From Flavipsychrobacter sp. (GTDB lineage: Bacteria; Bacteroidota; Bacteroidia; Chitinophagales; Chitinophagaceae), in assembly GCA_016787265.1 (NCBI GenBank), contig JAEUVF010000010.1, forward strand, positions 349,591 through 413,590: a stretch of DNA of 64,000 bases, in the 5' to 3' direction. Of this stretch, positions 1 to 64,000 are shown one piece after another (position 1 is the stretch's first letter; each line of letters begins with the position of its first letter). The position numbers and the translations under genes are program-made. The notes beneath the pieces are model-generated. The model was not told the origin of the DNA. It saw only the letters and a program-made list of their open reading frames with translations, and did no database searches.

Positions 1-118
1 TAAAAGTTGATCCCACATGCGATGAAGTTAGACATTCCTGTAGAACAATTAATAACCCAAAAACGATACCTGTTGCCGGATTTACCTAATTGTTCTTAAT
101 ATTGTTTGGATATTTCTT
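1..118. other. Left-edge sequence, no gene assignable
   Basis: No reading frame here can be assigned with confidence. Frame 1 is open from position 4 to a TAA at 97-99 but has TAA at its very first codon. Frame 3 is open from 3 to about 90. On the minus strand an ATG at 33-35 could start a gene running off the left edge. These are too short to identify. A divergent gene start or the tail of an upstream gene are both possible. Confidence 0.3.
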
Positions 119-763
119 ATGACAAATTTTGTTCCGATATTTCCCCTTGGTATCGTGGTGTTTCCTGGCGAACAATTGAACCTTCATATTTTCGAACTCC
201 GCTACAAACAACTGATACAGGAATGTGTGGCCGATAATAAAATGTTTGGCATTCCAACTGTTCTGGATAACAAACTGGGTGAATGGGGTACCCTGGTAAG
301 GGTAAAACAGGTGAGCAAAATCTACGACAACGGAGAAATGGATATTGAAACTGAAGGTCTGACGGTTTTTAAAGTGCTGGAGGTGGTGAAATCCATTCCC
401 GATAAATTATACAGTGGTGCCATCGTGCATTACCCCAAAAATGTGGAAGGTTTGGGGAATCGCGAACTGATGCGAAAACTAGTCAGCAATATCCGTGAAC
501 TGCACGAGTTGCTGAAACTGGATAAGAAATTCAATAAACCGGATGACCTCCTGGTAAGTTATGATGTGGCACATCATGCCGGACTATCGATCCAGGAGGA
601 GTATGAAATACTTGGGCTTCTGCATGAGTTGCAGCGACAGGAATATTTAAAGCGTCATCTGGCCAAAGTATTGCCAGTACTGGCCGAGATGGAACAACTC
701 AAGGAAAAAGTTAAACTCAACGGCCATTTTAAAAACCTATCTTCGCTCGATTTTGAGTTGTAA
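119..763 (+). CDS. LON peptidase substrate-binding domain protein
   Basis: The 214-residue protein consists almost entirely of a LON N-terminal (substrate-binding) domain, without the AAA+ or protease parts of Lon. It opens with a Phe-Pro-Leu-Gly-Ile-Val-Val-Phe-Pro-Gly stretch followed by His-Ile-Phe-Glu-Leu-Arg-Tyr, the usual start of the LON/PUA-like fold. The C-terminal third is helical and charged. Stand-alone LON-domain proteins are common in Bacteroidota; their role is not settled and may be substrate recognition for proteolysis. The ATG at 119 follows an A/T-rich leader. It lies 17 bp upstream of coaX and probably heads the transcript running to 4546. Family assignment is firm, function uncertain. 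Confidence 0.85.
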   Translation: MTNFVPIFPLGIVVFPGEQLNLHIFELRYKQLIQECVADNKMFGIPTVLDNKLGEWGTLVRVKQVSKIYDNGEMDIETEGLTVFKVLEVVKSIPDKLYSGAIVHYPKNVEGLGNRELMRKLVSNIRELHELLKLDKKFNKPDDLLVSYDVAHHAGLSIQEEYEILGLLHELQRQEYLKRHLAKVLPVLAEMEQLKEKVKLNGHFKNLSSLDFEL

Positions 764-780
764 ATCCAGCGAAATCCCTT

Positions 781-1506
781 ATGGCGCGCATTACGCTTTG
801 TTTTGATTTTGGAAATACCCGCCAGAAAATGGCCATTTTCACAGATGGTGAATTTTCAGGTGTTCGTTTACTGGAAAGCCTTGAGCCTGCGGCGATTGCT
901 CTCCTGCTGGAGGAATTTCCTGCAGAGAAAATCATCCTTTCCTCAGTAATGAATCATCCGCCTGAGCTGGAAAATCTACTGGCAGAAAAGGCCCATTTCC
1001 ATAAACTTTCACATTTAACCCGGCTCCCCTTTACAACGCCGGTCGGAAAGCCTGAGACAATCGGCGCTGACCGCCTCGCATTGGTGGCGGCATCCGTAAA
1101 TCTATTCCCTGGGAAAAATAACCTGGCTATAGCCCTGGGTACAGCAATTACCTACAATTTTGTCAACCGGAACCATGAGTTCCTGGGTGGGGGTATTTCA
1201 CCCGGGATGGAAATGCGGTTCCGTAGCCTGAAGGATTATACGGCCCTGCTGCCACTGGTGAAAGAAGACTGGAACTTTCCCCTCGTAGGATATGATACAG
1301 TTACAAATATCACCAGCGGCGTGATTCTCGGCATGGCGAAAGAAATAGATGGGTTCATCGATGCTTATAAAGAACGGTATGGGAACTTTAACGTGCTGTT
1401 AACCGGGGGTAATTCGGGCTATTTTGTCCCCCACTTAAAAAACAAGATATTTGCCGACCAGAATTTAATCTTTAAAGGACTGTATGCGATCAGTGAGTGT
1501 AATTAA
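781..1506 (+). CDS. coaX: Type III pantothenate kinase
   Basis: CoaX phosphorylates pantothenate with ATP, the first step of coenzyme A synthesis, in the cytoplasm. The 241-residue protein shows the ASKHA-fold signatures: an N-terminal Asp-Phe-Gly-Asn-Thr phosphate loop (about residues 9-13), a Gly-Ala-Asp-Arg motif with the catalytic aspartate near residue 97, and a Gly-Thr-Ala-Ile-Thr motif near 120. A late Thr-Gly-Gly loop lies near residue 209. Length is normal for the family. The 3' end overlaps the next gene by 23 bp, which suggests translational coupling. No type I (CoaA) kinase is present in the window. Confidence 0.95.
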   Translation: MARITLCFDFGNTRQKMAIFTDGEFSGVRLLESLEPAAIALLLEEFPAEKIILSSVMNHPPELENLLAEKAHFHKLSHLTRLPFTTPVGKPETIGADRLALVAASVNLFPGKNNLAIALGTAITYNFVNRNHEFLGGGISPGMEMRFRSLKDYTALLPLVKEDWNFPLVGYDTVTNITSGVILGMAKEIDGFIDAYKERYGNFNVLLTGGNSGYFVPHLKNKIFADQNLIFKGLYAISECN

Positions 1507-2854
1507 ACAACCAATAAACCTTCTGCTTTTAACCGTACTGCTGTTTTGTGGGATGGTGACCAATGCCCAGGAAAACTCGCCGTACTCCCGTTATGGCTGG
1601 GGTAACCTGGTTCCATCTACCCCGATCGTTACCCGTGGAATGGGCGGTCTTACTACCGGTTATGTTGATTTTGATGAGCGTTACGATGTAAAACAGGGAG
1701 TTCCCCGTTATCTGAAACCCCAATCCATCAACTTTATGAACCCCGCTTCCTATGCCAGGTTAAGGACTACTTCCTTCGACCTGGGGTTTGAAGTTGAAAA
1801 CCAGGTGTTGCAGGAGCGGAATGTTATCGAGAAATACAAAGCAACGTTTGCCAATATATCATATCTCCAGTTGGGGATACCAATCAGTCGCAAACGGAAT
1901 TTCTCGATGGTATTGGGCTTGCGGCCAATTAGCAGAATCAACTATCAGATCCAGTCTTTTGGACGTGAAATCAATCCCGAAACAGGAAACAGTATTGACT
2001 CTACCCTGACCCTCTACCAGGGAAAAGGAGGATCCTACCAGGTGTACATGGGATTGGGTAAGGGTTTTGGAAATTTCAGCATCGGGGCTAATCTTGGATA
2101 CTATTTCGGTACCAAGGACTTCGGAACCCGTAAATCCTTTATCAACGACAGTGTGGTTTATTACAAAGGAAATTACCAGACCAAGATTAATTTCGGTGGT
2201 TTAGCGGTAAATACCGGAGTGCAATACCGTGCCAAGCTTAGCAAAGATATCCGGTTGGTACTTGGAGCAACTGCTACTTTTTCAAGTGAGTACAACGCCA
2301 ATAAGGATATTATCCGCGAAACTTTTGAATATGATAATTCGGGAGGCACCTTTATTCGCGACTCTGTTTACAAGGAAGAAGGTGTTCAGGGGAAACTGGT
2401 ATTTCCTACCACCTATTCAGGTGGTTTCACCATTGAAAGGCAGGATAAATGGATGCTTGGAGCGGAGTACAGTACTACCTCCTGGGACGATTTTCGGATT
2501 TATGATGCGAAAGACTCTGTTGGATCAACCTATATGATGCGTATTGGCGGGCAATTTATTCCAAGTGCCTATGGCTCCAATTATTGGGGAAGGGTAACGT
2601 ATCGTGCAGGGTTTAACTATGGAACAGATTATATCCGGTATGGAGGTGAAGAATTGAAACAGTATAATGTGACCATGGGCTTTGGTTTCCCGGTTCGACC
2701 CAATCGTTTCAGTAACCAGTATACCAACCTGAACCTGGGCCTTGAATTTGGCCGGAGAGGAACTCCCGATACTCGACTCCAGGAAAATATGTTCAGGATT
2801 TCACTGGGTGCTACCCTGAGTGATCTCTGGTTCGTGAAGAGAAAATATGAATAA
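1484..2854 (+). CDS. Outer-membrane protein, probable beta-barrel
   Basis: The 456-residue protein starts with a hydrophobic signal peptide ending near Thr-Asn-Ala-Gln (about residue 29). After that it is built of alternating hydrophobic strands rich in Tyr, Gly and Phe. Near the N-terminus is a Ser-Pro-Tyr-Ser-Arg-Tyr-Gly stretch seen in Bacteroidota outer-membrane proteins. I recognise it only as a member of the long-chain barrel type found beside lptC in this phylum. Its ATG lies inside the end of coaX, and its stop overlaps the lptC start by 8 bp, so it belongs to the same operon. A role in cell-envelope assembly is suggested only by context. Confidence 0.75.
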   Translation: MRSVSVIKQPINLLLLTVLLFCGMVTNAQENSPYSRYGWGNLVPSTPIVTRGMGGLTTGYVDFDERYDVKQGVPRYLKPQSINFMNPASYARLRTTSFDLGFEVENQVLQERNVIEKYKATFANISYLQLGIPISRKRNFSMVLGLRPISRINYQIQSFGREINPETGNSIDSTLTLYQGKGGSYQVYMGLGKGFGNFSIGANLGYYFGTKDFGTRKSFINDSVVYYKGNYQTKINFGGLAVNTGVQYRAKLSKDIRLVLGATATFSSEYNANKDIIRETFEYDNSGGTFIRDSVYKEEGVQGKLVFPTTYSGGFTIERQDKWMLGAEYSTTSWDDFRIYDAKDSVGSTYMMRIGGQFIPSAYGSNYWGRVTYRAGFNYGTDYIRYGGEELKQYNVTMGFGFPVRPNRFSNQYTNLNLGLEFGRRGTPDTRLQENMFRISLGATLSDLWFVKRKYE

Positions 2855-3563
2855 GATCTTTCACGATACAGGCAAGTCCAAATTAACAGCACTGTTAGGG
2901 TGCTGTCTTTTTTTTGGCCTGCTGCTGCCTGCCTGCGAAAACAGCCAGGAAGAACTGGCGGCGCTTTCCAAAACTAGGATTGCTGTGGAAGAAGCCAAAT
3001 CCATTGAAAGCTATCTCAGCCAGGGGGGCAAGATGAAAGCCAAATTAACAGCGCCGGTTATGAACCGTTACCAGGCAGACTCCCCCTATATCGAATTCCC
3101 CAGGAGCCTGCACGTTGATTTTTATAATGATAGTCTTCAGGTGCAGAGCGAGCTGTTTTCGAAATATGGCCGTTATCGGGAAACGGAGCAGAAGGTTTTT
3201 CTGCGCGACAGTGTATTGGTTTTCAATAATCGGAAAGACACGTTGAAATGCGAGGAATTATGGTGGGATCAGAACAAGGAAATGTTTTACACCGATAAAG
3301 ATGTTGAGATCCACCAGCCGGATAAAATTATTTATGGTAAAGGATTGGAAGCGGACCAATCGTTTAACTGGTACCTGATCAAACAGATCACGGGCCAGGT
3401 GATGGTTCCAAAAGGAGGTTTTGGTCCGGCAACCTCAGTTGACTCTACAGGTTCTACTGCCGTTGATTCAACCACAGACAGAGCTCTGCCAGCGTCCAGG
3501 CCGGCACCCGCTGCTCCTGTTCCGCCTGCCCGAAGAGACAGTTTGCAAATCAAACAGCAATGA
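2847..3563 (+). CDS. lptC: LPS export protein LptC, lipoprotein type
   Basis: LptC is the membrane-anchored periplasmic bridge that accepts lipopolysaccharide from the LptB2FG transporter. The 238-residue protein has a hydrophobic N-terminus with a Leu-Pro-Ala-Cys lipobox at about residues 27-30, so it is anchored by lipid rather than by a membrane helix. A beta-jellyroll LptC domain covers about residues 45-190. The last 45 residues form a Ser/Thr/Pro/Ala-rich tail that looks disordered and is not part of the family core. The start overlaps the upstream barrel gene by 8 bp and the end overlaps the next gene by 4 bp (ATGA). The partner ATPase gene lptB is at 16588-17379. Confidence 0.85.
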   Translation: MNKIFHDTGKSKLTALLGCCLFFGLLLPACENSQEELAALSKTRIAVEEAKSIESYLSQGGKMKAKLTAPVMNRYQADSPYIEFPRSLHVDFYNDSLQVQSELFSKYGRYRETEQKVFLRDSVLVFNNRKDTLKCEELWWDQNKEMFYTDKDVEIHQPDKIIYGKGLEADQSFNWYLIKQITGQVMVPKGGFGPATSVDSTGSTAVDSTTDRALPASRPAPAAPVPPARRDSLQIKQQ

Positions 3564-4546
3564 TATATCGTCGCATGGGCCGAACCGGCCTTCAATTAAG
3601 CGCCTTGAGCTTTGGAAGCTGGGTAAGTTTTCACAGGCAAATTGGGGATGCCACAGCAGATGAGCTGATGAGTATCGCTTATGAACAGGGAATCAATTTC
3701 TTTGATAACGCGGAGGGATATGCACTTGGTGAGAGTGAAAAAATGATGGGCCGCGTACTTAAAACCAAGGATTGGGATCGCAGTTCCTATGTGTTGTCCA
3801 GTAAAGTATTTTTCGGCTGGCGCAAGGAGAATAAACCCAATCAAACGGGTTTGAGCCGAAAACATATTGTGGAAGCCTGTCACGAAGCACTGGATCGCCT
3901 TCAAACGGAGTACCTGGATCTTTATTTCTGTCACCGTCCCGACCCCGCTGTTCCGATTGAAGAAGTGGTTTGGACCATGCACAACCTGATTACCCAGGGT
4001 AAGATACTCTATTGGGGTACCAGCATGTGGAGTGGTGCTGAAATCATGGAAGCCCATCGTGTTGCACAACAATACCGCCTGATTGGTCCTGTGGTGGAAC
4101 AACCACAATACAATCTATTTGAACGTATGAAGATGGAACAGGATTACCTGCCTGTATTCCAGAACGTGGGAATGGGAACCACCATCTGGAGTCCGCTGGC
4201 GGCGGGTTTCCTGACCGGAAAGTACCTTCAGGGCATGCCGGAAGGAAGCCGGCTGGGGCTTGAAGGATTTGAATGGCTCAGGGATCGATGGTTGCAGGAT
4301 GAAAAAATCGCTAAACTGAAAAAACTAAATGAGCTGGCTGTGGAGTTGGGGGTTTCCCTTGGTAACCTGTCGATCGCCTGGACGCTGGCCAACCCGAATA
4401 CCACTACCGCCATACTGGGAGCCACCCGCAAAGAGCAGCTTGCCGACAACCTGAAAGCGCTGGATGTATTACCGTTTCTGACGCCGCAAGTTCTGGCAAG
4501 GATCGACGAAATCATGGGAAATAAACCCTTCTTCAACCTCGCCTAA
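3560..4546 (+). CDS. Aldo/keto reductase, Kv-beta-like family
   Basis: This is a cytoplasmic NADPH-dependent oxidoreductase of the aldo/keto reductase superfamily, closest in style to the potassium-channel beta-subunit group. The 328-residue TIM barrel shows the catalytic tetrad: Asp in Phe-Phe-Asp-Asn-Ala-Glu near residue 50, Tyr in Glu-Gly-Tyr near 55, Lys in Ser-Ser-Lys-Val near 84, and His in Cys-His-Arg-Pro near 124. A C-terminal Ile-Leu-Gly-Ala-Thr segment is typical for cofactor binding. The physiological substrate cannot be read from the sequence. It is the last gene of the operon from 119. A 4-bp overlap couples it to lptC, and a repeat and a terminator follow. Confidence 0.9.
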   Translation: MIYRRMGRTGLQLSALSFGSWVSFHRQIGDATADELMSIAYEQGINFFDNAEGYALGESEKMMGRVLKTKDWDRSSYVLSSKVFFGWRKENKPNQTGLSRKHIVEACHEALDRLQTEYLDLYFCHRPDPAVPIEEVVWTMHNLITQGKILYWGTSMWSGAEIMEAHRVAQQYRLIGPVVEQPQYNLFERMKMEQDYLPVFQNVGMGTTIWSPLAAGFLTGKYLQGMPEGSRLGLEGFEWLRDRWLQDEKIAKLKKLNELAVELGVSLGNLSIAWTLANPNTTTAILGATRKEQLADNLKALDVLPFLTPQVLARIDEIMGNKPFFNLA

Positions 4547-4556
4547 AACATTCTCC

Positions 4557-4605
4557 ATCGGTCGGGTGCCATCCGCCTCGGCGGAGTGCCACCGGTCGGG
4601 TGGCA
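4557..4605. repeat. GGTCGGGTGGC-type dispersed repeat, copy 1
   Basis: Two direct copies of a 15-mer of the form A(T/C)CGGTCGGGTG(C/G)CA occur at 4558-4572 and about 4590-4604. They flank a small perfect hairpin, TCCGCC-TC-GGCGGA. The same 15-mers occur inside the gene at 11529-13436 (12719-12757), and related sequences lie at 13437-13486 and 40277-40288. The element lies between the aldo/keto reductase stop and its terminator. Confidence 0.75.
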
Positions 4606-4610
4606 AAGAA

Positions 4611-4642
4611 AAAACCCGATGCAATGGACTGCATCGGGTTTT
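4611..4642 (+). terminator. Rho-independent terminator after the coaX-lptC operon
   Basis: A perfect 13-bp stem, AAAACCCGATGCA at 4611-4623 and its complement at 4630-4642, closes a 6-nt loop. A-tract and T-tract flank the stem on its two sides, so it could work in both directions. It lies 64 bp after the aldo/keto reductase stop and ends the + strand operon. Confidence 0.85.
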
Positions 4643-5148
4643 AAATTCTTTGTACGTTCAGAACCAACGGGTCTCGGCCATCGATAGGTACAAATTTTTT
4701 TCAGGACGTGGTCATTCTTTAGGAATTGGATCTGATAATGGATTCTAAAAACTTACTACTTTGTCAGGTCAACGAGATCGAATCACTTGGTCTTTCTTCG
4801 GAACATTGGTTTTTTCTTGGTCTTTCTACCGGATAATTGGATACTTGGTCTTTTTTGGATATTGTGATGCTCTTGGTTTTTCGGCTTTCGCCTTTAGGAT
4901 CTTGGATACTTGGTTTTTTTTGGATTTTGGAAGTCCGATTTACATCGGTCTGGTTTTTCTTTAGGATTTGGGTGATTTGATATCGATCACTGACATAACA
5001 AAAGTATAAACCACCGGCAACCTGCACAAGAGGGCTATTGCTGAATTTGCTCACTTCATGATTTACTGGAGATTTCGTAGAATTACGAGAGGAAATCTGG
5101 TAGAACTCACCTAACTTTCGTTAGTATATTGAAAATAAACGATTTGTC
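4643..5148. repeat. Gene-free T/G-rich region of degenerate short repeats
   Basis: No credible gene is present in these 506 bp. From about 4710 to 4980 the + strand is very rich in T and G and is built from imperfect copies of two phrases. One is CTTTAGGA(A/T)(C/T)TTGGAT, near 4716, 4891 and 4958. The other is TTGGATACTTGGT(C/T)TTTTTTGGAT, near 4837 and 4903. Shorter ACTTGGTCTTT pieces occur near 4784 and 4816. The open frame on the minus strand is a low-complexity by-product. From 4981 to 5148 the sequence is unremarkable and must hold the promoter of the next gene, though no clean TAnnTTTG was found. Confidence 0.6.
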
Positions 5149-5970
5149 ATGTCATTCAACAATAAAAACATCCTGATTACAGGCGGTTCGAGGGGTATCG
5201 GAAAGTCCATCGCGATGCGATTAGCCGCAGATGGAGCCAATATTGCGATCGCAGCAAAAACTGCAGAGCCCCATCCCAAACTGGAAGGCACCATTTTTAC
5301 GGCTGCTGAAGATATAAAGGCAGCCGGTGCGGGAAAAGTACTTCCCCTGCAGACTGATATTCGTTTTGAAGAGAGCATTGAACAGGCCGTTCAGGCTACC
5401 GTAAGCGAGTTTGGCGGAATTGATATACTTATAAATAATGCCAGTGCAATCAGCCTGACCCCCACCGAGCAAACTGAAGCCAAGCGCTGGGACCTGATGC
5501 ATGGGATCAATGTTCGGGGAACCTTCCTGATGTCAAAAGCCTGCATCCCGCATCTTAAGAAATCGCACAATCCGCATATTCTGAATTTATCTCCACCGCT
5601 GAATATGGATCCCCGCTGGTTTGCGCCCCACCTGGCCTATACAATGAGTAAATACGGGATGAGCATGGTTGTATTCGGATTAGCTGAAGAATTAAAGCCC
5701 CATCGTATTGCCGCCAATGCCCTTTGGCCTAAAACAACCATCGCAACAGCCGCGGTTGAAAACCTGTTGGGAGGTGATTTTCTGATGCAAAGGAGCCGCA
5801 CTCCTGAAATTGTAGCCGATGCGGCTTATTTTATCCTTCAACGCCCATCCTTCGAATGCACCGGAAATTTCTTCATCGATGAAGATGTCCTTTCTGCGGA
5901 AGGCATAACTGATTTCACCAAATATGCAGTGAATCCGAACCAGAAGCTGATGAATGATTTGTTTGTATGA
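5149..5970 (+). CDS. Short-chain dehydrogenase, HSDL2-like
   Basis: The 273-residue Rossmann protein belongs to the SDR superfamily and resembles hydroxysteroid dehydrogenase-like protein 2. It shows the cofactor motif Thr-Gly-Gly-Ser-Arg-Gly-Ile-Gly (residues 11-18), Asn-Asn-Ala-Ser near 99, a catalytic Ser in Leu-Ser-Pro-Pro near 143 and Tyr-x-x-x-Lys near 164-168. The Ser-Pro-Pro-Leu-Asn and Trp-Phe-Ala-Pro-His stretches are characteristic of the HSDL2 branch. The SCP2 domain of the eukaryotic protein is absent. The substrate is unknown and may be a fatty or acyl compound. It is a monocistronic gene facing lysS across a long hairpin. Confidence 0.85.
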   Translation: MSFNNKNILITGGSRGIGKSIAMRLAADGANIAIAAKTAEPHPKLEGTIFTAAEDIKAAGAGKVLPLQTDIRFEESIEQAVQATVSEFGGIDILINNASAISLTPTEQTEAKRWDLMHGINVRGTFLMSKACIPHLKKSHNPHILNLSPPLNMDPRWFAPHLAYTMSKYGMSMVVFGLAEELKPHRIAANALWPKTTIATAAVENLLGGDFLMQRSRTPEIVADAAYFILQRPSFECTGNFFIDEDVLSAEGITDFTKYAVNPNQKLMNDLFV

Positions 5971-5974
5971 AGAA

Positions 5975-6038
5975 GTGAAAAGTGAAAGGTGAAAAGTGAA
6001 AGAACCCACCCTTTCACTTTTCACCTTTCACTTTTCAC
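5975..6038. terminator. 28-bp heptad-repeat hairpin between convergent genes
   Basis: Arms at 5975-6002 and 6011-6038 are perfectly complementary over 28 bp and enclose an 8-nt loop. Each arm is four tandem 7-mers of the form GTGAAA(A/G). The right arm covers the last codons and stop of lysS. The position between two convergent genes fits a bidirectional terminator. The tandem heptad make-up marks it as a repeat family rather than an ordinary terminator. Confidence 0.75.
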
Positions 6039-7548
6039 CTATTCCTTCCGGTCTCATCTGAGGGAACAACAGCACATCCTGAATCGATGGCTGGTTGGTC
6101 AGCAACATACAAAGACGATCAATACCTATTCCAATTCCCGCAGTTGGCGGCATTCCATATTCGAGTGCGCGGAGAAAATCCTGATCAATAAACATCGCCT
6201 CATCATCACCCCGTTCCATCAATTTGGACTGCTCTTCAAAACGTTCCCGCTGATCGATCGGATCATTCAGTTCAGAATAGGCATTCGCGATTTCTTTTCC
6301 GTTGATCATTAGCTCGAAACGCTCTACCAGTCCGGGTTTGCTACGATGTTTCTTTGTCAGCGGACTCATCTCCACCGGGTAATCAATTATAAAGGTGGGT
6401 TGTATATACGTGTGCTCACTGGTATCGCCAAAAATCTCATCAATCAGTTTGCCTTTTCCGATAGTTGGAGCTACATCAATCTTCAGTTGTTTACAAACTT
6501 CCCGTAATCCAGCTTCATCTTTTTCACTGATATCGACTCCTGTATTCTCCTTGATTGCATCAAAGATGGAAATGCGTTTGAAAGGAGCTTTGAAACTGAT
6601 GGTTTTTTCGCCCACCGGAATTTCCGTGGTACCATGTAAGGCAATAGCTACCTGCTCAAGCAACTGCTCGGTAGTTTCCATCATCCAGTTGTAATCCTTA
6701 TAAGCAGTATACCATTCCAGGATCGTAAACTCAGGGTTATGGGTGCGATCCATTCCCTCGTTTCGGAAGTTCCGGCTGAACTCATACACCCAGTCGAACC
6801 CGCCAACGATGCAACGCTTCAGGTATAATTCGTTGGCAATACGCAGGTAAAATGGAACATCCAATGCATTGTGATGTGTGATAAAGGGGCGAGCTGCTGC
6901 ACCACCTGGAATCGCCTGCAATACCGGCGTATCCACTTCCAATGCTCCGCGATCATTCAGAAAATCACGGATGGTATTGATCATCTTGCTGCGCTTCACA
7001 AACGTATCACGTACCTGCGGATTGATCACCAGGTCGGCATAGCGCTGGCGATATTTGAACTCCGGATCGGTCACTTCATCAAATGTTTGGCCATCTGCTT
7101 CTTTCACAACCGGCAATGGTTTCAGCGATTTGGTCAGCATGGTGAGTTCCGTCACATGTACAGATGTTTCACCGGTTTTGGTAGTGAAAACAAATCCTTT
7201 CACCCCGAATATATCTCCCAGGTCGGTCAGGTGTTTCCAGACTTTATCGTAGAGGGATTTGTCCTCGCCCGGACAAATATCATCACGTCTTACATAAATC
7301 TGGATCCGGCCGGTGCTGTCCTGCAGTACCGCGAAACTGGCTTTTCCCATATCCCGCACACTCATGATGCGGCCGGCCAGGCATACTTCGGCGAAATCGG
7401 CTTTATTCTCTTCGCCTTTATAATGACTTTTAATATATGCGGCGTTTGTATTGACAGGGTAAAGGGGCGCAGGATAGGGGTCAATTCCCAGTTCCTGCAG
7501 TTGGTTCAGTTTCTCTCTACGGATCAGTTCTTGTTCAGATAAATGCAT
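6028..7548 (-). CDS. lysS: Lysyl-tRNA synthetase, class II
   Basis: LysS charges tRNA-Lys with lysine in the cytoplasm. The start was placed at the ATG at 7546-7548 (Met-His-Leu-Ser-Glu-Gln), giving 506 residues as usual for bacterial LysS; an extension to 7590 lacks family similarity. An N-terminal OB-fold anticodon domain covers about residues 50-170. The class II catalytic core follows, with motif 2 (Arg-Asn-Phe-Arg-Asn-Glu) near 260 and motif 3 (Gly-Ile-Gly-Ile-Asp-Arg) near 480. The last three codons and stop lie inside the arm of the 28-bp hairpin, so the repeat supplies the C-terminal residues. It appears monocistronic. Confidence 0.95.
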   Translation of the reverse strand: MHLSEQELIRREKLNQLQELGIDPYPAPLYPVNTNAAYIKSHYKGEENKADFAEVCLAGRIMSVRDMGKASFAVLQDSTGRIQIYVRRDDICPGEDKSLYDKVWKHLTDLGDIFGVKGFVFTTKTGETSVHVTELTMLTKSLKPLPVVKEADGQTFDEVTDPEFKYRQRYADLVINPQVRDTFVKRSKMINTIRDFLNDRGALEVDTPVLQAIPGGAAARPFITHHNALDVPFYLRIANELYLKRCIVGGFDWVYEFSRNFRNEGMDRTHNPEFTILEWYTAYKDYNWMMETTEQLLEQVAIALHGTTEIPVGEKTISFKAPFKRISIFDAIKENTGVDISEKDEAGLREVCKQLKIDVAPTIGKGKLIDEIFGDTSEHTYIQPTFIIDYPVEMSPLTKKHRSKPGLVERFELMINGKEIANAYSELNDPIDQRERFEEQSKLMERGDDEAMFIDQDFLRALEYGMPPTAGIGIGIDRLCMLLTNQPSIQDVLLFPQMRPEGIGEK

Positions 7549-7567
7549 GCTGCCAAAATTTGAAGCG

Positions 7568-7575
7568 CAAAAATA
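7568..7575 (-). promoter_or_regulatory. Candidate -7 element for lysS
   Basis: On the minus strand this reads TATTTTTG, an exact match to the Bacteroidota -7 consensus TAnnTTTG, 19 nt before the chosen lysS start. No TTG lies at the expected 17-20 nt upstream, so support is partial. Confidence 0.4.
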
Positions 7576-7641
7576 ACGCATCCGCTGCAAAGGCAGACAT
7601 TACAATTCTTTAATACATGGTTCACATGGGGGTAATATCCA

Positions 7642-8505
7642 ATGGGGAATTTCGAAAAACATCCCATTATGGAAAGACGTCCCCTTGATGTAGCCATCTT
7701 ATCCGATCTCCACCTGGGTACTTATGGAGCAAAAGCAAAAGAGGTGCTGAATTACCTCAGGAGCATCGCACCTCAAATGCTGATCCTCAATGGGGATATC
7801 ATCGATGCCTGGCAGTTCAGCAAACACTATTTCCCGGCGAGTCATATGGCTGTTGTGAAAGAAATTCTCTGTATGCTCGCAAAAGGAACCAGGGTTATCT
7901 ATATCACCGGCAACCACGATGAGATTATGCGAAGGTATTCCGGGGTTGAACTGGGTAATTTTCAATTAACCGATAAACTGGTGATTGAAATCAATTCCAA
8001 AATGACCTGGATCTTTCATGGTGATGTTTTTGACAATACCACTCGCGGCTCCGCGAAATTCTGGGCTAAACTGGGTAGCAATGGATATGGTTTTCTGATG
8101 TTGCTGAACCGTGGAATTAATTCAATAATGAAAGTGTTGGGCCGTGAACGGGTGAGTTTATCCAAGTCCATTATGGCGGGGGTGAATAAAGCTGTGATCC
8201 GTATCAATGATTTTGAAATGACAGCGGCCGAAATCGCCATCGAAAAAAAATATGATTACGTGATATGCGGACATATTCACCAGCCGCAAAAGCGGATGGT
8301 TGAAACGGAAGAAGGTAAAGTAATGTATCTGAACAGCGGTGATTGGGTGGAACATATGACATCACTTGAGTTTTATCAGAACGACTGGCATATCTACACC
8401 TACGATGAAAAACAATTTGCCAACAGTAAACTGGAAATTGAAAAAACGGACCTCACTGTCGTGACCGATGTAGTGAATTTTTATGTGCAATCGCTGGCGA
8501 TATAA
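7642..8505 (+). CDS. LpxH-like metallophosphoesterase
   Basis: The 287-residue protein is a calcineurin-type phosphoesterase. Motifs in order are Ser-Asp-Leu-His-Leu-Gly near residue 20, Gly-Asp-Ile-Ile-Asp near 52, Gly-Asn-His-Asp-Glu near 92, His-Gly-Asp near 129, and Gly-His-Ile-His near 211. Together they build the two-metal site. It resembles UDP-2,3-diacylglucosamine diphosphatase (LpxH, lipid A pathway) and its relatives, but the exact substrate is not certain. ATG 7642 was chosen; a second in-frame ATG at 7669 is possible. It lies 17 bp upstream of a glycosyltransferase gene, a pairing often seen in Bacteroidota, which suggests a joint role in envelope glycolipids. Confidence 0.85.
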   Translation: MGNFEKHPIMERRPLDVAILSDLHLGTYGAKAKEVLNYLRSIAPQMLILNGDIIDAWQFSKHYFPASHMAVVKEILCMLAKGTRVIYITGNHDEIMRRYSGVELGNFQLTDKLVIEINSKMTWIFHGDVFDNTTRGSAKFWAKLGSNGYGFLMLLNRGINSIMKVLGRERVSLSKSIMAGVNKAVIRINDFEMTAAEIAIEKKYDYVICGHIHQPQKRMVETEEGKVMYLNSGDWVEHMTSLEFYQNDWHIYTYDEKQFANSKLEIEKTDLTVVTDVVNFYVQSLAI

Positions 8506-8522
8506 ACCCTAAAAAAACAGGT

Positions 8523-9557
8523 ATGAAGATTTTTTATGCAGTACAGGCTACAGGAAACGGACATATCAGCCGGGCTGTGCAATTGTTGCCATATCTGCAA
8601 CGCTATGGAAAGGTGGATGTATTCCTGAGCGGAGCCAATGCCCAACTTCAGAATGAGTTACCGGTTCGGTACAGGAGCAAGGGACTGAGTCTTTTTTACA
8701 ATACAAACGGGGGCTTACAATACAATCGCATTGCTTCCCAATTGAATCCACTTCGGTTATGGAAAGAAGTTAGAGACTTACCGGTTGAAAACTACGATGT
8801 GGTGATCAACGATTTTGAATCTATTACAGCGATGGCATGCCGGTATAAAAAAGTTCCCTCTGTAAATCTTGGACACCAGGCGGCTTTTCAGTCAGATCTG
8901 GTACCGCGACCAGCAAAGCAGGATTTCTTCGGAGAGTGGGTTTTAAAAAATTATGCAGGAGCCTCGCAGCATATAGGACTGCACTTCAAAAAGTACGACG
9001 ACTTTATTTTTGAACCCGTAATTAAAAAGGATATTTTACAGGCAAGTCCCCGGAATATGGGACATATCACGGTGTATCTTTCTGCCTACAGCGATCAATC
9101 TCTGATCCCTGTTTTTCAGCAACTGAGCGCTTTTAAATTTGAAGTCTTCTCCAGGCAGGTGAGTCGCCCGGAAGAACATAAAAACGTAAAGCTACTGCCG
9201 GTGAATCAGCGGCTCTTTAATGAAAGCATGATCAACTCTTTTGGAGTAATTACAGGTGCCGGATTTGAAACACCTGCCGAAGTATTACACCTGGGTAAGA
9301 AACTGATGGTGATTCCCATACAAGGGCAATATGAGCAGTTTTGTAATGCGGCTGCACTTGAAACATTTGGAATTCCAGTACTGAATAAAATTGATAACGC
9401 TTTCAGCTCCCGATTTTTGAAATGGATTGGTACAGAACAGAGAGTTGAACTGCAATACAGTAATAATATCCCGGAAATTCTCGGTTACCTGATGGACAAT
9501 TATCCATCAAATGGAGTTTCATTGGAATTACTATACCCGGATTTGATGATCGGCTAA
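8523..9557 (+). CDS. Glycosyltransferase, MJ1255/Glyco_trans_1_3 type
   Basis: The 344-residue protein begins Met-Lys-Ile-Phe-Tyr-Ala-Val-Gln followed by Thr-Gly-Asn-Gly-His-Ile-Ser-Arg. That is the GT-B N-terminal glycine loop of the MurG-like, MJ1255-related family. A second Rossmann half follows, with Gly-Ala-Gly-Phe-Glu-Thr-Pro-Ala-Glu near residue 243 and a Gln-Tyr-Glu-Gln motif near 268 that matches nucleotide-sugar binding in this group. The acceptor is unknown. It is co-transcribed with the upstream phosphoesterase. Its stop codon interlocks with the stop of the convergent flavin-reductase gene (CTAA at 9554-9557). Confidence 0.8.
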   Translation: MKIFYAVQATGNGHISRAVQLLPYLQRYGKVDVFLSGANAQLQNELPVRYRSKGLSLFYNTNGGLQYNRIASQLNPLRLWKEVRDLPVENYDVVINDFESITAMACRYKKVPSVNLGHQAAFQSDLVPRPAKQDFFGEWVLKNYAGASQHIGLHFKKYDDFIFEPVIKKDILQASPRNMGHITVYLSAYSDQSLIPVFQQLSAFKFEVFSRQVSRPEEHKNVKLLPVNQRLFNESMINSFGVITGAGFETPAEVLHLGKKLMVIPIQGQYEQFCNAAALETFGIPVLNKIDNAFSSRFLKWIGTEQRVELQYSNNIPEILGYLMDNYPSNGVSLELLYPDLMIG

Positions 9558-10438
9558 TTCAGTGCCAGCAGTACCTGCCAGGCTTCGGCAACTTTTTGCT
9601 GATCCAGTAATTCTTTGGCATAGCGATGCAGTTCCAGTTCCATTTCATCAGGAGTAACCGAGTAATATTGAAAGATATTTTTCAGGCGCTCATCGTGGAA
9701 GGAGGGATCCACATCCGGAATGGTCCTCACGTTGGCCAGTTGCCCAAGATTATTGCCCGTTAATATGCTGCTGTTGCGGATTGGAGCCGGCAGTGCATCC
9801 ACCCCGATTCCAAGTTCCGTATTGGGTTTCTCCACTTCAAATAAATTGGAAGCATCCACCTTGCAATACCAGTTGCCTCCCAGGCGTGCAGTCAGTTCCA
9901 GTTTAAGCTGATCGATCATGGTGCCGGCCTCATTGAGGATACTATCGGCCACATGCATACGAAGTACTTCACAAATGACCAGGCAACCTGCTCCTCCTTC
10001 TGTTCCCAGCTCTTTTGTTTCAAGCACTCTGCATTCCAGTTGCACCTTACTCTCCTTCACTCGTGGAGGTTTCACCAGGCTGGAGGCTTCTGGTGTAAAG
10101 CCTGCCTTGATGAATTCGTTGGTTCCTTTCGGGTATTCACAACTTGCGAGCGACATCTGTTGTACCATGTCGTAGTCCACAATATTGATCACGACTTCCG
10201 GGACCTCCAAAACATTTTGCAGTGTATGCTTGGTAATATTATCACGTACCCGCCTTGATGGAGAAAACACCAGGATTGGCGGGTTGGATGAGAACATATT
10301 AAAAAAAGAAAACGGGCTCAGGTTTACTTCTCCATTGGCACTAATGGTAGAGGCAAAACAGATGGGCCTGGGTCCGATTGCGTGTTGGAGCCACTGTTGT
10401 TTTTGGGGAGCTGTGAGTGTGTTGAAATCAATCTGCAT
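9554..10438 (-). CDS. Flavin reductase family protein (FMN-binding split barrel)
   Basis: The 294-residue protein starts with an FMN-binding split-barrel flavin-reductase-like domain (about residues 10-205). It includes the Gly-Pro-Arg-Pro-Ile-Cys-Phe-Ala-Ser-Thr entry motif and Asn-Leu-Ser-Pro-Phe-Ser-Phe-Phe-Asn near 35-45. About 85 further residues form a helical C-terminal tail. Members of this group reduce or bind FMN and often serve aromatic degradation or act as electron donors. The gene overlaps the upstream fumarylacetoacetase-family gene by 11 bp, so the two are translated together and probably work in one catabolic step. Substrate and electron partner are unknown. Confidence 0.85.
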   Translation of the reverse strand: MQIDFNTLTAPQKQQWLQHAIGPRPICFASTISANGEVNLSPFSFFNMFSSNPPILVFSPSRRVRDNITKHTLQNVLEVPEVVINIVDYDMVQQMSLASCEYPKGTNEFIKAGFTPEASSLVKPPRVKESKVQLECRVLETKELGTEGGAGCLVICEVLRMHVADSILNEAGTMIDQLKLELTARLGGNWYCKVDASNLFEVEKPNTELGIGVDALPAPIRNSSILTGNNLGQLANVRTIPDVDPSFHDERLKNIFQYYSVTPDEMELELHRYAKELLDQQKVAEAWQVLLALN

Positions 10439-11447
10439 GGCTTGTTTTTTTTCTTGCCAGAATAGAATGATCTGTAGGTTCTGCTACGATCGTATTGCTT
10501 AATACACCAAGCTGTTCGATCGTCAACTCCACTTTATCTCCGTCCTTTAACCATTGTGCCTGGTAATTAGGATCGTTCAGTTTTCCGGTTCCGTTTAACT
10601 CCAGGAAACAACCGGTTCCAACGGTGCCGCTGCCGATCACATCACCGGGATGTAAGGTTACACCATAGGAACAGCGTTCTATGATTTCAGCGAAGGTCCA
10701 GTCCATATCACCCAGGTTGCCATCGCTCACCTGTATGCCATTCACGTGACATTGCATACGCAGGTTCCAGTTCTTGCCGGTATGACCGGGTTTTGGCGCA
10801 ATTTCAAAAGGCTCCAGTTCGTCTGGTGTTACCAGCCAGGGGCCGATCACCGTAGAAAAATCTTTTCCCTTGGCAGGCCCCAGGTTAAGCAGCATTTCCT
10901 CCATTTGCAGGCGACGCGCACTCATATCATTCATGATCATTAGTCCGCCTATGTATTGGTCAGCTTCTTCCGCTTTGATGTTTCTTCCCGCTTTGCAAAT
11001 AACGATGGCAGCTTCCAGTTCGAAATCCAGTTGTTCAAAATGATCGGGCATACATACAATATCACCCGGTCCCTGGATACTGGTATGATTGGTGAAATAA
11101 AAAATCGGGTATTGATCGAATTCAGGAACCATGGGTGCGTTGCGGTTCCGGCGCGCGGAAGCCACATGCTGACGAAAAGCATAGCCATCGCGGCAGCTGG
11201 TGGGGAAGGGTATGGGTGCCAGGAGATAAGCTGCATCAAAGGGAATGCCTCTTTCTTTGGGGATTCGTCCCATCTTTACCATCTCTTCACCTTTCAAAGC
11301 CAGGGGATAGGAATCTTCCCAATATTGCAGGAACATGCTCATCGAGCCAGGCAGATCGGGGTGGAGGGTTTCCATGGCATAAATGTATCCATCAACATAA
11401 ATACCCAACTGATCGTGCCCTTCCACTAAATAGGAAACCAATTTCAT
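10428..11447 (-). CDS. Fumarylacetoacetate hydrolase family protein
   Basis: The 339-residue protein belongs to the FAH family of metal-dependent C-C hydrolases and isomerases. The core covers about residues 105-325. It contains an Asp-Phe-Glu-Leu-Glu-Ala-Ala-Ile-Val metal-binding segment, Asn-Asp-Met-Ser-Ala-Arg and Lys-Gly-Lys-Asp-Phe-Ser, which shape the active site. The start was set at ATG 11445-11447 (Met-Lys-Leu-Val-Ser-Tyr), the usual N-terminus; the open frame upstream begins with a non-ATG codon. In tyrosine breakdown such enzymes cleave fumarylacetoacetate, but hmgA and other pathway genes are not nearby, so the substrate stays open. It forms an operon with the flavin reductase. 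Confidence 0.88.
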   Translation of the reverse strand: MKLVSYLVEGHDQLGIYVDGYIYAMETLHPDLPGSMSMFLQYWEDSYPLALKGEEMVKMGRIPKERGIPFDAAYLLAPIPFPTSCRDGYAFRQHVASARRNRNAPMVPEFDQYPIFYFTNHTSIQGPGDIVCMPDHFEQLDFELEAAIVICKAGRNIKAEEADQYIGGLMIMNDMSARRLQMEEMLLNLGPAKGKDFSTVIGPWLVTPDELEPFEIAPKPGHTGKNWNLRMQCHVNGIQVSDGNLGDMDWTFAEIIERCSYGVTLHPGDVIGSGTVGTGCFLELNGTGKLNDPNYQAQWLKDGDKVELTIEQLGVLSNTIVAEPTDHSILARKKTSHAD

Positions 11448-11528
11448 GTGTACTGTTTTAGCAAGCGTAGAAAGTGTCAAAAATAACAGGAATAATTATC
11501 TTCCTGTCTAATCAAGTCCTGAATTACC

Positions 11529-13436
11529 ATGAATCTGTTCAAATTACGGATTGGAATGATCGTGTTTTTGAGTTTGGTGGGTGTTAAAATAAAAGCTCAG
11601 CAAAGATTGCACGATATGGCTCTGGAGCAACGCATCCGGACTGCTGCCAGTCCGGCTTTGAAGAACGTATTGGATCATCCGGAGATCTACCAATATCAAC
11701 TGATTTATACTGAGATCACCAGGAGTAGCTCGAATCTGCCTGTTTTCAGGCATGAGTACCTGAATGTCAGTGATTCTTTGTATTTCAATCCGGCCTCTAT
11801 GGTTAAATTTCCAGTGGCATTGATGGCGATGGAAAAGATGGATTCACTGCGATCTCATGGAGTCAATCCCCTGACTTTATTAAAGACGGATAGCAATCCA
11901 CCGGAATCCTTACTGGAGTTGGTTCGGAAGGCAATGATCGTGAGTGATAATGTGGCATATAATAAATTGTTTCAGTTTTTGGGCCAGGAGGCGATCAATG
12001 TGCGGCTGCAGGAAATGGGTTATACCGGTAGCCGGATCACACGTCGATTTATTCCATTGACACCGGATCAGCATCGTTTAACTGATGCGGTGCAATTATT
12101 AACTACTGATGGTCGCTTGCTGCTGGAACTGCCTGCAAAAAAAAGTGCATTTCCGTTTGATTTCAGTCGCCGGATCCTGGTGGGTAATGCGCATTACAAC
12201 TGGTCGGATTCTCTGCTGCAGGAACCCTTTGATTTTACTACTCATAATCGTATGCCTTTGCGGGATATGCAAAAGGTTTTGCAATCCTTTCTCTTTCCTT
12301 TCAGCGTTCCGGAACGCCAGCGCTTTCGGTTATCCGATGCAACGCGGAAATTAATGCTGGATGCGATCAGTGAGTTGCCATCTGAATCCAGGTTTCCTGT
12401 TTTTGATACCACTGAATTCTTCGACAGTTATTCCAAGTTCTTTTTATATCGCGATGGGAAAAGGAAAGTGCCGGATCATATCAGGATCTTCAATAAAACC
12501 GGCTGGTCCTACGGTTACCTGATTGATGTGGCCTATATCCTGGACAAGTCCCGCAACCGCGAGTTTATGTTAAGCGGGGTGATCTATGTGAACAGTGATG
12601 GTATCCTGAACGACAATCGCTACGAATACGATTCCATCGGCTATCCGTTCTTCCGTGAAATCGGTGAAATCCTTCTTCAATCCGCTGTGGCGAATGCCAA
12701 TCAGTCACAGCAGTTGCCACCGGTCGGGTGGCATCGGTCGGGTGCCACCCGACCGGTAAGCGCAATTACCAGGGGTGATAGTACCCGAAAGGCGTTGTCG
12801 CTTGTGTTTACCGGGCATGAATTTGGGGAAGGTGGACCAACCATACGGGGGGTATTAAAGAAGAAAGGAGTGAAAGCCTCCTTTTTTCTGACGGGCGATT
12901 TTTACCGGAACCCAAAACACCGGAAACTGATCCGGGAATTAAAAGCAGACGGACATTATTTGGGTGGACATGGAGATAAGCACCTGTTGTGCTGCGACTG
13001 GTCCAACCGCGACAGTCTTTTGATATCAAAAGAGGTTTACCAGCATGATATTCGAAACAATGAGGAAGCCATGCGGGCCGCAGGCGTTAATCCCGCTGAA
13101 TCAGTTTACTTTATGCCTTCCTATGAATGGTACAATGATAGTATCGTTTGGTGGACAAACCAGTTAGGGCGTCACCTGGTTAATAATACTTCAGGCACCC
13201 TGAGCCAGGCAGATTATACCCGAAAACAGGATAAGAATTACAGATCCACCGAAGCTATTATTAACTCTATAAAAGATCGCGAAGCCAAAACCGGTTTAAA
13301 TGGGTACCTGCTGCTTTTGCATATTGGCACCGGTCCGGGCAGACCTGATCCTTTCTGGAATCGCCTTGAAGAATTTATTAACTGGTTGCAGGGAAAAGGG
13401 TACCAATTGGAAACAGTCCCCCGTTTGTTGGAGTGA
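11529..13436 (+). CDS. Secreted serine hydrolase fused to polysaccharide deacetylase-like domain
   Basis: The 635-residue protein has a signal peptide (cleavage near Ile-Lys-Ala-Gln, residue 24). A class A beta-lactamase-like domain follows, with Ser90-Met-Val-Lys93, Ser139-Asp-Asn141 and Lys323-Thr-Gly325, the complete catalytic set. Residues 397-410 are encoded by an inserted palindromic repeat. Residues about 415-635 form a polysaccharide deacetylase-like domain with a His-Gly-Asp-Lys-His metal motif and Pro-Ser-Tyr-Glu-Trp-Tyr. The usual Thr-Phe-Asp-Asp-Gly motif is replaced by Thr-Gly-His-Glu-Phe, so deacetylase activity is uncertain. It may act on peptidoglycan or glycans in the periplasm. 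The gene is flanked by repeats and faces fabG. Confidence 0.8.
   Translation: MNLFKLRIGMIVFLSLVGVKIKAQQRLHDMALEQRIRTAASPALKNVLDHPEIYQYQLIYTEITRSSSNLPVFRHEYLNVSDSLYFNPASMVKFPVALMAMEKMDSLRSHGVNPLTLLKTDSNPPESLLELVRKAMIVSDNVAYNKLFQFLGQEAINVRLQEMGYTGSRITRRFIPLTPDQHRLTDAVQLLTTDGRLLLELPAKKSAFPFDFSRRILVGNAHYNWSDSLLQEPFDFTTHNRMPLRDMQKVLQSFLFPFSVPERQRFRLSDATRKLMLDAISELPSESRFPVFDTTEFFDSYSKFFLYRDGKRKVPDHIRIFNKTGWSYGYLIDVAYILDKSRNREFMLSGVIYVNSDGILNDNRYEYDSIGYPFFREIGEILLQSAVANANQSQQLPPVGWHRSGATRPVSAITRGDSTRKALSLVFTGHEFGEGGPTIRGVLKKKGVKASFFLTGDFYRNPKHRKLIRELKADGHYLGGHGDKHLLCCDWSNRDSLLISKEVYQHDIRNNEEAMRAAGVNPAESVYFMPSYEWYNDSIVWWTNQLGRHLVNNTSGTLSQADYTRKQDKNYRSTEAIINSIKDREAKTGLNGYLLLLHIGTGPGRPDPFWNRLEEFINWLQGKGYQLETVPRLLE
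12719..12757. repeat. GGTCGGGTGGC-type palindrome inside a coding region, copy 2
   Basis: The arms ACCGGTCGGGTGGCA (12719-12733) and its perfect complement (12743-12757) enclose a 9-nt loop. The loop plus first right-arm bases repeat the TCGGTCGGGTGCCA phrase of copy 1. The element is read in frame and encodes the linker between the two domains of the hydrolase-deacetylase protein. Its identity to intergenic copies shows that it is a mobile or amplified repeat, not normal coding sequence. Confidence 0.85.
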
Positions 13437-13486
13437 TATATAGCTCACCGGTCGGGTGGGATGCCGCCCGACCGGTGAACTATATA
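13437..13486. repeat. GGTCGGGTGGC-type palindrome between convergent genes, copy 3
   Basis: Arms at 13437-13456 (TATATAG then CTCACCGGTCGGG) and 13467-13486 pair over 19 of 20 positions around a 10-nt centre. The element starts one base after the hydrolase-deacetylase stop and ends 3 bp before the fabG stop. It fills the whole convergent gap and can fold as a bidirectional terminator. Confidence 0.8.
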
Positions 13487-13489
13487 AGT

Positions 13490-14245
13490 TTATTGATAGA
13501 GTCCGCCACAGGCACTGATCACCTGGCCGGTAACATAAGAACTCATGGGGCTGGCCAGGAAGAGGGTAACATTGGCGATTTCTTCCGCGGAACCAAAGCG
13601 ACCGAGCGGAATTTGTTTCTTGTATTCCTCCGCTCCACTGCCGTCTTTCAGATAATTTGTCATATCGGTTTCTACAAAACCGGGCGCAATGGCATTACAA
13701 CGAATATTCCGGCTTCCCAGTTCCTGCGCTATTGATTTAGTAAATCCGATTATTCCGGCTTTGGAGGCTGCATAACTTGCCTGTCCGGCATTTCCTTTCA
13801 TTCCGATAATGGAACTCATGTTGATGATACTCCCGGATTTTGCCTTCATCATCGGGCGAATCACCTGTTTAGTCATATTGTAAACCGATTTCAGGTTGGT
13901 ATTGATTACCTCATCCCATTGATCCGGAGTCATTCTGAGTAGGAGATTGTCTTTGGAAATGCCGGCATTGTTGACACAGATATCAACTCCGCCAAACTGT
14001 GCAATAACATCGTTAACCAGCGCTTCGCAATCTTCAAATCTGCCGGCATTGCTACGATAGGCTTTTGCTTTAACTCCCAATCCAGCCAGTTTCTGCTCCA
14101 GTGCTGCGGCTTTTTCCGCACTGCCTTCACTAACATAAGTGAAGGCGATATGTGCACCCTGTTCCCCCAGTTTCAGGGCGATGGCCTCCCCAATTCCCCG
14201 GGCCGCCCCGGTAACAATTGCTATCTTATTCTCCAGAAGTTTCAT
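13490..14245 (-). CDS. fabG: 3-oxoacyl-[acyl-carrier-protein] reductase
   Basis: FabG reduces 3-oxoacyl-ACP with NADPH in fatty acid elongation, in the cytoplasm. The 251-residue SDR protein has Thr-Gly-Ala-Ala-Arg-Gly-Ile-Gly (residues 12-19), Asn-Asn-Ala-Gly-Ile near 92, the catalytic Ser in Met-Ser-Ser-Ile near 145, and Tyr-Ala-Ala-Ser-Lys near 158-162. It also has the FabG-like Ala-Pro-Gly-Phe-Val-Glu-Thr-Asp-Met stretch near 190. No other fab or acpP genes are adjacent, so it may be a stand-alone copy or a paralogue for another acyl pathway. Its promoter must lie in the 88-bp divergent gap with the gene at 14334. Confidence 0.9.
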   Translation of the reverse strand: MKLLENKIAIVTGAARGIGEAIALKLGEQGAHIAFTYVSEGSAEKAAALEQKLAGLGVKAKAYRSNAGRFEDCEALVNDVIAQFGGVDICVNNAGISKDNLLLRMTPDQWDEVINTNLKSVYNMTKQVIRPMMKAKSGSIINMSSIIGMKGNAGQASYAASKAGIIGFTKSIAQELGSRNIRCNAIAPGFVETDMTNYLKDGSGAEEYKKQIPLGRFGSAEEIANVTLFLASPMSSYVTGQVISACGGLYQ

Positions 14246-14296
14246 TCGTCTAAAAATTAGCTGTGAATTTAGGCAGATTTATTAAAATGATTAGTT

Positions 14297-14310
14297 TTAA
14301 ATCGATTTAA
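14297..14310. promoter_or_regulatory. Perfect 14-bp palindrome in the fabG divergent gap
   Basis: The sequence TTAAATCGATTTAA is self-complementary over 14 bp. It lies in the 88-bp space between the divergent fabG and acetyltransferase genes. It could be an operator for one or both. A chance A/T palindrome cannot be excluded. Confidence 0.35.
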
Positions 14311-14333
14311 CCTTAAACCCCCAAATTGAAGTA

Positions 14334-15071
14334 ATGGTCTGGTACTCAAGAAAATTTTATGGTTTAAACGTAAACGATAATTGGTTTGCAGTTCGACCAG
14401 GAATATTAAACAAGTTTCTTGTTCATTCTTTTAATCATGTAAGGGAGGAAAAATGGCATCCGCTCCTGATTCGTGAACCTAATTATACAGTTGAACTTGA
14501 TCTTACCAAATCGAAAGAAAAAATCCTGGAGGATTTTGCACGGACGGTTAAAGCCCAGGTTCGTAAATCGGAAGAAGACGGTGTGATCTGCTATTTTGAT
14601 AATAACATCCCCAAGTTTGTAGCATTCTTTAATGAATTTGCTGTCAGTAAAGGATTATCTCCTGAGACAAATGAACGTATTGAATCCTTTGGTGATTCCC
14701 TACGGATCAGTTATGCAGAGTTGAACGGACAAATTCTGGCTGCCCATACCTATGTATTCGATCCGGAACAAAAAATTGTAAGGCAGATGCATTCTGCTTC
14801 GAAAAGGTTTGATGAAAATTTTGATCGCAATAAAATAGGCCGGGCAAACAAATACCTTCACTACAGAGATATGGTGGCGTTTAAAGACGAGGGTATTGAA
14901 ACCTATGATTTTGGAGGATATACTCCTGTTAACAGTACCGAAGTAATCGAAAGCTTGCTGCAATTCAAGCTTGATTTCGGGGGTGTAAAAAAAGTATCGA
15001 GTAATTATTTCACGTTGCCCTATTATATTTTGCGAAACCTCTATATTAAATTCGGCTCTACAAAAAACTAA
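14334..15071 (+). CDS. FemAB-like GNAT acetyltransferase
   Basis: The 245-residue protein fits the FemAB/BioF2-like acyltransferase group. It contains a Thr-Val-Glu-Leu-Asp-Leu segment near residue 50, then a helical region ending in Val-Arg-Lys-Ser-Glu-Glu-Asp-Gly-Val, and a GNAT core with Ser-Tyr-Ala-Glu-Leu-Asn-Gly near 123. The final Tyr-Asp-Phe-Gly-Gly-Tyr-Thr near 195 resembles the substrate-pocket end of the family. Such enzymes transfer aminoacyl or acyl groups to cell-wall or polysaccharide precursors; the target here is unknown. It is short for the family (often above 300 residues). The 3' end overlaps the convergent GH3 gene by 14 bp. Confidence 0.7.
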   Translation: MVWYSRKFYGLNVNDNWFAVRPGILNKFLVHSFNHVREEKWHPLLIREPNYTVELDLTKSKEKILEDFARTVKAQVRKSEEDGVICYFDNNIPKFVAFFNEFAVSKGLSPETNERIESFGDSLRISYAELNGQILAAHTYVFDPEQKIVRQMHSASKRFDENFDRNKIGRANKYLHYRDMVAFKDEGIETYDFGGYTPVNSTEVIESLLQFKLDFGGVKKVSSNYFTLPYYILRNLYIKFGSTKN

Positions 15072-16563
15072 GGATTGATTCAAGAATAGTACGGTCATTA
15101 CTGAGGCGGGGAACTTTATGCTGACCTCCCAGTTTTCCTCGTGAACGAAGCCATTCGTTAAAGAGGCCTTTTTTTACAGCTCTTACTACAGGCATGCGTA
15201 ATGCGATGTCTTTTTGCCTTTTTGCTTCATAATCACTGTTCAGATTTTTTAGAGCAGAATCCAGTTCATAAGCAAAGAGCGCAAGATCATCCGGTTCCTT
15301 TTCAAATTCAACCAGCCATTCATGGGCTCCGTTGCCATGCTGGCTGAAATAGATTGGGGCAGCAGTGTAATCATTCACGGCTGCACCTGTTTTTTCGCAG
15401 GCAGTTGTTATGGCTTTATCCGTGTTATCCACGATAACTTCTTCGCCAAATGCGTTAATAAAATGTTTGAGTCTGCCACTTACCTTAATACGGTAAGGGG
15501 CAAGCGAACTAAACTGGATTGTATCTCCAATGATATACCGCCATAGTCCGCCTGTGGTACTTATGACGGGCGCATATTGTTTGCCAAGTTCAACTTTATT
15601 CAATCCAATTGTATTGGGAAATTTTTTGCCATATTCTTCAATTGGCATGAATTCATAAAAAATCCCATGGCGCGTAAATAATAACATGCCATCAGCATCC
15701 GGACTATCCTGCGCTGCGAAGAATCCTTCACTGGCATTGTACATTTCCAGGTATTGAATGTCTTTGCTGATCAATTGTCTGAATTGCTCGCGGTATGGTA
15801 CAAACGAAACTCCGCCATGCATATATAATTCGAGATTGGGCCATACTTCCGATATGCAGGATTTGCCTGTCATCTCGAGTATGCGTTTCATCAGCACAAG
15901 TGTCCAGGTTGGAACCCCTGAAATCGAAGTAACATTTTCAGGAATGGTATTGAGCGCCAGTTGTTCGATCTTATGTTCCCACTCGTCCATCAGTGCAATG
16001 GATAAATCGGGAGTTCGCAACCAATGACCCCAGAAGGGAGAATTCTGAAGTAGTACCGCGCTCAGGTCGCCATAACTGATTTCATCCGTTGCCTGGCTCA
16101 CCTGGTGAGATCCACCGATCACTAATCCTTTGCCGCTGAGTAATTCCGAATCCGGATTGAAACCGTAATAAAGCGTAAGTACGTCTTTGGCTCCCTGATA
16201 ATGATTTTCTTCCAGGCTTTCCTCACTTACAGGAATGAATTTGCTTTTATCATTCGTTGTTCCGCTACTCTTGGCAAACCACTTTACGGGAGTATTCCAG
16301 AGCAGATTTTCTTCTCCCTGGAGCATACGGTCGATGTAAGGCTTAAGATCTTCGTATTCGTGTACCGGCACGGTGCGTTTGAAGTCCCTCACAGTAAAAA
16401 GCCGGCTGAACCCATACTGGCGACCGATTTCTGTATACTGGGCGGAAGTCACCAGTTCCTGCAATACCTCGCGCTGAGCGGCTACCGGATTGGCAACCCA
16501 CTGCTCAATTTGCCAGAGTCTTAGCCGGGCAAGTCTCGATATGGCTGGCGAGATCAGTTTCAT
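15058..16563 (-). CDS. GH3 family acyl-acid amido synthetase-like protein
   Basis: The 501-residue protein belongs to the GH3 branch of adenylate-forming enzymes, best known from plants where it conjugates hormones to amino acids. It has the nucleotide-binding Ser-Ser-Gly-Thr-Thr-Asn-Asp-Lys-Ser-Lys segment near residue 97, and Tyr-Asn-Ala-Ser-Glu-Gly-Phe-Phe-Ala near 278. Ser-Gly-Arg-Leu-Lys-His-Phe near 370 starts the C-terminal cap. Bacterial members are widespread in Bacteroidota and their substrates are unknown. The gene is 24 bp downstream of lptB and probably co-transcribed with it. Its 3' end overlaps the convergent acetyltransferase gene. Confidence 0.88.
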   Translation of the reverse strand: MKLISPAISRLARLRLWQIEQWVANPVAAQREVLQELVTSAQYTEIGRQYGFSRLFTVRDFKRTVPVHEYEDLKPYIDRMLQGEENLLWNTPVKWFAKSSGTTNDKSKFIPVSEESLEENHYQGAKDVLTLYYGFNPDSELLSGKGLVIGGSHQVSQATDEISYGDLSAVLLQNSPFWGHWLRTPDLSIALMDEWEHKIEQLALNTIPENVTSISGVPTWTLVLMKRILEMTGKSCISEVWPNLELYMHGGVSFVPYREQFRQLISKDIQYLEMYNASEGFFAAQDSPDADGMLLFTRHGIFYEFMPIEEYGKKFPNTIGLNKVELGKQYAPVISTTGGLWRYIIGDTIQFSSLAPYRIKVSGRLKHFINAFGEEVIVDNTDKAITTACEKTGAAVNDYTAAPIYFSQHGNGAHEWLVEFEKEPDDLALFAYELDSALKNLNSDYEAKRQKDIALRMPVVRAVKKGLFNEWLRSRGKLGGQHKVPRLSNDRTILESILSFL

Positions 16564-16587
16564 ACTGCTGGCGGCAAAATACGAAAA

Positions 16588-17379
16588 TTAGTCTTCAAAC
16601 TGGGGTAAATCGCTGATCCCCTTCATTACTTCTTCGTGCAGGTAGTCTTTTCGCTTGAGTTCGAAATTGCGTCCCAGGTATAAACGACGTACCTGTTCGT
16701 CTTCCGCCAGTTCTTCTGCCGTACCATGCTTGAAAATCTTTCCGTCAATCAGCAGGTAAGCACGGTCACAGATGGAAAGTGTCTCATTTACGTTGTGATC
16801 GGTAATCAGGATACCGATATTTTTATATTTTAAGCGGGCTACCACCGTCTGTATATCTTCTACCGCAATAGGATCAACCCCTGCAAAGGGCTCATCCAGC
16901 AGAATGAATTTCGGATCCACTGCTAATGCCCGGGCAATCTCTGTTCTTCTTCGTTCACCTCCGCTCAGGCTGTCCCCATTGTTTTTACGGACATGATGCA
17001 ACCTGAATTCATCCAGTAATTCTTCAAGTTTTTGCTTTTGCTGCTGGCGGCTGAGTTTAGTCATTTCCAATACGGAACGGATATTGTCCTCCACCGTCAG
17101 GGATCGGAATACGGAAGCCTCCTGTGGTAAATAGCCAATTCCTAATTGCGCCCTTTTGTACATGGGCAGCTCTGTTATATCCTTCTGATCCAGGAAAACA
17201 CGACCTTCATCGGGTTTGATTAGTCCCACTACCATGTAAAAAGTAGTGGTTTTTCCGGCACCATTTGGCCCGAGCAGACCAACGATTTCGCCCTGTTTAA
17301 CAGAAACGGACACATGGTTTACAACAGTCCGGCTTGCATATCGCTTAACCAGTTCATTGGTAGTAATTTCTAAACTCAA
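16588..17379 (-). CDS. lptB: LPS export ABC transporter ATPase LptB
   Basis: LptB is the cytoplasmic ATPase that drives lipopolysaccharide extraction by LptFG. The 263-residue protein has Walker A Gly-Pro-Asn-Gly-Ala-Gly-Lys-Thr-Thr (about residues 37-45), the ABC signature Leu-Ser-Gly-Gly-Glu-Arg-Arg near 139, Walker B Phe-Ile-Leu-Leu-Asp-Glu-Pro near 158-164, and a switch His in Thr-Asp-His-Asn near 196. The start is odd: the family N-terminus begins at a TTG (17377-17379). No ATG lies between it and an in-frame TAG upstream, so TTG initiation is inferred. A TATTTTTG element lies about 14 nt upstream. The C-terminal tail of about 25 residues is typical for the phylum. Confidence 0.92.
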
Positions 17380-17405
17380 GGGATCCTGCTTTTGGCAAAA
17401 ATACC

Positions 17406-17435
17406 TTGTTATATCCTAATGGCATCCTAAGTTTG
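17406..17435 (+). promoter_or_regulatory. metF promoter, Bacteroidota type
   Basis: A TTG at 17406-17408 and TAAGTTTG at 17428-17435 are separated by 19 bp. This is an exact match to the Bacteroidota housekeeping consensus TTG-N17-20-TAnnTTTG. The metF ATG lies 30 bp after the -7 element, giving a short leader with no room for a riboswitch. Confidence 0.75.
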
Positions 17436-17465
17436 CAGATAGTTTATTAACAGGCAAGCATAATC

Positions 17466-18419
17466 ATGAAGGTAATCGAACATATAAATCAGGCGAAAGA
17501 TACATTGATATCCTTTGAGGTTCTCCCGCCTTTAAAGGGTAAGGGAATCAATGCGATTTACAACCACCTTGATCCACTGATGGAATTCAAGCCGGCATTT
17601 ATAAATGTGACTTACCACCGCAGCGAAACCATGTTTAAGAAGCAGGCGGATGGCAGTTTCAATAAAATTGAAGTCAGAAAACGTCCTGGTACCGTTGGTA
17701 TTTGTGCCGCGATCATGCAGCACTATAATGTGGATCCGGTGCCGCACCTTATTTGTGGTGGATTTAGCCGGGAAGAAACGGAGAATGCGTTGATTGATCT
17801 GGCCTTCCTGGGAATCGACAATGTGCTGGTATTAAGAGGAGATGCTGCGAAGAATGAAACTTTTTTCGAGCCTGAGCCAGGTGGTAACCGCTATGCGATT
17901 GATCTGCTGAAGCAGGTAATTGATCTGAACCATGGAATTTACCTGGAAGAAGAAGTAAAAGATCCGGGAAAGGGCACTTTCTGTGTGGGAGTAGCAGGTT
18001 ATCCGGAAAAACATTTTGAAGCCCCCAATAAGGCTACAGATATTGCATACCTGAAAGCCAAAGTGGATGCAGGTGCTGAATATGTGGTTACCCAGATGTT
18101 TTTTGATAACCAGAAATATTTTGATTTTGTGCAGAGTTGTCGTGCTGCCGGTATCAATGTGCCCATTATTCCGGGATTGAAGCCGATAACCAATAAAAAA
18201 CAAATGTCGATTCTGCCCCGAACCTTTCATGTGGATCTACCGGATGAACTTTCTTCCGAAATCATGAAGTGTAAGGCTGATTCGGATGTTGAACTGGTAG
18301 GTACCGAGTGGCTGCTCAACCAAAGCCGTGAATTAAAAAAAGCAGGCGTCCCCGTCCTGCATTATTATACCCTCGGAAAACCCAGAGTAATCTGGAATGT
18401 GGTGAAGGAAATTGTGTGA
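17466..18419 (+). CDS. metF: 5,10-Methylenetetrahydrofolate reductase
   Basis: MetF reduces methylene-tetrahydrofolate to methyl-tetrahydrofolate with NAD(P)H and FAD, supplying methyl groups for methionine. The 317-residue TIM barrel has Ser-Phe-Glu-Val-Leu-Pro-Pro near residue 17 (catalytic Glu) and Asn-Val-Thr-Tyr-His near 49. Leu-Arg-Gly-Asp near 121 is the FAD contact, and Gln-Met-Phe-Phe-Asp near 209 lines the folate site. Length is normal. The gene is monocistronic with a strong promoter just upstream, and it ends at a heptad-repeat hairpin facing the PorT-type gene. No metH or SAM riboswitch is seen in the window. Confidence 0.95.
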   Translation: MKVIEHINQAKDTLISFEVLPPLKGKGINAIYNHLDPLMEFKPAFINVTYHRSETMFKKQADGSFNKIEVRKRPGTVGICAAIMQHYNVDPVPHLICGGFSREETENALIDLAFLGIDNVLVLRGDAAKNETFFEPEPGGNRYAIDLLKQVIDLNHGIYLEEEVKDPGKGTFCVGVAGYPEKHFEAPNKATDIAYLKAKVDAGAEYVVTQMFFDNQKYFDFVQSCRAAGINVPIIPGLKPITNKKQMSILPRTFHVDLPDELSSEIMKCKADSDVELVGTEWLLNQSRELKKAGVPVLHYYTLGKPRVIWNVVKEIV

Positions 18420-18425
18420 AATTAT

Positions 18426-18487
18426 GAATTATGAATTATGAAGTATGAATTAGAACAAACCAATTCTTACTTCATAATTCATAATTC
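18426..18487. terminator. 26-bp heptad-repeat hairpin between convergent genes
   Basis: Arms at 18426-18451 and 18462-18487 pair over 25 of 26 positions around a 10-nt loop. The left arm is tandem 7-mers of the type GAATTAT, GAATTAT, GAAGTAT. The layout matches the hairpin at 5975-6038 although the base sequence differs. It lies between metF and a convergent gene and probably terminates both. Confidence 0.7.
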
Positions 18488-18495
18488 TCACTTCC

Positions 18496-19197
18496 TTACA
18501 GGCTTATTCCTAATGACAAACTCCAGACCCGGTTTTTCATACGATCATCGTCCTGCTCATTTACGACCTCTCTTACTTTAGCCAGACCATGACCATAGTT
18601 GATAGAAAGTAAAACGTTTTTGAAGGCAAATCCGGCTGTTCCATTGATGCCATAATCAAAGCGTTTCATATAGTTCATACCAATAACTTCATTCAATTCC
18701 GGATCAGGTTCGTTTTTACCATCGCTTGTAAATTCGATTTTGTCTTCCGATTTCATCGATGCACCAAATATCCTGCCATCCATTTTACTTTTACCAGCAA
18801 TACCAATAGCGGCATATGGACCCGCTCCCACGAAAAATTTTGATTCCTTATCTGCTAAAGGCAGATTTACAACCAGGTTAACCGGGATCTCAATGTACTT
18901 GGGATTTGCCGTAACGGTAAATTGATACGCCTGGGAGCTACTTCCATATTCTAATTTGGTACCCTTTCCTGTATAAAAAATTCCTGGTTGTAAAGACAAC
19001 AATCCTGGTCCAATAGGAAGGTCTGCCATGATACCGGCATGGAAACTGGGTAATGCGCGTGAATCGTCTACAGCGCCATCACTGGTAACAGATACGTTGG
19101 CGTGATTATAACCGCCTTTCAGATAGAGTTTGTTGTCCTGCGCTTTCACTGCGGTTGTGATGGCTCCAACTGCCATCACCAGAATCATTTTCTTCAT
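18496..19197 (-). CDS. PorT-family outer-membrane beta-barrel protein
   Basis: The 233-residue protein has a signal peptide (Met-Lys-Lys-Met-Ile-Leu, cleavage near Val-Lys-Ala-Gln, residue 19). The rest is an 8- to 10-strand barrel of the PorT/OMP_b-brl_2 type, with a Gly-Gly-Tyr-Asn-His start and a final Val-Trp-Ser-Leu-Ser-Leu-Gly-Ile-Ser-Leu strand. The start was set at 19195-19197 because the signal peptide begins there; the upstream extension is not conserved in type. It is the last gene of a - strand run with the PPIase and thioredoxin-like genes, separated from the PPIase gene by 62 bp. Function unknown; an envelope role is inferred. Confidence 0.75.
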   Translation of the reverse strand: MKKMILVMAVGAITTAVKAQDNKLYLKGGYNHANVSVTSDGAVDDSRALPSFHAGIMADLPIGPGLLSLQPGIFYTGKGTKLEYGSSSQAYQFTVTANPKYIEIPVNLVVNLPLADKESKFFVGAGPYAAIGIAGKSKMDGRIFGASMKSEDKIEFTSDGKNEPDPELNEVIGMNYMKRFDYGINGTAGFAFKNVLLSINYGHGLAKVREVVNEQDDDRMKNRVWSLSLGISL

Positions 19198-19259
19198 GTT
19201 AGTGATTGATTTATGGGTGTCAAAGTTAACGATAACGCACAAACGCAGAAACCATGCCA

Positions 19260-21125
19260 TTACCTGTTAAAACTATTCAAAACCGATTTGTTGATTTTAA
19301 CCGGATAAGTCTTTTTTAATTCCTGAATCCAGTCTTCTTCCAATTTTAATTGGTAATCGTTGAGGACATAACCCAGGGCATTTTCAAAATCGCGGGGCAG
19401 ATTGGCTGGTAATTTTTCGATGCAATAAACAAACCCGAACTGTTCCGATTCTTCTATTTGTTGCGGATCGGTAACCCCTCCTGCTGCAAGTTTTGCAGCA
19501 TCCAGTCTGAAAGGCAACTGATCATACTCATAACGGCCACTATCCGCCAACACGGTATTTCTAAAGCGGTTGATAATAGTATTCCAGTTCTGCGGTTGCG
19601 ATTTCAGCTGGTTAAATACATTGGTTGCGGTTGCCTGATCGGAACAGGTAAACAGCATACCACGGAAACTCTCCTTCCATTTGTAACGATCCGCATGTTG
19701 GTTAAAATATTCCCGCATGCCTTTTTCATCCGTTGCTGCTTTGTCCCAGATTTGCTGCTGCATCGCTTCAAAAATGAGTGTGCCTTCCCGGAAGTCTTTT
19801 AATTGTGCGGCAAATTCGGGTCGATACATTTCGAGGTTATGCAGGTATTCCTGCATTACCTGCTGGCGAATAAAATTCTCCCTTTCCATTCCTTCAGAAG
19901 GCTGTTTTTCACCTGGTTCGCGTATTTCCGATTGCTCCTGCAGGTATAATTGAAACTCACCTTCCGTTAGTATTCTTCTGCCCATTGATGCAATTGGAGT
20001 AGAAGCGTTTCGTGTACCCTTTACCGGTAGTATTTTTAATCCTGTTAGCTTAACTGCTTTCAGGTAGGCAGCTTTATTCGCTTTTTGATACCGGTCTGAT
20101 GCCAATACCCGATTTCTGATTTCCTCTTTGAATTCCTCCTTCAAACTTTCCGGGGCAAGCTGCCGGGACAGAAGTTTTATGATATGATACCCCTGGTTGC
20201 TTCGGTAAGGGGCACTGATTGATCCTGGTTTGTCCAGTTTTGATACCACTGCTTCGAAGGCAGGATCATAGGTTCCCGCCTGGAATGGTAACAGTTCTCC
20301 ACCATTCTGATAACTTGCATTATCATTACTGAACTGATACACCAGTTTTTCAAAATCACCACCTGATTGTAGCACCTGGTAGAGTGAATCCGCTTTTTTA
20401 CGGATACTTTCTTCTCCACCTTCAGGTACTTCCAGGAATAATTGTGCAATACTGGTTTTCCCCGTTGAGGACCGGCTATCCCGTATGTTAAAAATGTGAA
20501 AAGCCGCAGCGGACCGATAAACCGGGCTTACCCCGTTTACAGGAGTGGAATATGCCAGGTTTTCCAATTCATAGGGAAGTGTAAATACACTGATCCAGCC
20601 AATCAATCCTTTGTTTTGTTGTACGGCAGGGTCTTCACTGAATTGAAGCGCCACTTTTTCAAAGGGTACTCCTCTGTTTAAAGCAGTTTTCGCTTCGTTG
20701 ATTTTTGCAGCCGCTGCAGTTGAATCATCACCAGCTGCAACATATATATGTGAGATCAGGCGTTCCGTGGTGGATCGTATCAGGGCTTCTTCAATCAATG
20801 CCTGTACCGTGCTGTCGTCGGTAACATACTGACCTGCTACCTGGTTACGAAATCGTTCCCATTCCATTTCCAGGGATGGCAATGTATCCAACTGTGCCTG
20901 GTAGGCCCATTGAATTTTCAACCGGTACCGGATATAGAGTTCCAGGTATTCTTCAAGTTCCTGGCGATCCGCTTTTTTATCCGGATTATTTTTTTGGAAA
21001 GCTTCGAGAAATTCCTGCCTGGAAACGGCATTGCCTCCATAGCTGAACAGCGTTTGTGCGTGCATGATAGCTGGCAACAGCAGCAAAACAGTTAGAAGCA
21101 GCAAAAAAGATTTTTTCCCATTCAT
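19260..21125 (-). CDS. Periplasmic parvulin-type peptidyl-prolyl isomerase
   Basis: The 621-residue protein has a signal peptide (cleavage near Met-His-Ala-Gln, residue 24). A SurA/PrsA-like helical N-domain follows, then two rotamase (PpiC) domains at about residues 130-215 and 225-320. The second carries the typical Gly-Gly-Glu-Leu-Leu-Pro-Phe and Gly-Tyr-His-Ile-Ile-Lys ends. The remaining 300 residues contain a third, diverged region with no clear PpiC motif. It is probably a chaperone for outer-membrane proteins in the periplasm. The start overlaps the thioredoxin-like gene by 4 bp (ATGA). The barrel gene downstream might be one of its clients, but that is only positional. Confidence 0.85.
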   Translation of the reverse strand: MNGKKSFLLLLTVLLLLPAIMHAQTLFSYGGNAVSRQEFLEAFQKNNPDKKADRQELEEYLELYIRYRLKIQWAYQAQLDTLPSLEMEWERFRNQVAGQYVTDDSTVQALIEEALIRSTTERLISHIYVAAGDDSTAAAAKINEAKTALNRGVPFEKVALQFSEDPAVQQNKGLIGWISVFTLPYELENLAYSTPVNGVSPVYRSAAAFHIFNIRDSRSSTGKTSIAQLFLEVPEGGEESIRKKADSLYQVLQSGGDFEKLVYQFSNDNASYQNGGELLPFQAGTYDPAFEAVVSKLDKPGSISAPYRSNQGYHIIKLLSRQLAPESLKEEFKEEIRNRVLASDRYQKANKAAYLKAVKLTGLKILPVKGTRNASTPIASMGRRILTEGEFQLYLQEQSEIREPGEKQPSEGMERENFIRQQVMQEYLHNLEMYRPEFAAQLKDFREGTLIFEAMQQQIWDKAATDEKGMREYFNQHADRYKWKESFRGMLFTCSDQATATNVFNQLKSQPQNWNTIINRFRNTVLADSGRYEYDQLPFRLDAAKLAAGGVTDPQQIEESEQFGFVYCIEKLPANLPRDFENALGYVLNDYQLKLEEDWIQELKKTYPVKINKSVLNSFNR

Positions 21126-22582
21126 TTGGATGCCTGCTTTTGTTGTTTCATCGAAATTACCTCATCCAATTGCTGGTAGGTGAGCTTTTTAGCGATGATT
21201 CGTTTCTGGTCATCCAGCAGGTATAAAACCGGGGTCTGATATACATCGTACAATTGACGGTAATTGGGCTTGCCTGCATCCTGTTCTTCTTTTCGTTGCT
21301 CAGGTGTCTGGTACACATGGATCCAGTCGTTCAGTTTGTGCTCTTTAATGAACTTTGTCCAGTTTTCTTTGCCTCCTTCCGTCATTACTCCATAGATTTT
21401 GATACCCTTGCTTTTCCATTTAGCCTGGTACATGGAATCGAGTTTGGGAACCAGCTCCTTACAATGCCCACAGGTAGGATCCCAGAAACAAATTACCGTA
21501 TAACTTGCTTTTACTTCATAAAGTGGTCTGAGTTTACCCATGCTATCCACCAGCGGAAGGTCCCAGGCCGGATTGCCGATCAGGTTGGCCATTAGTGAAT
21601 AGGCCCTGTCGGTCATATGTTTCCGGTATTTCTCGGTAAACCAGTCCACCTCCGGTTTTTCATTGATGTATTTTTCAAACAGATGAACATATACCGCATC
21701 CTGGCCCATGAATTCAGGCTGAATATATTTCTGAACGAAATGAGTGAGCAGAAAACGATACATGTTTTTACTGCTTCTTGCATACAGCAGCATATAATCA
21801 ATCTCTTTTTTAATGGAATCCGGCTCCGGTGATACCAGGTTGCGGAAATAGCGCTCCAAACGGCTTTCAAAAAAAGGTGTTCGAACCAGGCGCTCATCGC
21901 TGAAACTGATATTGTCCCAGTAATGGTCCTTAAAATACTGGTAGGCCCAGGCCGTATCATAAACTCCTTTCGGGTGCCGGGCGGCGGGAGGGATAACCGG
22001 TTCCTGCAGTGCCGCAAACAGGGCGCTTAAAAAACTCTCCGGCGACTTACTGATATAATTCGACCGATATTCCTGAATAGCGGTATTCAATTGACCGATC
22101 TGCTGCTGAAGCGCAAGTGAATCCTTCCTGTTCGGAGCTGCCGCCAGCTGTTTCTGTAAGGCGAAGATTTCCTTGCCCCGAGATTGGATAAATCCGGTAT
22201 AGGCCAGAAACTCATTATTGTCGGTACTCCCCGTGAACTTAACTTCATGTAACCGGGCCGTGTCAGCCTGTATGGAAAATCGCTGCTCTTTATCTACCAG
22301 CAATTCAAACAGAAATTCTTTTTTTGGAGAAACCATGATATAAATTCCTCCGGGCAGTGGTTTACTGCCTTTAAATGTAGCGGTACCATTCGGCTGAACC
22401 TGGGCTGAGTCAGCCAGGGCCTTTGTTTTGCCATAATGGTAGGCAAGGTAGAGGTATTGATTCTGGTAAGCATTCAGGCTTACTTTTATTTCATAGCCAT
22501 TCGCTTCGCCCGACTGAGCAGGGGCTTGTCCGCAAATTCCCACCAGGCAGATAAACAGGATCCAGTTTTTCATTGGTTTCAT
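21122..22582 (-). CDS. TlpA-like thioredoxin protein with DUF4369/DUF5106 regions
   Basis: The 486-residue secreted protein has a signal peptide ending near Ala-Pro-Ala-Gln (residue 23). A DUF4369-like beta domain covers about residues 28-130, followed by a long helical DUF5106-type region. A C-terminal thioredoxin fold starts near residue 340 with Trp-Asp-Pro-Thr-Cys-Gly-His-Cys as the redox active site. Proteins of this build are thought to handle periplasmic disulfides or cytochrome maturation in Bacteroidota. It is the first gene of a three-gene - strand operon and couples to the PPIase by a 4-bp overlap. A second ATG three codons in (22571-22573) is an alternative start. Confidence 0.82.
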   Translation of the reverse strand: MKPMKNWILFICLVGICGQAPAQSGEANGYEIKVSLNAYQNQYLYLAYHYGKTKALADSAQVQPNGTATFKGSKPLPGGIYIMVSPKKEFLFELLVDKEQRFSIQADTARLHEVKFTGSTDNNEFLAYTGFIQSRGKEIFALQKQLAAAPNRKDSLALQQQIGQLNTAIQEYRSNYISKSPESFLSALFAALQEPVIPPAARHPKGVYDTAWAYQYFKDHYWDNISFSDERLVRTPFFESRLERYFRNLVSPEPDSIKKEIDYMLLYARSSKNMYRFLLTHFVQKYIQPEFMGQDAVYVHLFEKYINEKPEVDWFTEKYRKHMTDRAYSLMANLIGNPAWDLPLVDSMGKLRPLYEVKASYTVICFWDPTCGHCKELVPKLDSMYQAKWKSKGIKIYGVMTEGGKENWTKFIKEHKLNDWIHVYQTPEQRKEEQDAGKPNYRQLYDVYQTPVLYLLDDQKRIIAKKLTYQQLDEVISMKQQKQASK

Positions 22583-22601
22583 TGACTGCTAATTTCACGA
22601 A

Positions 22602-22631
22602 TTGGCCACAATAATATTGTGTTTACTTTTG
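22602..22631 (+). promoter_or_regulatory. rlmD promoter giving a near-leaderless transcript
   Basis: TTG at 22602-22604 and TACTTTTG at 22624-22631 are separated by 19 bp, a full match to the Bacteroidota consensus. The rlmD ATG begins at 22636, only 4 bp after the -7 element. Transcription would therefore start at or beside the start codon. Confidence 0.75.
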
Positions 22632-22635
22632 CCGC

Positions 22636-24039
22636 ATGCGTAAAAAGAACCTGCGACTGGAAAAATTAACAGTTGATGACTATGCAGCCGGGGGGAAATC
22701 ATTGAGCCGGGTGGATGGGAAAGTGGTATTTATAGAGGGGGCTGTGCCCGGTGATGTGGTGGATGTACGCCTGAGTAAAAATAAAAAAGACTGGGCCGAG
22801 GGTCGTGTTGAACACTTTCACAGCTTTTCTGCCGACCGGGTGGAACCGTTCTGTGAACATTTCGGGATTTGTGGTGGATGTAAATGGCAGATGTTGCCAT
22901 ATGAAAAGCAATTGTTATATAAACAACAGGAAGTAGAACAGCAGCTAAGAAGGATAGGAAAAGTTGCCATTCCGGAGATTTCACCGATTCTGGGCTGTGA
23001 GGAGACACGGTATTACCGGAACAAACTGGAATTTACGGCCAGTAACCGGCGTTACCTGAGTGCGGAGGAAATCCGGACAAAGGAAGAAATCCTGCCCGAA
23101 AATGCCCTGGGCTTTCATGTTCCCAGGCTTTTTGATAAGGTGATCGATATCAATACCTGTCATCTGATGGCGGAACCGACGAATGCCATCAAGAATACCA
23201 TCCGGGAGTATGCCGCTGCCAACCAGCTTGATTATTATGATATACGGGAACATAAAGGGTTTCTGCGGACCCTGCTGATCCGGGTGTTAACCACCGGAGA
23301 AGTGATGGTAAACCTGGTATTCGGACGGGAGGAGAAAAAGAAGCGGGAAGCACTGCTAAACCACTTGTTGAAACAGGTTCCCGGGATTACCACACTGTTG
23401 TACACGATTAACACCAAATTCAACGACAGTTTGCATGACCAGGAGCCGATTGTTTACTATGGTAAGGGATACGCGATGGAACAACTGGAAGATTTTCAGT
23501 TCAAAATCAGTCCGAAGTCCTTTTTCCAGACCAATACCCGGCAGGGAGAACGCCTCTACCAGATCACCCGGGATTTCGCCGAACTATCCGGGAAAGAAAC
23601 TGTTTATGACCTGTATTGCGGTACCGGCAGCATCGGCATTTTTGTAAGCCGGAAGGCTGCAAAAGTGATTGGCGTTGAAGTAATTGAGGATGCAATCGCG
23701 GATGCCAAAGAAAATGCTGCGCTAAATCAAATCCACCATGCTGCTTTTTTTGCAGGCGATGTAGTGGATATTTGCAACGATGCTTTTTTTGAGGCACATG
23801 GCCAGCCGGATGTAATCATTACGGATCCTCCAAGAGCGGGAATGCATGAGAAACTTGTTCGGAAAATACTGGATATGGCTGCGCCTACAGTTGTGTATGT
23901 CAGTTGTAATCCTGCCACCCAGGCCCGCGATCTGAGTTTGCTTGATGAGGGATATATCGTTACAAAAGTGCAACCGGTGGATATGTTTCCGCATACACAC
24001 CATATTGAAAATGTAGTTCAGTTAAAAAGGAGAAACTAG
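22636..24039 (+). CDS. rlmD: 23S rRNA (uracil-C5)-methyltransferase, RlmD/TrmA family
   Basis: The enzyme methylates a uracil at C5 in 23S rRNA using S-adenosylmethionine. The 467-residue protein has an N-terminal TRAM domain (about residues 1-65) and a 4Fe-4S cluster motif Cys-x5-Cys-x2-Cys near residues 74-83. The SAM-binding Tyr-Cys-Gly-Thr-Gly-Ser-Ile-Gly is near 322, Asp-Pro-Pro-Arg-Ala-Gly near 396, and the catalytic Ser-Cys-Asn-Pro-Ala-Thr near 424. Exact target (U1939 or U747) is not certain from sequence alone, since Bacteroidota often have a single such enzyme. Translation probably starts from a near-leaderless message. The rhomboid gene follows after 1 bp. Confidence 0.9.
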   Translation: MRKKNLRLEKLTVDDYAAGGKSLSRVDGKVVFIEGAVPGDVVDVRLSKNKKDWAEGRVEHFHSFSADRVEPFCEHFGICGGCKWQMLPYEKQLLYKQQEVEQQLRRIGKVAIPEISPILGCEETRYYRNKLEFTASNRRYLSAEEIRTKEEILPENALGFHVPRLFDKVIDINTCHLMAEPTNAIKNTIREYAAANQLDYYDIREHKGFLRTLLIRVLTTGEVMVNLVFGREEKKKREALLNHLLKQVPGITTLLYTINTKFNDSLHDQEPIVYYGKGYAMEQLEDFQFKISPKSFFQTNTRQGERLYQITRDFAELSGKETVYDLYCGTGSIGIFVSRKAAKVIGVEVIEDAIADAKENAALNQIHHAAFFAGDVVDICNDAFFEAHGQPDVIITDPPRAGMHEKLVRKILDMAAPTVVYVSCNPATQARDLSLLDEGYIVTKVQPVDMFPHTHHIENVVQLKRRN

Positions 24040-24040
24040 T

Positions 24041-24637
24041 ATGAGGCAATTATCACCTATCGTCAAGAATATCATCATAGCCAATGTGCTGGTCTTTTTT
24101 GCCCAGTACCTCTTTCAGGATAAGGGATTTTTAATTGAGCGGTACGGCGCTCTCTTTCCATTGGATTCTCCCTTTTTCAAAATCTGGCAGCTGGTAACCT
24201 ATATGTTTCTGCATGGTGGATTGATGCATATCTTTTTCAACATGTTTTCGCTGTTTATTTTCGGACCGATCCTGGAAAACCTCTGGGGACCAAAACGATT
24301 TTTTAATTTTTATATCATTTGTGGAATTGCAGCTGGTGTAGCACAGCTTTTTATTGATCCGAATTTTGATTTGGCGGTTGGAGCATCCGGGGCAATCATG
24401 GGGATTATGGCTGCATTTGCTTATCTCTTTCCAAATACAGAACTGATGCTTATGTTTATACCGGTTCCAATCAAGGCCAAATACCTGATTCCCGGTTTTA
24501 TGGCATTGGATCTCTTTGGTGCTTTTGCACGGGTGGACGGCGATAATGTAGCACACTGGGCCCACCTGGGAGGAGCGCTTGCCGGATTTATACTGGTGCT
24601 GATCTGGAACAAAACAAATCGTAATACGTTTTATTAA
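24041..24637 (+). CDS. Rhomboid intramembrane serine protease
   Basis: The 198-residue protein has about six transmembrane helices and the full rhomboid catalytic dyad. Ser116 lies in Gly-Ala-Ser-Gly and His175 in Trp-Ala-His-Leu-Gly-Gly-Ala. Leu-Met-His-Ile-Phe-Phe-Asn-Met, near residue 66, carries the oxyanion Asn. Rhomboids cleave transmembrane segments of other proteins; the substrate is unknown. It has a good ribosome site (AAAAAGGAG) and follows rlmD directly. A second, degenerate rhomboid gene comes 11 bp later, so the two could form a pair. Confidence 0.92.
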   Translation: MRQLSPIVKNIIIANVLVFFAQYLFQDKGFLIERYGALFPLDSPFFKIWQLVTYMFLHGGLMHIFFNMFSLFIFGPILENLWGPKRFFNFYIICGIAAGVAQLFIDPNFDLAVGASGAIMGIMAAFAYLFPNTELMLMFIPVPIKAKYLIPGFMALDLFGAFARVDGDNVAHWAHLGGALAGFILVLIWNKTNRNTFY

Positions 24638-24648
24638 GGGGGTAACCT

Positions 24649-25578
24649 ATGAATTTGCAGCAACAAAGAAGCAGCAGGAGTATTCTGCTCGGAGCGGATG
24701 GAAACGCACTGGTGAACCTGGTAGTCGTGAATGCAGTGCTTTTTGTGCTGCTTAAATTTATCTATATCATTTATCAGTTAAGCGGAATGAACGTGAATTC
24801 CTTTGGACCAACCGTTCTGGATTGGTTCACGTTGCCCGCTTCCATTGAAAAACTGGCTACCCGTCCCTGGACACTGGTAACCTTTATGTTCACCCATGTG
24901 GAGATTTTTCATGTCCTGGCCAATATGCTTTGGCTTTGGATGTTTGGTTATATCCTTCAGGATATGACGGGCAATCGAAAACTGGTGCCTGTTTATCTGC
25001 TGGGTGGCTGGATAGGAGGACTGGTTTTTGTCATTTCCCATTACCTGGTTCCACATCCGGATGGCCAGGTGGCTGGTATTGCACTTGTAGGTGCCAATGC
25101 CTCTATTCTGGCAGTTGCAGTTGCTACTACATCTGTGGCTCCGGATTACCGTATCTTCCCTATGATCAATGGAGGCATTCCGCTCTGGATAATCACTGCA
25201 GTATATATCATTGTAAATTTTGCGGGCATGCCTGTTTCGAGTCCGGAGATGTACCTGGCACAGATTTCGGGAGGTGTAACCGGGTTCATGTTTATTTATC
25301 AGATGCGGAGAGGAAGGGACTGGAGTATTTGGATCAACCGGTTTTTCGATTGGTTCATGAATCTATTTAACCCGGATAAACCAGCGATTAAATCTAAAAA
25401 GAAGAAGGATAACTTCTTTTATAAAGTTAGTGGTCAGGCGCCCTTTAAAAAATATCCACATATAACACAGCAGCGAATTGATCAGATACTGGATAAAATC
25501 AATACAGAAGGCTACCATATGTTAACGGATGAAGAAAAAGATATTCTGAAAAGGGCAGCAAACGAAGAGGAGTTGTAA
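24649..25578 (+). CDS. Rhomboid-family protein lacking catalytic residues
   Basis: The 309-residue membrane protein aligns with rhomboids by its Phe-Thr-His-Val-Glu-Ile-Phe-His-Val-Leu-Ala-Asn-Met segment and helix spacing. The catalytic serine position is Asn150 (Gly-Ala-Asn-Ala-Ser, with a Ser two residues later). The catalytic histidine position is Gln205 (Leu-Ala-Gln-Ile-Ser-Gly-Gly). Both were checked in the base sequence. It is therefore likely inactive as a protease, comparable in principle to iRhoms, unless Ser152 substitutes. A basic Lys-Lys-Lys stretch follows the last helix. The tail of about 40 residues ends in an acidic DUF6576-like motif. It is in an operon with the active rhomboid. 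Confidence 0.8.
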   Translation: MNLQQQRSSRSILLGADGNALVNLVVVNAVLFVLLKFIYIIYQLSGMNVNSFGPTVLDWFTLPASIEKLATRPWTLVTFMFTHVEIFHVLANMLWLWMFGYILQDMTGNRKLVPVYLLGGWIGGLVFVISHYLVPHPDGQVAGIALVGANASILAVAVATTSVAPDYRIFPMINGGIPLWIITAVYIIVNFAGMPVSSPEMYLAQISGGVTGFMFIYQMRRGRDWSIWINRFFDWFMNLFNPDKPAIKSKKKKDNFFYKVSGQAPFKKYPHITQQRIDQILDKINTEGYHMLTDEEKDILKRAANEEEL

Positions 25579-25586
25579 TTTCGGAA

Positions 25587-26741
25587 ATGCCTTTCCCATT
25601 GCGCAGAATCTCGAAAAAGTTATTGGTGGGGCTCTCTTTTATTATATGCCTGCTCTATGGACTGGCCTGTGTCTCTTCCTTTTTGCCCCCTTCAAAATAC
25701 TGGTATATCGCTTTACTTGGTGTAGGATATGCGTTCCTGCTCTTTGCCGTACTGGGTCTGTTGATTTTCTGGATAGTGATTCGGAGTAAATGGGGGCTGT
25801 TGCCGTTGATTGTTCTCCTGTTAAGCTGGAAATCCATCAATGCATTTTTCGCGTTTCACCTGATGGCGCCATCTGTAATAACTAAACAGGAAGGCACCAT
25901 TCGGATTATGCAATGGAATGTGGAACGATTTGGGCAAATGAAGCCCGGCACCAAAAAAAACCGAACCCTCCGGAAGCAGATTTTTGCCTATATCCGGATA
26001 CAGGATCCTGATATTCTCTGTATGCAGGAGTTTTTTGAGTCAAATGACCCACAGCGGTTTAGTGAGAATATTCCCTTTTTCCGCGACAGTCTGGGATTCC
26101 GGTATTTCTATTATGCCATGGATCATCGCAGGCCTGATACAGCCTACGAACATGGTGTTGCCATCTTCTCCAAATTCCCCATCAAAAAAACCTTCCGTGG
26201 AAAATTTGATGGCCCGAAAGAGAAGAAAGCCAATGAAAGTTATATCTATGCGGACCTTAATATTAATGGTCAGATGATCCGGGTCATGACGACCCACCTG
26301 CAGTCCCTGCTTTTTACCGGAACGGAATTTCAGAGCCTGGAAGACATCAAAAAAGGCGATGACAGTACATTGGTTAAATCCGCCGGTATTTTCCGGAAAT
26401 TCAGGCAGGCTTATGGTTTCAGGCAGGATCAGGCAAATAAAGTACGGCAGGAACTGGATAAAAGCCCCTATCCGGCTATTCTTACCGGAGACTTTAACGA
26501 CCTTCCGCATTCTTATGTATATCGCCGGGTAAAAGGTAATTTTCAGGATGCGTTTACAAAAAAAGGGTTTGGCGTAGGAAGAACCTATTCTTCCATTTCT
26601 CCAACGCTCCGGATTGATTATACCCTGCTTGATCCGGCATTTGAAATTGTCCAATGCCGCAATCCGCATCCCCAGTTATCGGATCATTTCCCCCTGATAA
26701 CTGATTTTCGTCTTCCGGATTCCACCCTCCTGTCAAAGTGA
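25587..26741 (+). CDS. Membrane-anchored endonuclease/exonuclease/phosphatase protein
   Basis: The 384-residue protein has three hydrophobic helices in its first 100 residues. The rest is an endonuclease/exonuclease/phosphatase (EEP) domain. Motifs are Met-Gln-Trp-Asn near residue 108, Met-Gln-Glu-Phe near 147 (metal Glu), Thr-Gly-Asp-Phe-Asn-Asp near 297, and Ser-Asp-His-Phe-Pro near 368. Such proteins hydrolyse phosphodiesters in nucleic acids, lipids or inositol phosphates; the target is unknown, and the active site probably faces the periplasm. It starts 8 bp after the degenerate rhomboid gene and ends the run from rlmD. Confidence 0.82.
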   Translation: MPFPLRRISKKLLVGLSFIICLLYGLACVSSFLPPSKYWYIALLGVGYAFLLFAVLGLLIFWIVIRSKWGLLPLIVLLLSWKSINAFFAFHLMAPSVITKQEGTIRIMQWNVERFGQMKPGTKKNRTLRKQIFAYIRIQDPDILCMQEFFESNDPQRFSENIPFFRDSLGFRYFYYAMDHRRPDTAYEHGVAIFSKFPIKKTFRGKFDGPKEKKANESYIYADLNINGQMIRVMTTHLQSLLFTGTEFQSLEDIKKGDDSTLVKSAGIFRKFRQAYGFRQDQANKVRQELDKSPYPAILTGDFNDLPHSYVYRRVKGNFQDAFTKKGFGVGRTYSSISPTLRIDYTLLDPAFEIVQCRNPHPQLSDHFPLITDFRLPDSTLLSK

Positions 26742-26789
26742 AATAATTCCCAATATATAATCTTTTACCCCCTACGTGCGTTATCCCTT

Positions 26790-26797
26790 TATTTTTG
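26790..26797 (+). promoter_or_regulatory. Candidate -7 element for cysS
   Basis: TATTTTTG matches the Bacteroidota -7 consensus TAnnTTTG and lies 18 bp before the cysS ATG. There is no TTG at the expected -33 distance, so support is partial. Confidence 0.4.
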
Positions 26798-26815
26798 CAA
26801 GCAATCCATAAGATC

Positions 26816-28315
26816 ATGGCTGAATTGAAAGTTTATAACTCGTACACAAGACAGAAAGAAGTTTTTGAACCCATCGTGCCGGGTTATGTTGGAATGTATG
26901 TCTGCGGACCAACCGTAAGTGGGGAAAGCCATCTGGGACATGCACGCCCTTATATCACCTTTGATGTATTGAACCGCTACCTGGTTCACCTTGGCTATAA
27001 AGTACGCTATGTGCGCAATATTACAGATGCCGGCCATTTTGAGGAAGAAGGCCGGGAAGCTGAGGACAAGATTTCCACCAAGGCCCAGATTGAAAAACTG
27101 GAACCGATGGAGCTGGTAACCAAGTACACCAACCTTTTCCATTGGGCGATGAAACAGTTCAATACGCTGGACCCCTCCATTGAGCCAACGGCCACCGGTC
27201 ATATCGTTGAGCAGATTGAAATGATTAAAAAGATCATGGATGAAGGCTTCGCATATGAGCGTAATGGATCTGTCTATTTTGATGTTAAAAAATACGCAGA
27301 GCAATATCCTTACGGGAAACTGAGCGGGCGGGTAATGGAAGATCTGCTGGAAACCACCCGTGAACTGGAAGGTCAGGATGAAAAACAAAACAAACAGGAT
27401 TTCGCTCTTTGGAAGGCGGCTCCACCTGAACATATCATGCGATGGGCAAGTCCCTGGGGGGAAGGCTTCCCAGGCTGGCATATTGAGTGCTCTGCCATGG
27501 CTACCAAATACCTGGGCAAAGAGTTTGATATACATGGTGGTGGTATGGACCTTCAGTTCCCACACCATGAGAGCGAAATCGCACAGAGTACTATCTGCAA
27601 TAAACATGTTCCCGCCCGTTACTGGATGCATAATAACATGATCACCATTAATGGCCGGAAAATGGGTAAGAGCTATAACAACGTTATCAAACTGACCGAG
27701 CTTTTCAGTGGTACACATCCTCTGCTGGAACAGGCGTATCATCCGATGACGGTACGTTTCTTTATCCTGCAGACCCATTACAGAAGTACCCTTGATTTTG
27801 GAAATGAAGCCCTGCAGGCTGCACAGAAAGGCATGCGCCGTCTCTGGGATGCCTACCAGGTGTTGAGCGGATTCCGGCAGGTTGGTGGCGCTTCTGGTGC
27901 TGATGCAGAACTGGAAGCGAAAGCCAATAAACTGGTAGATGAATTCGATGAGTTCATGAACGATGATATCAATACCGCCAAGGTATTGGCTAATATGTTT
28001 GAACTGGTTCCCGTCATCAATGGAATGAAAGACAAACATATTGCTGCAGACGCGCTCTCAAAAGCCACCATCGAAAAAATGCAAAAGGCATTTAAAATAT
28101 ACCTGGAAGATATTTTCGGTTTGCAGGATGAACAGGCAGCAGCCGGACAGGATGGCAAACTGGATGGAGTGTTACAATTGCTGATCGATATCAGAAAAGA
28201 GGCAAAATCCAAGAAGGATTTTGCTACTTCAGATAAAATCCGCAACCAGTTGCAGGAATTAGGTATCTTACTGAAAGATGAGAAGGACGGTGGAGTCAGC
28301 ATCAGCTATGCCTAA
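26816..28315 (+). CDS. cysS: Cysteinyl-tRNA synthetase
   Basis: CysS charges tRNA-Cys in the cytoplasm. The start was set at ATG 26816 (Met-Ala-Glu-Leu-Lys); an upstream in-frame TTG is not needed. The 499-residue class I enzyme has a zinc Cys in Val-Cys-Gly-Pro-Thr near residue 30 and the HIGH-like His-Leu-Gly-His near 41-44. Zinc ligands lie in Glu-Cys-Ser-Ala-Met and His-His-Glu-Ser-Glu near 215-250, and the KMSKS-like Lys-Met-Gly-Lys-Ser is near 282. The Gly in the last motif is a normal variation in this phylum. Length is typical. Confidence 0.95.
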
Positions 28316-28325
28316 TTAACCAGAT

Positions 28326-28712
28326 ATGAATAAATTAATCACGCTGTTTTTATTCAGTGTTTTAATGCAAACTAACATACAGGCACAAACGAATCAACAG
28401 CACCACAGGCAACTACGCCATGTGGTGCTGTTCTCTTTTAAGCCGGGCAGTAGTGCCGCTGATATCAAAAAGGTGGAGGATGCCTTTCGCGCCCTTCCTT
28501 CTAAAATTCCTGAAATCAAGGGGTTTGAATGGGGCCTGAATAATAGTCCAGAAGGGTTAAACCAGGGCTTTACGCATTGTTTCTTTCTCACATTCGATTC
28601 TGAAAAGGGCCGTGAAATTTATTTACCCCATCCGGCACATAAAGCATTTGGTTCCGTATTAAAACCTCATCTCGAGAAGGTATTGGTAGTTGATTATTGG
28701 ACCGAAAAGTAA
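28326..28712 (+). CDS. Secreted Dabb-domain protein
   Basis: The 128-residue protein has a signal peptide (cleavage near Ile-Gln-Ala-Gln, residue 21) and one stress-responsive dimeric alpha-beta barrel (Dabb) domain. The domain begins His-Val-Val-Leu-Phe-Ser-Phe-Lys. It shows the usual Pro-His-Pro-Ala-His-Lys-Ala-Phe segment near 101 and ends in Val-Leu-Val-Val-Asp-Tyr. Dabb proteins often occur near sugar-degradation genes in Bacteroidota; their role is unknown. It follows cysS after 10 bp and may be transcribed with it, or it may belong to the rhamnose region that begins just downstream. Confidence 0.8.
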   Translation: MNKLITLFLFSVLMQTNIQAQTNQQHHRQLRHVVLFSFKPGSSAADIKKVEDAFRALPSKIPEIKGFEWGLNNSPEGLNQGFTHCFFLTFDSEKGREIYLPHPAHKAFGSVLKPHLEKVLVVDYWTEK

Positions 28713-28790
28713 GAGAAGTCAGCACAGGTCAGGATGGTCAATCGCAACTTTCCCTGTTATTTACGTAGTCTAAACAGTCAACGATTGAAT

Positions 28791-31502
28791 ATGATTGCCA
28801 GAATATCCGGAAGTATCCTGCTGCTCCTGTTTTGCTCCTCCGTTTTAGCCCAGGTTTCCATCAGGAATCTTAAAACGGAAAGTCTTATCAATCCTTTAGG
28901 GGTGGATCATCCGCAACCCCGATTTAGCTGGCAATTAACGGGTACCCAAAGGGGAATAAGTCAAACTGCTTACCAGGTAGAGGTTCGGAAAGGAACCAGC
29001 AAAGGAAAATCTGTTTGGCAATCGGGAAAACAATTATCTGACAGCTCGGTATTGGTGTCGTATAAAGGAGCTCCTCTTGTTTCCGGAGAATCCTATTACT
29101 GGAGGGTCAAAGTATGGGACCAGCAGAACAAAGCCACCGCCTGGAGTGACTGGGCATACTGGCATACAGGTGCTTTTGAACCGGAATTCTGGAAAGCAAA
29201 ATGGATTGGTGTAGCAACTGAGGAAGCCGGAAGACCAAGTCCTGTTCTGCGTCGTTCATTTGTTACAGGAAAGAAAAAGATCGAAACGGCTCATTTATAC
29301 ATTACTTCCCTGGGAATGTATGAAGCGCAATTAAATGGCAAAAGAGTTGGGGATGCTTATTTATCTCCCGGCTGGACCAGCTACGACAAGCGCCTTCAAT
29401 ACCAGGTATACGAGGTAAGTAACTTATTGCAACCAGGCGAAAATGTTACAGGTGTTAGTTTGGGTAGTGGCTGGTACAGAAGTTATATCGGTTTTGCCGG
29501 GCAGAACGATTTTTATGGCAGGGAGCTGGCTTTGCTCTGCCAGTTAAAGATCACGTATAGCGATGGTAGTTCTGATTGGATCCTTTCAGATGAAAAATGG
29601 AAAAGCAACACGGCGGAAGTTCGGGCATCCGAAATTTATCATGGTGAAACAATTGATAATAACCGGTTGCTGAAGGGATGGGCTGCTCCTGGATTTAATG
29701 ACAATAACTGGACACCGGTAAAATTAATGCCGGCCTATTCAAAAGCACTGGTTGCTACCCAGAACGAACCGATCAGAAAAAGAGAAGTATTACAGCCAGT
29801 GAAATTCATCACTACCCCCAAAGGTGAAAAAGTACTCGACTTCGGTCAGAACATGGTTGGCTGGGTAAAGGTGAAAGTTCGGGGTAACAAAGGTGATACG
29901 ATTTCCATTTATCACGCAGAAGTATTGGATAAAAAAGGAAATTTTTACACCGAGAATCTGCGTTCTGCGAAACAATTAAATCAGTTTATATTATCCGGTA
30001 CCGGTTTGGAAGAATTTGAACCCCGGTTTACGTTTCAGGGTTTCCGTTATATAAAAATTGAAGGCTTGTCAAAAGATCCTGATCCCGCGGATTATACAGC
30101 ATATGTACTGTATTCTGATATGGAAAAAGCCGGAGAATTCGAAACCTCGAATCCATTAATCAATCAGTTGCAGAAAAATATTCAGTGGGGTCAGCGGGGG
30201 AATTTTCTGGATGTGCCTACTGATTGCCCCCAGCGGGATGAGCGACTTGGCTGGACGGGCGATGCACAGGCCTTTTATCGCACTGCCACTTTCAATTTTG
30301 ATGTACGTGCCTTTTTCTCCAAATGGCTGAAAGACCTTTCGCTGGATCAGCTTCCTAACGGTGCGGTTCCCTTTGTGGTTCCTAATGTACTGGGCGAAGG
30401 TGCAGTAGGTTCTGCGGGATGGGCTGATGCGGCAACCATCATTCCCTGGCAGCAATGGGTGGTTTATGGCGATCTGCGAACGCTAACTGAACAATATCCA
30501 AGTATGCAGGCATGGTTGAAGTTCATGCGTAGTAAAAGCAATAAGAATTTGTGGAATACCGGTTTTCATTTTGGCGACTGGCTGTTTTATCGTCCGGATG
30601 ATGATACGGATGGCCGTTCAGCCATTACAGATAAATACCTGATTGCACAATGTTTCTATGCATATAGCGTACAGCTAACGATACAGGCGGCGGAAGTATT
30701 GGGAAAAACGGAAGATGCAGCGAATTACAGGTCACTTCTGAACGATATAAAAAAAGCATTTCAGCAGGAATATGTAACACCAAATGGGCGGCTGGTTTCA
30801 TCTTCACAAACTGCATATGTGCTGGCTCTCCAGTTTGATATGCTGCCTGAATCCTTGCGGCAGCAGGCAGCCAACCGTCTCGCAGAAAATGTGAAATCGT
30901 ATGATAATCACCTTACTACCGGTTTCCTGGGAGCACCCTACCTGTGTAAGGTATTGTCCCGTTATGGACATGAAGAGCTGGCTTATACCTTATTGCTGCA
31001 GGAAACCTATCCCTCCTGGTTATACCCGGTAAAGATGGGTGCTACTACCATTTGGGAGCGTTGGGACGGGCAAAAACCAGACAGCAGTTTTCAGAATGTG
31101 GGTATGAACTCCTTTAATCACTATGCCTATGGCGCGATTGGGGAATGGATGTATGAGTATATTACCGGAATACAGGCAGATCCTTCGAATCCGGGTTTTA
31201 AACATTTTATTGTTATGCCTCATCCGGGCGGCAAGCTGACCCATGCAAAAGCCAGTTTGCAGACAGCTTATGGGGGATTGGCAGCAGGTTGGAAAATGGA
31301 AAATGATCGGCTGATTATGGATATAACAGTACCTCCCAATACCACTGCAACAGTGTACTGTCCAACCACCACTGCAGCAAATATTACGGAATCGGGAAAG
31401 CCCTTATTGGGCCGGACAGATCTGGAGCCATTGGGCACTGTCAAGGGAATGATACCGGTGCGGATAGGTTCCGGCAGGTATCAGTTTGAATGCAGAAACT
31501 GA
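28791..31502 (+). CDS. Secreted alpha-L-rhamnosidase, GH78
   Basis: GH78 enzymes release terminal alpha-L-rhamnose from glycans and plant glycosides. The start was set at ATG 28791 because a signal peptide begins there (cleavage near Val-Leu-Ala-Gln, residue 18). The 903-residue protein has an N-terminal Ig-like domain with Asn-Pro-Leu-Gly-Val-Asp-His-Pro-Gln-Pro-Arg-Phe-Ser-Trp, two beta-sandwich domains, and an (alpha/alpha)6 barrel from about residue 440. Asp-Cys-Pro-Gln-Arg-Asp-Glu-Arg-Leu-Gly-Trp near 475-490 holds the catalytic acid. A C-terminal beta domain follows from about 770. It is the lead enzyme of the rhamnose region and acts in the periplasm or at the surface. Confidence 0.95.
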   Translation: MIARISGSILLLLFCSSVLAQVSIRNLKTESLINPLGVDHPQPRFSWQLTGTQRGISQTAYQVEVRKGTSKGKSVWQSGKQLSDSSVLVSYKGAPLVSGESYYWRVKVWDQQNKATAWSDWAYWHTGAFEPEFWKAKWIGVATEEAGRPSPVLRRSFVTGKKKIETAHLYITSLGMYEAQLNGKRVGDAYLSPGWTSYDKRLQYQVYEVSNLLQPGENVTGVSLGSGWYRSYIGFAGQNDFYGRELALLCQLKITYSDGSSDWILSDEKWKSNTAEVRASEIYHGETIDNNRLLKGWAAPGFNDNNWTPVKLMPAYSKALVATQNEPIRKREVLQPVKFITTPKGEKVLDFGQNMVGWVKVKVRGNKGDTISIYHAEVLDKKGNFYTENLRSAKQLNQFILSGTGLEEFEPRFTFQGFRYIKIEGLSKDPDPADYTAYVLYSDMEKAGEFETSNPLINQLQKNIQWGQRGNFLDVPTDCPQRDERLGWTGDAQAFYRTATFNFDVRAFFSKWLKDLSLDQLPNGAVPFVVPNVLGEGAVGSAGWADAATIIPWQQWVVYGDLRTLTEQYPSMQAWLKFMRSKSNKNLWNTGFHFGDWLFYRPDDDTDGRSAITDKYLIAQCFYAYSVQLTIQAAEVLGKTEDAANYRSLLNDIKKAFQQEYVTPNGRLVSSSQTAYVLALQFDMLPESLRQQAANRLAENVKSYDNHLTTGFLGAPYLCKVLSRYGHEELAYTLLLQETYPSWLYPVKMGATTIWERWDGQKPDSSFQNVGMNSFNHYAYGAIGEWMYEYITGIQADPSNPGFKHFIVMPHPGGKLTHAKASLQTAYGGLAAGWKMENDRLIMDITVPPNTTATVYCPTTTAANITESGKPLLGRTDLEPLGTVKGMIPVRIGSGRYQFECRN

Positions 31503-31558
31503 ATTCAGGTTCACCGTCAAACTTGAATTATATTTAGGTGCCAAAATACCGGAGATCT

Positions 31559-33145
31559 ATGCAACGATTCATTATTTTACTGCTGATCCTTGGATGTACT
31601 AACTGTATAGGATATGCGCAACAGGTAATTAAATTATACAATGGGAAAGCCCCCGGTTCCGAAAGCTGGAACTGGGAGGAGAAATACCTGGAAAAAAGTT
31701 CCTGGCAGACTCCGGTAGTTTATAATGTTACAGAACCCAGCATCACTGTATATCCCGCACCTGCAGGCAATAACACCAACACGGCGGTGATTATAGCTCC
31801 TGGCGGAGGTTTTCACGCACTCTCGATTAACAGTGAGGGTATTGATGTTGCCAAATGGTTAAATACAAAAGGAGTTACTGCTTTTGTGTTGAAGTATAGA
31901 TTGGTTAAAAGTCTTACAGATGAACCTACCATTGAAATGGGCAAGGCTATTTCCGGAAATGGTGCAGAGAAATACGATTATGCAACAGTGCTGCCAATGA
32001 CCATGGCAGACGGATTGAAAGCGGTTGAGTATGTACGTGAGCATGCGGATGAATTTAAAATAGCAAAGAACCGGATTGGGTTTATGGGTTTCTCCGCGGG
32101 AGGAAATGTAACAATGTCTGTTGCCTATAACGCAGAAGAAAAAAACCGTCCGGATTTTATCGTACCGGTTTATGCGTATACAGGAAGACTACCCGGAAAA
32201 ACTACGGTGCCAGCTGTTCCTATGCCGGCTTTTGTAATTGCTGCATCGAACGATAACCTGGGATTGGCTCCGCACAGCGTTGATATTTACAACAAATGGC
32301 TGGCTGCCAAACAACCGGTAGAGTTACATATGTTTGAAACTGGCGGACATGGATTCGGAATGCGTAAGCAGAACCTGCATACCGATACCTGGATGGAAAG
32401 GGTGGCCGACTGGATGGCAGAACATGGCTGGCTATGGCCTGTAAATCCAACCGGATGGAAAGCGAATACCGACTATAAAGGATGGAAAAAGAACAGCATG
32501 GAGCAGGAGCTTTTAAATAAAAATGATTGGGCAAATTTCCGCAGGTATTCAAAAGATAATGAAACGCTGGGTGCACCCAAAGCCAGTGAACAAAGAGTAG
32601 TATTCATGGGCAACTCAATTACGGAAGGATGGAAGAATAGTCGCCCTGATTTTTTCACAGGTCGTGCTTACATTAACCGTGGTATTAGCGGGCAAACCAC
32701 ACCCCAGATGCTGTTGCGTTTCAAACCGGATGTTGTTAACCTTAAAGCAAAAGCAGTAGTGATTCTGGCAGGTATAAATGATATCGCGGGTAATACCGGG
32801 CCTATGACTATTGAGCAGACCTTTGATAACATTGTTTCCATGGCAGAGATAGCGAAAGCCAATAATATAAAAGTGGTTCTTTGTTCAGTGTTGCCAGCCT
32901 ATGATTTTCCATGGAGCCCTGGCAAGGAGCCTGCGGGAAAAGTAATTGCACTGAATGCACTGTTAAAAGAGTATGCCAAAAAGCAGGGACTGGTGTATGT
33001 GGATTTTTTTGCTGCAATGGCAGATGAACGCAAGGGATTGCCGGCTCACCTGGCAAACGATGGTATTCATCCAACAGAAGCAGGATATAAAATCATGGAG
33101 CCTTTGGTAGAAAAAGGAATAGCGGAAGCGTTGAAGAAAAAATAA
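31559..33145 (+). CDS. Two-domain secreted esterase: alpha/beta hydrolase plus SGNH hydrolase
   Basis: The 528-residue protein has a signal peptide (cleavage near Gly-Tyr-Ala-Gln, residue 21). Start ATG 31559 was preferred to an upstream GTG. Residues about 25-300 form an alpha/beta hydrolase with an oxyanion Gly-Gly-Gly-Phe, a nucleophile Gly-Phe-Ser-Ala-Gly-Gly near 180 and a His in Gly-Gly-His-Gly-Phe. Residues about 345-528 form an SGNH hydrolase with Met-Gly-Asn-Ser-Ile-Thr-Glu, Gly-Ile-Asn-Asp and Asp-Gly-Ile-His-Pro-Thr. Both are ester-cleaving folds, so the protein probably removes acetyl groups from rhamnose-rich polysaccharide before or together with the GH78 enzyme. It abuts the regulator stop with no gap. 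Confidence 0.85.
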   Translation: MQRFIILLLILGCTNCIGYAQQVIKLYNGKAPGSESWNWEEKYLEKSSWQTPVVYNVTEPSITVYPAPAGNNTNTAVIIAPGGGFHALSINSEGIDVAKWLNTKGVTAFVLKYRLVKSLTDEPTIEMGKAISGNGAEKYDYATVLPMTMADGLKAVEYVREHADEFKIAKNRIGFMGFSAGGNVTMSVAYNAEEKNRPDFIVPVYAYTGRLPGKTTVPAVPMPAFVIAASNDNLGLAPHSVDIYNKWLAAKQPVELHMFETGGHGFGMRKQNLHTDTWMERVADWMAEHGWLWPVNPTGWKANTDYKGWKKNSMEQELLNKNDWANFRRYSKDNETLGAPKASEQRVVFMGNSITEGWKNSRPDFFTGRAYINRGISGQTTPQMLLRFKPDVVNLKAKAVVILAGINDIAGNTGPMTIEQTFDNIVSMAEIAKANNIKVVLCSVLPAYDFPWSPGKEPAGKVIALNALLKEYAKKQGLVYVDFFAAMADERKGLPAHLANDGIHPTEAGYKIMEPLVEKGIAEALKKK

Positions 33146-34177
33146 TCAGAGTGAGGGTCGCAGGGTGAGTTTAAAGGGTACTTCAATTTCACTAAGCTGA
33201 TTGTCGAGAATCATTCGGGCAGTGGCTTCAGCCATTGCTTTAAAATCAGTAGAGATAGTGGTTATGCCATTCAGAATAAATCGTTTGAGTGGCGTTTCAT
33301 TATAAGAAATGATACCCACATCCTTTCCTGGTTGCCATTGCATCTGTTGAACCTTATCCAATAAAACCACGAGGTCCTCTTCCATCAGGTTGATATAAAC
33401 TTCTCCTTTGGAAATAGGTTCTTCCTTGATGTTGGAAACAACCTTGTACTGGAAGGCGTATTCACGGCAGAAATGAAGGAAGCCTTTCAGTATTTCATCG
33501 GGGAAATAAGTATAGAATGGGAAAATGATTTTAATGGTATCATACCGTTGAAGTGCGGGTAATGCCTCAACCAGGGCGGAAAATAAATCGCGTTCAAAAT
33601 TTTCATATACGGCACCGAAAGGTCGGTTAATGCCTGCGATCTTTTTGTCGAGCAGTATGAGATGAGGGTTGTCAATCGCATTGATTTCCTGGTAAGCCAG
33701 TTCGCCGCCTTCGAGAAAATGTGGGATGATCACACAATGTGTGTAATCGTTTTTGAGATTTTTTAGTAGCTGTTTGAAAAGACTGTAATCATTATTATAA
33801 ATATAAAAATCGATTGCTGCTTTTTCTCCAAGCATTGATACCAGTGTATCATATATGATTTTTTTGTGTGAGCTGAGTTTGTTGAATAAGAGAAATACGC
33901 GGATAGTTTGAGTAAAATCCGTTTTGATGATGAAATAACCTTTCCCAGGTACAGAGCCGATGATCCCCATCTGCTTAAGGTGCCGGTAGGCTTTTTCAGC
34001 AGTATCACGGGATATATCAAGTTCGTAGCTGAGTTCATTGATGGAAGGTAGAGGATAGTCCGTTGTGATTCCACCTGATTCAACAGCTTTTAGGAGTGAA
34101 CTGATGAGTTGCTGGTATTTTGGAGTTACTGAACGATCATCGATTTTGATATAGCGGTATATGTTATCAGAATCCAT
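33146..34177 (-). CDS. GntR-type transcriptional regulator with LacI-like sensor domain
   Basis: The 343-residue protein has an N-terminal GntR winged helix (about residues 8-80), with Tyr-Gln-Gln-Leu-Ile near 17 and Ile-Asn-Glu-Leu-Ser-Tyr-Glu-Leu as the recognition helix region. A LacI/periplasmic-binding-type effector domain follows. The start was set at ATG 34175-34177 (Met-Asp-Ser-Asp-Asn); upstream extension starts from TTG. Bacteroidota use this architecture to control sugar genes. Its position between the rhamnosidase and the rhamnose uptake and catabolic genes suggests that it senses rhamnose or a derivative. It faces a palindromic operator in the divergent gap. Direct evidence for the ligand is lacking. 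Confidence 0.85.
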   Translation of the reverse strand: MDSDNIYRYIKIDDRSVTPKYQQLISSLLKAVESGGITTDYPLPSINELSYELDISRDTAEKAYRHLKQMGIIGSVPGKGYFIIKTDFTQTIRVFLLFNKLSSHKKIIYDTLVSMLGEKAAIDFYIYNNDYSLFKQLLKNLKNDYTHCVIIPHFLEGGELAYQEINAIDNPHLILLDKKIAGINRPFGAVYENFERDLFSALVEALPALQRYDTIKIIFPFYTYFPDEILKGFLHFCREYAFQYKVVSNIKEEPISKGEVYINLMEEDLVVLLDKVQQMQWQPGKDVGIISYNETPLKRFILNGITTISTDFKAMAEATARMILDNQLSEIEVPFKLTLRPSL

Positions 34178-34224
34178 AAGACTGTAAAAATAGACAATAG
34201 GGGTGAGAAAGCGAATTGGATAGG

Positions 34225-34274
34225 TATACAATTAGTAAACAAGAGGTTTAGAATATGTATACAAAATTTGTATA
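34225..34274. promoter_or_regulatory. Putative tandem operator for the GntR-type regulator
   Basis: A perfect palindrome, TATACAAA-A-TTTGTATA (34258-34274), lies in the 244-bp gap between the divergent regulator and ThuA genes. A second TATACAA half-site at 34225-34231 is 33 bp upstream, about three helical turns. Matching half-sites and location suggest autoregulation plus control of the + strand operon. The remaining gap (34275-34421) shows no clear TAnnTTTG promoter. Confidence 0.6.
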
Positions 34275-34421
34275 TTAGCACGTACTAGTATAAGAGTATT
34301 CCCGCTTTTTAAGAGGTTTTCGTATATGCCACCCGGTCAGAATAATTGTTCTTTTCAGCAGGATTGTATAGATAAAAACTCTTTCAATTTTGGTAGTTTT
34401 ATTCAAATTTAATACTTAAGC

Positions 34422-37400
34422 ATGCAACGATTCCTTGGCTGGACTCTGGTTATGGCACTTTCAGGTTTGATTTTTTCCTGTAATTCCCGTTCCGGTAAAC
34501 CCAAAATTCTGGTCTTTAGCAAAGCATCCGGTTTCTATCACAATTCAATTCCGGAAGGAATGACAGCCATTCATAAGCTCGGAGCTGAAAATGGTATCGA
34601 AGTTGATACCACAGTGGATGCTTCCTATTTTAATACAGACAGCCTGGACAAGTATTCAGCCGTTGTATTTCTGAGTACAACAGGTGATGTGCTGGATCAT
34701 CGTCAGGAGGTTGCATTTGAGCGCTATATTCAGGCTGGTGGCGGATTTGTGGGTATTCATGGTGCCGCCGATGCCGAATATGACTGGGGTTGGTATGGTC
34801 GTATGGTGGGCGGCTATTTTGATGAGCATCCCGGCATGTCCGACACTTTCCCCAACGTACAGGAGGGAATTTTGTTAGCAAAGGATGCCAACCATCCGGC
34901 AACTGCCAACATTCCCGCGGAATGGAAAAAAGTGGATGAATTCTATCGCTTTAAGAAAAAAAATGAAAAGGTTAAGGTATTGCTGACTATCGATGGAAAA
35001 TCGTACAGCAATGGCCGTTATCCCGAGGAGTCTCCCATTGCATGGTATCATGATTATGACGGAGGTCGCGCTTTCTATACCGCCCTCGGTCATACGAAGG
35101 AATCTTTCCAGGAAGAAAATTTTCTTAAACACCTGCTGGGTGGTATTCAGTATGCCATCGGTGGAAATAAAAAACTGAACTACTCAAAGGCAAAAACGCT
35201 GGAACTTCCCGATGAAGACCGCTTCACCAAAACCATGCTGGTGAATGGTCAGTTCTTCGAGCCGACTGAAATGACGGTGCTGCCCAACCTGGATATCCTG
35301 ATCGCACAACGTCGTGGTGAAATCATGATGTATAAGCAGAGAGACAGCTCGCTGAAGCAAGTGCTCTTCCTGGATGCTTACTATAAAGCGAATTCCGGTG
35401 CAAACGTGGAGGAAGGTGTGCTGGGTCTTCAGGCCGATCCCAATTTTGCTAACAACAAACATGTTTTTGTATTCTATAGTCCCGCTGAGAAATCAGTAAA
35501 CCGTTTGTCACGTTTCACTTTTGAGAACGATACGCTGATCAAAGAAAAAGTGGTGCTGGAACTGTTTTCAGATCGTGAGATCTGTTGTCATACAGGTGGT
35601 TCAATCACCTTTGATAGTGAAGGATTGCTGTATGTTTCGACAGGTGATAATTCAACTCCGTTTGATGAGCCGAAGCAGCCTTATGTGAACAATGGTTATG
35701 CGCCTTTGGATGATCGTCCCGGCCACCAGCCATATGATGCCCGCCGTACCTCCGGTAACGCGAATGACCTGCGTGGTAAGATTCTGCGAATCCGCGTGAA
35801 GGAAGATGGCAGCTATGAAATTCCCGATGGCAACCTTTATCCGGTTGGAACCGAGGGTACCCGTCCTGAAATTTATGTTCAGGGTAACAGGAACCCCTAC
35901 CGTATTTCAGTAGATAAGAAAACCGGTTTCCTCTATTGGGGTGAAGTGGGGCCGGATGCGGGTTCTGACAGTTTTGATGTTCGCGGACCGCGTGGTTATG
36001 ACGAAGTGAACCAGGCTCGTAAGGCCGGGCATTTCGGATGGCCCTATTTTGTGGCGAACAACAAACCCTATTGGGAATATGATTATGCAACCGGAAAGAA
36101 AATTCAACTTTTTGATACTAATAAACCGGTAAATAATTCTCGCAACAACACAGGTATTAGAGAATTACCACCGGCTCAACCAGCCTTTATCTGGTATCCC
36201 TACGCGGCTTCACCTGATTTCCCGCAGGTGAAAACCGGTGGACGTAATGCGATGGCGGGTCCGGTGTACTACACAGACATGTATCCTGCAGCTACCCGTC
36301 TGCCAGATTATTATAATGGTAAACTGATCATTTGGGACTGGATCCGCGGTTGGGTTAAAGCTGTTACCATGCTGCCCAATGGCGATTTCGACAAGATGGA
36401 ACCCTTCCTGGATCATATCCGTTTCAACAGTATGATTGATATGGAAGTGGGACCGGATGGAAAACTCTATTTCATCGAATACGGTGATGGGTGGTTCACC
36501 AAGAACCCCGATGCCGGTTTGGGAAGAATCGATTACAACGGTGGCAACCGTGCACCGAAAATTGGATCGCTGCAACTCGACAAAACTTCGGGCAAGCTGC
36601 CGCTGACGGTGACTGCTACAATAGAGGCAAGAGATCCCGAAAATGATAAAATGACTTACACCTGGAATCTGGGTGGTGGCGTAACTAAAGAAACCAAAGA
36701 ACCGACTATTTCGCATACATATGATAAGGTTGGCGACTATGAGATATCAGTGGAAGTGAAAGATGCCAAAAACGCTCTCGTGAAAGCTGTTCCTATGACG
36801 GTTCATGCCGGTAACGAAGCTCCTGAAGTACAAATTCGCGTGCAGGGTAACCAGCAATTCTATTTTCCGGGAACTCCCATAAAGTATGAAGTGTCTGTAA
36901 CGGATAAGGATGATCCCAACGCGGGATCTGATCCGGCGGATATTTATGTTTCTGCCGATTTTGTGGAAGGCTATGATAAAGCCGGTGCAAATCTGGGTCA
37001 CCAGGTTGTGTCTGAAATGGTGATCGGAAAGGGTCTGATTCAGGGCCTGGATTGTAAATCCTGTCACAAAGACAATGAGAAATCCATTGGTCCGGCTTAT
37101 GCCGATGTGGCTAAGAAATATGCAGGACGTGGTGATGCTGGTAACTATCTGATTGAAAAAATCATGAAAGGTGGTGCTGGTGTTTGGGGTGAAGTGGCCA
37201 TGCCTGCACACCCAGATCTCAGTAAGGAGGATGCACGGAAAATCGTGTCCTATATCCAGTCGCTCAATGCAGCGGATAAGGCTAAATCGCTGCCTGTTAA
37301 TGGAACGCTGCAACCCGGACTGGGCAAAGAATTGAAGTTTAACACGGCCATGGTGATTTCTGCAACCTATACTGATAAGGGTGCTAAAGGAGCGAAACCG

Positions 37401-37847
37401 CTTTCCGGTGCTGCGAGCGCTACGCTGCGCTATCCCACGCTGTATCTGCAGGATGCTAACATTTTTAATGATTACAGTTTGTCGAGAGACGGCGGCAACT
37501 ACTATTTTGATATTCCGGACAAAAAAGCCTGGTTCGGTGTTCCGAATGTTGATCTCATCGACGTTAAAAACTTCCAACTTAAGCTCGACTGGATGAAGGT
37601 TCCGACTCAGGAAGTTGTGTTCGAACTTCGCCTCGATGCACCGGATGGTAAACTGCTTGGTACTGCACGTCTTAGTACAAATCAGCCTCCGCTGAAGAAG
37701 GGCGTTAATGGTAAAGGCACACTTACAGCCAAATTTGAGCCGGTAACAGACGGTAAATTGCATACGGTTTACGTGGTTACCTATCCGGATGGCGAAGGCA
37801 CTTATTCATTAGTAGCAATTGAAAACATTATTTTCCTTAGTAAATAA
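34422..37847 (+). CDS. Multidomain lipoprotein: ThuA, PQQ-type sugar dehydrogenase, PKD, cytochrome c
   Basis: The 1141-residue protein has a lipobox near Leu-Ile-Phe-Ser-Cys (residue 20). A ThuA-like glutamine-amidotransferase-fold domain covers about 28-245, and a beta-propeller of the PQQ-dependent glucose/sorbosone dehydrogenase type about 260-690. A PKD beta domain follows at about 705-795. A c-type cytochrome domain carries heme motif Cys878-Lys-Ser-Cys-His882. A C-terminal beta-sandwich, perhaps carbohydrate-binding, covers about 1000-1141. It probably oxidises a sugar outside the cytoplasm and passes electrons through its own heme. No PQQ synthesis genes are in the window. It heads the + strand operon with the TonB receptor 23 bp downstream. 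Confidence 0.85.
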   Translation: MQRFLGWTLVMALSGLIFSCNSRSGKPKILVFSKASGFYHNSIPEGMTAIHKLGAENGIEVDTTVDASYFNTDSLDKYSAVVFLSTTGDVLDHRQEVAFERYIQAGGGFVGIHGAADAEYDWGWYGRMVGGYFDEHPGMSDTFPNVQEGILLAKDANHPATANIPAEWKKVDEFYRFKKKNEKVKVLLTIDGKSYSNGRYPEESPIAWYHDYDGGRAFYTALGHTKESFQEENFLKHLLGGIQYAIGGNKKLNYSKAKTLELPDEDRFTKTMLVNGQFFEPTEMTVLPNLDILIAQRRGEIMMYKQRDSSLKQVLFLDAYYKANSGANVEEGVLGLQADPNFANNKHVFVFYSPAEKSVNRLSRFTFENDTLIKEKVVLELFSDREICCHTGGSITFDSEGLLYVSTGDNSTPFDEPKQPYVNNGYAPLDDRPGHQPYDARRTSGNANDLRGKILRIRVKEDGSYEIPDGNLYPVGTEGTRPEIYVQGNRNPYRISVDKKTGFLYWGEVGPDAGSDSFDVRGPRGYDEVNQARKAGHFGWPYFVANNKPYWEYDYATGKKIQLFDTNKPVNNSRNNTGIRELPPAQPAFIWYPYAASPDFPQVKTGGRNAMAGPVYYTDMYPAATRLPDYYNGKLIIWDWIRGWVKAVTMLPNGDFDKMEPFLDHIRFNSMIDMEVGPDGKLYFIEYGDGWFTKNPDAGLGRIDYNGGNRAPKIGSLQLDKTSGKLPLTVTATIEARDPENDKMTYTWNLGGGVTKETKEPTISHTYDKVGDYEISVEVKDAKNALVKAVPMTVHAGNEAPEVQIRVQGNQQFYFPGTPIKYEVSVTDKDDPNAGSDPADIYVSADFVEGYDKAGANLGHQVVSEMVIGKGLIQGLDCKSCHKDNEKSIGPAYADVAKKYAGRGDAGNYLIEKIMKGGAGVWGEVAMPAHPDLSKEDARKIVSYIQSLNAADKAKSLPVNGTLQPGLGKELKFNTAMVISATYTDKGAKGAKPLSGAASATLRYPTLYLQDANIFNDYSLSRDGGNYYFDIPDKKAWFGVPNVDLIDVKNFQLKLDWMKVPTQEVVFELRLDAPDGKLLGTARLSTNQPPLKKGVNGKGTLTAKFEPVTDGKLHTVYVVTYPDGEGTYSLVAIENIIFLSK

Positions 37848-37870
37848 AATCAGAATCGATCCGATACAAT

Positions 37871-40240
37871 ATGAGAAAGTTTGAGATAATGGGAATGGTG
37901 GCGTTGATTATGTTCGCTTTTCTGCCCGTACTTGCACAAGAGAACCTGAAACTTGGTGGTAGAATTTTAAAGAGTGATAGCCGCCCCCTTCCCAATGTGG
38001 AAATAAGAATTTTAAACAGTACCCAAACACAGTTTTCAGACAAGGAGGGACAGTTTGCTTTCGATGGATTGTCCTCGGGGAAATATGAACTGGAATTTTC
38101 TGCAGGCGGATTTGCATCCACTATCCTGCAGGTGGAACTGACTGCCTCCCGCACCGACTTTGTTGTTCGTTTGCAGGAGGCCGTTAGTCAGCTCGACGAG
38201 GTAGTCGTGAGTGCTGATAAAAAGGAGCAGCGGCTTATGTCTCTGCCTTATAGTATCAGTATACTATCAGGCCGCCAGGTGAATGACTACCGATTATGGA
38301 ATACCCGCGAGCTGACTGGCATAATACCCAATTATTTTGCCGGGCATTCGGGTGATGACAGAAATGTAGTTGGTATTCGTGGCATTACTACAACATCCTA
38401 TGATCCCGCAGTGGCGGTGTATGTGGATGGCGTTAATCAGTTCAGCCTGGATACTTATATCCCGCAGCTAAATGATGTGGAGCGCATAGAAGTGTTGCGT
38501 GGACCACAGGGAACTTTATATGGCCGCAATGCGATGGGTGGTGTTATCAATATCATTACAAAACAACCTTCCAATAAAACAAGGGCCTTCGTTGAACTGA
38601 CCAATGGCAATTATGATCAGTTCAGGTATACGGCAGGTGTTCAGACACCCCTTGTGAAAGATCGTTTGTATTTTGGAGCAACCGCTTTGATCCAGGGTCG
38701 TGATGGCTATTACACCAATGAGTTCAACAATAAAAGTTTTGATGAACAACAAACCATCAGCGGGAATTATTTTCTCAAATATCGCCTGAATCAGCATTGG
38801 TCTGTTACTGCTAACTATAAACACCAGAATAACCGGAACTGGGGTGCTTTCCCCCTGGTGAACGGAGTGGAAACTGCTTTGGAAGAGCCGTATAAACTCA
38901 GTCAGAATGCAGTAGGTAAAATGATTGATAATACCCAGAATGCCAGCCTGGCTGTGCAACACCGTTCTGATAAGCTTTTATTCAGTTCGCAAACAGCCTT
39001 TCAGAAAAACTATCGTTATTACAATTCTCCATTGGATGGTGATTTTTCTCCATTGGATGCGGTTTCCATTATCAATGATTATGGAAAAGCGTATAACAAG
39101 GTTAGTGTGTGGACCCAGGAGTTCCGTTTAAGTAATATACCAGCGGGTTCACGTTTGAATTGGACGGCTGGGGCTTACCTGTTTTCGCAGCAGGCGCCGG
39201 TAAAACAGGCAACCTATTTTGGAGAAGATGCCGGGCTGATTGGGTCGCCTATGACCAATTTCTCTTCCATAACTACGTCCAAAGCAAGCAACCGCGGATT
39301 GGCATTCTTTGGTCAGCTGGAATATGCGATATCAGAAAAGTGGAATGTGCTGGCAGGATTGCGTTATGATTATGAATCCAAGAAACTGAATGTACTGGGA
39401 GAGTTCCAGCCGGAAGGTGCTGACCCGATAGTTACCCGTCCGGATACCTCCGCGAAGGCCGGCTTTTCCGCGCTTTCTCCAAAACTGGGCATTAGTTATG
39501 AAGTAAATGAACAAGGAAGACTTTTTGCCAATTTCACACGAGGTTTCAGAACCGGAGGATTAACCAGCCTTGGATCGGATCCTTCGCAACCACTGTTGTT
39601 TTCATATAAACCTGAATACAGCTCGAACATAGAATTGGGTTTCCGTCAGGAATTGTGGAATCGCAAACTACGGTTAGGCATTACCGTTTTCTATACCGAG
39701 CTTACGGATGCACAGGTACCAACACTGGTGTTGCCGGATGCGATAACCATCACGCGGAATACTGGCAAACTGGTGAGTCGCGGTTTTGAATTCGAACTTT
39801 CTTCAAAGCCATTTAAAGGATTACAGGTTGATTATAATTTTGGAACTACCCGTGCCAAATACAGTTCACTCAAGGTTTCCAGCAACGGTGATGAAGTAAA
39901 TCTCAGTGGCAGACGCCAGATCTTTACACCAGCAGTTACTTCCATGCTCGCCGTTCAATATGAGCGGATCGTATTTCCCAAAGCACATTTGGGCATACGG
40001 GTGCGGGGAGAATGGACCTATCTTGGCGAACAGTACTTCAATTTATCGAACAGTATCCGGCAATCGCCTTACCAGTTGCTGAATGCAAGGGCCGGGATTT
40101 ATACGCGCCGTTCGGAATTTTATTTCTGGAGCCGGAATATCACCGACCAGCAATATATTTCCTATGCCTATGATTTTGGGGCGGTTCATATTGCGCCCCC
40201 TGCTACCTATGGGCTGACCTACCGGTATTCCATTAATTAA
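37871..40240 (+). CDS. TonB-dependent outer-membrane receptor
   Basis: The 789-residue protein has a signal peptide (cleavage near Val-Leu-Ala-Gln, residue 23) and a carboxypeptidase-D-like regulatory domain at about 27-105. A plug domain follows, with Leu-Asp-Glu-Val-Val-Val-Ser as TonB box region and Arg-Gly-Pro-Gln-Gly-Thr-Leu-Tyr-Gly-Arg-Asn near 215. A 22-strand barrel ends in an aromatic-containing last strand. Unlike SusC proteins it is short and no susD gene follows, so it probably takes up small ligands alone. From context these are rhamnose oligosaccharides or rhamnosides, but a siderophore role cannot be excluded by sequence. A repeat and a hairpin terminator follow. Confidence 0.88.
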   Translation: MRKFEIMGMVALIMFAFLPVLAQENLKLGGRILKSDSRPLPNVEIRILNSTQTQFSDKEGQFAFDGLSSGKYELEFSAGGFASTILQVELTASRTDFVVRLQEAVSQLDEVVVSADKKEQRLMSLPYSISILSGRQVNDYRLWNTRELTGIIPNYFAGHSGDDRNVVGIRGITTTSYDPAVAVYVDGVNQFSLDTYIPQLNDVERIEVLRGPQGTLYGRNAMGGVINIITKQPSNKTRAFVELTNGNYDQFRYTAGVQTPLVKDRLYFGATALIQGRDGYYTNEFNNKSFDEQQTISGNYFLKYRLNQHWSVTANYKHQNNRNWGAFPLVNGVETALEEPYKLSQNAVGKMIDNTQNASLAVQHRSDKLLFSSQTAFQKNYRYYNSPLDGDFSPLDAVSIINDYGKAYNKVSVWTQEFRLSNIPAGSRLNWTAGAYLFSQQAPVKQATYFGEDAGLIGSPMTNFSSITTSKASNRGLAFFGQLEYAISEKWNVLAGLRYDYESKKLNVLGEFQPEGADPIVTRPDTSAKAGFSALSPKLGISYEVNEQGRLFANFTRGFRTGGLTSLGSDPSQPLLFSYKPEYSSNIELGFRQELWNRKLRLGITVFYTELTDAQVPTLVLPDAITITRNTGKLVSRGFEFELSSKPFKGLQVDYNFGTTRAKYSSLKVSSNGDEVNLSGRRQIFTPAVTSMLAVQYERIVFPKAHLGIRVRGEWTYLGEQYFNLSNSIRQSPYQLLNARAGIYTRRSEFYFWSRNITDQQYISYAYDFGAVHIAPPATYGLTYRYSIN

Positions 40241-40276
40241 ATTCCTGCCGGAGTTTATACGCCTTTGGAGGATGAC

Positions 40277-40288
40277 ACCGGTCGGGTG
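40277..40288. repeat. Partial GGTCGGGTGGC-type repeat, copy 4
   Basis: ACCGGTCGGGTG matches the first 12 bases of the left arm in copies 1 to 3. No complementary arm follows, so this is a half or decayed copy. It lies directly before the terminator behind the TonB receptor gene. Confidence 0.55.
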
Positions 40289-40292
40289 ACTG

Positions 40293-40327
40293 CAGGACAG
40301 TTGAACAACAACTGTCCTGTATTTTTA
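40293..40327 (+). terminator. Terminator or attenuator before rhaT
   Basis: A perfect 11-bp stem CAGGACAGTTG (40293-40303) and complement (40309-40319) closes a 5-nt loop and is followed by TATTTTT. It ends the ThuA-TonB transcript. The rhaT ATG lies only 4 nt after the T-tract, so the same bases (TATTTTTA, with a TTG 16 bp upstream) could also act as a weak rhaT promoter, or readthrough may feed rhaT. Confidence 0.75.
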
Positions 40328-40331
40328 ATAT

Positions 40332-41414
40332 ATGCAAGCCATATTAGGAGTACTGTTTCACTTTATAGGGGGTTTTGCCTCCGGCAGTTTTTATATACCA
40401 TACAAAAAAGTTAAGGGTTGGTCCTGGGAAACCTACTGGTTGATCGGCGGATTATTTTCCTGGCTGATTGTTCCGCCTTTGGCGGCCTGGATTACGATTC
40501 CGGGTTTTGCAGGCATCATCGCAGAAACAACATTCCCAACCCTTGCTTTAACTTATTTTTTCGGGATGCTCTGGGGGATCGGCGGCCTCACCTACGGCCT
40601 GGGTGTTCGCTACCTGGGAGTGTCTCTAGGAAGCAGTATCATCCTCGGGTTGTGTATGGTATTTGGTGCGCTGATTCCTGCGATTTATTACCAGTTTAAT
40701 CCGGGTTCCGGCAAGGATACCATTGGCATGCTCACCGGCAGTTATTGGGGATTAACCATTTTAGCTGGATTGGCGATTTGTATACTCGGTATTATCTGGT
40801 GTGGTAAAGCTGGTATGCAAAAGGAAAAATTTCTTCAGTCCGCTACTACTGATAAAATTGCCAGCAACGAATACAAATTTGGAATCGGATTGCTGGTTTC
40901 GATTATCAGTGGTGTTCTGAGCGCCTGTTTCAATTTCGGGCTGGAAGCAGGGAAACCCATGGCAAACACGGCCAATGAAATCTGGAAAGCTGCCAATGCC
41001 GGCCAGGGAGAATTTCTTTATCAGAATAATGTGACCTATGTGGTTGTTTTATGGGGCGGACTCACCACCAACCTGGTATGGTGTCTGATCCTGAATTATC
41101 GCAATAATACTTTTGGGGATTATACCAGTAAAACAGTTCCCCTAGGCAGGAATCTCCTGTTTTGCGCGATGGCCGGAACCACCTGGTTCCTCCAGTTTTT
41201 CTTTTATGGAATGGGTGAAAGTAAACTGGGCAATGGTCCCAGTTCCTGGATCCTTCACATGGCATTTATCATTCTGGTGGCGAATGCATGGGGCCTAATT
41301 CTTAATGAGTGGAAAGGCACCCCTGTTAAAGCACGCAGAAATGTTATCATCGGAATTTTACTGATTATACTTTCAGTATTGGTAGTTGGTTATGGCAATT
41401 CAACTCGAACCTGA
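40332..41414 (+). CDS. rhaT: L-rhamnose/H+ symporter
   Basis: RhaT imports L-rhamnose across the inner membrane with protons. The 360-residue protein has about ten transmembrane helices. Its recognisable N-terminus runs Gly-Ser-Phe-Tyr-Ile-Pro-Tyr-Lys-Lys-Val-Lys-Gly-Trp-Ser-Trp-Glu. It also has Gly-Gly-Leu-Thr-Tyr-Gly-Leu-Gly-Val-Arg-Tyr-Leu-Gly near 94 and the Gln-Phe-Phe-Phe-Tyr-Gly-Met-Gly segment near 293. It belongs to the drug/metabolite transporter superfamily, RhaT branch. It starts the four-gene catabolic set rhaT, aldolase/dehydrogenase, isomerase, kinase. Because it starts right after a hairpin, its expression may depend on readthrough. Confidence 0.93.
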   Translation: MQAILGVLFHFIGGFASGSFYIPYKKVKGWSWETYWLIGGLFSWLIVPPLAAWITIPGFAGIIAETTFPTLALTYFFGMLWGIGGLTYGLGVRYLGVSLGSSIILGLCMVFGALIPAIYYQFNPGSGKDTIGMLTGSYWGLTILAGLAICILGIIWCGKAGMQKEKFLQSATTDKIASNEYKFGIGLLVSIISGVLSACFNFGLEAGKPMANTANEIWKAANAGQGEFLYQNNVTYVVVLWGGLTTNLVWCLILNYRNNTFGDYTSKTVPLGRNLLFCAMAGTTWFLQFFFYGMGESKLGNGPSSWILHMAFIILVANAWGLILNEWKGTPVKARRNVIIGILLIILSVLVVGYGNSTRT

Positions 41415-41435
41415 TCATTTATTTGAAACTTATAT

Positions 41436-43556
41436 ATGACAATCCCGACAGATCAATTTAAACATGTCAATTATTTATGGGACGCTGAAAAAGCAGCTTC
41501 CCTGGAGGGCGATGAAGTTGCCCTGTTATTATACCGCTCCAATTTACTGGGTGCTGATCTTCGGATAACCAATTATGGTGGTGGTAATACCTCCTGTAAA
41601 CTCTTGCAAGCTGATCCGCTTTCAGGTTCTGCAACAGAGGTAATGTGGGTTAAAGGATCGGGAGGTGATATAGGTACTTTGAAAAAATCCGGCCTGGCTG
41701 CCCTGTATGTGAACCGGCTGCATCAACTGGAATCCGTATACAAAGGGATTGAGATGGAAGATCAGATGGTGGAATTATTCAATCATTGCATCTATGATCT
41801 GAACAGCAAAGCGCCTTCTATTGATACACCTTTGCATGCTTTTTTGCCGTTTAAACATATCGATCACCTCCACCCGGATGCCGCAATCGCGATAGCAGCA
41901 ACTAAAGATGGAAAGAAGATAACCCAGGAGTTATTTAATGGAAAAATCGGATGGGTGGACTGGCAACGTCCCGGATTTGATCTTGGATTAAAATTACGTC
42001 AATGCCTAACCGAAAATCCTGGGATACGTGGAATCATGCTGGGTTCACATGGTTTATTTACCTGGGGTGATACGTCCTTTGAATGTTATGTCAATACCCT
42101 TGAAGTAGTAGAATTATGCGCGAAATTTATTGAACAGCAGGTCGCAGAAAAAGGGCAACCATTCGGCGGTACTAAAATTAATGCTTCATCAAAAGAAGTC
42201 CGGCATAAACAGGCAGCATTACTGGCACCTGTTTTACGTGGATTTTGCAGCAGCCAGGTTTCCATGGTAGGCCACTTTACGGATGATGATCGCGTACTGC
42301 AATTTATCAATTCGGTTGACCTTGACCGTTTGGCACCAATGGGCACCAGTTGCCCGGATCATTTTCTGAGAACCAAGATCAGTCCGCTTGTGCTTGAAAT
42401 AGCACCAGATGCAGATTTGAGCAATACGGAATTGCTTCGCCAGCAGTTGGCTCCCGCTTTTGAAACCTATCGGAAAATGTATTCGGATTATTATCAGGCT
42501 TGTAAGCATGCTGATAGTCCGTCTATGCGCGATCCCAACCCGGTAGTGATTCTGTATCCAGGCATCGGGATGTTCACTTTTGCCAAGGACAAACAAACAG
42601 CCCGGGTAGCAGCGGAATTTTATATCAACGCGATTAATGTCATGCGGGGCGCAGAAGCCATCAGTGCATATACAGCTCTCCCAAGACAGGAAGCATTTAA
42701 CATCGAATACTGGTTACTGGAAGAAGCCAAACTACAGCGAATGCCCAGGCCCAAAGTACTGACCGGTAAAATAGCACTCGTCACGGGAAGTGCGGGGGGC
42801 ATCGGTAAAGCCATCGCAAAAAAATTCGCTGAAGAAGGTGCCTGTGTAGTGTTAAATGATTTGAATGATGATCGGCTCCAAAAAACCGAATCGGAATTTG
42901 TCAAGCTCTTCGGTATTGACCAGGTCAGATCGGTTGTTCTTGATGTAACGGATGAAGTTTCCATCCATGCTGCCTATGAAAATGCAGCATTGCAATTCGG
43001 TGGAGTAGACATTATTGTCAACAATGCCGGCATAAGTATTTCCAAATCAATAGCAGAACACAGTCTGGAGGAATGGGATCGTCTTTATGACATCCTGGTA
43101 AAGGGTCAATTCATGGTGTCAAAAGCGGGAATTGGCATTCTTCGCAAACAGGCCATGGGTGGTGATATTGTGAATATTGTTTCCAAAAATGCGGTAGTGG
43201 CGGGTCCGAATAATCCGGGATATGGATCTGCGAAAGCTGCGCAGGCACATCTCACCAGATTAATGGCGGCTGAATTGGGTGCAGATAAAATTCGGGTGAA
43301 TTCGGTGAATCCGGATGCCGTAATTGCAGACAGCAATATCTGGTCAGGCGGATGGGCCGAAGGAAGGGCAAAAGCCTATGGTATTTCGATTGAAGAACTT
43401 CCTGCCTATTATGCGAAAAGAACCCTGCTGAATGAAATTATTGTTCCTGAAGATATTGCCAACGCCTGTTTTGCATTCGTGGGTGGATTATTAAAAAAAT
43501 CAACCGGAAATGCGCTCAATGTAGACGGTGGCGTAGGAATGGCGTTTCTTCGCTAA
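41436..43556 (+). CDS. Bifunctional rhamnulose-1-phosphate aldolase/lactaldehyde dehydrogenase
   Basis: The 706-residue fusion has an N-terminal class II aldolase domain (about residues 1-400). It contains a Gly-Gly-Gly-Asn-Thr-Ser-Cys-Lys phosphate loop near residue 52 and His-Ala-Phe-Leu-Pro with His-Ile-Asp-His-Leu-His near 135-146 for zinc. The C-terminal SDR domain starts near 440 with Val-Thr-Gly-Ser-Ala-Gly-Gly-Ile-Gly and includes Asn-Asn-Ala-Gly-Ile near 528 and Tyr-Gly-Ser-Ala-Lys near 597. In this family the first part splits rhamnulose-1-phosphate into DHAP and L-lactaldehyde, and the second oxidises lactaldehyde to L-lactate. It lies 21 bp after rhaT. Confidence 0.9.
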   Translation: MTIPTDQFKHVNYLWDAEKAASLEGDEVALLLYRSNLLGADLRITNYGGGNTSCKLLQADPLSGSATEVMWVKGSGGDIGTLKKSGLAALYVNRLHQLESVYKGIEMEDQMVELFNHCIYDLNSKAPSIDTPLHAFLPFKHIDHLHPDAAIAIAATKDGKKITQELFNGKIGWVDWQRPGFDLGLKLRQCLTENPGIRGIMLGSHGLFTWGDTSFECYVNTLEVVELCAKFIEQQVAEKGQPFGGTKINASSKEVRHKQAALLAPVLRGFCSSQVSMVGHFTDDDRVLQFINSVDLDRLAPMGTSCPDHFLRTKISPLVLEIAPDADLSNTELLRQQLAPAFETYRKMYSDYYQACKHADSPSMRDPNPVVILYPGIGMFTFAKDKQTARVAAEFYINAINVMRGAEAISAYTALPRQEAFNIEYWLLEEAKLQRMPRPKVLTGKIALVTGSAGGIGKAIAKKFAEEGACVVLNDLNDDRLQKTESEFVKLFGIDQVRSVVLDVTDEVSIHAAYENAALQFGGVDIIVNNAGISISKSIAEHSLEEWDRLYDILVKGQFMVSKAGIGILRKQAMGGDIVNIVSKNAVVAGPNNPGYGSAKAAQAHLTRLMAAELGADKIRVNSVNPDAVIADSNIWSGGWAEGRAKAYGISIEELPAYYAKRTLLNEIIVPEDIANACFAFVGGLLKKSTGNALNVDGGVGMAFLR

Positions 43557-43597
43557 GGATTGTTCGAAAAAAGATAACTTACAGAAAACGATTGAAT

Positions 43598-44872
43598 ATG
43601 CTGTTGAATGGTTCCATCATAGAAAAACACAATGAACAACGGATGCGCCGGCATCAATTAAAGCTGGCTTCCTTGAAGGATGAATTTTCGCAAACAGAAC
43701 AAATTATTCAGCAGGTAGCAGCTTTCCAGGTCGCGATACCCAGTTGGGCCTTAGGAACGGGAGGTACAAGATTCGGTCGTTTTTCAGGTGGTGGAGAACC
43801 CCGTTCACTCGAAGAAAAAATGGAAGATATCGGATTGCTGCATCAGCTCAATCGTTCCAGTGGTGCAATTTCATTGCATATTCCCTGGGATATTCCCCAG
43901 GATCCGGCAGCCATCCGGCAATTAGCTCAGGAATATGGATTAAAATTCGACGCTGTTAATTCGAATACGTTTCAGGACCAGCCTGGTCAGACACTTAGTT
44001 ATAAGTTCGGATCATTGCAGCATGTAGATAAAAACGTACGTAAGCAGGCAATTAATCATAACATTCAGGTAATCCAACAGGGTGTTGAACTTGGCTCCAA
44101 AGCCATTACAGTTTGGCTTTCCGATGGATCCTGTTTCCCGGGCCAATTGAATTTCAGGGGAGCATTTGAACGCACACTGGAAAGTTTAGGAGAGATTTAC
44201 CAGGCACTGCCTTCGGATTGGAAAATATTTATTGAATACAAAGCATTCGAACCAAATTTTTACAGCATGACAGTAGGGGACTGGGGCCAGTCTTTACTCT
44301 ATGCATCAAAGTTGGGACCGAAAGCCTATACACTTGTTGATCTTGGACATCATTTGCCCAATGCGAATATTGAACAGATCGTAGCACTGCTGCTGATGGA
44401 AGGAAAACTGGCAGGATTTCATTTCAACGACAGTAAATATGGTGATGATGATCTCACCGTGGGAAGTATCAATCCGTACCAGTTATTTTTGATATTCAAC
44501 GAACTGGTGGAGGGTATGAATGCAAGAAATATGAATCATGTCACTGACCTTGGTTGGATGATTGATGCCTCACACAATGTAAAAGATCCGCTGGAAGATC
44601 TGATGCAATCTGTTGAAGCTATCCTGGTTGCCTATGCGCAGGCATTATTGATTGACACACCGGCGCTGAAAGAAGCGCAGGAAGCGAATGATGTGGTGCG
44701 ATGCCAGGAAATCTTACAGGCCGCTTTTCGTACAGATCTTCGACCACTCGTTGCGGAAGCACGAATCAGGAATGGCGGGGCTTTGGAACCGCTTGAACTA
44801 TTCCGGTCAGAAGCGATAAGGACTTCATTAATTAAAAAAAGAGGTGAGAAATCTGTAGCTACCGGACTATAA
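43598..44872 (+). CDS. rhaI: L-rhamnose isomerase, RhaI type
   Basis: The enzyme converts L-rhamnose to L-rhamnulose. The start was set at ATG 43598; an in-frame TTG six bases upstream is unlikely. The 424-residue TIM barrel resembles the Pseudomonas-type rhamnose isomerase rather than E. coli RhaA. Metal ligands are expected in Ile-Glu-Tyr-Lys near 215, Val-Asp-Leu-Gly-His-His near 250 and Phe-His-Phe-Asn-Asp-Ser-Lys-Tyr-Gly-Asp-Asp-Asp near 278-289. The N-terminal Gly-Thr-Gly-Gly-Thr-Arg-Phe-Gly-Arg-Phe is also typical. It lies 41 bp after the aldolase/dehydrogenase and 9 bp before the kinase. Confidence 0.9.
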   Translation: MLLNGSIIEKHNEQRMRRHQLKLASLKDEFSQTEQIIQQVAAFQVAIPSWALGTGGTRFGRFSGGGEPRSLEEKMEDIGLLHQLNRSSGAISLHIPWDIPQDPAAIRQLAQEYGLKFDAVNSNTFQDQPGQTLSYKFGSLQHVDKNVRKQAINHNIQVIQQGVELGSKAITVWLSDGSCFPGQLNFRGAFERTLESLGEIYQALPSDWKIFIEYKAFEPNFYSMTVGDWGQSLLYASKLGPKAYTLVDLGHHLPNANIEQIVALLLMEGKLAGFHFNDSKYGDDDLTVGSINPYQLFLIFNELVEGMNARNMNHVTDLGWMIDASHNVKDPLEDLMQSVEAILVAYAQALLIDTPALKEAQEANDVVRCQEILQAAFRTDLRPLVAEARIRNGGALEPLELFRSEAIRTSLIKKRGEKSVATGL

Positions 44873-44881
44873 TAAGACTGC

Positions 44882-46195
44882 ATGAGCCCCATAGCCGTAA
44901 CAGCTATTTTCGATATTGGTAAAACCAATAAAAAACTCCTGGTGTTTGATGAACAACAGCAGGTGGTAGATCAGTACGCTGAACGGATCGGAGAATTAAC
45001 AGATGAAGATGGTTTCCCCTGTGATGATCTGATGGCAATTCGCCGTTTTATCTTTACAGGATTAGATAGAATCTTGGCTAACCAAAACCTGAAATTAAAG
45101 GCAGTCAACTTTTCTGCCTATGGAGCCAGCCTCGTTTACCTGGACGAAAACGGCGAGCCATTAACACCACTCTACAATTATTTAAAGCCCTATCCTGAAG
45201 AACTCGCAAAGGGGTTGTTTGAAAAAAACGGGGGACAGGAATCCTGGTCGCGGGAAACAGCATCTCCCTATCTCGGAAGTCTGAATTCCGGGTTACAGTT
45301 ATACCGGCTAAAAATGCAACAACCGGAATTGTTTGAACGAATAAATTTCGCGCTTCATCTGCCGCAATATTGTTCTTATTTGCTGACCGGACTCCCCAGT
45401 ACAGATCCTACCAGCATCGGTTGTCATACCGGTTTGTGGAATTATGAAAAAATGGACTACCACGAATGGGTCAAACGGGAAGGATTAACCGAAAAACTGG
45501 CTCCCCTGTTTCCTGCAAACTATAAAGAAAGAGTTCGCTATAGGGGCGAAACTTTCTGGTGTGGGATAGGTATGCATGACAGTTCCGCAGCCCTTGTTCC
45601 TTACTTGCTACAAACGAATGAAAAATTCGCATTGCTATCTACCGGCACCTGGTGTATTACATTGAATCCATTCAATGAGGATCCGCTTACCAGTGAAGAA
45701 TTGGCAATGGATTGTCTCTGTTACCTGAATTTCGAAGGGCGGCCTGTTAAAGCAAGCCGGCTCTTTGGTGGTCATGAACATGAAATCCAGGCAAAGAGAA
45801 TAGCTGAACATTTTGATATATCAGTTGAACAGGTGCTGACTGTTTCAGTTGATGAAAAATTCAATGCAATTCCATCATCCTATACACCTGCTCCTGGCCC
45901 AATGATTGAACAACTCACCTTCCGCAATCGTACCCTGGATGATTTTAATTCTGCTTCTGCAGCCTATCATCAATTGATGTTTGATTTGGTTACCTTGCAG
46001 GCAGCATCTATTCGTTTGGTTGTTACCAACGATATTCGTCTTCTCTATTTGGAAGGTGGTTTTGCGAAAAATGAGCTGTTCCTTTACTTTCTTAAAAAAG
46101 CAATACCACAAACCATTCAGGTTTTTGATTATGCCCAGGGTGCTGCGCAGGGAGCACTTGTGCTGGTAGAAGGCTCAGTTGCCTTTTCTCTTTAA
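44882..46195 (+). CDS. Rhamnulokinase-like FGGY carbohydrate kinase
   Basis: The kinase would phosphorylate L-rhamnulose with ATP to give the aldolase substrate. The 437-residue protein of the FGGY/ASKHA class begins with Phe-Asp-Ile-Gly-Lys-Thr-Asn-Lys-Lys (phosphate loop). It has Gly-Met-His-Asp-Ser-Ser-Ala-Ala near 231 (the catalytic Asp), Leu-Ser-Thr-Gly-Thr-Trp near 255 and an adenosine loop Leu-Glu-Gly-Gly-Phe-Ala-Lys-Asn near 382. It is somewhat shorter than E. coli RhaB. Rhamnulose as substrate is inferred from the operon, since the FGGY family is broad. The 3' end overlaps the convergent S9 peptidase gene by 21 bp. Confidence 0.88.
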   Translation: MSPIAVTAIFDIGKTNKKLLVFDEQQQVVDQYAERIGELTDEDGFPCDDLMAIRRFIFTGLDRILANQNLKLKAVNFSAYGASLVYLDENGEPLTPLYNYLKPYPEELAKGLFEKNGGQESWSRETASPYLGSLNSGLQLYRLKMQQPELFERINFALHLPQYCSYLLTGLPSTDPTSIGCHTGLWNYEKMDYHEWVKREGLTEKLAPLFPANYKERVRYRGETFWCGIGMHDSSAALVPYLLQTNEKFALLSTGTWCITLNPFNEDPLTSEELAMDCLCYLNFEGRPVKASRLFGGHEHEIQAKRIAEHFDISVEQVLTVSVDEKFNAIPSSYTPAPGPMIEQLTFRNRTLDDFNSASAAYHQLMFDLVTLQAASIRLVVTNDIRLLYLEGGFAKNELFLYFLKKAIPQTIQVFDYAQGAAQGALVLVEGSVAFSL

Positions 46196-48550
46196 GATCG
46201 TTTCAAACAGGTTAAATATCCGTTTGTATTCATCCGCCCAACTGGATGGTTCAACAAATCCATGATCTTCCATTGGATACATGGCTACCTGCCAGTTTTC
46301 TTTACCCAATTCGATGAGTCGTTGATTGAGCCGCACCACATCCTGAAAATGAACATTGACATCCACCATACCGTGGCAAATAAGCAAGTGATCCTGTAAC
46401 CCGGATGCAAAATAGATCGGTGAACTTCTTCTGTATGCAATACTGTCTTCAGCAGGCGTATTTAGAATATTGGAAGTATATCCATGGTTATAATGTGCCC
46501 AGTCGGTAACAGGGCGAAGCGCTGCTCCTGCTGCAAAAGTACCGGGAGATGTGAACAATCCCATCAGCGTGATGAATCCACCATAGGATCCACCATAAAT
46601 TCCAATTCTTTTGGCATCAACTCCGTGTTCCTTTGCCAGCCATTTAGCCCCGTCAACATGATCTGTCAGATCCTTTCCACCCATGTGTCTGTAAATGGCA
46701 GTCCGCCAGTCTCGTCCATAACCTGCACTTCCTCTGTAATCCATATCCAGCACATAATATCCCTGGTCGGCCAGCATATTATGAAACATATATTCTCTGA
46801 AATAACTGCTCCACCATTTATGTGCATTTTGTAAATACCCGGCCCCATGAACAAAAATTACAGCGGGTTTGGAAGGATCAGGATTTGACGGACGATAGAA
46901 CCTGGCCGGCACCATTGCGCCATCTGCTGCTGGTACCTCTACCAGTTCGGGATCACGCCAGGAATAAGAGGCAAATATTTCGGATTGAGCATTATAGGTG
47001 ATCTGTTGTGCTTTGGCTTTCGAATTGTTATCCTGCAGATAGAGTTCCCAGGGTTTATTTGAATAGGAATACAAAATAGCCAGCTGTTTTTCATCAGGAG
47101 ACAAAATCACCTGGTTAGCACCAGTAAGCTGGGTAATACGTTCCGGTTTTCCACCGGCAATGGGTAATCGATAAAAATGTTTTTCGCCGGCATGTACTTC
47201 ATTCGTGGTGAGATAGAAGTACTTTTTATCTTTCGATAATTGTACCGACTGAACTTCATAACGTCCTTGTGTAAGTGCTGTTTTTTTACCGGTTTGAATA
47301 TTGTAATGATAAAGATGTGAAAATCCGGTAGCTTCCGATTGGAACCAGTATTCATTTTCATTGATCCATCCGGTTGAACTACCAAAACTCCCAATACCGG
47401 GGCCGCCAATCCAGGCTTCATCCCGCTGCCTGTCGATCAGTTTCAGTTTTCCTTCGGATTGAATCAATTGTATGATCCATCTGTCCTTGTTATCCTGTGA
47501 ATAGATTTCTACTATAGCATTGCTGCCGGAAGGCGACCAGCTCAACCGGCCAATGGAAAGCAGGCGTTTGTTTTTTTTCGCAGCTGACAACCTGGACGGA
47601 TAATCATTCAGATAGTCAGGAAGATCTTCAATACCTGGAATTGAATCCAGCGATACAGTATGAAGACTGTCTTTTTCGCGATCGTACACAAATAATTCAC
47701 TGGTTCCCGAAGGGCTTCCTACTTTGGTTCTTGCCGGAATATCTTCAGTAAAACCTGTTTCAGTAACATAGTTGGGTACTATTGTTCGCTTACCGTTCTG
47801 ATCAGGTTTGAAAAGTGTATAACTGACATAACGACCATCTGAACTGATCTGCGGATTTCGCATCATTTTATCTCCGGTATACAGTTGCCGAACCTGTTTT
47901 GGTTTTGGCAAAGATTTGGTAAAGGCTTCGGTGGCTACTTTCTTTTCTTTACGATCCCTGATAACTTCCATCCATTCCAACTGGTCTTTTTTTAGCCATT
48001 CCTCCTGTGAACCCGAACGCTGTTTACTTTCCGAAGGGGCGGTTTTCTGAACACTGATCAGTTGTTGAAGTTGACCGGTTTCAGGATCCCAGGCATATAG
48101 ATCCTGCTGCTGTTGAAAAACGATTTTTTTCTCATTGAAAGAAAAAACCGGATTCATTTCTGACGCAACTGTTTGCGTTATCTGCCTGGTTTTTCCTGTT
48201 TTGGTATCCAGTAAAAAAATATCACCGTCTTTTTGATAGAGGGCCTGACTGCGAGATTGGTTATAAACAAGGTTACGATGGTAGAGAATATCGTTCCTTC
48301 GTGAACTCGCCAGTTTTTGTGGGGTTCGGTTATCCTTTGTAATGAAATATGTTGAATCGGATGCAGCATTTTCCGGATTCCATTCGAAATACAGTTGAGA
48401 ACCATCTGCGCTCCATTGCAGGTTCGAAGGGGAGGTTCCGATCCATTTGGGATCTGCCATTATTTTATCAATGGTCAGCTTTCCGGGTTGGGCTTGTGCG
48501 TATAAACCGATGGAAAGGAAATGCAAAACAACAATAGCGATTATTTTCAT
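46175..48550 (-). CDS. Secreted S9 prolyl-oligopeptidase/DPP IV-like peptidase
   Basis: The 791-residue protein has a signal peptide (cleavage near Tyr-Ala-Gln-Ala, residue 20). An eight-bladed beta-propeller covers about 30-530. An alpha/beta-hydrolase peptidase domain carries the nucleophile Ser near 655 (Gly-Gly-Ser-Tyr-Gly-Gly), Asp in Met-Val-Asp-Val-Asn-Val, and His in Glu-Asp-His-Gly-Phe near the end. It cleaves short peptides, often after proline, in the periplasm. It interrupts the + strand rha and lut genes from the opposite strand, and nothing ties it directly to rhamnose. The 3' end overlaps the kinase gene by 21 bp. Confidence 0.92.
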   Translation of the reverse strand: MKIIAIVVLHFLSIGLYAQAQPGKLTIDKIMADPKWIGTSPSNLQWSADGSQLYFEWNPENAASDSTYFITKDNRTPQKLASSRRNDILYHRNLVYNQSRSQALYQKDGDIFLLDTKTGKTRQITQTVASEMNPVFSFNEKKIVFQQQQDLYAWDPETGQLQQLISVQKTAPSESKQRSGSQEEWLKKDQLEWMEVIRDRKEKKVATEAFTKSLPKPKQVRQLYTGDKMMRNPQISSDGRYVSYTLFKPDQNGKRTIVPNYVTETGFTEDIPARTKVGSPSGTSELFVYDREKDSLHTVSLDSIPGIEDLPDYLNDYPSRLSAAKKNKRLLSIGRLSWSPSGSNAIVEIYSQDNKDRWIIQLIQSEGKLKLIDRQRDEAWIGGPGIGSFGSSTGWINENEYWFQSEATGFSHLYHYNIQTGKKTALTQGRYEVQSVQLSKDKKYFYLTTNEVHAGEKHFYRLPIAGGKPERITQLTGANQVILSPDEKQLAILYSYSNKPWELYLQDNNSKAKAQQITYNAQSEIFASYSWRDPELVEVPAADGAMVPARFYRPSNPDPSKPAVIFVHGAGYLQNAHKWWSSYFREYMFHNMLADQGYYVLDMDYRGSAGYGRDWRTAIYRHMGGKDLTDHVDGAKWLAKEHGVDAKRIGIYGGSYGGFITLMGLFTSPGTFAAGAALRPVTDWAHYNHGYTSNILNTPAEDSIAYRRSSPIYFASGLQDHLLICHGMVDVNVHFQDVVRLNQRLIELGKENWQVAMYPMEDHGFVEPSSWADEYKRIFNLFETILKRKGN

Positions 48551-48624
48551 GCCATTCGACTTTAACTGCTAAGATAGGGGATGAATACCTGTTATAACTT
48601 ACCTTAGTAAAAATCAGTTTCTCC

Positions 48625-49395
48625 ATGAATTTTTTTGTGGCAGAGGACTCCATTGTAAGGAAGATCTGGGGCAAGAGCGATACCATATTGTTCATATTTG
48701 CTGGCGCTGCGGCTGAGTTTGCACTCAATAAAGCGGTAGACTGGTTATACTATACCGGTAAACTTCCGGCAGATCCGATTGGCCGCTTATTTTCCACTGT
48801 TGAGTATGCCAGAAAGATCGTATTTACACCAGATCAGCAAGCGCATAAAGCGATAGATACCATGGCTGCTATTCATGCAGGTTTGGAGAAAAAAAGAGGC
48901 AGCCAGATTCCTGATTGGTCCTATCGTGATGTATTGTTCATGCTGATCTATTACTCAATTGCAGCATATGAATTATTGGAGCGGAAACTTACCGAGGATG
49001 AAAAGCAGGAGGTCTATGATGTTTTTTACCGGATGGGATCACGCATGGGATTAAAAGAGCTTCCTGTAAACTATCAGGAATGGTTACCGGTGCGGGAGAG
49101 TCATCTGAAGCAGGACCTGGAGAAATCGGTTTATACCGAGGATCTTTTTAAGCAATATCGAAAACACCTGGGCAATATGCGGTTCCTTGTATTAATTGAA
49201 GCACAGAAACTGGTAGTGCCACAACAGGTAAAGGAGCTATTACAGTTCAGTGATTTTTCATTGCTGACTCCTGTTGTTCCATTATACAAAGTCAGCCGGC
49301 TTATGAAAATGGACTGGATGCTCAAAAAAATATTATTACCTGGTGCTTATCAGGAGCAGATCCAGGGACTTGATATAGTTCCTCCAGTCAGATAA
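48625..49395 (+). CDS. MpaB/latex-clearing-like oxygenase (DUF2236)
   Basis: The 256-residue protein fits the MpaB/rubber-oxygenase catalytic domain, a mostly helical heme-b fold. It opens with Val-Arg-Lys-Ile-Trp-Gly-Lys-Ser-Asp, followed by an Ala/Gly-rich helix, and has Val-Glu-Tyr-Ala-Arg-Lys-Ile-Val-Phe near 63-71, typical of the family. A His near 80 (Gln-Ala-His-Lys) may be a heme ligand. Known members oxidise lipids or polyisoprene; its substrate is unknown. No signal peptide is visible. It sits between the S9 peptidase and lut genes. A hairpin follows its stop, so it may be a single-gene transcript. Confidence 0.78.
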   Translation: MNFFVAEDSIVRKIWGKSDTILFIFAGAAAEFALNKAVDWLYYTGKLPADPIGRLFSTVEYARKIVFTPDQQAHKAIDTMAAIHAGLEKKRGSQIPDWSYRDVLFMLIYYSIAAYELLERKLTEDEKQEVYDVFYRMGSRMGLKELPVNYQEWLPVRESHLKQDLEKSVYTEDLFKQYRKHLGNMRFLVLIEAQKLVVPQQVKELLQFSDFSLLTPVVPLYKVSRLMKMDWMLKKILLPGAYQEQIQGLDIVPPVR

Positions 49396-49425
49396 TTTAC
49401 CTTTAGCATCGGATAAAAATTAAAT

Positions 49426-49453
49426 AAAATCTGAATCAATATCTTCAGATTTT
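49426..49453 (+). terminator. A/T-rich hairpin between the oxygenase and lut genes
   Basis: A perfect 10-bp stem AAAATCTGAA (49426-49435) with complement at 49444-49453 closes an 8-nt loop and ends in TTTT. It lies 31 bp behind the oxygenase stop and 16 bp before lutA. It may terminate the first or regulate the second transcript. Confidence 0.55.
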
Positions 49454-49469
49454 CGCTAAAACGTTTTCC

Positions 49470-50213
49470 ATGTACACGGTTGGCTTATTCGTTCCCTGTT
49501 ATATAGACCAGTTTTACCCGCAGGTAGCCATTTCAAGCCTGCAACTGTTGGAGAAACTGGGCTGTAAAGTGGTGGTTCCCTTAAACCAGACCTGCTGCGG
49601 TCAGCCAATGGCCAACAGTGGTTTTGCCAGCCTGTCAAAGGGTTGCGATGCCAATTTCATTCAGAATTTTGGTGAACTGGATTATATTGTTTGTCCCTCC
49701 GGTAGCTGTACCCTTCATATAAAAGAACATCTCCACAGTGAACAGTTTCCAGAAAAAGCAACACTAATTCAACAGCGCATCTATGAACTGACTGAATTCC
49801 TTACGGATGTTTTAAAGCTTACCACTTTCAAAGGATCCTTTCCACATCGTGTTGGTTTGCACAATTCCTGTCATGGTCAGCGTGGCCTTCATCTCTCTTC
49901 CATGTCTGAATTGGTAGCACCGGTTTTTTCAAAGCCGGCCGATCTGCTGAAACGGATCAGTGGACTTGAATTATTATTACCAGAAAGATCTGACGAATGT
50001 TGCGGTTTTGGAGGTACCTTCTGTGTATTCGAAGAATCTGTCAGTGTAAAAATGGGAAAAGATCGTATCAGGGAACATGAACAAAACCAGGTGGATATCA
50101 TCACCGGTGGGGATATGAGTTGTCTGATGCACCTGGAAGGTATTTTAAAACGCAAAAAAAGTCCGGTTAGAGTAATGCATATTGCTGAAATTTTAAACGA
50201 CGGATATGAGTAG
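49470..50213 (+). CDS. lutA: Lactate utilisation iron-sulfur protein LutA-like
   Basis: LutA works with LutB and LutC to oxidise L-lactate to pyruvate at the cytoplasmic membrane. The 247-residue protein has two cysteine-rich CCG domains. The first includes Cys-Tyr-Ile-Asp-Gln-Phe-Tyr-Pro near residue 10 and Thr-Cys-Cys-Gly-Gln-Pro near 43. The second includes His-Asn-Ser-Cys-His near 133 and Glu-Cys-Cys-Gly-Phe-Gly-Gly near 175. These domains bind an iron-sulfur cluster, as in heterodisulfide reductases. The stop overlaps the lutB start by 8 bp, so it is the first gene of a tight lutABC operon. Together with the rhamnose enzymes it can consume the lactate they form. Confidence 0.9.
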   Translation: MYTVGLFVPCYIDQFYPQVAISSLQLLEKLGCKVVVPLNQTCCGQPMANSGFASLSKGCDANFIQNFGELDYIVCPSGSCTLHIKEHLHSEQFPEKATLIQQRIYELTEFLTDVLKLTTFKGSFPHRVGLHNSCHGQRGLHLSSMSELVAPVFSKPADLLKRISGLELLLPERSDECCGFGGTFCVFEESVSVKMGKDRIREHEQNQVDIITGGDMSCLMHLEGILKRKKSPVRVMHIAEILNDGYE

Positions 50214-51576
50214 TCGTCACGCTCAATTAGCCGAACAATTCAATGCTGATGAAGCACGCACCAACTGGCATGATCAAACGCTTTGGTGGGTTCGTCAGAA
50301 AAGGGATCGCGCTGCCAATACATTGCCTGAATGGGAACAACTTCGGCAATGGGCATCCGATATAAAGGATCATACCTTGTCAAATCTGCATGCCTACCTG
50401 TTAGAGTTTGAAAAAAATGCACTGGCAAACGGAGTGTTTGTTCATTGGGCAAAGGATGCAGAAGAACACAACCGGATCATTTACGATATCCTGCAAAAGG
50501 CCGGTGTAGACCGCATCGTCAAGAGCAAGAGCATGCTGACCGAAGAATGTCATCTTAATCCTTATTTGCAGAAAAAAGGAATTGATGTTGTTGATACCGA
50601 CCTGGGTGAACGAATCGTGCAGTTCAGGGAAGAAGCGCCCAGCCATATTGTGTTACCGGCTATTCATCTTAAGAAGGAAGATGTCAGTGATACTTTTCAT
50701 GAACACCTCGGTACAGAAAAAGGAAATAATGATCCGCAGTACCTGACACATGCAGCTCGCCTGCATCTCAGGGAGAAATTTATCCAGTCGGATATTGCCA
50801 TCACCGGTGTCAACTTCGCGATTGCAGAAACAGGCGGTATTGTAGTTTGTACCAATGAAGGCAATGCAGACATGGGAGCACATGCGGCCCGGGTTCATAT
50901 TGCCTGCATGGGATTTGAAAAAATCATTCCCAAAGCTGAACACCTGGGTGTATTTACCCGATTGCTTGCAAGGAGTGCAACCGGACAACCCATCACCACC
51001 TATACCAGTCATTTTCACCGGCCGGCACCAGGTAAGGAAATGCATATTGTGCTCGTTGATAATGGCAGATCAAGACAGTTAGGCAGGGAAGATTTTCGTA
51101 ATTCGTTAAAGTGTATCCGTTGTGCTGCCTGCTTTAATACCTGTCCGGTTTACAGACGAAGCGGGGGACATAGTTACCATACCGCAGTTGCCGGACCGAT
51201 CGGTTCCATCCTGAATCCCAACCTGGATATGAAAGCAAATGCAGATCTTCCATTTGCCTCGACGCTTTGCGGCTCCTGTTCGAATGTTTGTCCGGTTAAA
51301 ATCAATATTCACGAACAACTCTGGAAATGGAGACAGGTAATCAGCGCAGAAGGTCTGACAGACCCCTCCAAAAAAATGGGTATGAAACTGATGGCCTGGG
51401 TACTGGCCCGGCCTGCTGTTTATCGTTTTGCGGGAAAGGCTGCCAGGTGGGTGACTGCAAACCTTCCCTTCCTGGTAAAAAATAAAACCTGGAACCCCTG
51501 GTTTAAACAGAGAGAAATGCCGGAAGCGCCCAAACAGAGTTTTCAGGAATGGTATAAAAAACAGCAACGTTCATGA
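50206..51576 (+). CDS. lutB: Lactate utilisation protein LutB-like, 4Fe-4S ferredoxin domain
   Basis: The 456-residue protein has an N-terminal LUD domain (about residues 60-290). A double 4Fe-4S module follows, with Cys-Ile-Arg-Cys-Ala-Ala-Cys-x3-Cys-Pro near 303-313 and Cys-Gly-Ser-Cys-x3-Cys-Pro near 353-361. A helical tail of about 95 residues completes it. LutB transfers electrons from lactate oxidation. It starts inside the end of lutA and overlaps lutC by 4 bp (ATGA), so the three are translationally coupled. All cluster cysteines seen in the family are present. Confidence 0.92.
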   Translation: MSSRHAQLAEQFNADEARTNWHDQTLWWVRQKRDRAANTLPEWEQLRQWASDIKDHTLSNLHAYLLEFEKNALANGVFVHWAKDAEEHNRIIYDILQKAGVDRIVKSKSMLTEECHLNPYLQKKGIDVVDTDLGERIVQFREEAPSHIVLPAIHLKKEDVSDTFHEHLGTEKGNNDPQYLTHAARLHLREKFIQSDIAITGVNFAIAETGGIVVCTNEGNADMGAHAARVHIACMGFEKIIPKAEHLGVFTRLLARSATGQPITTYTSHFHRPAPGKEMHIVLVDNGRSRQLGREDFRNSLKCIRCAACFNTCPVYRRSGGHSYHTAVAGPIGSILNPNLDMKANADLPFASTLCGSCSNVCPVKINIHEQLWKWRQVISAEGLTDPSKKMGMKLMAWVLARPAVYRFAGKAARWVTANLPFLVKNKTWNPWFKQREMPEAPKQSFQEWYKKQQRS

Positions 51577-52172
51577 GTAGCCGAAATCAAATACTGGAAG
51601 CCATAAAAAATGCACAACCGGCAATTAAACCATTGCCGGTATTGGATTATACGGTGGTTACACCAATCAAAGAGCTGATATCCTCTTTTGAGCAGTTTGT
51701 TAAAGCTGTTGGTGGCAGGGTTCAGTTAGTTGATCAGTCTGCAGCTCTTGCCCAGGAAATTGAAAATGCAAGACTGGAAGGCAAATTAATTTTGAACAGG
51801 CTGAATGGATTATCCAGCATGGATGAGATTTCACCGGACCTTACCGAGTTGGAGAAGCTCGATCGGGTTTACATCCGGGGAAGCCTGGGCGTTGCAGAGA
51901 ATGGTGCGATCTGGGTATCTGAAACGTCAATGGGTAACCGAATTTTACCATTCATCGCACAGGAGCTTGTTTTAGTGTTGCGGGAAGAGGAACTGGTTCC
52001 CACCATGCATGACGCGTATCAACATATCCGGATCAACCAGGAAGGCTTTGGCGTTTTTATAGCGGGGCCTTCTAAAACAGCAGATATCGAACAATCGCTG
52101 GTAATTGGCGCACATGGCCCGGTTGCACTTACTGTTTTGATCCTGAAATCCGGGTTGGCGGTGCCTGTTTAA
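51573..52172 (+). CDS. lutC: Lactate utilisation protein LutC-like, LUD domain
   Basis: The 199-residue protein is a single LUD domain, the third partner of the LutABC lactate-oxidising complex. It includes Arg-Gly-Ser-Leu-Gly-Val-Ala-Glu-Asn-Gly-Ala-Ile-Trp-Val near residue 105, the typical core, and Gly-Pro-Ser-Lys-Thr-Ala-Asp-Ile-Glu near 169 with the following Gly-Ala-His-Gly-Pro. It starts by a 4-bp overlap from lutB. The last 44 bp are also the end of the convergent mtfA-like gene, an unusually long antisense overlap for this window. Confidence 0.9.
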   Translation: MSSRNQILEAIKNAQPAIKPLPVLDYTVVTPIKELISSFEQFVKAVGGRVQLVDQSAALAQEIENARLEGKLILNRLNGLSSMDEISPDLTELEKLDRVYIRGSLGVAENGAIWVSETSMGNRILPFIAQELVLVLREEELVPTMHDAYQHIRINQEGFGVFIAGPSKTADIEQSLVIGAHGPVALTVLILKSGLAVPV

Positions 52173-52920
52173 ATATTTTCTCCAGCATTTCGTACAATCT
52201 GGGATGTTTGCTTTTTAATAATGCCGGACGTTCAAAAAAATATTCAGCGGCAACGGCAAAAAACTCTGTCTGGCTGGTTGCGCCATAAGGATTGATATCT
52301 GACTCATCTTCCTTAATCTCCTGGATTTTCCGGTGAATCAGCTTCAGCCAGGGCAGGCTATATTGTTTGGAGAGCAGTGCCTCAGGAACTCCGTCAACAG
52401 CGCCATCCGCCTTGTCCAGCAGATGTACAAATTCATGAATCGCAGTATTGTGTTTATCTGTTTTGTTGGAGAAACCTTCTCTTAAGGCCTGTTTGCTAAG
52501 AATCATTTTATGGTTCATGACACCGGATCCGACCATGCCCAGGATATTCCGGTCGCGTGATTTGGTATCAAATTCCTGATCAAAACTATCATTGTAAATG
52601 AGTACATCGGTAAGATTGCTGTAATGCCATTCGGGAAATCCAAATATGGGAATAACGGCACTGGCAGCAACTAAAACACTGTCGGTATCAGTTATTTCCG
52701 TTCCTACGGGAGTAATGCGAATCACCCGCAGGAAATCTTCCACTTCAGTTATAAATCGCGGTTTATCATTCTCTGGCAATGAGCGAAAATAGGACACTTC
52801 CTGCTCCAGGATCCCGGGTATATTAGCCGGTAGGGGTGCTGCTGCCTGTTTTTTGCGATCTGCCTGTTTCCACCAGATCAGCGCCAGTATCAGTGCTCCG
52901 AAAAATACAAGTCCAAACAT
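52129..52920 (-). CDS. MtfA-like zinc peptidase (M90 family)
   Basis: The 263-residue protein has one N-terminal membrane helix (residues 1-18) and a gluzincin-like MtfA domain. Its zinc motif is His-Glu-Phe-Val-His near residue 159, followed by Glu in Gln-Thr-Glu-Phe-Phe-Ala-Val-Ala near 219. In E. coli MtfA binds the repressor Mlc and cuts peptides in response to glucose. Here the membrane anchor suggests a different location. The start was set at ATG 52918-52920, as the bases above begin with TTG. Its end overlaps lutC by 44 bp. The promoter must lie in the 136-bp gap shared with the fasciclin gene. Confidence 0.85.
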   Translation of the reverse strand: MFGLVFFGALILALIWWKQADRKKQAAAPLPANIPGILEQEVSYFRSLPENDKPRFITEVEDFLRVIRITPVGTEITDTDSVLVAASAVIPIFGFPEWHYSNLTDVLIYNDSFDQEFDTKSRDRNILGMVGSGVMNHKMILSKQALREGFSNKTDKHNTAIHEFVHLLDKADGAVDGVPEALLSKQYSLPWLKLIHRKIQEIKEDESDINPYGATSQTEFFAVAAEYFFERPALLKSKHPRLYEMLEKIFKQAPPTRISGSKQ

Positions 52921-52971
52921 ATGCAAATGTAACTACCGCTCGGTTAACCGACGGCTAGGGGAAACAGAAAA

Positions 52972-53001
52972 GCAGTTCACGCCGGAAAATCTACAATTCA
53001 C
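52972..53001 (+). promoter_or_regulatory. LytTR-type direct-repeat site upstream of first fasciclin gene
   Basis: Two 9-mers, GCAGTTCAC (52972-52980) and ACAATTCAC (52993-53001), are repeated with exactly 21-bp periodicity (12-bp spacer). Both continue with a CCC/TCC-like triplet. The layout and the ACAnTTCA core match sites of LytTR regulators such as ComE and AgrA. A weak promoter (TTG 53024-53026, ACTCTTTG 53047-53054) lies downstream. The site is probably bound by the LytTR regulator encoded at 56202. Confidence 0.6.
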
Positions 53002-53056
53002 TCCACTGTTAAAATCTTAACAATTGTGCTAACTGTAATATCTCAAACTCTTTGTT

Positions 53057-54034
53057 ATGCTAAACAAAACGATCTTACAATTTGCCCGTACATGGGCATT
53101 GCCATTGCTTGCTGTTTTATTTCTCGCCAGTTGTCAGAAAATGGGTCCTGTTCCTCCACCATGGAAAAATCAGGCGAAGAAAAAAACAATCTGGGAAGTT
53201 GCTTCATCAGACGGACGATTCAGTCTGCTTAAAGCTGCAGTAGCCCGCACCGGCCTGGTTCCTGCGCTGAATGATAAAAAAGCGAACCTTACGGTATTTG
53301 CACCTACAGATGATGCATTCAGAGCGGCTGGTTTCAGAACTGTATCTGACATCGCAAAAGCTCCCGTTGATGTGCTGAAGGCTATCTTATTGTATCATGT
53401 TGTTGGGGATGAAGTATTTGCTGCTGAAATCCCTCAGGCCAGCAATACCCCGGTTCCCAGTCTGAATGGTCAGCCTTTATATGTTACCCGTTCAAGCGCC
53501 GGTAATGTATTTATCAATGGTGTTAAAGTAATCATCGCCGATATTGATTGCTCCAATGGAGTGATTCATGTAGTGGATCGTGTATTGATTCCTGCTCCTG
53601 GTAATATTGTTGCACTAGCAGCAGGAAATTCAAATCTCAGCTTCCTGGTTGCTGCAGTAATTCGCGCCGGTGCTACCGGTACTGATGTTGCTGCTATCCT
53701 CAGCAGTGATGGCCCGTTTACCGTATTCGCCCCCACCAACCAGGCATTTGCCGCTGCCGGATTAACTTCAGTTGAGGTTATTAACAATGCTGATCCGGCC
53801 TTCCTCTTAAATGTACTGGCATATCATGTAATTGTTGGTGCCCGGGTATTCAGTTCTGATCTTGTTGATGGTGCTGATGTGCCCACTTTCCAGGGCAGCA
53901 CGTTGGAAATCAGCCTGGGATCAGGTGCAATAGTAAAGGGCAATTCAAATGCTACAGCTTCCAATATCACCATCACAGACCTGCTCGCTACTAATGGAGT
54001 GGTTCATGTGATTGACCAGGTATTGCTCCCTTAA
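53057..54034 (+). CDS. Fasciclin-domain lipoprotein with two FAS1 domains
   Basis: The 325-residue protein has a lipobox (Leu-Ala-Ser-Cys, about residues 23-26). Two FAS1 domains follow, at about 43-180 and 187-325. Each shows the family motifs Thr-Val-Phe-Ala-Pro-Thr and Asn-Gly-Val-(Ile/Val)-His-Val-(Val/Ile)-Asp near its end. FAS1 domains mediate adhesion at the cell surface or in the matrix. The residues after the cysteine (Gln-Lys-Met) do not form a strong acidic export signal, so surface exposure is less clear than for the next protein. It lies upstream of its sister gene, both preceded by 21-bp-phased repeats, and next to a LytTR system. Confidence 0.9.
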   Translation: MLNKTILQFARTWALPLLAVLFLASCQKMGPVPPPWKNQAKKKTIWEVASSDGRFSLLKAAVARTGLVPALNDKKANLTVFAPTDDAFRAAGFRTVSDIAKAPVDVLKAILLYHVVGDEVFAAEIPQASNTPVPSLNGQPLYVTRSSAGNVFINGVKVIIADIDCSNGVIHVVDRVLIPAPGNIVALAAGNSNLSFLVAAVIRAGATGTDVAAILSSDGPFTVFAPTNQAFAAAGLTSVEVINNADPAFLLNVLAYHVIVGARVFSSDLVDGADVPTFQGSTLEISLGSGAIVKGNSNATASNITITDLLATNGVVHVIDQVLLP

Positions 54035-54058
54035 AATAGCAGTCCCAATAAATAATTT

Positions 54059-54088
54059 ACAGTTCACTCCATACATTCAACAACTCAC
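54059..54088 (+). promoter_or_regulatory. LytTR-type direct-repeat site upstream of second fasciclin gene
   Basis: Two 9-mers, ACAGTTCAC (54059-54067) and ACAACTCAC (54080-54088), both followed by TCCA, repeat with exactly 21-bp periodicity. They match the site before the first fasciclin gene in core and spacing. The second fasciclin start lies 57 bp after the second repeat. A candidate ATCTTTTG -7 element at 54101-54108 deviates from consensus in its first two bases. Confidence 0.6.
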
Positions 54089-54144
54089 TCCATTCTGTTC
54101 ATCTTTTGCCTTTCGATTCTGTTACAAAAGGAAAATCTAGCATC

Positions 54145-55086
54145 ATGAAAAAATTTATGACATCCCGCTTACTTCTGATCGCGGTAGCTTTATTCAGTGT
54201 GTTTACATTTTCTGCCTGTTCTGATGATGATGATGACAATCAGCCGGCTGATCCGACAATTACAGATGTAGTTGCTACCAATCCTAACTTTTCGCTGCTC
54301 CTGGCTGCGGTTTCCAAAGCAGGACTGGCAGATGAGTTAGCTGCTCCCGGAAATCTGACTGTGTTTGCCCCTGATAATGAAGCCTTCGCTGCTGCCGGTA
54401 TCAACCAGGCCTTTATCAACAGTGCAACTCCACAGGCATTGGCTGATATCCTGCTCTACCATGTAGTTGGTGCAAAAGTTGGTTCTGCAAACGTACCTGC
54501 AAGTGACAGCGTGCGTACACTGGGACAAAAATTAATCTTTGCCTCCCGGAACGCAAATGGAGTATTTGTAAATGGAGTGTCTGTAAAAACGGCTGATGTT
54601 GCTGCCAGTAATGGTGTGATTCATGTAATCAGCAATGTGCTGATTCCACCAACACAAACCATTGCGGGAATTGCAACCGGATCTTCTGACTTTTCTATCC
54701 TGGTTTCTGCTGTAACTAAAGCAGGATTGGTAAACGCGATTAGCAGCCCTGGTAAGTATACCGTATTTGCACCTACAAACGCTGCCTTCCAGGCTGCTGG
54801 TGTAACTCAGGCAACTATTGATGCACTTTCTGTTGCTGAAGTAACTGCAATTGTTGCACAGCATGTAATTGGTACCAATGTATATGCAAGTGACCTGATC
54901 AATAATGCAACTGCACCAACATTACGCAGTGGTACTACGCTTACTATCGGTACGAATCCGCCCAGTGTAAAAGTAACCGGCAGCACCAGCACTGCGAGCA
55001 ATGTAGTTACCACTACCCCTGGAGCCACTTTTAATATCACAACCACTAATGGTGTGATACATGTGATCGATCGCGTTATCCTGTAG
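54145..55086 (+). CDS. Fasciclin-domain lipoprotein, likely surface-exposed
   Basis: The 313-residue protein was started at ATG 54145, where a signal peptide begins. Its lipobox Cys is followed by Ser and five Asp. A Ser-plus-acidic run after the lipid-modified Cys is a lipoprotein export signal in Bacteroidota, so it probably sits on the outer face of the outer membrane. Two FAS1 domains cover about 40-175 and 180-313. Both carry Thr-Val-Phe-Ala-Pro, and Asn-Gly-Val-Ile-His-Val-Ile near the ends. It differs from its sister by its acidic linker. Role in adhesion, matrix or self-recognition is inferred from the domain. Confidence 0.9.
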   Translation: MKKFMTSRLLLIAVALFSVFTFSACSDDDDDNQPADPTITDVVATNPNFSLLLAAVSKAGLADELAAPGNLTVFAPDNEAFAAAGINQAFINSATPQALADILLYHVVGAKVGSANVPASDSVRTLGQKLIFASRNANGVFVNGVSVKTADVAASNGVIHVISNVLIPPTQTIAGIATGSSDFSILVSAVTKAGLVNAISSPGKYTVFAPTNAAFQAAGVTQATIDALSVAEVTAIVAQHVIGTNVYASDLINNATAPTLRSGTTLTIGTNPPSVKVTGSTSTASNVVTTTPGATFNITTTNGVIHVIDRVIL

Positions 55087-55122
55087 AAAGATTGTAGTAG
55101 TTTTGTTACTGCGGGGATGGCT

Positions 55123-55154
55123 AGATAGTTCCGGCTTCAAAGCCGGAACTATCT
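55123..55154 (+). terminator. Hairpin terminator between fasciclin and kinase genes
   Basis: A perfect 15-bp stem, AGATAGTTCCGGCTT (55123-55137) with complement at 55140-55154, has only CA at the centre, so the real loop is a few bases wider. Stem bases are followed by TCTTACTT, a modest T-tract. It likely ends the fasciclin transcript and separates it from the two-component genes, which start 19 bp later. Confidence 0.7.
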
Positions 55155-55173
55155 TCTTACTTAACCTCTACCC

Positions 55174-56193
55174 ATGTTTGCCCATAAATACAGACTCTGG
55201 CTCGCACTTTTTCTTGGAAGCTATTCCTACCTGAATACGCTTTATGCTGAAGTCTATACCTACTATCAGATTCAGGCACCCTGGTATTTAAGTTTACTTA
55301 CCATATTACTGGTTACACTGGGAGTGTGGGAATCCAACCGGTTTCTGGATAAGCGGATTCAAAAATACTGGGCTCCTAAAACTCAACTTGCACGTATCGG
55401 GATTTCCTTCCTCGCCGGAACTGTCGCTTCAGTGGTTGTTGCTTTATTAATAACTGGAATTACTGCAAGAGGCCTGGCCGGACTTAACAGTTCTGCAGTC
55501 TCCATTCCCTTTAAACTTACAACAATGTATGCCACCAGGATTAACCTGTTCCTGCATACTATTAATGCGTTGTTTGTATTCATTGGAAATCTTCGGCAAA
55601 AAGAAGTGGAGGCAGAGGCGCTCAAACGCAGTACTGCACAGGCGCAACTCCAGATTATCCGAAATCAGATCAACCCACATTTTCTGTTTAACAATCTGAA
55701 TGTACTATCCGGACTATTGGTTAAAGACCACCCGGAAGCTAATGAATTTGTTGAATCTTTCGCTACTGTGTACAGGTATTTATTAAGCAATCAGGATAAG
55801 GAACTTGTCTCTCTGCGATCCGAGCTTGAATTTATTCAACCTTATATCTTCCTGCTAACCAAAAGGTTCCCGGAAAGCCTGTCAGTTACCCTCTTTGTTC
55901 AGGAAGAAGAAAAAAATAAAAGAATTGTTCCCGGTGCATTACAGCTACTGATCGAAAATGCAATCAAGCACAATATATTGTCTAAACAATTCCCGCTTGT
56001 TATTGATATTTCAGTGAACGGAAATAACAGTTTGGTTGTTAGTAATAACCTGCAAATCAAAAGTCCCGTTGAACCGTCAACGCAAATAGGGCTTACTAAT
56101 ATCCGACAGCGATATGAATTAAGCACCGGCCAGACGATCACGATAAAAAAGGACGACAGGATTTTCAGTGTTCATTTACCATTAATAACCTAA
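55174..56193 (+). CDS. LytS-type sensor histidine kinase
   Basis: The 339-residue protein has three to four membrane helices in the first 140 residues and no separate periplasmic domain. A coiled region follows, then a His_kinase domain with His169 in Gln-Ile-Asn-Pro-His-Phe-Leu-Phe-Asn-Asn. The ATP-binding end has Glu-Asn-Ala-Ile-Lys-His near 263 and Gly-Leu-Thr-Asn-Ile near 307. Such kinases pair with LytTR regulators. The short helical N-terminal part suggests that it senses membrane state or a small ligand. It is 8 bp upstream of its cognate regulator and directly follows the fasciclin genes, so it probably controls them. Confidence 0.9.
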   Translation: MFAHKYRLWLALFLGSYSYLNTLYAEVYTYYQIQAPWYLSLLTILLVTLGVWESNRFLDKRIQKYWAPKTQLARIGISFLAGTVASVVVALLITGITARGLAGLNSSAVSIPFKLTTMYATRINLFLHTINALFVFIGNLRQKEVEAEALKRSTAQAQLQIIRNQINPHFLFNNLNVLSGLLVKDHPEANEFVESFATVYRYLLSNQDKELVSLRSELEFIQPYIFLLTKRFPESLSVTLFVQEEEKNKRIVPGALQLLIENAIKHNILSKQFPLVIDISVNGNNSLVVSNNLQIKSPVEPSTQIGLTNIRQRYELSTGQTITIKKDDRIFSVHLPLIT

Positions 56194-56201
56194 TCTCGTT
56201 T

Positions 56202-56924
56202 ATGCGAACGCTTATTGTTGAAGATGAGCCATTGGCTGCGGAACGACTGACAGTACTCCTCCAACAATTGCGCCCGTCTGCAGTTGTAGCGGCTGTCAAG
56301 GATAGTATTTCCGAAAGCATTCAATGGCTGAATGAAAATCCATCACCAGACCTGATCCTGATGGATATTCAGCTTTCAGATGGTCCATCTTTTGAAATTT
56401 TCAGAACAATCAAATCACAATGTCCCATCATTCTGACTACCGCATTTGATTCTTATGCGATGGATGCGTTCAAATTGCTGAGTGTTGATTATTTACTCAA
56501 ACCTGTTACCAAATCAGCACTTAAACAGGCCCTCGATAAACTGGATATGTTGTCAGGAAAAAATACGATCCTTCCCAAGACCTATAAATCACGTTTCCTG
56601 GCCAGGATTGGCAGTCGCAGTTTCTTTATGGATACCGCCGATATCGCTTATTTCTCTGCCGACAATAAAATTGTATATTTAAACGCGCATGACGGTACTC
56701 GTTACATTGTAGACTATACATTGGAAAGTCTGGAACTGGTGCTGGATCCACGACAGTTTTTCAGGCTAAACAGAAGTATCATTGTACAGGCATCCGCTAT
56801 TCAACACATTAAACCATATATCAACAGCCGACTCAAACTCAATGTGAAAGCTGGTTCCAACCTGGATGAACTGATCGTTAGCAGAGAACGGGTGCCGGCA
56901 TTCCGCGAATGGGCGGAAAGTTAA
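56202..56924 (+). CDS. LytTR-family response regulator
   Basis: The 240-residue protein has a receiver domain (about 1-115) with Glu7/Asp8/Glu9, phospho-acceptor Asp55 in Leu-Met-Asp-Ile, Thr80 and Lys100. A LytTR DNA-binding domain (about 135-240) includes Phe-Phe-Arg-Leu-Asn-Arg-Ser near 187, the segment that contacts DNA in the family. LytTR proteins bind pairs of direct repeats about 21 bp apart, and such pairs occur before both fasciclin genes upstream. It is in operon with the kinase and 10 bp before a gene for an outer-membrane protein. Confidence 0.93.
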   Translation: MRTLIVEDEPLAAERLTVLLQQLRPSAVVAAVKDSISESIQWLNENPSPDLILMDIQLSDGPSFEIFRTIKSQCPIILTTAFDSYAMDAFKLLSVDYLLKPVTKSALKQALDKLDMLSGKNTILPKTYKSRFLARIGSRSFFMDTADIAYFSADNKIVYLNAHDGTRYIVDYTLESLELVLDPRQFFRLNRSIIVQASAIQHIKPYINSRLKLNVKAGSNLDELIVSRERVPAFREWAES

Positions 56925-56934
56925 TTTCTAGTTT

Positions 56935-57639
56935 ATGAGAATTTCATTGCTCATTTTATTTGTTTTGTTTTTTGGAAGCGCAGTGGCCCAGGGTAAAAAG
57001 GAAGATGTATTGTATCTGAAAAACGGATCTGTTATCCGTGGCCAGCTTGTAGGTTCTTCAAATCAGCAGAGCCGCATCCTTACGCAGGATGGTTCTATAT
57101 GGTCTTTTAGTCAAGCCGAACTCGACTCCATCCGATCCGAAAAACGCTTTCGGAATTTTGCCTATAAAACAAAAGGCTTTGCGCATTTCAGTGAACTGGG
57201 TCCGCTTGTAGCAGGGAAAACAACGGTTGACGGTGTAACCACTGCTGCCTTTTCCTTTCAAACCGTTAACGGGTATAAATTCAACCAGTTCGCCATGCTG
57301 GGTTTTGGAACCGGTGTAGATCTCTATGCCACTCAAACCATTGTTCCGCTTTTTGCCAGTTTCCGCGGAGATTTAGCTGCCAATGGAACAGTGCTTCCAT
57401 TCTATTTTATTGACGCAGGATATGGTGCAAATATTACCCAGGATTCACAGGCCGGTGAAGATTTTAAAGGTGGGTTATTATATGCTGCGGGACTCGGTGT
57501 AAAAATCCCGTTCAATCGGTCTGCCGGTTTTCTGCTGAGCATTGGGTATCGCTACCAGGCAACCCAATCCATCCGCAACCAGGATCAGATTGATACGAAG
57601 TACCGCCGCCTGGCGATTCGTGCAGGTTTTTTCCTTTAA
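56935..57639 (+). CDS. Secreted protein, probable small outer-membrane barrel
   Basis: I do not recognise a named family. The 234-residue protein has a signal peptide (cleavage near Ala-Val-Ala-Gln, residue 19). A beta-rich N-terminal part follows, starting Asp-Val-Leu-Tyr-Leu-Lys-Asn-Gly-Ser-Val-Ile-Arg-Gly, a stretch often seen in Bacteroidota secreted proteins. Glycine- and aromatic-rich strands ending in Arg-Ala-Gly-Phe-Phe-Leu suggest a barrel. It lies 10 bp after the LytTR gene, so it is co-transcribed with the two-component system. Its stop interlocks with the convergent mnmD stop (TTAA). Confidence 0.65.
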   Translation: MRISLLILFVLFFGSAVAQGKKEDVLYLKNGSVIRGQLVGSSNQQSRILTQDGSIWSFSQAELDSIRSEKRFRNFAYKTKGFAHFSELGPLVAGKTTVDGVTTAAFSFQTVNGYKFNQFAMLGFGTGVDLYATQTIVPLFASFRGDLAANGTVLPFYFIDAGYGANITQDSQAGEDFKGGLLYAAGLGVKIPFNRSAGFLLSIGYRYQATQSIRNQDQIDTKYRRLAIRAGFFL

Positions 57640-58307
57640 GTTATAGGTTTTGTGGCTCGAACCATTTCTCTTTTGCCAGGAGGACCAGGAATTTTTTCAA
57701 TGCTGAATCCCGCTGCCTGCATGGCTCTTCTGACGATGCCTTTACTGCAGTAGGTGACCAGTATGCCACCCGGGTTAATGTTATCAAACAGTTTTTTGAA
57801 TACTGATTCGGTCCACAATGCCGGTTGCGCCGTTGGTGCAAATGCATCAAAATATACAATGTCATAGCTGCCGCTGGGATGAAATGCTTCGAGTGTACTT
57901 TCCCGTTTACACAAGTGAAATCCCGGAGTAATGTTCACCCATTCATTCCACGCTGCCAGATGTATGGCTTTAAAATAGTCAACGGCACCTGGTTGTTTTA
58001 ATAATGCTGCATAATTCAGCTGCATGACCATTTCCAGCGATACCGGATATGCTTCCAGGCTTTCATACCAGATTTCTCTGCCTTCAGCTTCCAGTAACGT
58101 GAGCAAGGCATTCAGTCCGGTTCCGAAACCCATTTCAAGAATCGCCAGCGAGCTATTGGTTATCTTCAGTTTAAATCTCAATCCCGCTTCAATGAATACA
58201 TGCATTGATTCCTGCACAGCGCCATGTTTGGAATGATAGGTTACCTGCATTTCAGGTATCGAAATGGTATGACTGCCATCCGCAGTTGCCTCCAGGATTC
58301 TTTCCAT
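57636..58307 (-). CDS. mnmD: tRNA 5-methylaminomethyl-2-thiouridine methyltransferase, MnmD type
   Basis: MnmD methylates the wobble uridine of certain tRNAs after earlier modification steps. The 223-residue SAM enzyme shows Glu-Met-Gly-Phe-Gly-Thr-Gly-Leu-Asn near residue 58 and Tyr-Phe-Asp-Ala-Phe-Ala-Pro near 152, the catalytic segment. Lys-Arg-Glu-Met near the end closes the fold. Unlike the E. coli MnmC fusion, there is no FAD domain, as is usual in Bacteroidota. It is monocistronic, and its stop shares TTAA with the upstream convergent gene. Confidence 0.9.
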   Translation of the reverse strand: MERILEATADGSHTISIPEMQVTYHSKHGAVQESMHVFIEAGLRFKLKITNSSLAILEMGFGTGLNALLTLLEAEGREIWYESLEAYPVSLEMVMQLNYAALLKQPGAVDYFKAIHLAAWNEWVNITPGFHLCKRESTLEAFHPSGSYDIVYFDAFAPTAQPALWTESVFKKLFDNINPGGILVTYCSKGIVRRAMQAAGFSIEKIPGPPGKREMVRATKPIT

Positions 58308-58335
58308 GCTGCGAAGTTAATTACTACTTTCGGGT

Positions 58336-58941
58336 ATGTCTTATTTTGATCACCTCTCACTAGATAAGAAGATGGCTTCCATCCTCGACGGAGAACCCTT
58401 CGTGCTTAAAAAACAAAAGCGGCTGGATTTCTATCTGTGCAGCTCTATTATGAGTCAACAGTTATCCGTCAAGGTGGCTGCTGTAATCAAGCAGCGATTC
58501 ATATCACTATATGATGATAATCTGCCTCATCCGCAACAGATCCTGGAGACGCCTTTTGAAACATTACGCGGAATCGGTTTGTCAAATGCCAAAGTAAACT
58601 ATGTGCAAAATGTGGCGCGTTTCGCCCTTGAAGAGGGAATGGATTACAAAAAACTCAACAAGCTTTCCAATGAAGAAGTAATCGCCTATCTCACACAAAT
58701 CAAAGGTGTTGGCAGATGGACGGTAGAAATGTTACTCATGTTCGCCATGGCAAGGGAAGATGTGTTTGCAATTGATGACCTGGGCATACAGATGGCAATG
58801 AAAAAACTCTATCGCCTCGATGATGCTGACCGAAAATTATTCAGAGAAAAAATGCTGAGAATATCAAAGAAATGGGTTCCCTACAGAACCTATGCCTGCG
58901 TACATTTATGGAGATGGAAAGATAATGGTCCGGCTGTTTAA
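58336..58941 (+). CDS. DNA-3-methyladenine glycosylase, HhH-GPD type
   Basis: The 201-residue protein excises alkylated bases from DNA. It contains a helix-hairpin-helix Ile-Lys-Gly-Val-Gly-Arg-Trp-Thr near residue 130, followed by Phe-Ala-Ile-Asp-Asp-Leu-Gly near 150, in which the Asp is catalytic. Leu-Arg-Gly-Ile-Gly-Leu-Ser near 78 is also typical. It lacks the N-terminal domain of E. coli AlkA, as do many small bacterial homologues. The start lies 28 bp from the divergent mnmD start. The stop interlocks with the convergent gene at 58938 (TTAA). Confidence 0.88.
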   Translation: MSYFDHLSLDKKMASILDGEPFVLKKQKRLDFYLCSSIMSQQLSVKVAAVIKQRFISLYDDNLPHPQQILETPFETLRGIGLSNAKVNYVQNVARFALEEGMDYKKLNKLSNEEVIAYLTQIKGVGRWTVEMLLMFAMAREDVFAIDDLGIQMAMKKLYRLDDADRKLFREKMLRISKKWVPYRTYACVHLWRWKDNGPAV

Positions 58942-59321
58942 TGTAACCTTGTTACTGTTACATAGCTGATCTCGTTCCGGATCACCTTAAATTTTTTTAA
59001 CAGGATCCGTTGGGGTTTTACCCATTCAAAAACCAGCTCATCTGCGCAGGAGGAAGGTATTTTATAAACTTTTTCAAAGCTGGAGCCAACCATCTTGTCT
59101 TCATGTACCAACTCGCCTTCCTGATCACGCACAAATAATGTAGTCTTTTCTTTTTTTGCAGCATTCAAACGGGCTTTGAAAAACAGGTAACCACCTTCTG
59201 CCTTTAGAAATTCGATTGATGCTGCACTAGTATCTGTTTGCCCGTTTACTGAAAGCAAACAGGCGAAAAAAAATCCAATTAGAAAAAGGATTCCTGCTCC
59301 TATGGTAGTACAATTTTTCAT
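58938..59321 (-). CDS. Small secreted protein, unknown function
   Basis: I do not recognise this 127-residue protein. It has an N-terminal hydrophobic segment (residues about 7-24) that may be a signal peptide, ending near Val-Asn-Gly-Gln. The remaining 100 residues are beta-rich, with Val-Thr-Val-Thr at the end. It lacks cysteine motifs apart from the first region. It lies 34 bp downstream of the patatin gene and may be co-transcribed with it. Its stop interlocks with the convergent glycosylase gene. Confidence 0.6.
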   Translation of the reverse strand: MKNCTTIGAGILFLIGFFFACLLSVNGQTDTSAASIEFLKAEGGYLFFKARLNAAKKEKTTLFVRDQEGELVHEDKMVGSSFEKVYKIPSSCADELVFEWVKPQRILLKKFKVIRNEISYVTVTRLH

Positions 59322-59355
59322 GCCTGAAAACTACCTTCTTAAAGTTACCAAAAAA

Positions 59356-61782
59356 TTAATTCCCTGTTATCAAATCAAACTCTTTTAACAACGCGATCAG
59401 TCGGGGTTGGTTCACTAATCTGCGATCCATTTGATTCCGGACACTATCTGAAATAAACCAGTTCATGGCATAGGGTCCTTTTGAAAGCGTATCACCAGGT
59501 ACGTCCGGATCATTGTACAAATGGATGGGAATGTATTCAAAAGACCGAAAAACACCTTTTGTTCCCTGTTGCTGCAGGTCCTGAATATAGGTGATGAAGC
59601 GGCGATCATTCACGGTTGTCTGCATATCAAATGCACCGGTGATAGTGAGCAGCGGCGAGAGCAGATCGTTGACAAATGGACCGATTGGCTTTAATGGAAC
59701 ACTCCCCTGTGGACTGTTGGTTATCTGGATTACCCGAATGTTCAGTTTTGCTGATCGTTTTCGTATTTCATCATCCGGACTGGCAGCTGCCAGTTTAAGA
59801 AGCGTCCTGATCATTTCCTGCACAGCACCGGCTCCGGAATTATCAAAATACCCCCCGTCTACGAAATAATGCGCCCTGGTTGTGTCTGTACCGTTGGGAG
59901 AGGAGGGCGTTTTGACCTGGTTGATGCGTCCGGCCGGACTTATATACGGAAATCTTGCTCCCAATATCGTAGCTGTGTTTAGACGGATGGTTTGATCTTT
60001 GGGCAAAAGTGCCACAACATCTACCCGGCGGTTGAAAATATTCGGTGCGATATGAATATTGGATACCACAGCAGGGTTTCCATCTTTCACGCGGGTTGTA
60101 TTTATAAACAGTACCGGCAATGAATGTGGTACTCCGGTTTTGGTAAGGCACTGATCAAACCAGGTACTGTCAAATCCAACCCGATAATAGGATGCATCAA
60201 TGCCTCTTTCAATGGCCTGTTCCAGCGCTTCCGCGCGGTCTTCATTGGGCACTACCTGGTTAAACAATGGGATATAGTTGAAAAAATCCGGTCCCAGCAT
60301 CCTGGCAAGGGTGAAGCTCAAAAAATCCTGCCGGAGAAACTCCCGGCCGGATACTTCAAATCCTTTTACCGGTTCTTTATTTTGCTGATGCAGTAAGGTT
60401 GTATAATAATTAGCAATACCCAACCCGCCTCCGGAAGTACCTGATAAACAAAAAAGATGACGGGAAAACCGGCCGCGGGGATCCTGTAGGGACGCGTCTT
60501 CCAGTTTTCCCAAAACGGATGCTACCCAATAGGCTGATCTGGAAGCGCCGCCATTCGCCAATACCAGGTACATATCATAGGAATTGGCCGTATCGATTTC
60601 CGGCCTTGATTTCACCCAGTGATAAAAATATTCGGATAACTGCTGCCGCTTTTCATAGATCGCCGGATCCAGTTGCCGCTCTGATAACCTTCCTGTTCTT
60701 ACGATATGATGATCCGGTGTTGGAAGAAATGCAGCAAACAGGAAAATAAAAAAATGAAAATTGACCTGGAATTTACAGGAAAAGGCAGACAGCATATTGC
60801 CAAAGCCCAGGAGAACTGCGAAGGCAAGCAGGATTACTGCAAAAGGTCCCATTTGTACACTGGCTGCAAGGGAGTTAATCGCAAGGAGATAAAAGCATAA
60901 CCCGATTGCTGCCACCAGGTTAAAAACAGCGAAATAATTTTTCTCTTCGTTCGGCAGGTGTAAAAATTTCATTGACCGCTCCACCAGCTTTTCAAAAGGT
61001 TTGGCGGGATGAATGCCCGTTATCCGGCCTGCCTTCGATCCTTCCCTGATCATGTGTTGCCGGCGTACATTGATGTACAGCATATAGAGAAAAAACAGGA
61101 GCAGTAGCAGCAGCAGAATATAGGGCACGCGACTGAAGAGATCATATTTTACATATAAAACCGGCAGCAGCAGTACCAGCCCGAATAGAACCCAGGCGAT
61201 ATTTCTTAATAAGACGGATTTGCCCGGAAGTTGCACCAGCCGGATCAGCGTGCGATCAACCAACCAGGTAAGTAAGGCAGATCCAATCAACACCAGGAAA
61301 GGTTGATCCTGAATCCAGCTATCGGGAAAAAGAAGCAGGCTCAGCACAATCATAACTACTAACAGGCATCCATAACCGATGATTCGGGGAAACCTGTGCA
61401 GGAACCGCAATTCCATATCGTATAAGGATGCATAGGCCTGATCACTTAACACGGGATCTATAATTCTTACAGCCTCCCGGTGTTGCCAGCCTTTGATGTA
61501 AGCAACCATCCGGGATGAATACCAACTGACATAAACCCAGAAAAAAATCGCCACCAGGAAGATCATCTTGGCGGCCAGTACATGACCAAAAGCGCCTGCA
61601 GTTTCAGTGAATGAAATCAGTATATCCTGTCCCTGGCTCAGTTGAGAAAATACCACCATGGCCAGGATGATGAATACCAGCGATGGGAAAAACAGCCAGC
61701 AACTCCGTAGCAGGTTCGACAGGAATCGTAAAAAGGGATATTTTCTGAGTCGGATCGATAAGAAAATACTTCCTGTACGCAT
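59356..61782 (-). CDS. Patatin-like phospholipase with large membrane region
   Basis: The 808-residue protein has about eight to ten hydrophobic helices in the first 360 residues, in two groups. A patatin-like domain follows, from about 405 to 740. It contains a Gly-rich oxyanion-like segment (Asn-Gly-Gly-Ala-Ser-Arg-Ser-Ala near 411), the nucleophile Gly-Thr-Ser-Gly-Gly-Gly near 450, and a catalytic Asp in Asp-Gly-Gly-Tyr-Phe-Asp-Asn near 633. Patatins hydrolyse phospholipid acyl chains. The large helical N-terminus is unusual and probably holds the enzyme at the inner membrane. It ends an operon after obgE with a 10-bp gap. Confidence 0.85.
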   Translation of the reverse strand: MRTGSIFLSIRLRKYPFLRFLSNLLRSCWLFFPSLVFIILAMVVFSQLSQGQDILISFTETAGAFGHVLAAKMIFLVAIFFWVYVSWYSSRMVAYIKGWQHREAVRIIDPVLSDQAYASLYDMELRFLHRFPRIIGYGCLLVVMIVLSLLLFPDSWIQDQPFLVLIGSALLTWLVDRTLIRLVQLPGKSVLLRNIAWVLFGLVLLLPVLYVKYDLFSRVPYILLLLLLLFFLYMLYINVRRQHMIREGSKAGRITGIHPAKPFEKLVERSMKFLHLPNEEKNYFAVFNLVAAIGLCFYLLAINSLAASVQMGPFAVILLAFAVLLGFGNMLSAFSCKFQVNFHFFIFLFAAFLPTPDHHIVRTGRLSERQLDPAIYEKRQQLSEYFYHWVKSRPEIDTANSYDMYLVLANGGASRSAYWVASVLGKLEDASLQDPRGRFSRHLFCLSGTSGGGLGIANYYTTLLHQQNKEPVKGFEVSGREFLRQDFLSFTLARMLGPDFFNYIPLFNQVVPNEDRAEALEQAIERGIDASYYRVGFDSTWFDQCLTKTGVPHSLPVLFINTTRVKDGNPAVVSNIHIAPNIFNRRVDVVALLPKDQTIRLNTATILGARFPYISPAGRINQVKTPSSPNGTDTTRAHYFVDGGYFDNSGAGAVQEMIRTLLKLAAASPDDEIRKRSAKLNIRVIQITNSPQGSVPLKPIGPFVNDLLSPLLTITGAFDMQTTVNDRRFITYIQDLQQQGTKGVFRSFEYIPIHLYNDPDVPGDTLSKGPYAMNWFISDSVRNQMDRRLVNQPRLIALLKEFDLITGN

Positions 61783-61792
61783 ATGAAAAGGT

Positions 61793-62797
61793 TTAGTCCA
61801 CCGGTCGGTTGAGGATCTGCCAGAGCAGGTCTTTTAATTCCTTCAGCCCCTGTTGGGTTACAGAAGATATGAAAAGATGCGGATATTCGGCAGGCAGCTC
61901 CTTACTGATGGCTGCTTTTAACTCATCATCCAGCATATCGCTTTTGCTTATAGCAATTACAATATCTTTTTCCAGTAACTCCGGGTTGTATTCTTCCAGT
62001 TCGTTGAGTAAGATTTCAAATTCCTTACGATGATCCTTGCTGTCGGCAGGTATCAGGAACAGGAGGGCGGAGTTGCGTTCAATATGACGGAGGAACCGGT
62101 GCCCCAGTCCGCGCCCTTCTGCCGCCCCTTCAATAATTCCGGGCAGGTCGGCAATACAGAATGATTTTCCATCCCGGTATTCCACCATTCCCAGTTGAGG
62201 ACTCAGCGTCGTAAAGGCATAATCCGCAATCTTGGGTTTGGCAGCCGTGATCACACTCAGCAGGGTAGATTTACCGGCATTCGGGAAACCTACCAGTCCT
62301 ACATCCGCCAGCACTTTTAATTCCAGTATTTTATAACCCTCCACTCCGGGTTCTCCGGGTTGGGCATGTTCCGGAGCCTGATTGGTGGGAGTGGCAAATC
62401 GGGCATTTCCAAGCCCGCCACGGCCTCCTTTCATCAGAATGATTTCCTGCCCGTCTTCCAGGATTTCGGCTTCTTTTTCGCCGGTTTCCTCGTCAAAGGC
62501 GATGGTTCCAAGTGGCACATCGATGTAAATATCCTTTCCGCTGCGACCGGTAGAGTTATTACCGCTTCCACTTTCGCCGTTTTCGGCAAGAATATTTTTG
62601 TGATAACGAAGATGTAAGAGTGTCCAGAGGTTTTTGTTACCACGCAGGATAATATGCGCACCCCGGCCGCCGTCGCCCCCATCGGGACCGGCTTTCGGGT
62701 TGAACTTGGTTCGCATGAAATGTTTACTTCCGGCTCCGCCATGACCGCTTCGGCAAAAGACGCGGATCTGGTCAACAAAATTTGATTTCTCTGACAC
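61793..62797 (-). CDS. obgE: GTPase ObgE/CgtA
   Basis: ObgE is an essential GTPase that acts in 50S ribosome assembly and stress control. The 334-residue protein has the glycine-rich Obg domain (about residues 1-158) and a G domain with Gly-Phe-Pro-Asn-Ala-Gly-Lys-Ser-Thr (about 166-174), Asp-Leu-Pro-Gly-Ile-Ile-Glu-Gly near 213, and Ser-Lys-Ser-Asp near 285 as the NKxD equivalent. The start is unusual: the family N-terminus Ser-Glu-Lys-Ser-Asn-Phe begins after GTG at 62795-62797, and no ATG fits. The extra C-terminal OCT domain is absent, as expected. Confidence 0.94.
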
Positions 62798-62827
62798 GGT
62801 TATACGCTGTTAATGCGCGAAGGTAGT

Positions 62828-63418
62828 TCATTTGGACAACTGCCATGTTTCATACAGGATCTCCTGGTTGGGGCGGTCGGCCGGAAGCTCAGTTAATGGT
62901 TCGCAAACCTGGCTATATTGCTGCATTTCTTTGGGCAGTGCCTGGTATAAGGCGGTGCCTTTAGTTTTCCAGGAAAGCATTTCGTCACTTACTTCCTTAA
63001 TGATTTTTCCAGGGTTGCCCACTACCAGGCTTCGGGGAGGAATAATGGTTCCTTCTTTAATAAAACTCAATGCACCAACGATGGATTCATCACCCAGTTC
63101 CACGCGATCCATGATCACCGAGTTCATTCCTACCAGGCAATTACGCCCGATCTGTGCGCCGTGAATTACTGCACCATGACCAATATGCGCACCCTGTTTA
63201 AGTAGTACTGTATAACCTGGAAACATATGAATGGTGCAGTTTTCCTGCACATTACAGCCGTCTTCCAGAATGATGCCACCCCAGTCTGCACGTAAAGCTG
63301 CACCCGGACCAATATAACAATCTTTCCCAATGATCACATTTCCGGTTATGCATGCCTGTGGGTGTACATAGGAACTTGGATGTACTACCGGAATAAATCC
63401 TTTGAATGAAATAAACAT
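62828..63418 (-). CDS. Hexapeptide-repeat protein, PaaY/CaiE type
   Basis: The 196-residue protein is a left-handed beta-helix built of hexapeptide repeats. It contains the gamma-carbonic anhydrase-like Ala-Asp-Trp-Gly segment and Ile-Gly-His-Gly-Ala-Val-Ile-His-Gly near residue 78. The C-terminal helix resembles PaaY/CaiE. His residues at 68 and nearby could bind a metal. PaaY acts as a thioesterase in phenylacetate breakdown, but no other paa genes are here, so the function is uncertain. It lies 31 bp before obgE and is probably in the same transcript. Confidence 0.82.
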   Translation of the reverse strand: MFISFKGFIPVVHPSSYVHPQACITGNVIIGKDCYIGPGAALRADWGGIILEDGCNVQENCTIHMFPGYTVLLKQGAHIGHGAVIHGAQIGRNCLVGMNSVIMDRVELGDESIVGALSFIKEGTIIPPRSLVVGNPGKIIKEVSDEMLSWKTKGTALYQALPKEMQQYSQVCEPLTELPADRPNQEILYETWQLSK

Positions 63419-63437
63419 ATTTAAAACTAGTGAAGAA

Positions 63438-64000
63438 TCAGGATTTCGCTTTGATTTTCCGGATCCATCTTACCATTCCGTAAATGATGGCAAATCCTCC
63501 GGCGATAAATAAAAAAACGCCCAATACTACTGGGCCTTCACAAGCAATAGCACAGGATAAGGCTGCCAGTAAAAGAAGTAGCAAAACGCCGCCAACTATT
63601 ATCAGGGCAATCTTACCACCCTGGCCCTTCTGTTGATTCGTTTTTATTTCTTTTTTTAAGGTTCTGTATTGTGCACGTACTTCTTTTCTCCAGGCTTTTC
63701 TGGCCAGTTTTTCAGTGTTTGCTTTATTCTCTTCTACCATGCTGCTTGCCTGTAAACCCTGGTGAACATTAAACACCGTCATGTTCCTGTTAAAAGCAAC
63801 CAGTACAGCAAGATAGCTCATGGCAATGATAGAGATATCCAATAATTTTCTTCGTAAATAGGTGCCTAATAGCTTTCGTTTTGTTTTAATTTTTGCCGAG
63901 TAGATAAAGGCATAACCTGCCATAACAAAGCTGATGGCCAGGTAAAACATCCAGATCGGAAGGAAAAATTCAGTGTCTTTTAAAATGGCGGCAAGCCAAA
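63438..64000 (-). CDS. Membrane protein, partial at right edge
   Basis: The reading frame is open up to the right edge, so the 5' end lies outside the window. The visible 187 codons begin Trp-Leu-Ala-Ala-Ile-Leu and continue through the internal Met at 63950 without a stop, so that Met is not the true start. There are at least two helices near the N-terminal side, then a basic cytoplasmic-looking stretch with Arg-Lys-Ala-Trp-Arg-Lys, and two closely spaced helices near the C-terminus (Ala-Leu-Ile-Ile-Val-Gly-Gly-Val and Val-Phe-Leu-Phe-Ile-Ala-Gly). I do not recognise the family. Confidence 0.7.
   Translation of the reverse strand, partial: WLAAILKDTEFFLPIWMFYLAISFVMAGYAFIYSAKIKTKRKLLGTYLRRKLLDISIIAMSYLAVLVAFNRNMTVFNVHQGLQASSMVEENKANTEKLARKAWRKEVRAQYRTLKKEIKTNQQKGQGGKIALIIVGGVLLLLLLAALSCAIACEGPVVLGVFLFIAGGFAIIYGMVRWIRKIKAKS

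Follow-up and report, generated by a model that had tools for sequence, protein, structure and literature searches.

The question raised by this locus is why two fasciclin (FAS1) genes of a Flavipsychrobacter genome stand beside the genes of a sensor kinase and a LytTR response regulator, each preceded by a pair of short direct repeats. Bacterial FAS1 proteins are common and mostly have no assigned function. The window analysed here, the whole stretch of 64,000 nucleotides, contains the features collected in Table 1. Taken together, the comparisons described below make it highly probable that the locus is a conserved, dedicated two-component cassette with the order [operator]-fas1-(hairpin)-kinase-lytTR, in which the regulator would activate FAS1 through the repeats, with autoregulation tempered by the hairpin.

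Table 1. Features of the FAS1 cassette and their positions in the window.
Feature	Position	Strand	Description
Operator A	52972..53004	+	GCAGTTCACGCC-N9-ACAATTCACTCC; two 12-bp direct repeats, 21-bp phase
fas1a	53057..54034	+	Two-domain FAS1 lipoprotein; PF02469, E 3e-57; lipobox LASC, followed by QKMGPVPP
Operator B	54059..54091	+	ACAGTTCACTCC-N9-ACAACTCACTCC; 21-bp phase, 5´ of fas1b
Promoter-like element	54119..54128	+	CTGTTACAAA; TTGTTATAAT-like, 3 mismatches
fas1b	54145..55086	+	Two-domain FAS1 lipoprotein; PF02469, E 3e-52; FSA, followed by CSDDDDD
Strong hairpin	55123..55154	+	Between fas1b and the kinase gene; z = -4.7
Sensor kinase	55174..56193	+	PF06580 type (PF06580 match); NPHFLFN box invariant
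Response regulator	56202..56924	+	Receiver + LytTR DNA-binding domain; proposed binder of operators A and B
Outer-membrane protein	56935..57639	+	Accessory; small N-terminal beta domain + 8-stranded barrel; minority of cassettes

Proteins Encoded by the Cassette

PF02469 is found twice in each of the two FAS1 proteins of the window, behind a lipobox. The lipobox expression matched 46 of 50 cassette FAS1 proteins, and three of the four negative ones end, by eye, in GTAC, SVSC or GTSC. The original prediction described both window proteins as surface lipoproteins. This is supported for one of the two, since only FAS1b (CSDDDDD) has an acidic, predicted Bacteroidetes-type export signal, according to the SDDDD rule reported for B. 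fragilis (PMC5080379), while FAS1a (CQKMGPVPP) shows no acidic residues. At least two acidic residues follow the cysteine in 39 of the 50 cassette FAS1 relatives. The FAS1 domain is shared with TGFBIp, periostin, MPT70, CupS and AstaP, with sequence matches to solved structures; unlike these, the cassette proteins are two-domain bacterial lipoproteins under a dedicated two-component system.

The kinase adjacent to the regulator keeps H169 of its NPHFLFN box and the N-box ENAIKHN in 10 orthologues. Its earlier designation as LytS is loose: PF06580 is the only domain found, with no 5TMR-LYT sensor domain, and the structural model predicts four long N-terminal membrane helices and no large extracytoplasmic domain (pLDDT 78, pTM 0.48; only roughly reliable).

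The regulator matches PF00072 and PF04397 above cut-off and is 97% identical to that of Flavihumibacter fluminis. D55 and K100, and with them the phospho-acceptor, are invariant in 24 orthologues. The nearest NCBIfam regulator models are LytR and BtsR, both scoring far below cut-off. The protein does not fall in the LRS class (receiver-less LytTR with a membrane inhibitor), since both a receiver and a kinase are present.

No Pfam match was obtained for the outer-membrane protein. Its AlphaFold model (pLDDT 82) predicts eight long strands behind a small beta domain, and a fold search of the PDB returned OprG, OmpW and NspA. A role as an adhesion organelle was considered and rejected, the OmpW/OprG/NspA-like fold and the small Hfq/Sm-like beta domain offering nothing adhesion-specific. 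Elsewhere in the window, a LutABC-like (lactate utilisation) operon occupies positions 49470-52172, just upstream of a divergent M90 peptidase gene.

Distribution of the Cassette

Orthologues of the regulator occur in 37 of 299 Chitinophagaceae genomes, the window counted, and these 37 span 22 genera. The 36 neighbourhoods other than the window's were compared, and the linkage of FAS1, kinase and LytTR genes, for which the original prediction had proposed just such a comparison, recurs. In 34 of the 36, the gene immediately 5´ of the kinase gene is a FAS1 gene on the same strand (one of these has no kinase gene left, and FAS1 immediately precedes the regulator); in the two remaining loci, L078 and L091, FAS1 is no more than 5 kb away. 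The four nearest paralogues of the regulator all lack a FAS1 neighbour. Outside the Chitinophagaceae, FAS1-linked orthologues were found in Rudanella paleaurantiibacter, Dyadobacter sp. CY326, a Flammeovirgaceae MAG and a genome of another family (G536).

Placed on a tree of 89 LytTR proteins, linkage to FAS1 requires 3 changes, versus 29.7 in shuffles. All 38 Chitinophagaceae-type members stand on one side of a branch with SH-aLRT 93, and the four other FAS1-linked members are placed near the base of the other side. The module of five genes suggested at the outset, with a putative sense-and-adhere role, contracts to a three-gene core of fas1, kinase and lytTR, with the outer-membrane protein present in 11 of 45 loci.

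Reduced forms of the cassette were also observed. A genome of the window's genus (G277; L116:5327-7007) has lost the kinase gene and most of the receiver by deletion, while an orphan LytTR domain, the FAS1 gene and an intact operator stay in synteny. Genome G040 (L117:2585-4640) carries FAS1 followed by an intact but orphan LytTR regulator, without a kinase gene between them. These losses indicate that FAS1, the site and the DNA-binding domain persist longest. In G087, assembled as one contig, a break between the domains divides the cassette FAS1 gene into two frames that overlap (L118:3052-4145), through a genuine frameshift or a sequencing error. Two loci titled Streptomyces griseus (L210) and Thalassovita (L232) have sequences of Bacteroidota type and are probably mislabelled metagenome bins.

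Paired Repeats in the Window and Its Genome

Direct reading of the sequence confirmed the two pairs of 9-mers, each with a start-to-start distance of 21 bp: GCAGTTCAC (52972-52980) and ACAATTCAC (52993-53001) in operator A, and ACAGTTCAC (54059-54067) and ACAACTCAC (54080-54088) in operator B. When extended to 12-mers, three of the four copies end in CACTCC and the remaining one in CACGCC. Operator A is located 53-85 bp 5´ of the fas1a start codon and is kept in F. fluminis and in one further Flavihumibacter genome. With up to three mismatches the pattern matches the window twice, versus 0.28 matches expected from dinucleotide shuffles, 3 of 100 of which reach two. The letters of the window alone are only suggestive that the repeats are not due to chance; the proof comes from relatives, which show the same sites.

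The regulon in the own genome (4.55 Mb, 19 contigs) was looked for by pattern only, with ACARTTCAC-N12-ACARYTCAC. This genome-wide search for the 9-mers at 21-bp phase, proposed in the original prediction, returned only operators A and B at 0-1 mismatch, the next-best places having two. Up to three mismatches gave 35 matches (9 for the reversed pattern), and the longer 12-9-12 pattern gave exactly operators A and B (0 for its reversed control). Among the other places with 2-3 mismatches, the three best (L003-L005) are without a FAS1 or cassette gene and were discarded as targets; many of the rest are, by eye, simple repeats.

Conservation of the Operator among Relatives

The original prediction had staked itself beforehand on the repeats being kept 5´ of orthologous FAS1 genes beside LytTR genes, and they are. 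A weight matrix defines the half-site as a 12-mer of approximately ACRATTCACTCC, with a poorly conserved spacer of 9 bp. Upstream of 46 cassette FAS1 genes, phase 21 yields 13, 26 and 33 sites with up to two, three and four mismatches, versus at most 1, 4 and 8 at any other phase from 12 to 33. A third half-site copy, also in phase, is present in some cassette promoters.

Sites were then scored with the locus in question left out of the matrix and a threshold of 9.0, the 99th percentile of shuffles. The threshold is passed by 34 of 43 cassette FAS1 promoters, and the largest shuffle by 26; about one fifth are without a clear site, some of them owing to mis-called starts or a broken gene. Seven loci outside the training set, including those of Rudanella, Dyadobacter and the Flammeovirgaceae MAG, score from 13.2 to 36.2. 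Conversely, none of eight FAS1 genes in five genomes without an orthologous regulator has a site (all scores below 0), and of the single-domain FAS1 genes that cassette genomes carry at other places, only one of 17 passes 9.0, within a simple repeat. Strong sites precede unlinked two-domain FAS1 genes in two cassette genomes (L175, 24.5; L179, 26.2), as would be the case for trans targets.

Searched blind with the 12-9-12 pattern (up to three mismatches), 399 genomes of the family gave 32 matches, compared with 3 for the reversed control. Immediately 5´ of cassette FAS1 genes, adjoining a kinase gene, a regulator remnant or a second cassette FAS1 gene, lie 21 of these 32; the other 11 are mostly simple tandem repeats. 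The best-scoring place of the whole locus is the FAS1 promoter in 39 of 43 cassette loci, with three strong exceptions (L078, L073 and L080). In Terrimonas ginsenosidimutans (L078:6804-6836), where FAS1 is not the upstream gene, an operator with a score of 24.4 stands directly 5´ of the kinase-regulator operon and suggests its direct autoregulation. In the other two (L073:4167-4861 and L080:4908-5603), a divergent lipoprotein gene with a weak DUF6252 match has its own strong operator (25.4) and is a candidate further target.

Promoter Geometry and Hairpin

Of 46 non-redundant promoters, lined up by the half-site nearest the promoter, 12 have a TTGTTATAAT-like element at offset 39; in 300 shuffles no offset exceeds 5. 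At operator B, CTGTTACAAA is found exactly 39 nt past the start of this half-site. The element is clear in about one quarter to one third of promoters and ambiguous for fas1a. Its offset places the TATAAT part around 34 nt beyond the end of the 9-mer, near the 31-32 nt computed for the HdrR and BrsR promoters from the table in PMC6193735, and HdrR and BrsR activate from such sites (PMC6193735). This nearness makes activation from just upstream of the -35 region the most likely action of the regulator.

Other promoter elements fared less well. The Bacteroidota TAnnTTTG element has no clear fixed position 3´ of the sites, and a TATCTTTT box 8 nt downstream of them, seen in only 6 of 51 cases, was set aside in favour of the element at offset 39. 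A scan of the window region with the sigma-70 consensus gave no more matches than shuffles.

Hairpins with z below -3 follow fas1 in 33 of 41 loci, in unrelated sequences; behind lytTR (3 of 36) and behind the kinase gene (1 of 35) they are rare. That of the window has a weak T-tract, so that termination is not certain. This distribution suggests a terminator or attenuator that would set the fraction of transcripts entering the kinase and regulator genes; a simple terminator or a stem that stabilises the mRNA would also be possible.

Proposed Mechanism and Alternative Explanations

In the proposed mechanism, the four-helix PF06580 kinase would phosphorylate the receiver-LytTR regulator, which would bind 12-bp direct repeats, two or in some cases three, spaced by two helical turns on the same DNA face. 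Bound just upstream of the core promoter, the regulator would activate the FAS1 lipoprotein gene or genes. The hairpin after fas1 would terminate or temper most transcripts, with FAS1 made in excess, and read-through past it may provide weak positive autoregulation of kinase and regulator. Gene order, the conservation and phase of the operator, the offset of the promoter element and the hairpin are read directly in the sequences, and from this kind of evidence we infer that the cognate regulator binds, that it activates and does not repress, that the hairpin attenuates and that FAS1 has a function in the envelope. That the adjacent regulator is the binder, as first predicted, is supported by conserved phase, position and neighbourhood and by promoter geometry, so that the regulator of the cassette very probably binds the paired promoter repeats.

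The most serious competitor accepts the repeats as operators of the adjacent regulator and assigns them to repression or to activation of fas1 only, with the kinase and regulator genes transcribed from their own promoter and the hairpin acting as the fas1 terminator. It is a possibility of minor weight. The hairpin does resemble an intrinsic terminator in several relatives (e.g., L077), and LytTR sites overlapping the -35 box can repress, as in CoxC (PMC11347149); however, the cassette repeats lie upstream of the likely -35 region, which is the geometry of an activator, and the kinase-regulator operon of Terrimonas itself carries a site. Quite improbable is a further explanation, by which a non-adjacent LytTR paralogue binds the sites and the targets of the adjacent pair lie elsewhere. 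Several tens of LytTR-like candidates in the own genome (40 in the first search) and the sites 5´ of unlinked genes would fit it. Against it, the site is present together with the orthologous regulator, even in G277, where only the DNA-binding domain is left; FAS1 promoters lack the site where this regulator is absent; and the best score has a median of 24.6 in cassette loci, versus 10.3 in those of 85 LytTR relatives that lack FAS1.

Lastly, the repeats might resemble each other by chance or belong to a repeat that is general in these genomes, in which GATTCAC/TCTCAC-type simple-sequence runs do give some false matches. This is already refuted by the phase, left-out, new-locus and blind-scan results, and practically no weight is left to it: the only two near-perfect places in 4.55 Mb are both 5´ of FAS1 genes, the enrichment at phase 21 is sharp, and FAS1 promoters were recovered blind in other genera.

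Comparison with Known LytTR Systems

LytTR sites are described as two direct repeats of 9-11 nt with a spacer of 11-13 nt (PMC4847170), and the cassette sites, two 9-mers separated by N12 and placed 5´ of a likely promoter, are of this form. The device is of a known kind: a two-component system of the LytTR type, whose paired direct repeats are the usual ones. The HdrRM and BrsRM systems of S. mutans likewise have direct repeats of 9 bp, separated by 12 bp and placed immediately 5´ of the -35 region (PMC6193735), and their operons are positively autoregulated (PMC6193735). However, their regulator is held by a membrane inhibitor protein, whereas the cassette has a receiver-LytTR regulator with a histidine kinase and a FAS1 lipoprotein as its main output. 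E. coli BtsSR and YpdAB, as well as AgrCA and ComDE, also pair a kinase with a receiver-LytTR regulator, but differ from the cassette in target genes and site sequence. Furthermore, BtsS is described as a 7-transmembrane receptor (PMC10653868), in contrast with the four membrane helices modelled for the cassette kinase. RcoM and CoxC operators comprise three direct repeats at two-helical-turn intervals, which recalls the cassettes with an in-phase third copy; nevertheless, these are one-component gas sensors and their half-site sequence is unrelated.

A search of mainly open-access literature found no paper that joins fasciclin to LytTR, to Chitinophagaceae or to a response regulator and LytR. 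What appears new, provisionally, is that a FAS1 output is dedicated to such a system and conserved, together with its operator, promoter geometry and hairpin. A well-defined LytTR operator is predicted across a whole family of Bacteroidota, for which few described sites were found. The dedicated two-component system and its readable operator make the inducing signal and the role of FAS1 directly testable, and the cassette offers a concrete handle on the purpose of bacterial fasciclin proteins.

A Lead towards Function

AstaP is a carotenoid-binding FAS1 protein of microalgae (PMC10147662). It is conceivable, at long odds, that the cassette serves a light, redox or membrane-state response in which the FAS1 lipoproteins would not be adhesins but would have a small lipophilic ligand, for instance a carotenoid, bound to them at the outer membrane. 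The cassette adjoins carotenoid biosynthesis genes in five loci that form one group, Terrimonas ginsenosidimutans among them (L066, L069, L070, L074 and L078), a neighbourhood that is a lead only, as it belongs to this group and not to the window. There, amine-oxidase/phytoene-desaturase-like and phytoene synthase genes come after the regulator gene, with at most one gene in between. A hydroxylase-like gene is found in most of these loci, a MerR regulator with a B12-binding domain is encoded nearby, and some of the five also have GTP cyclohydrolase I and photolyase-related genes.
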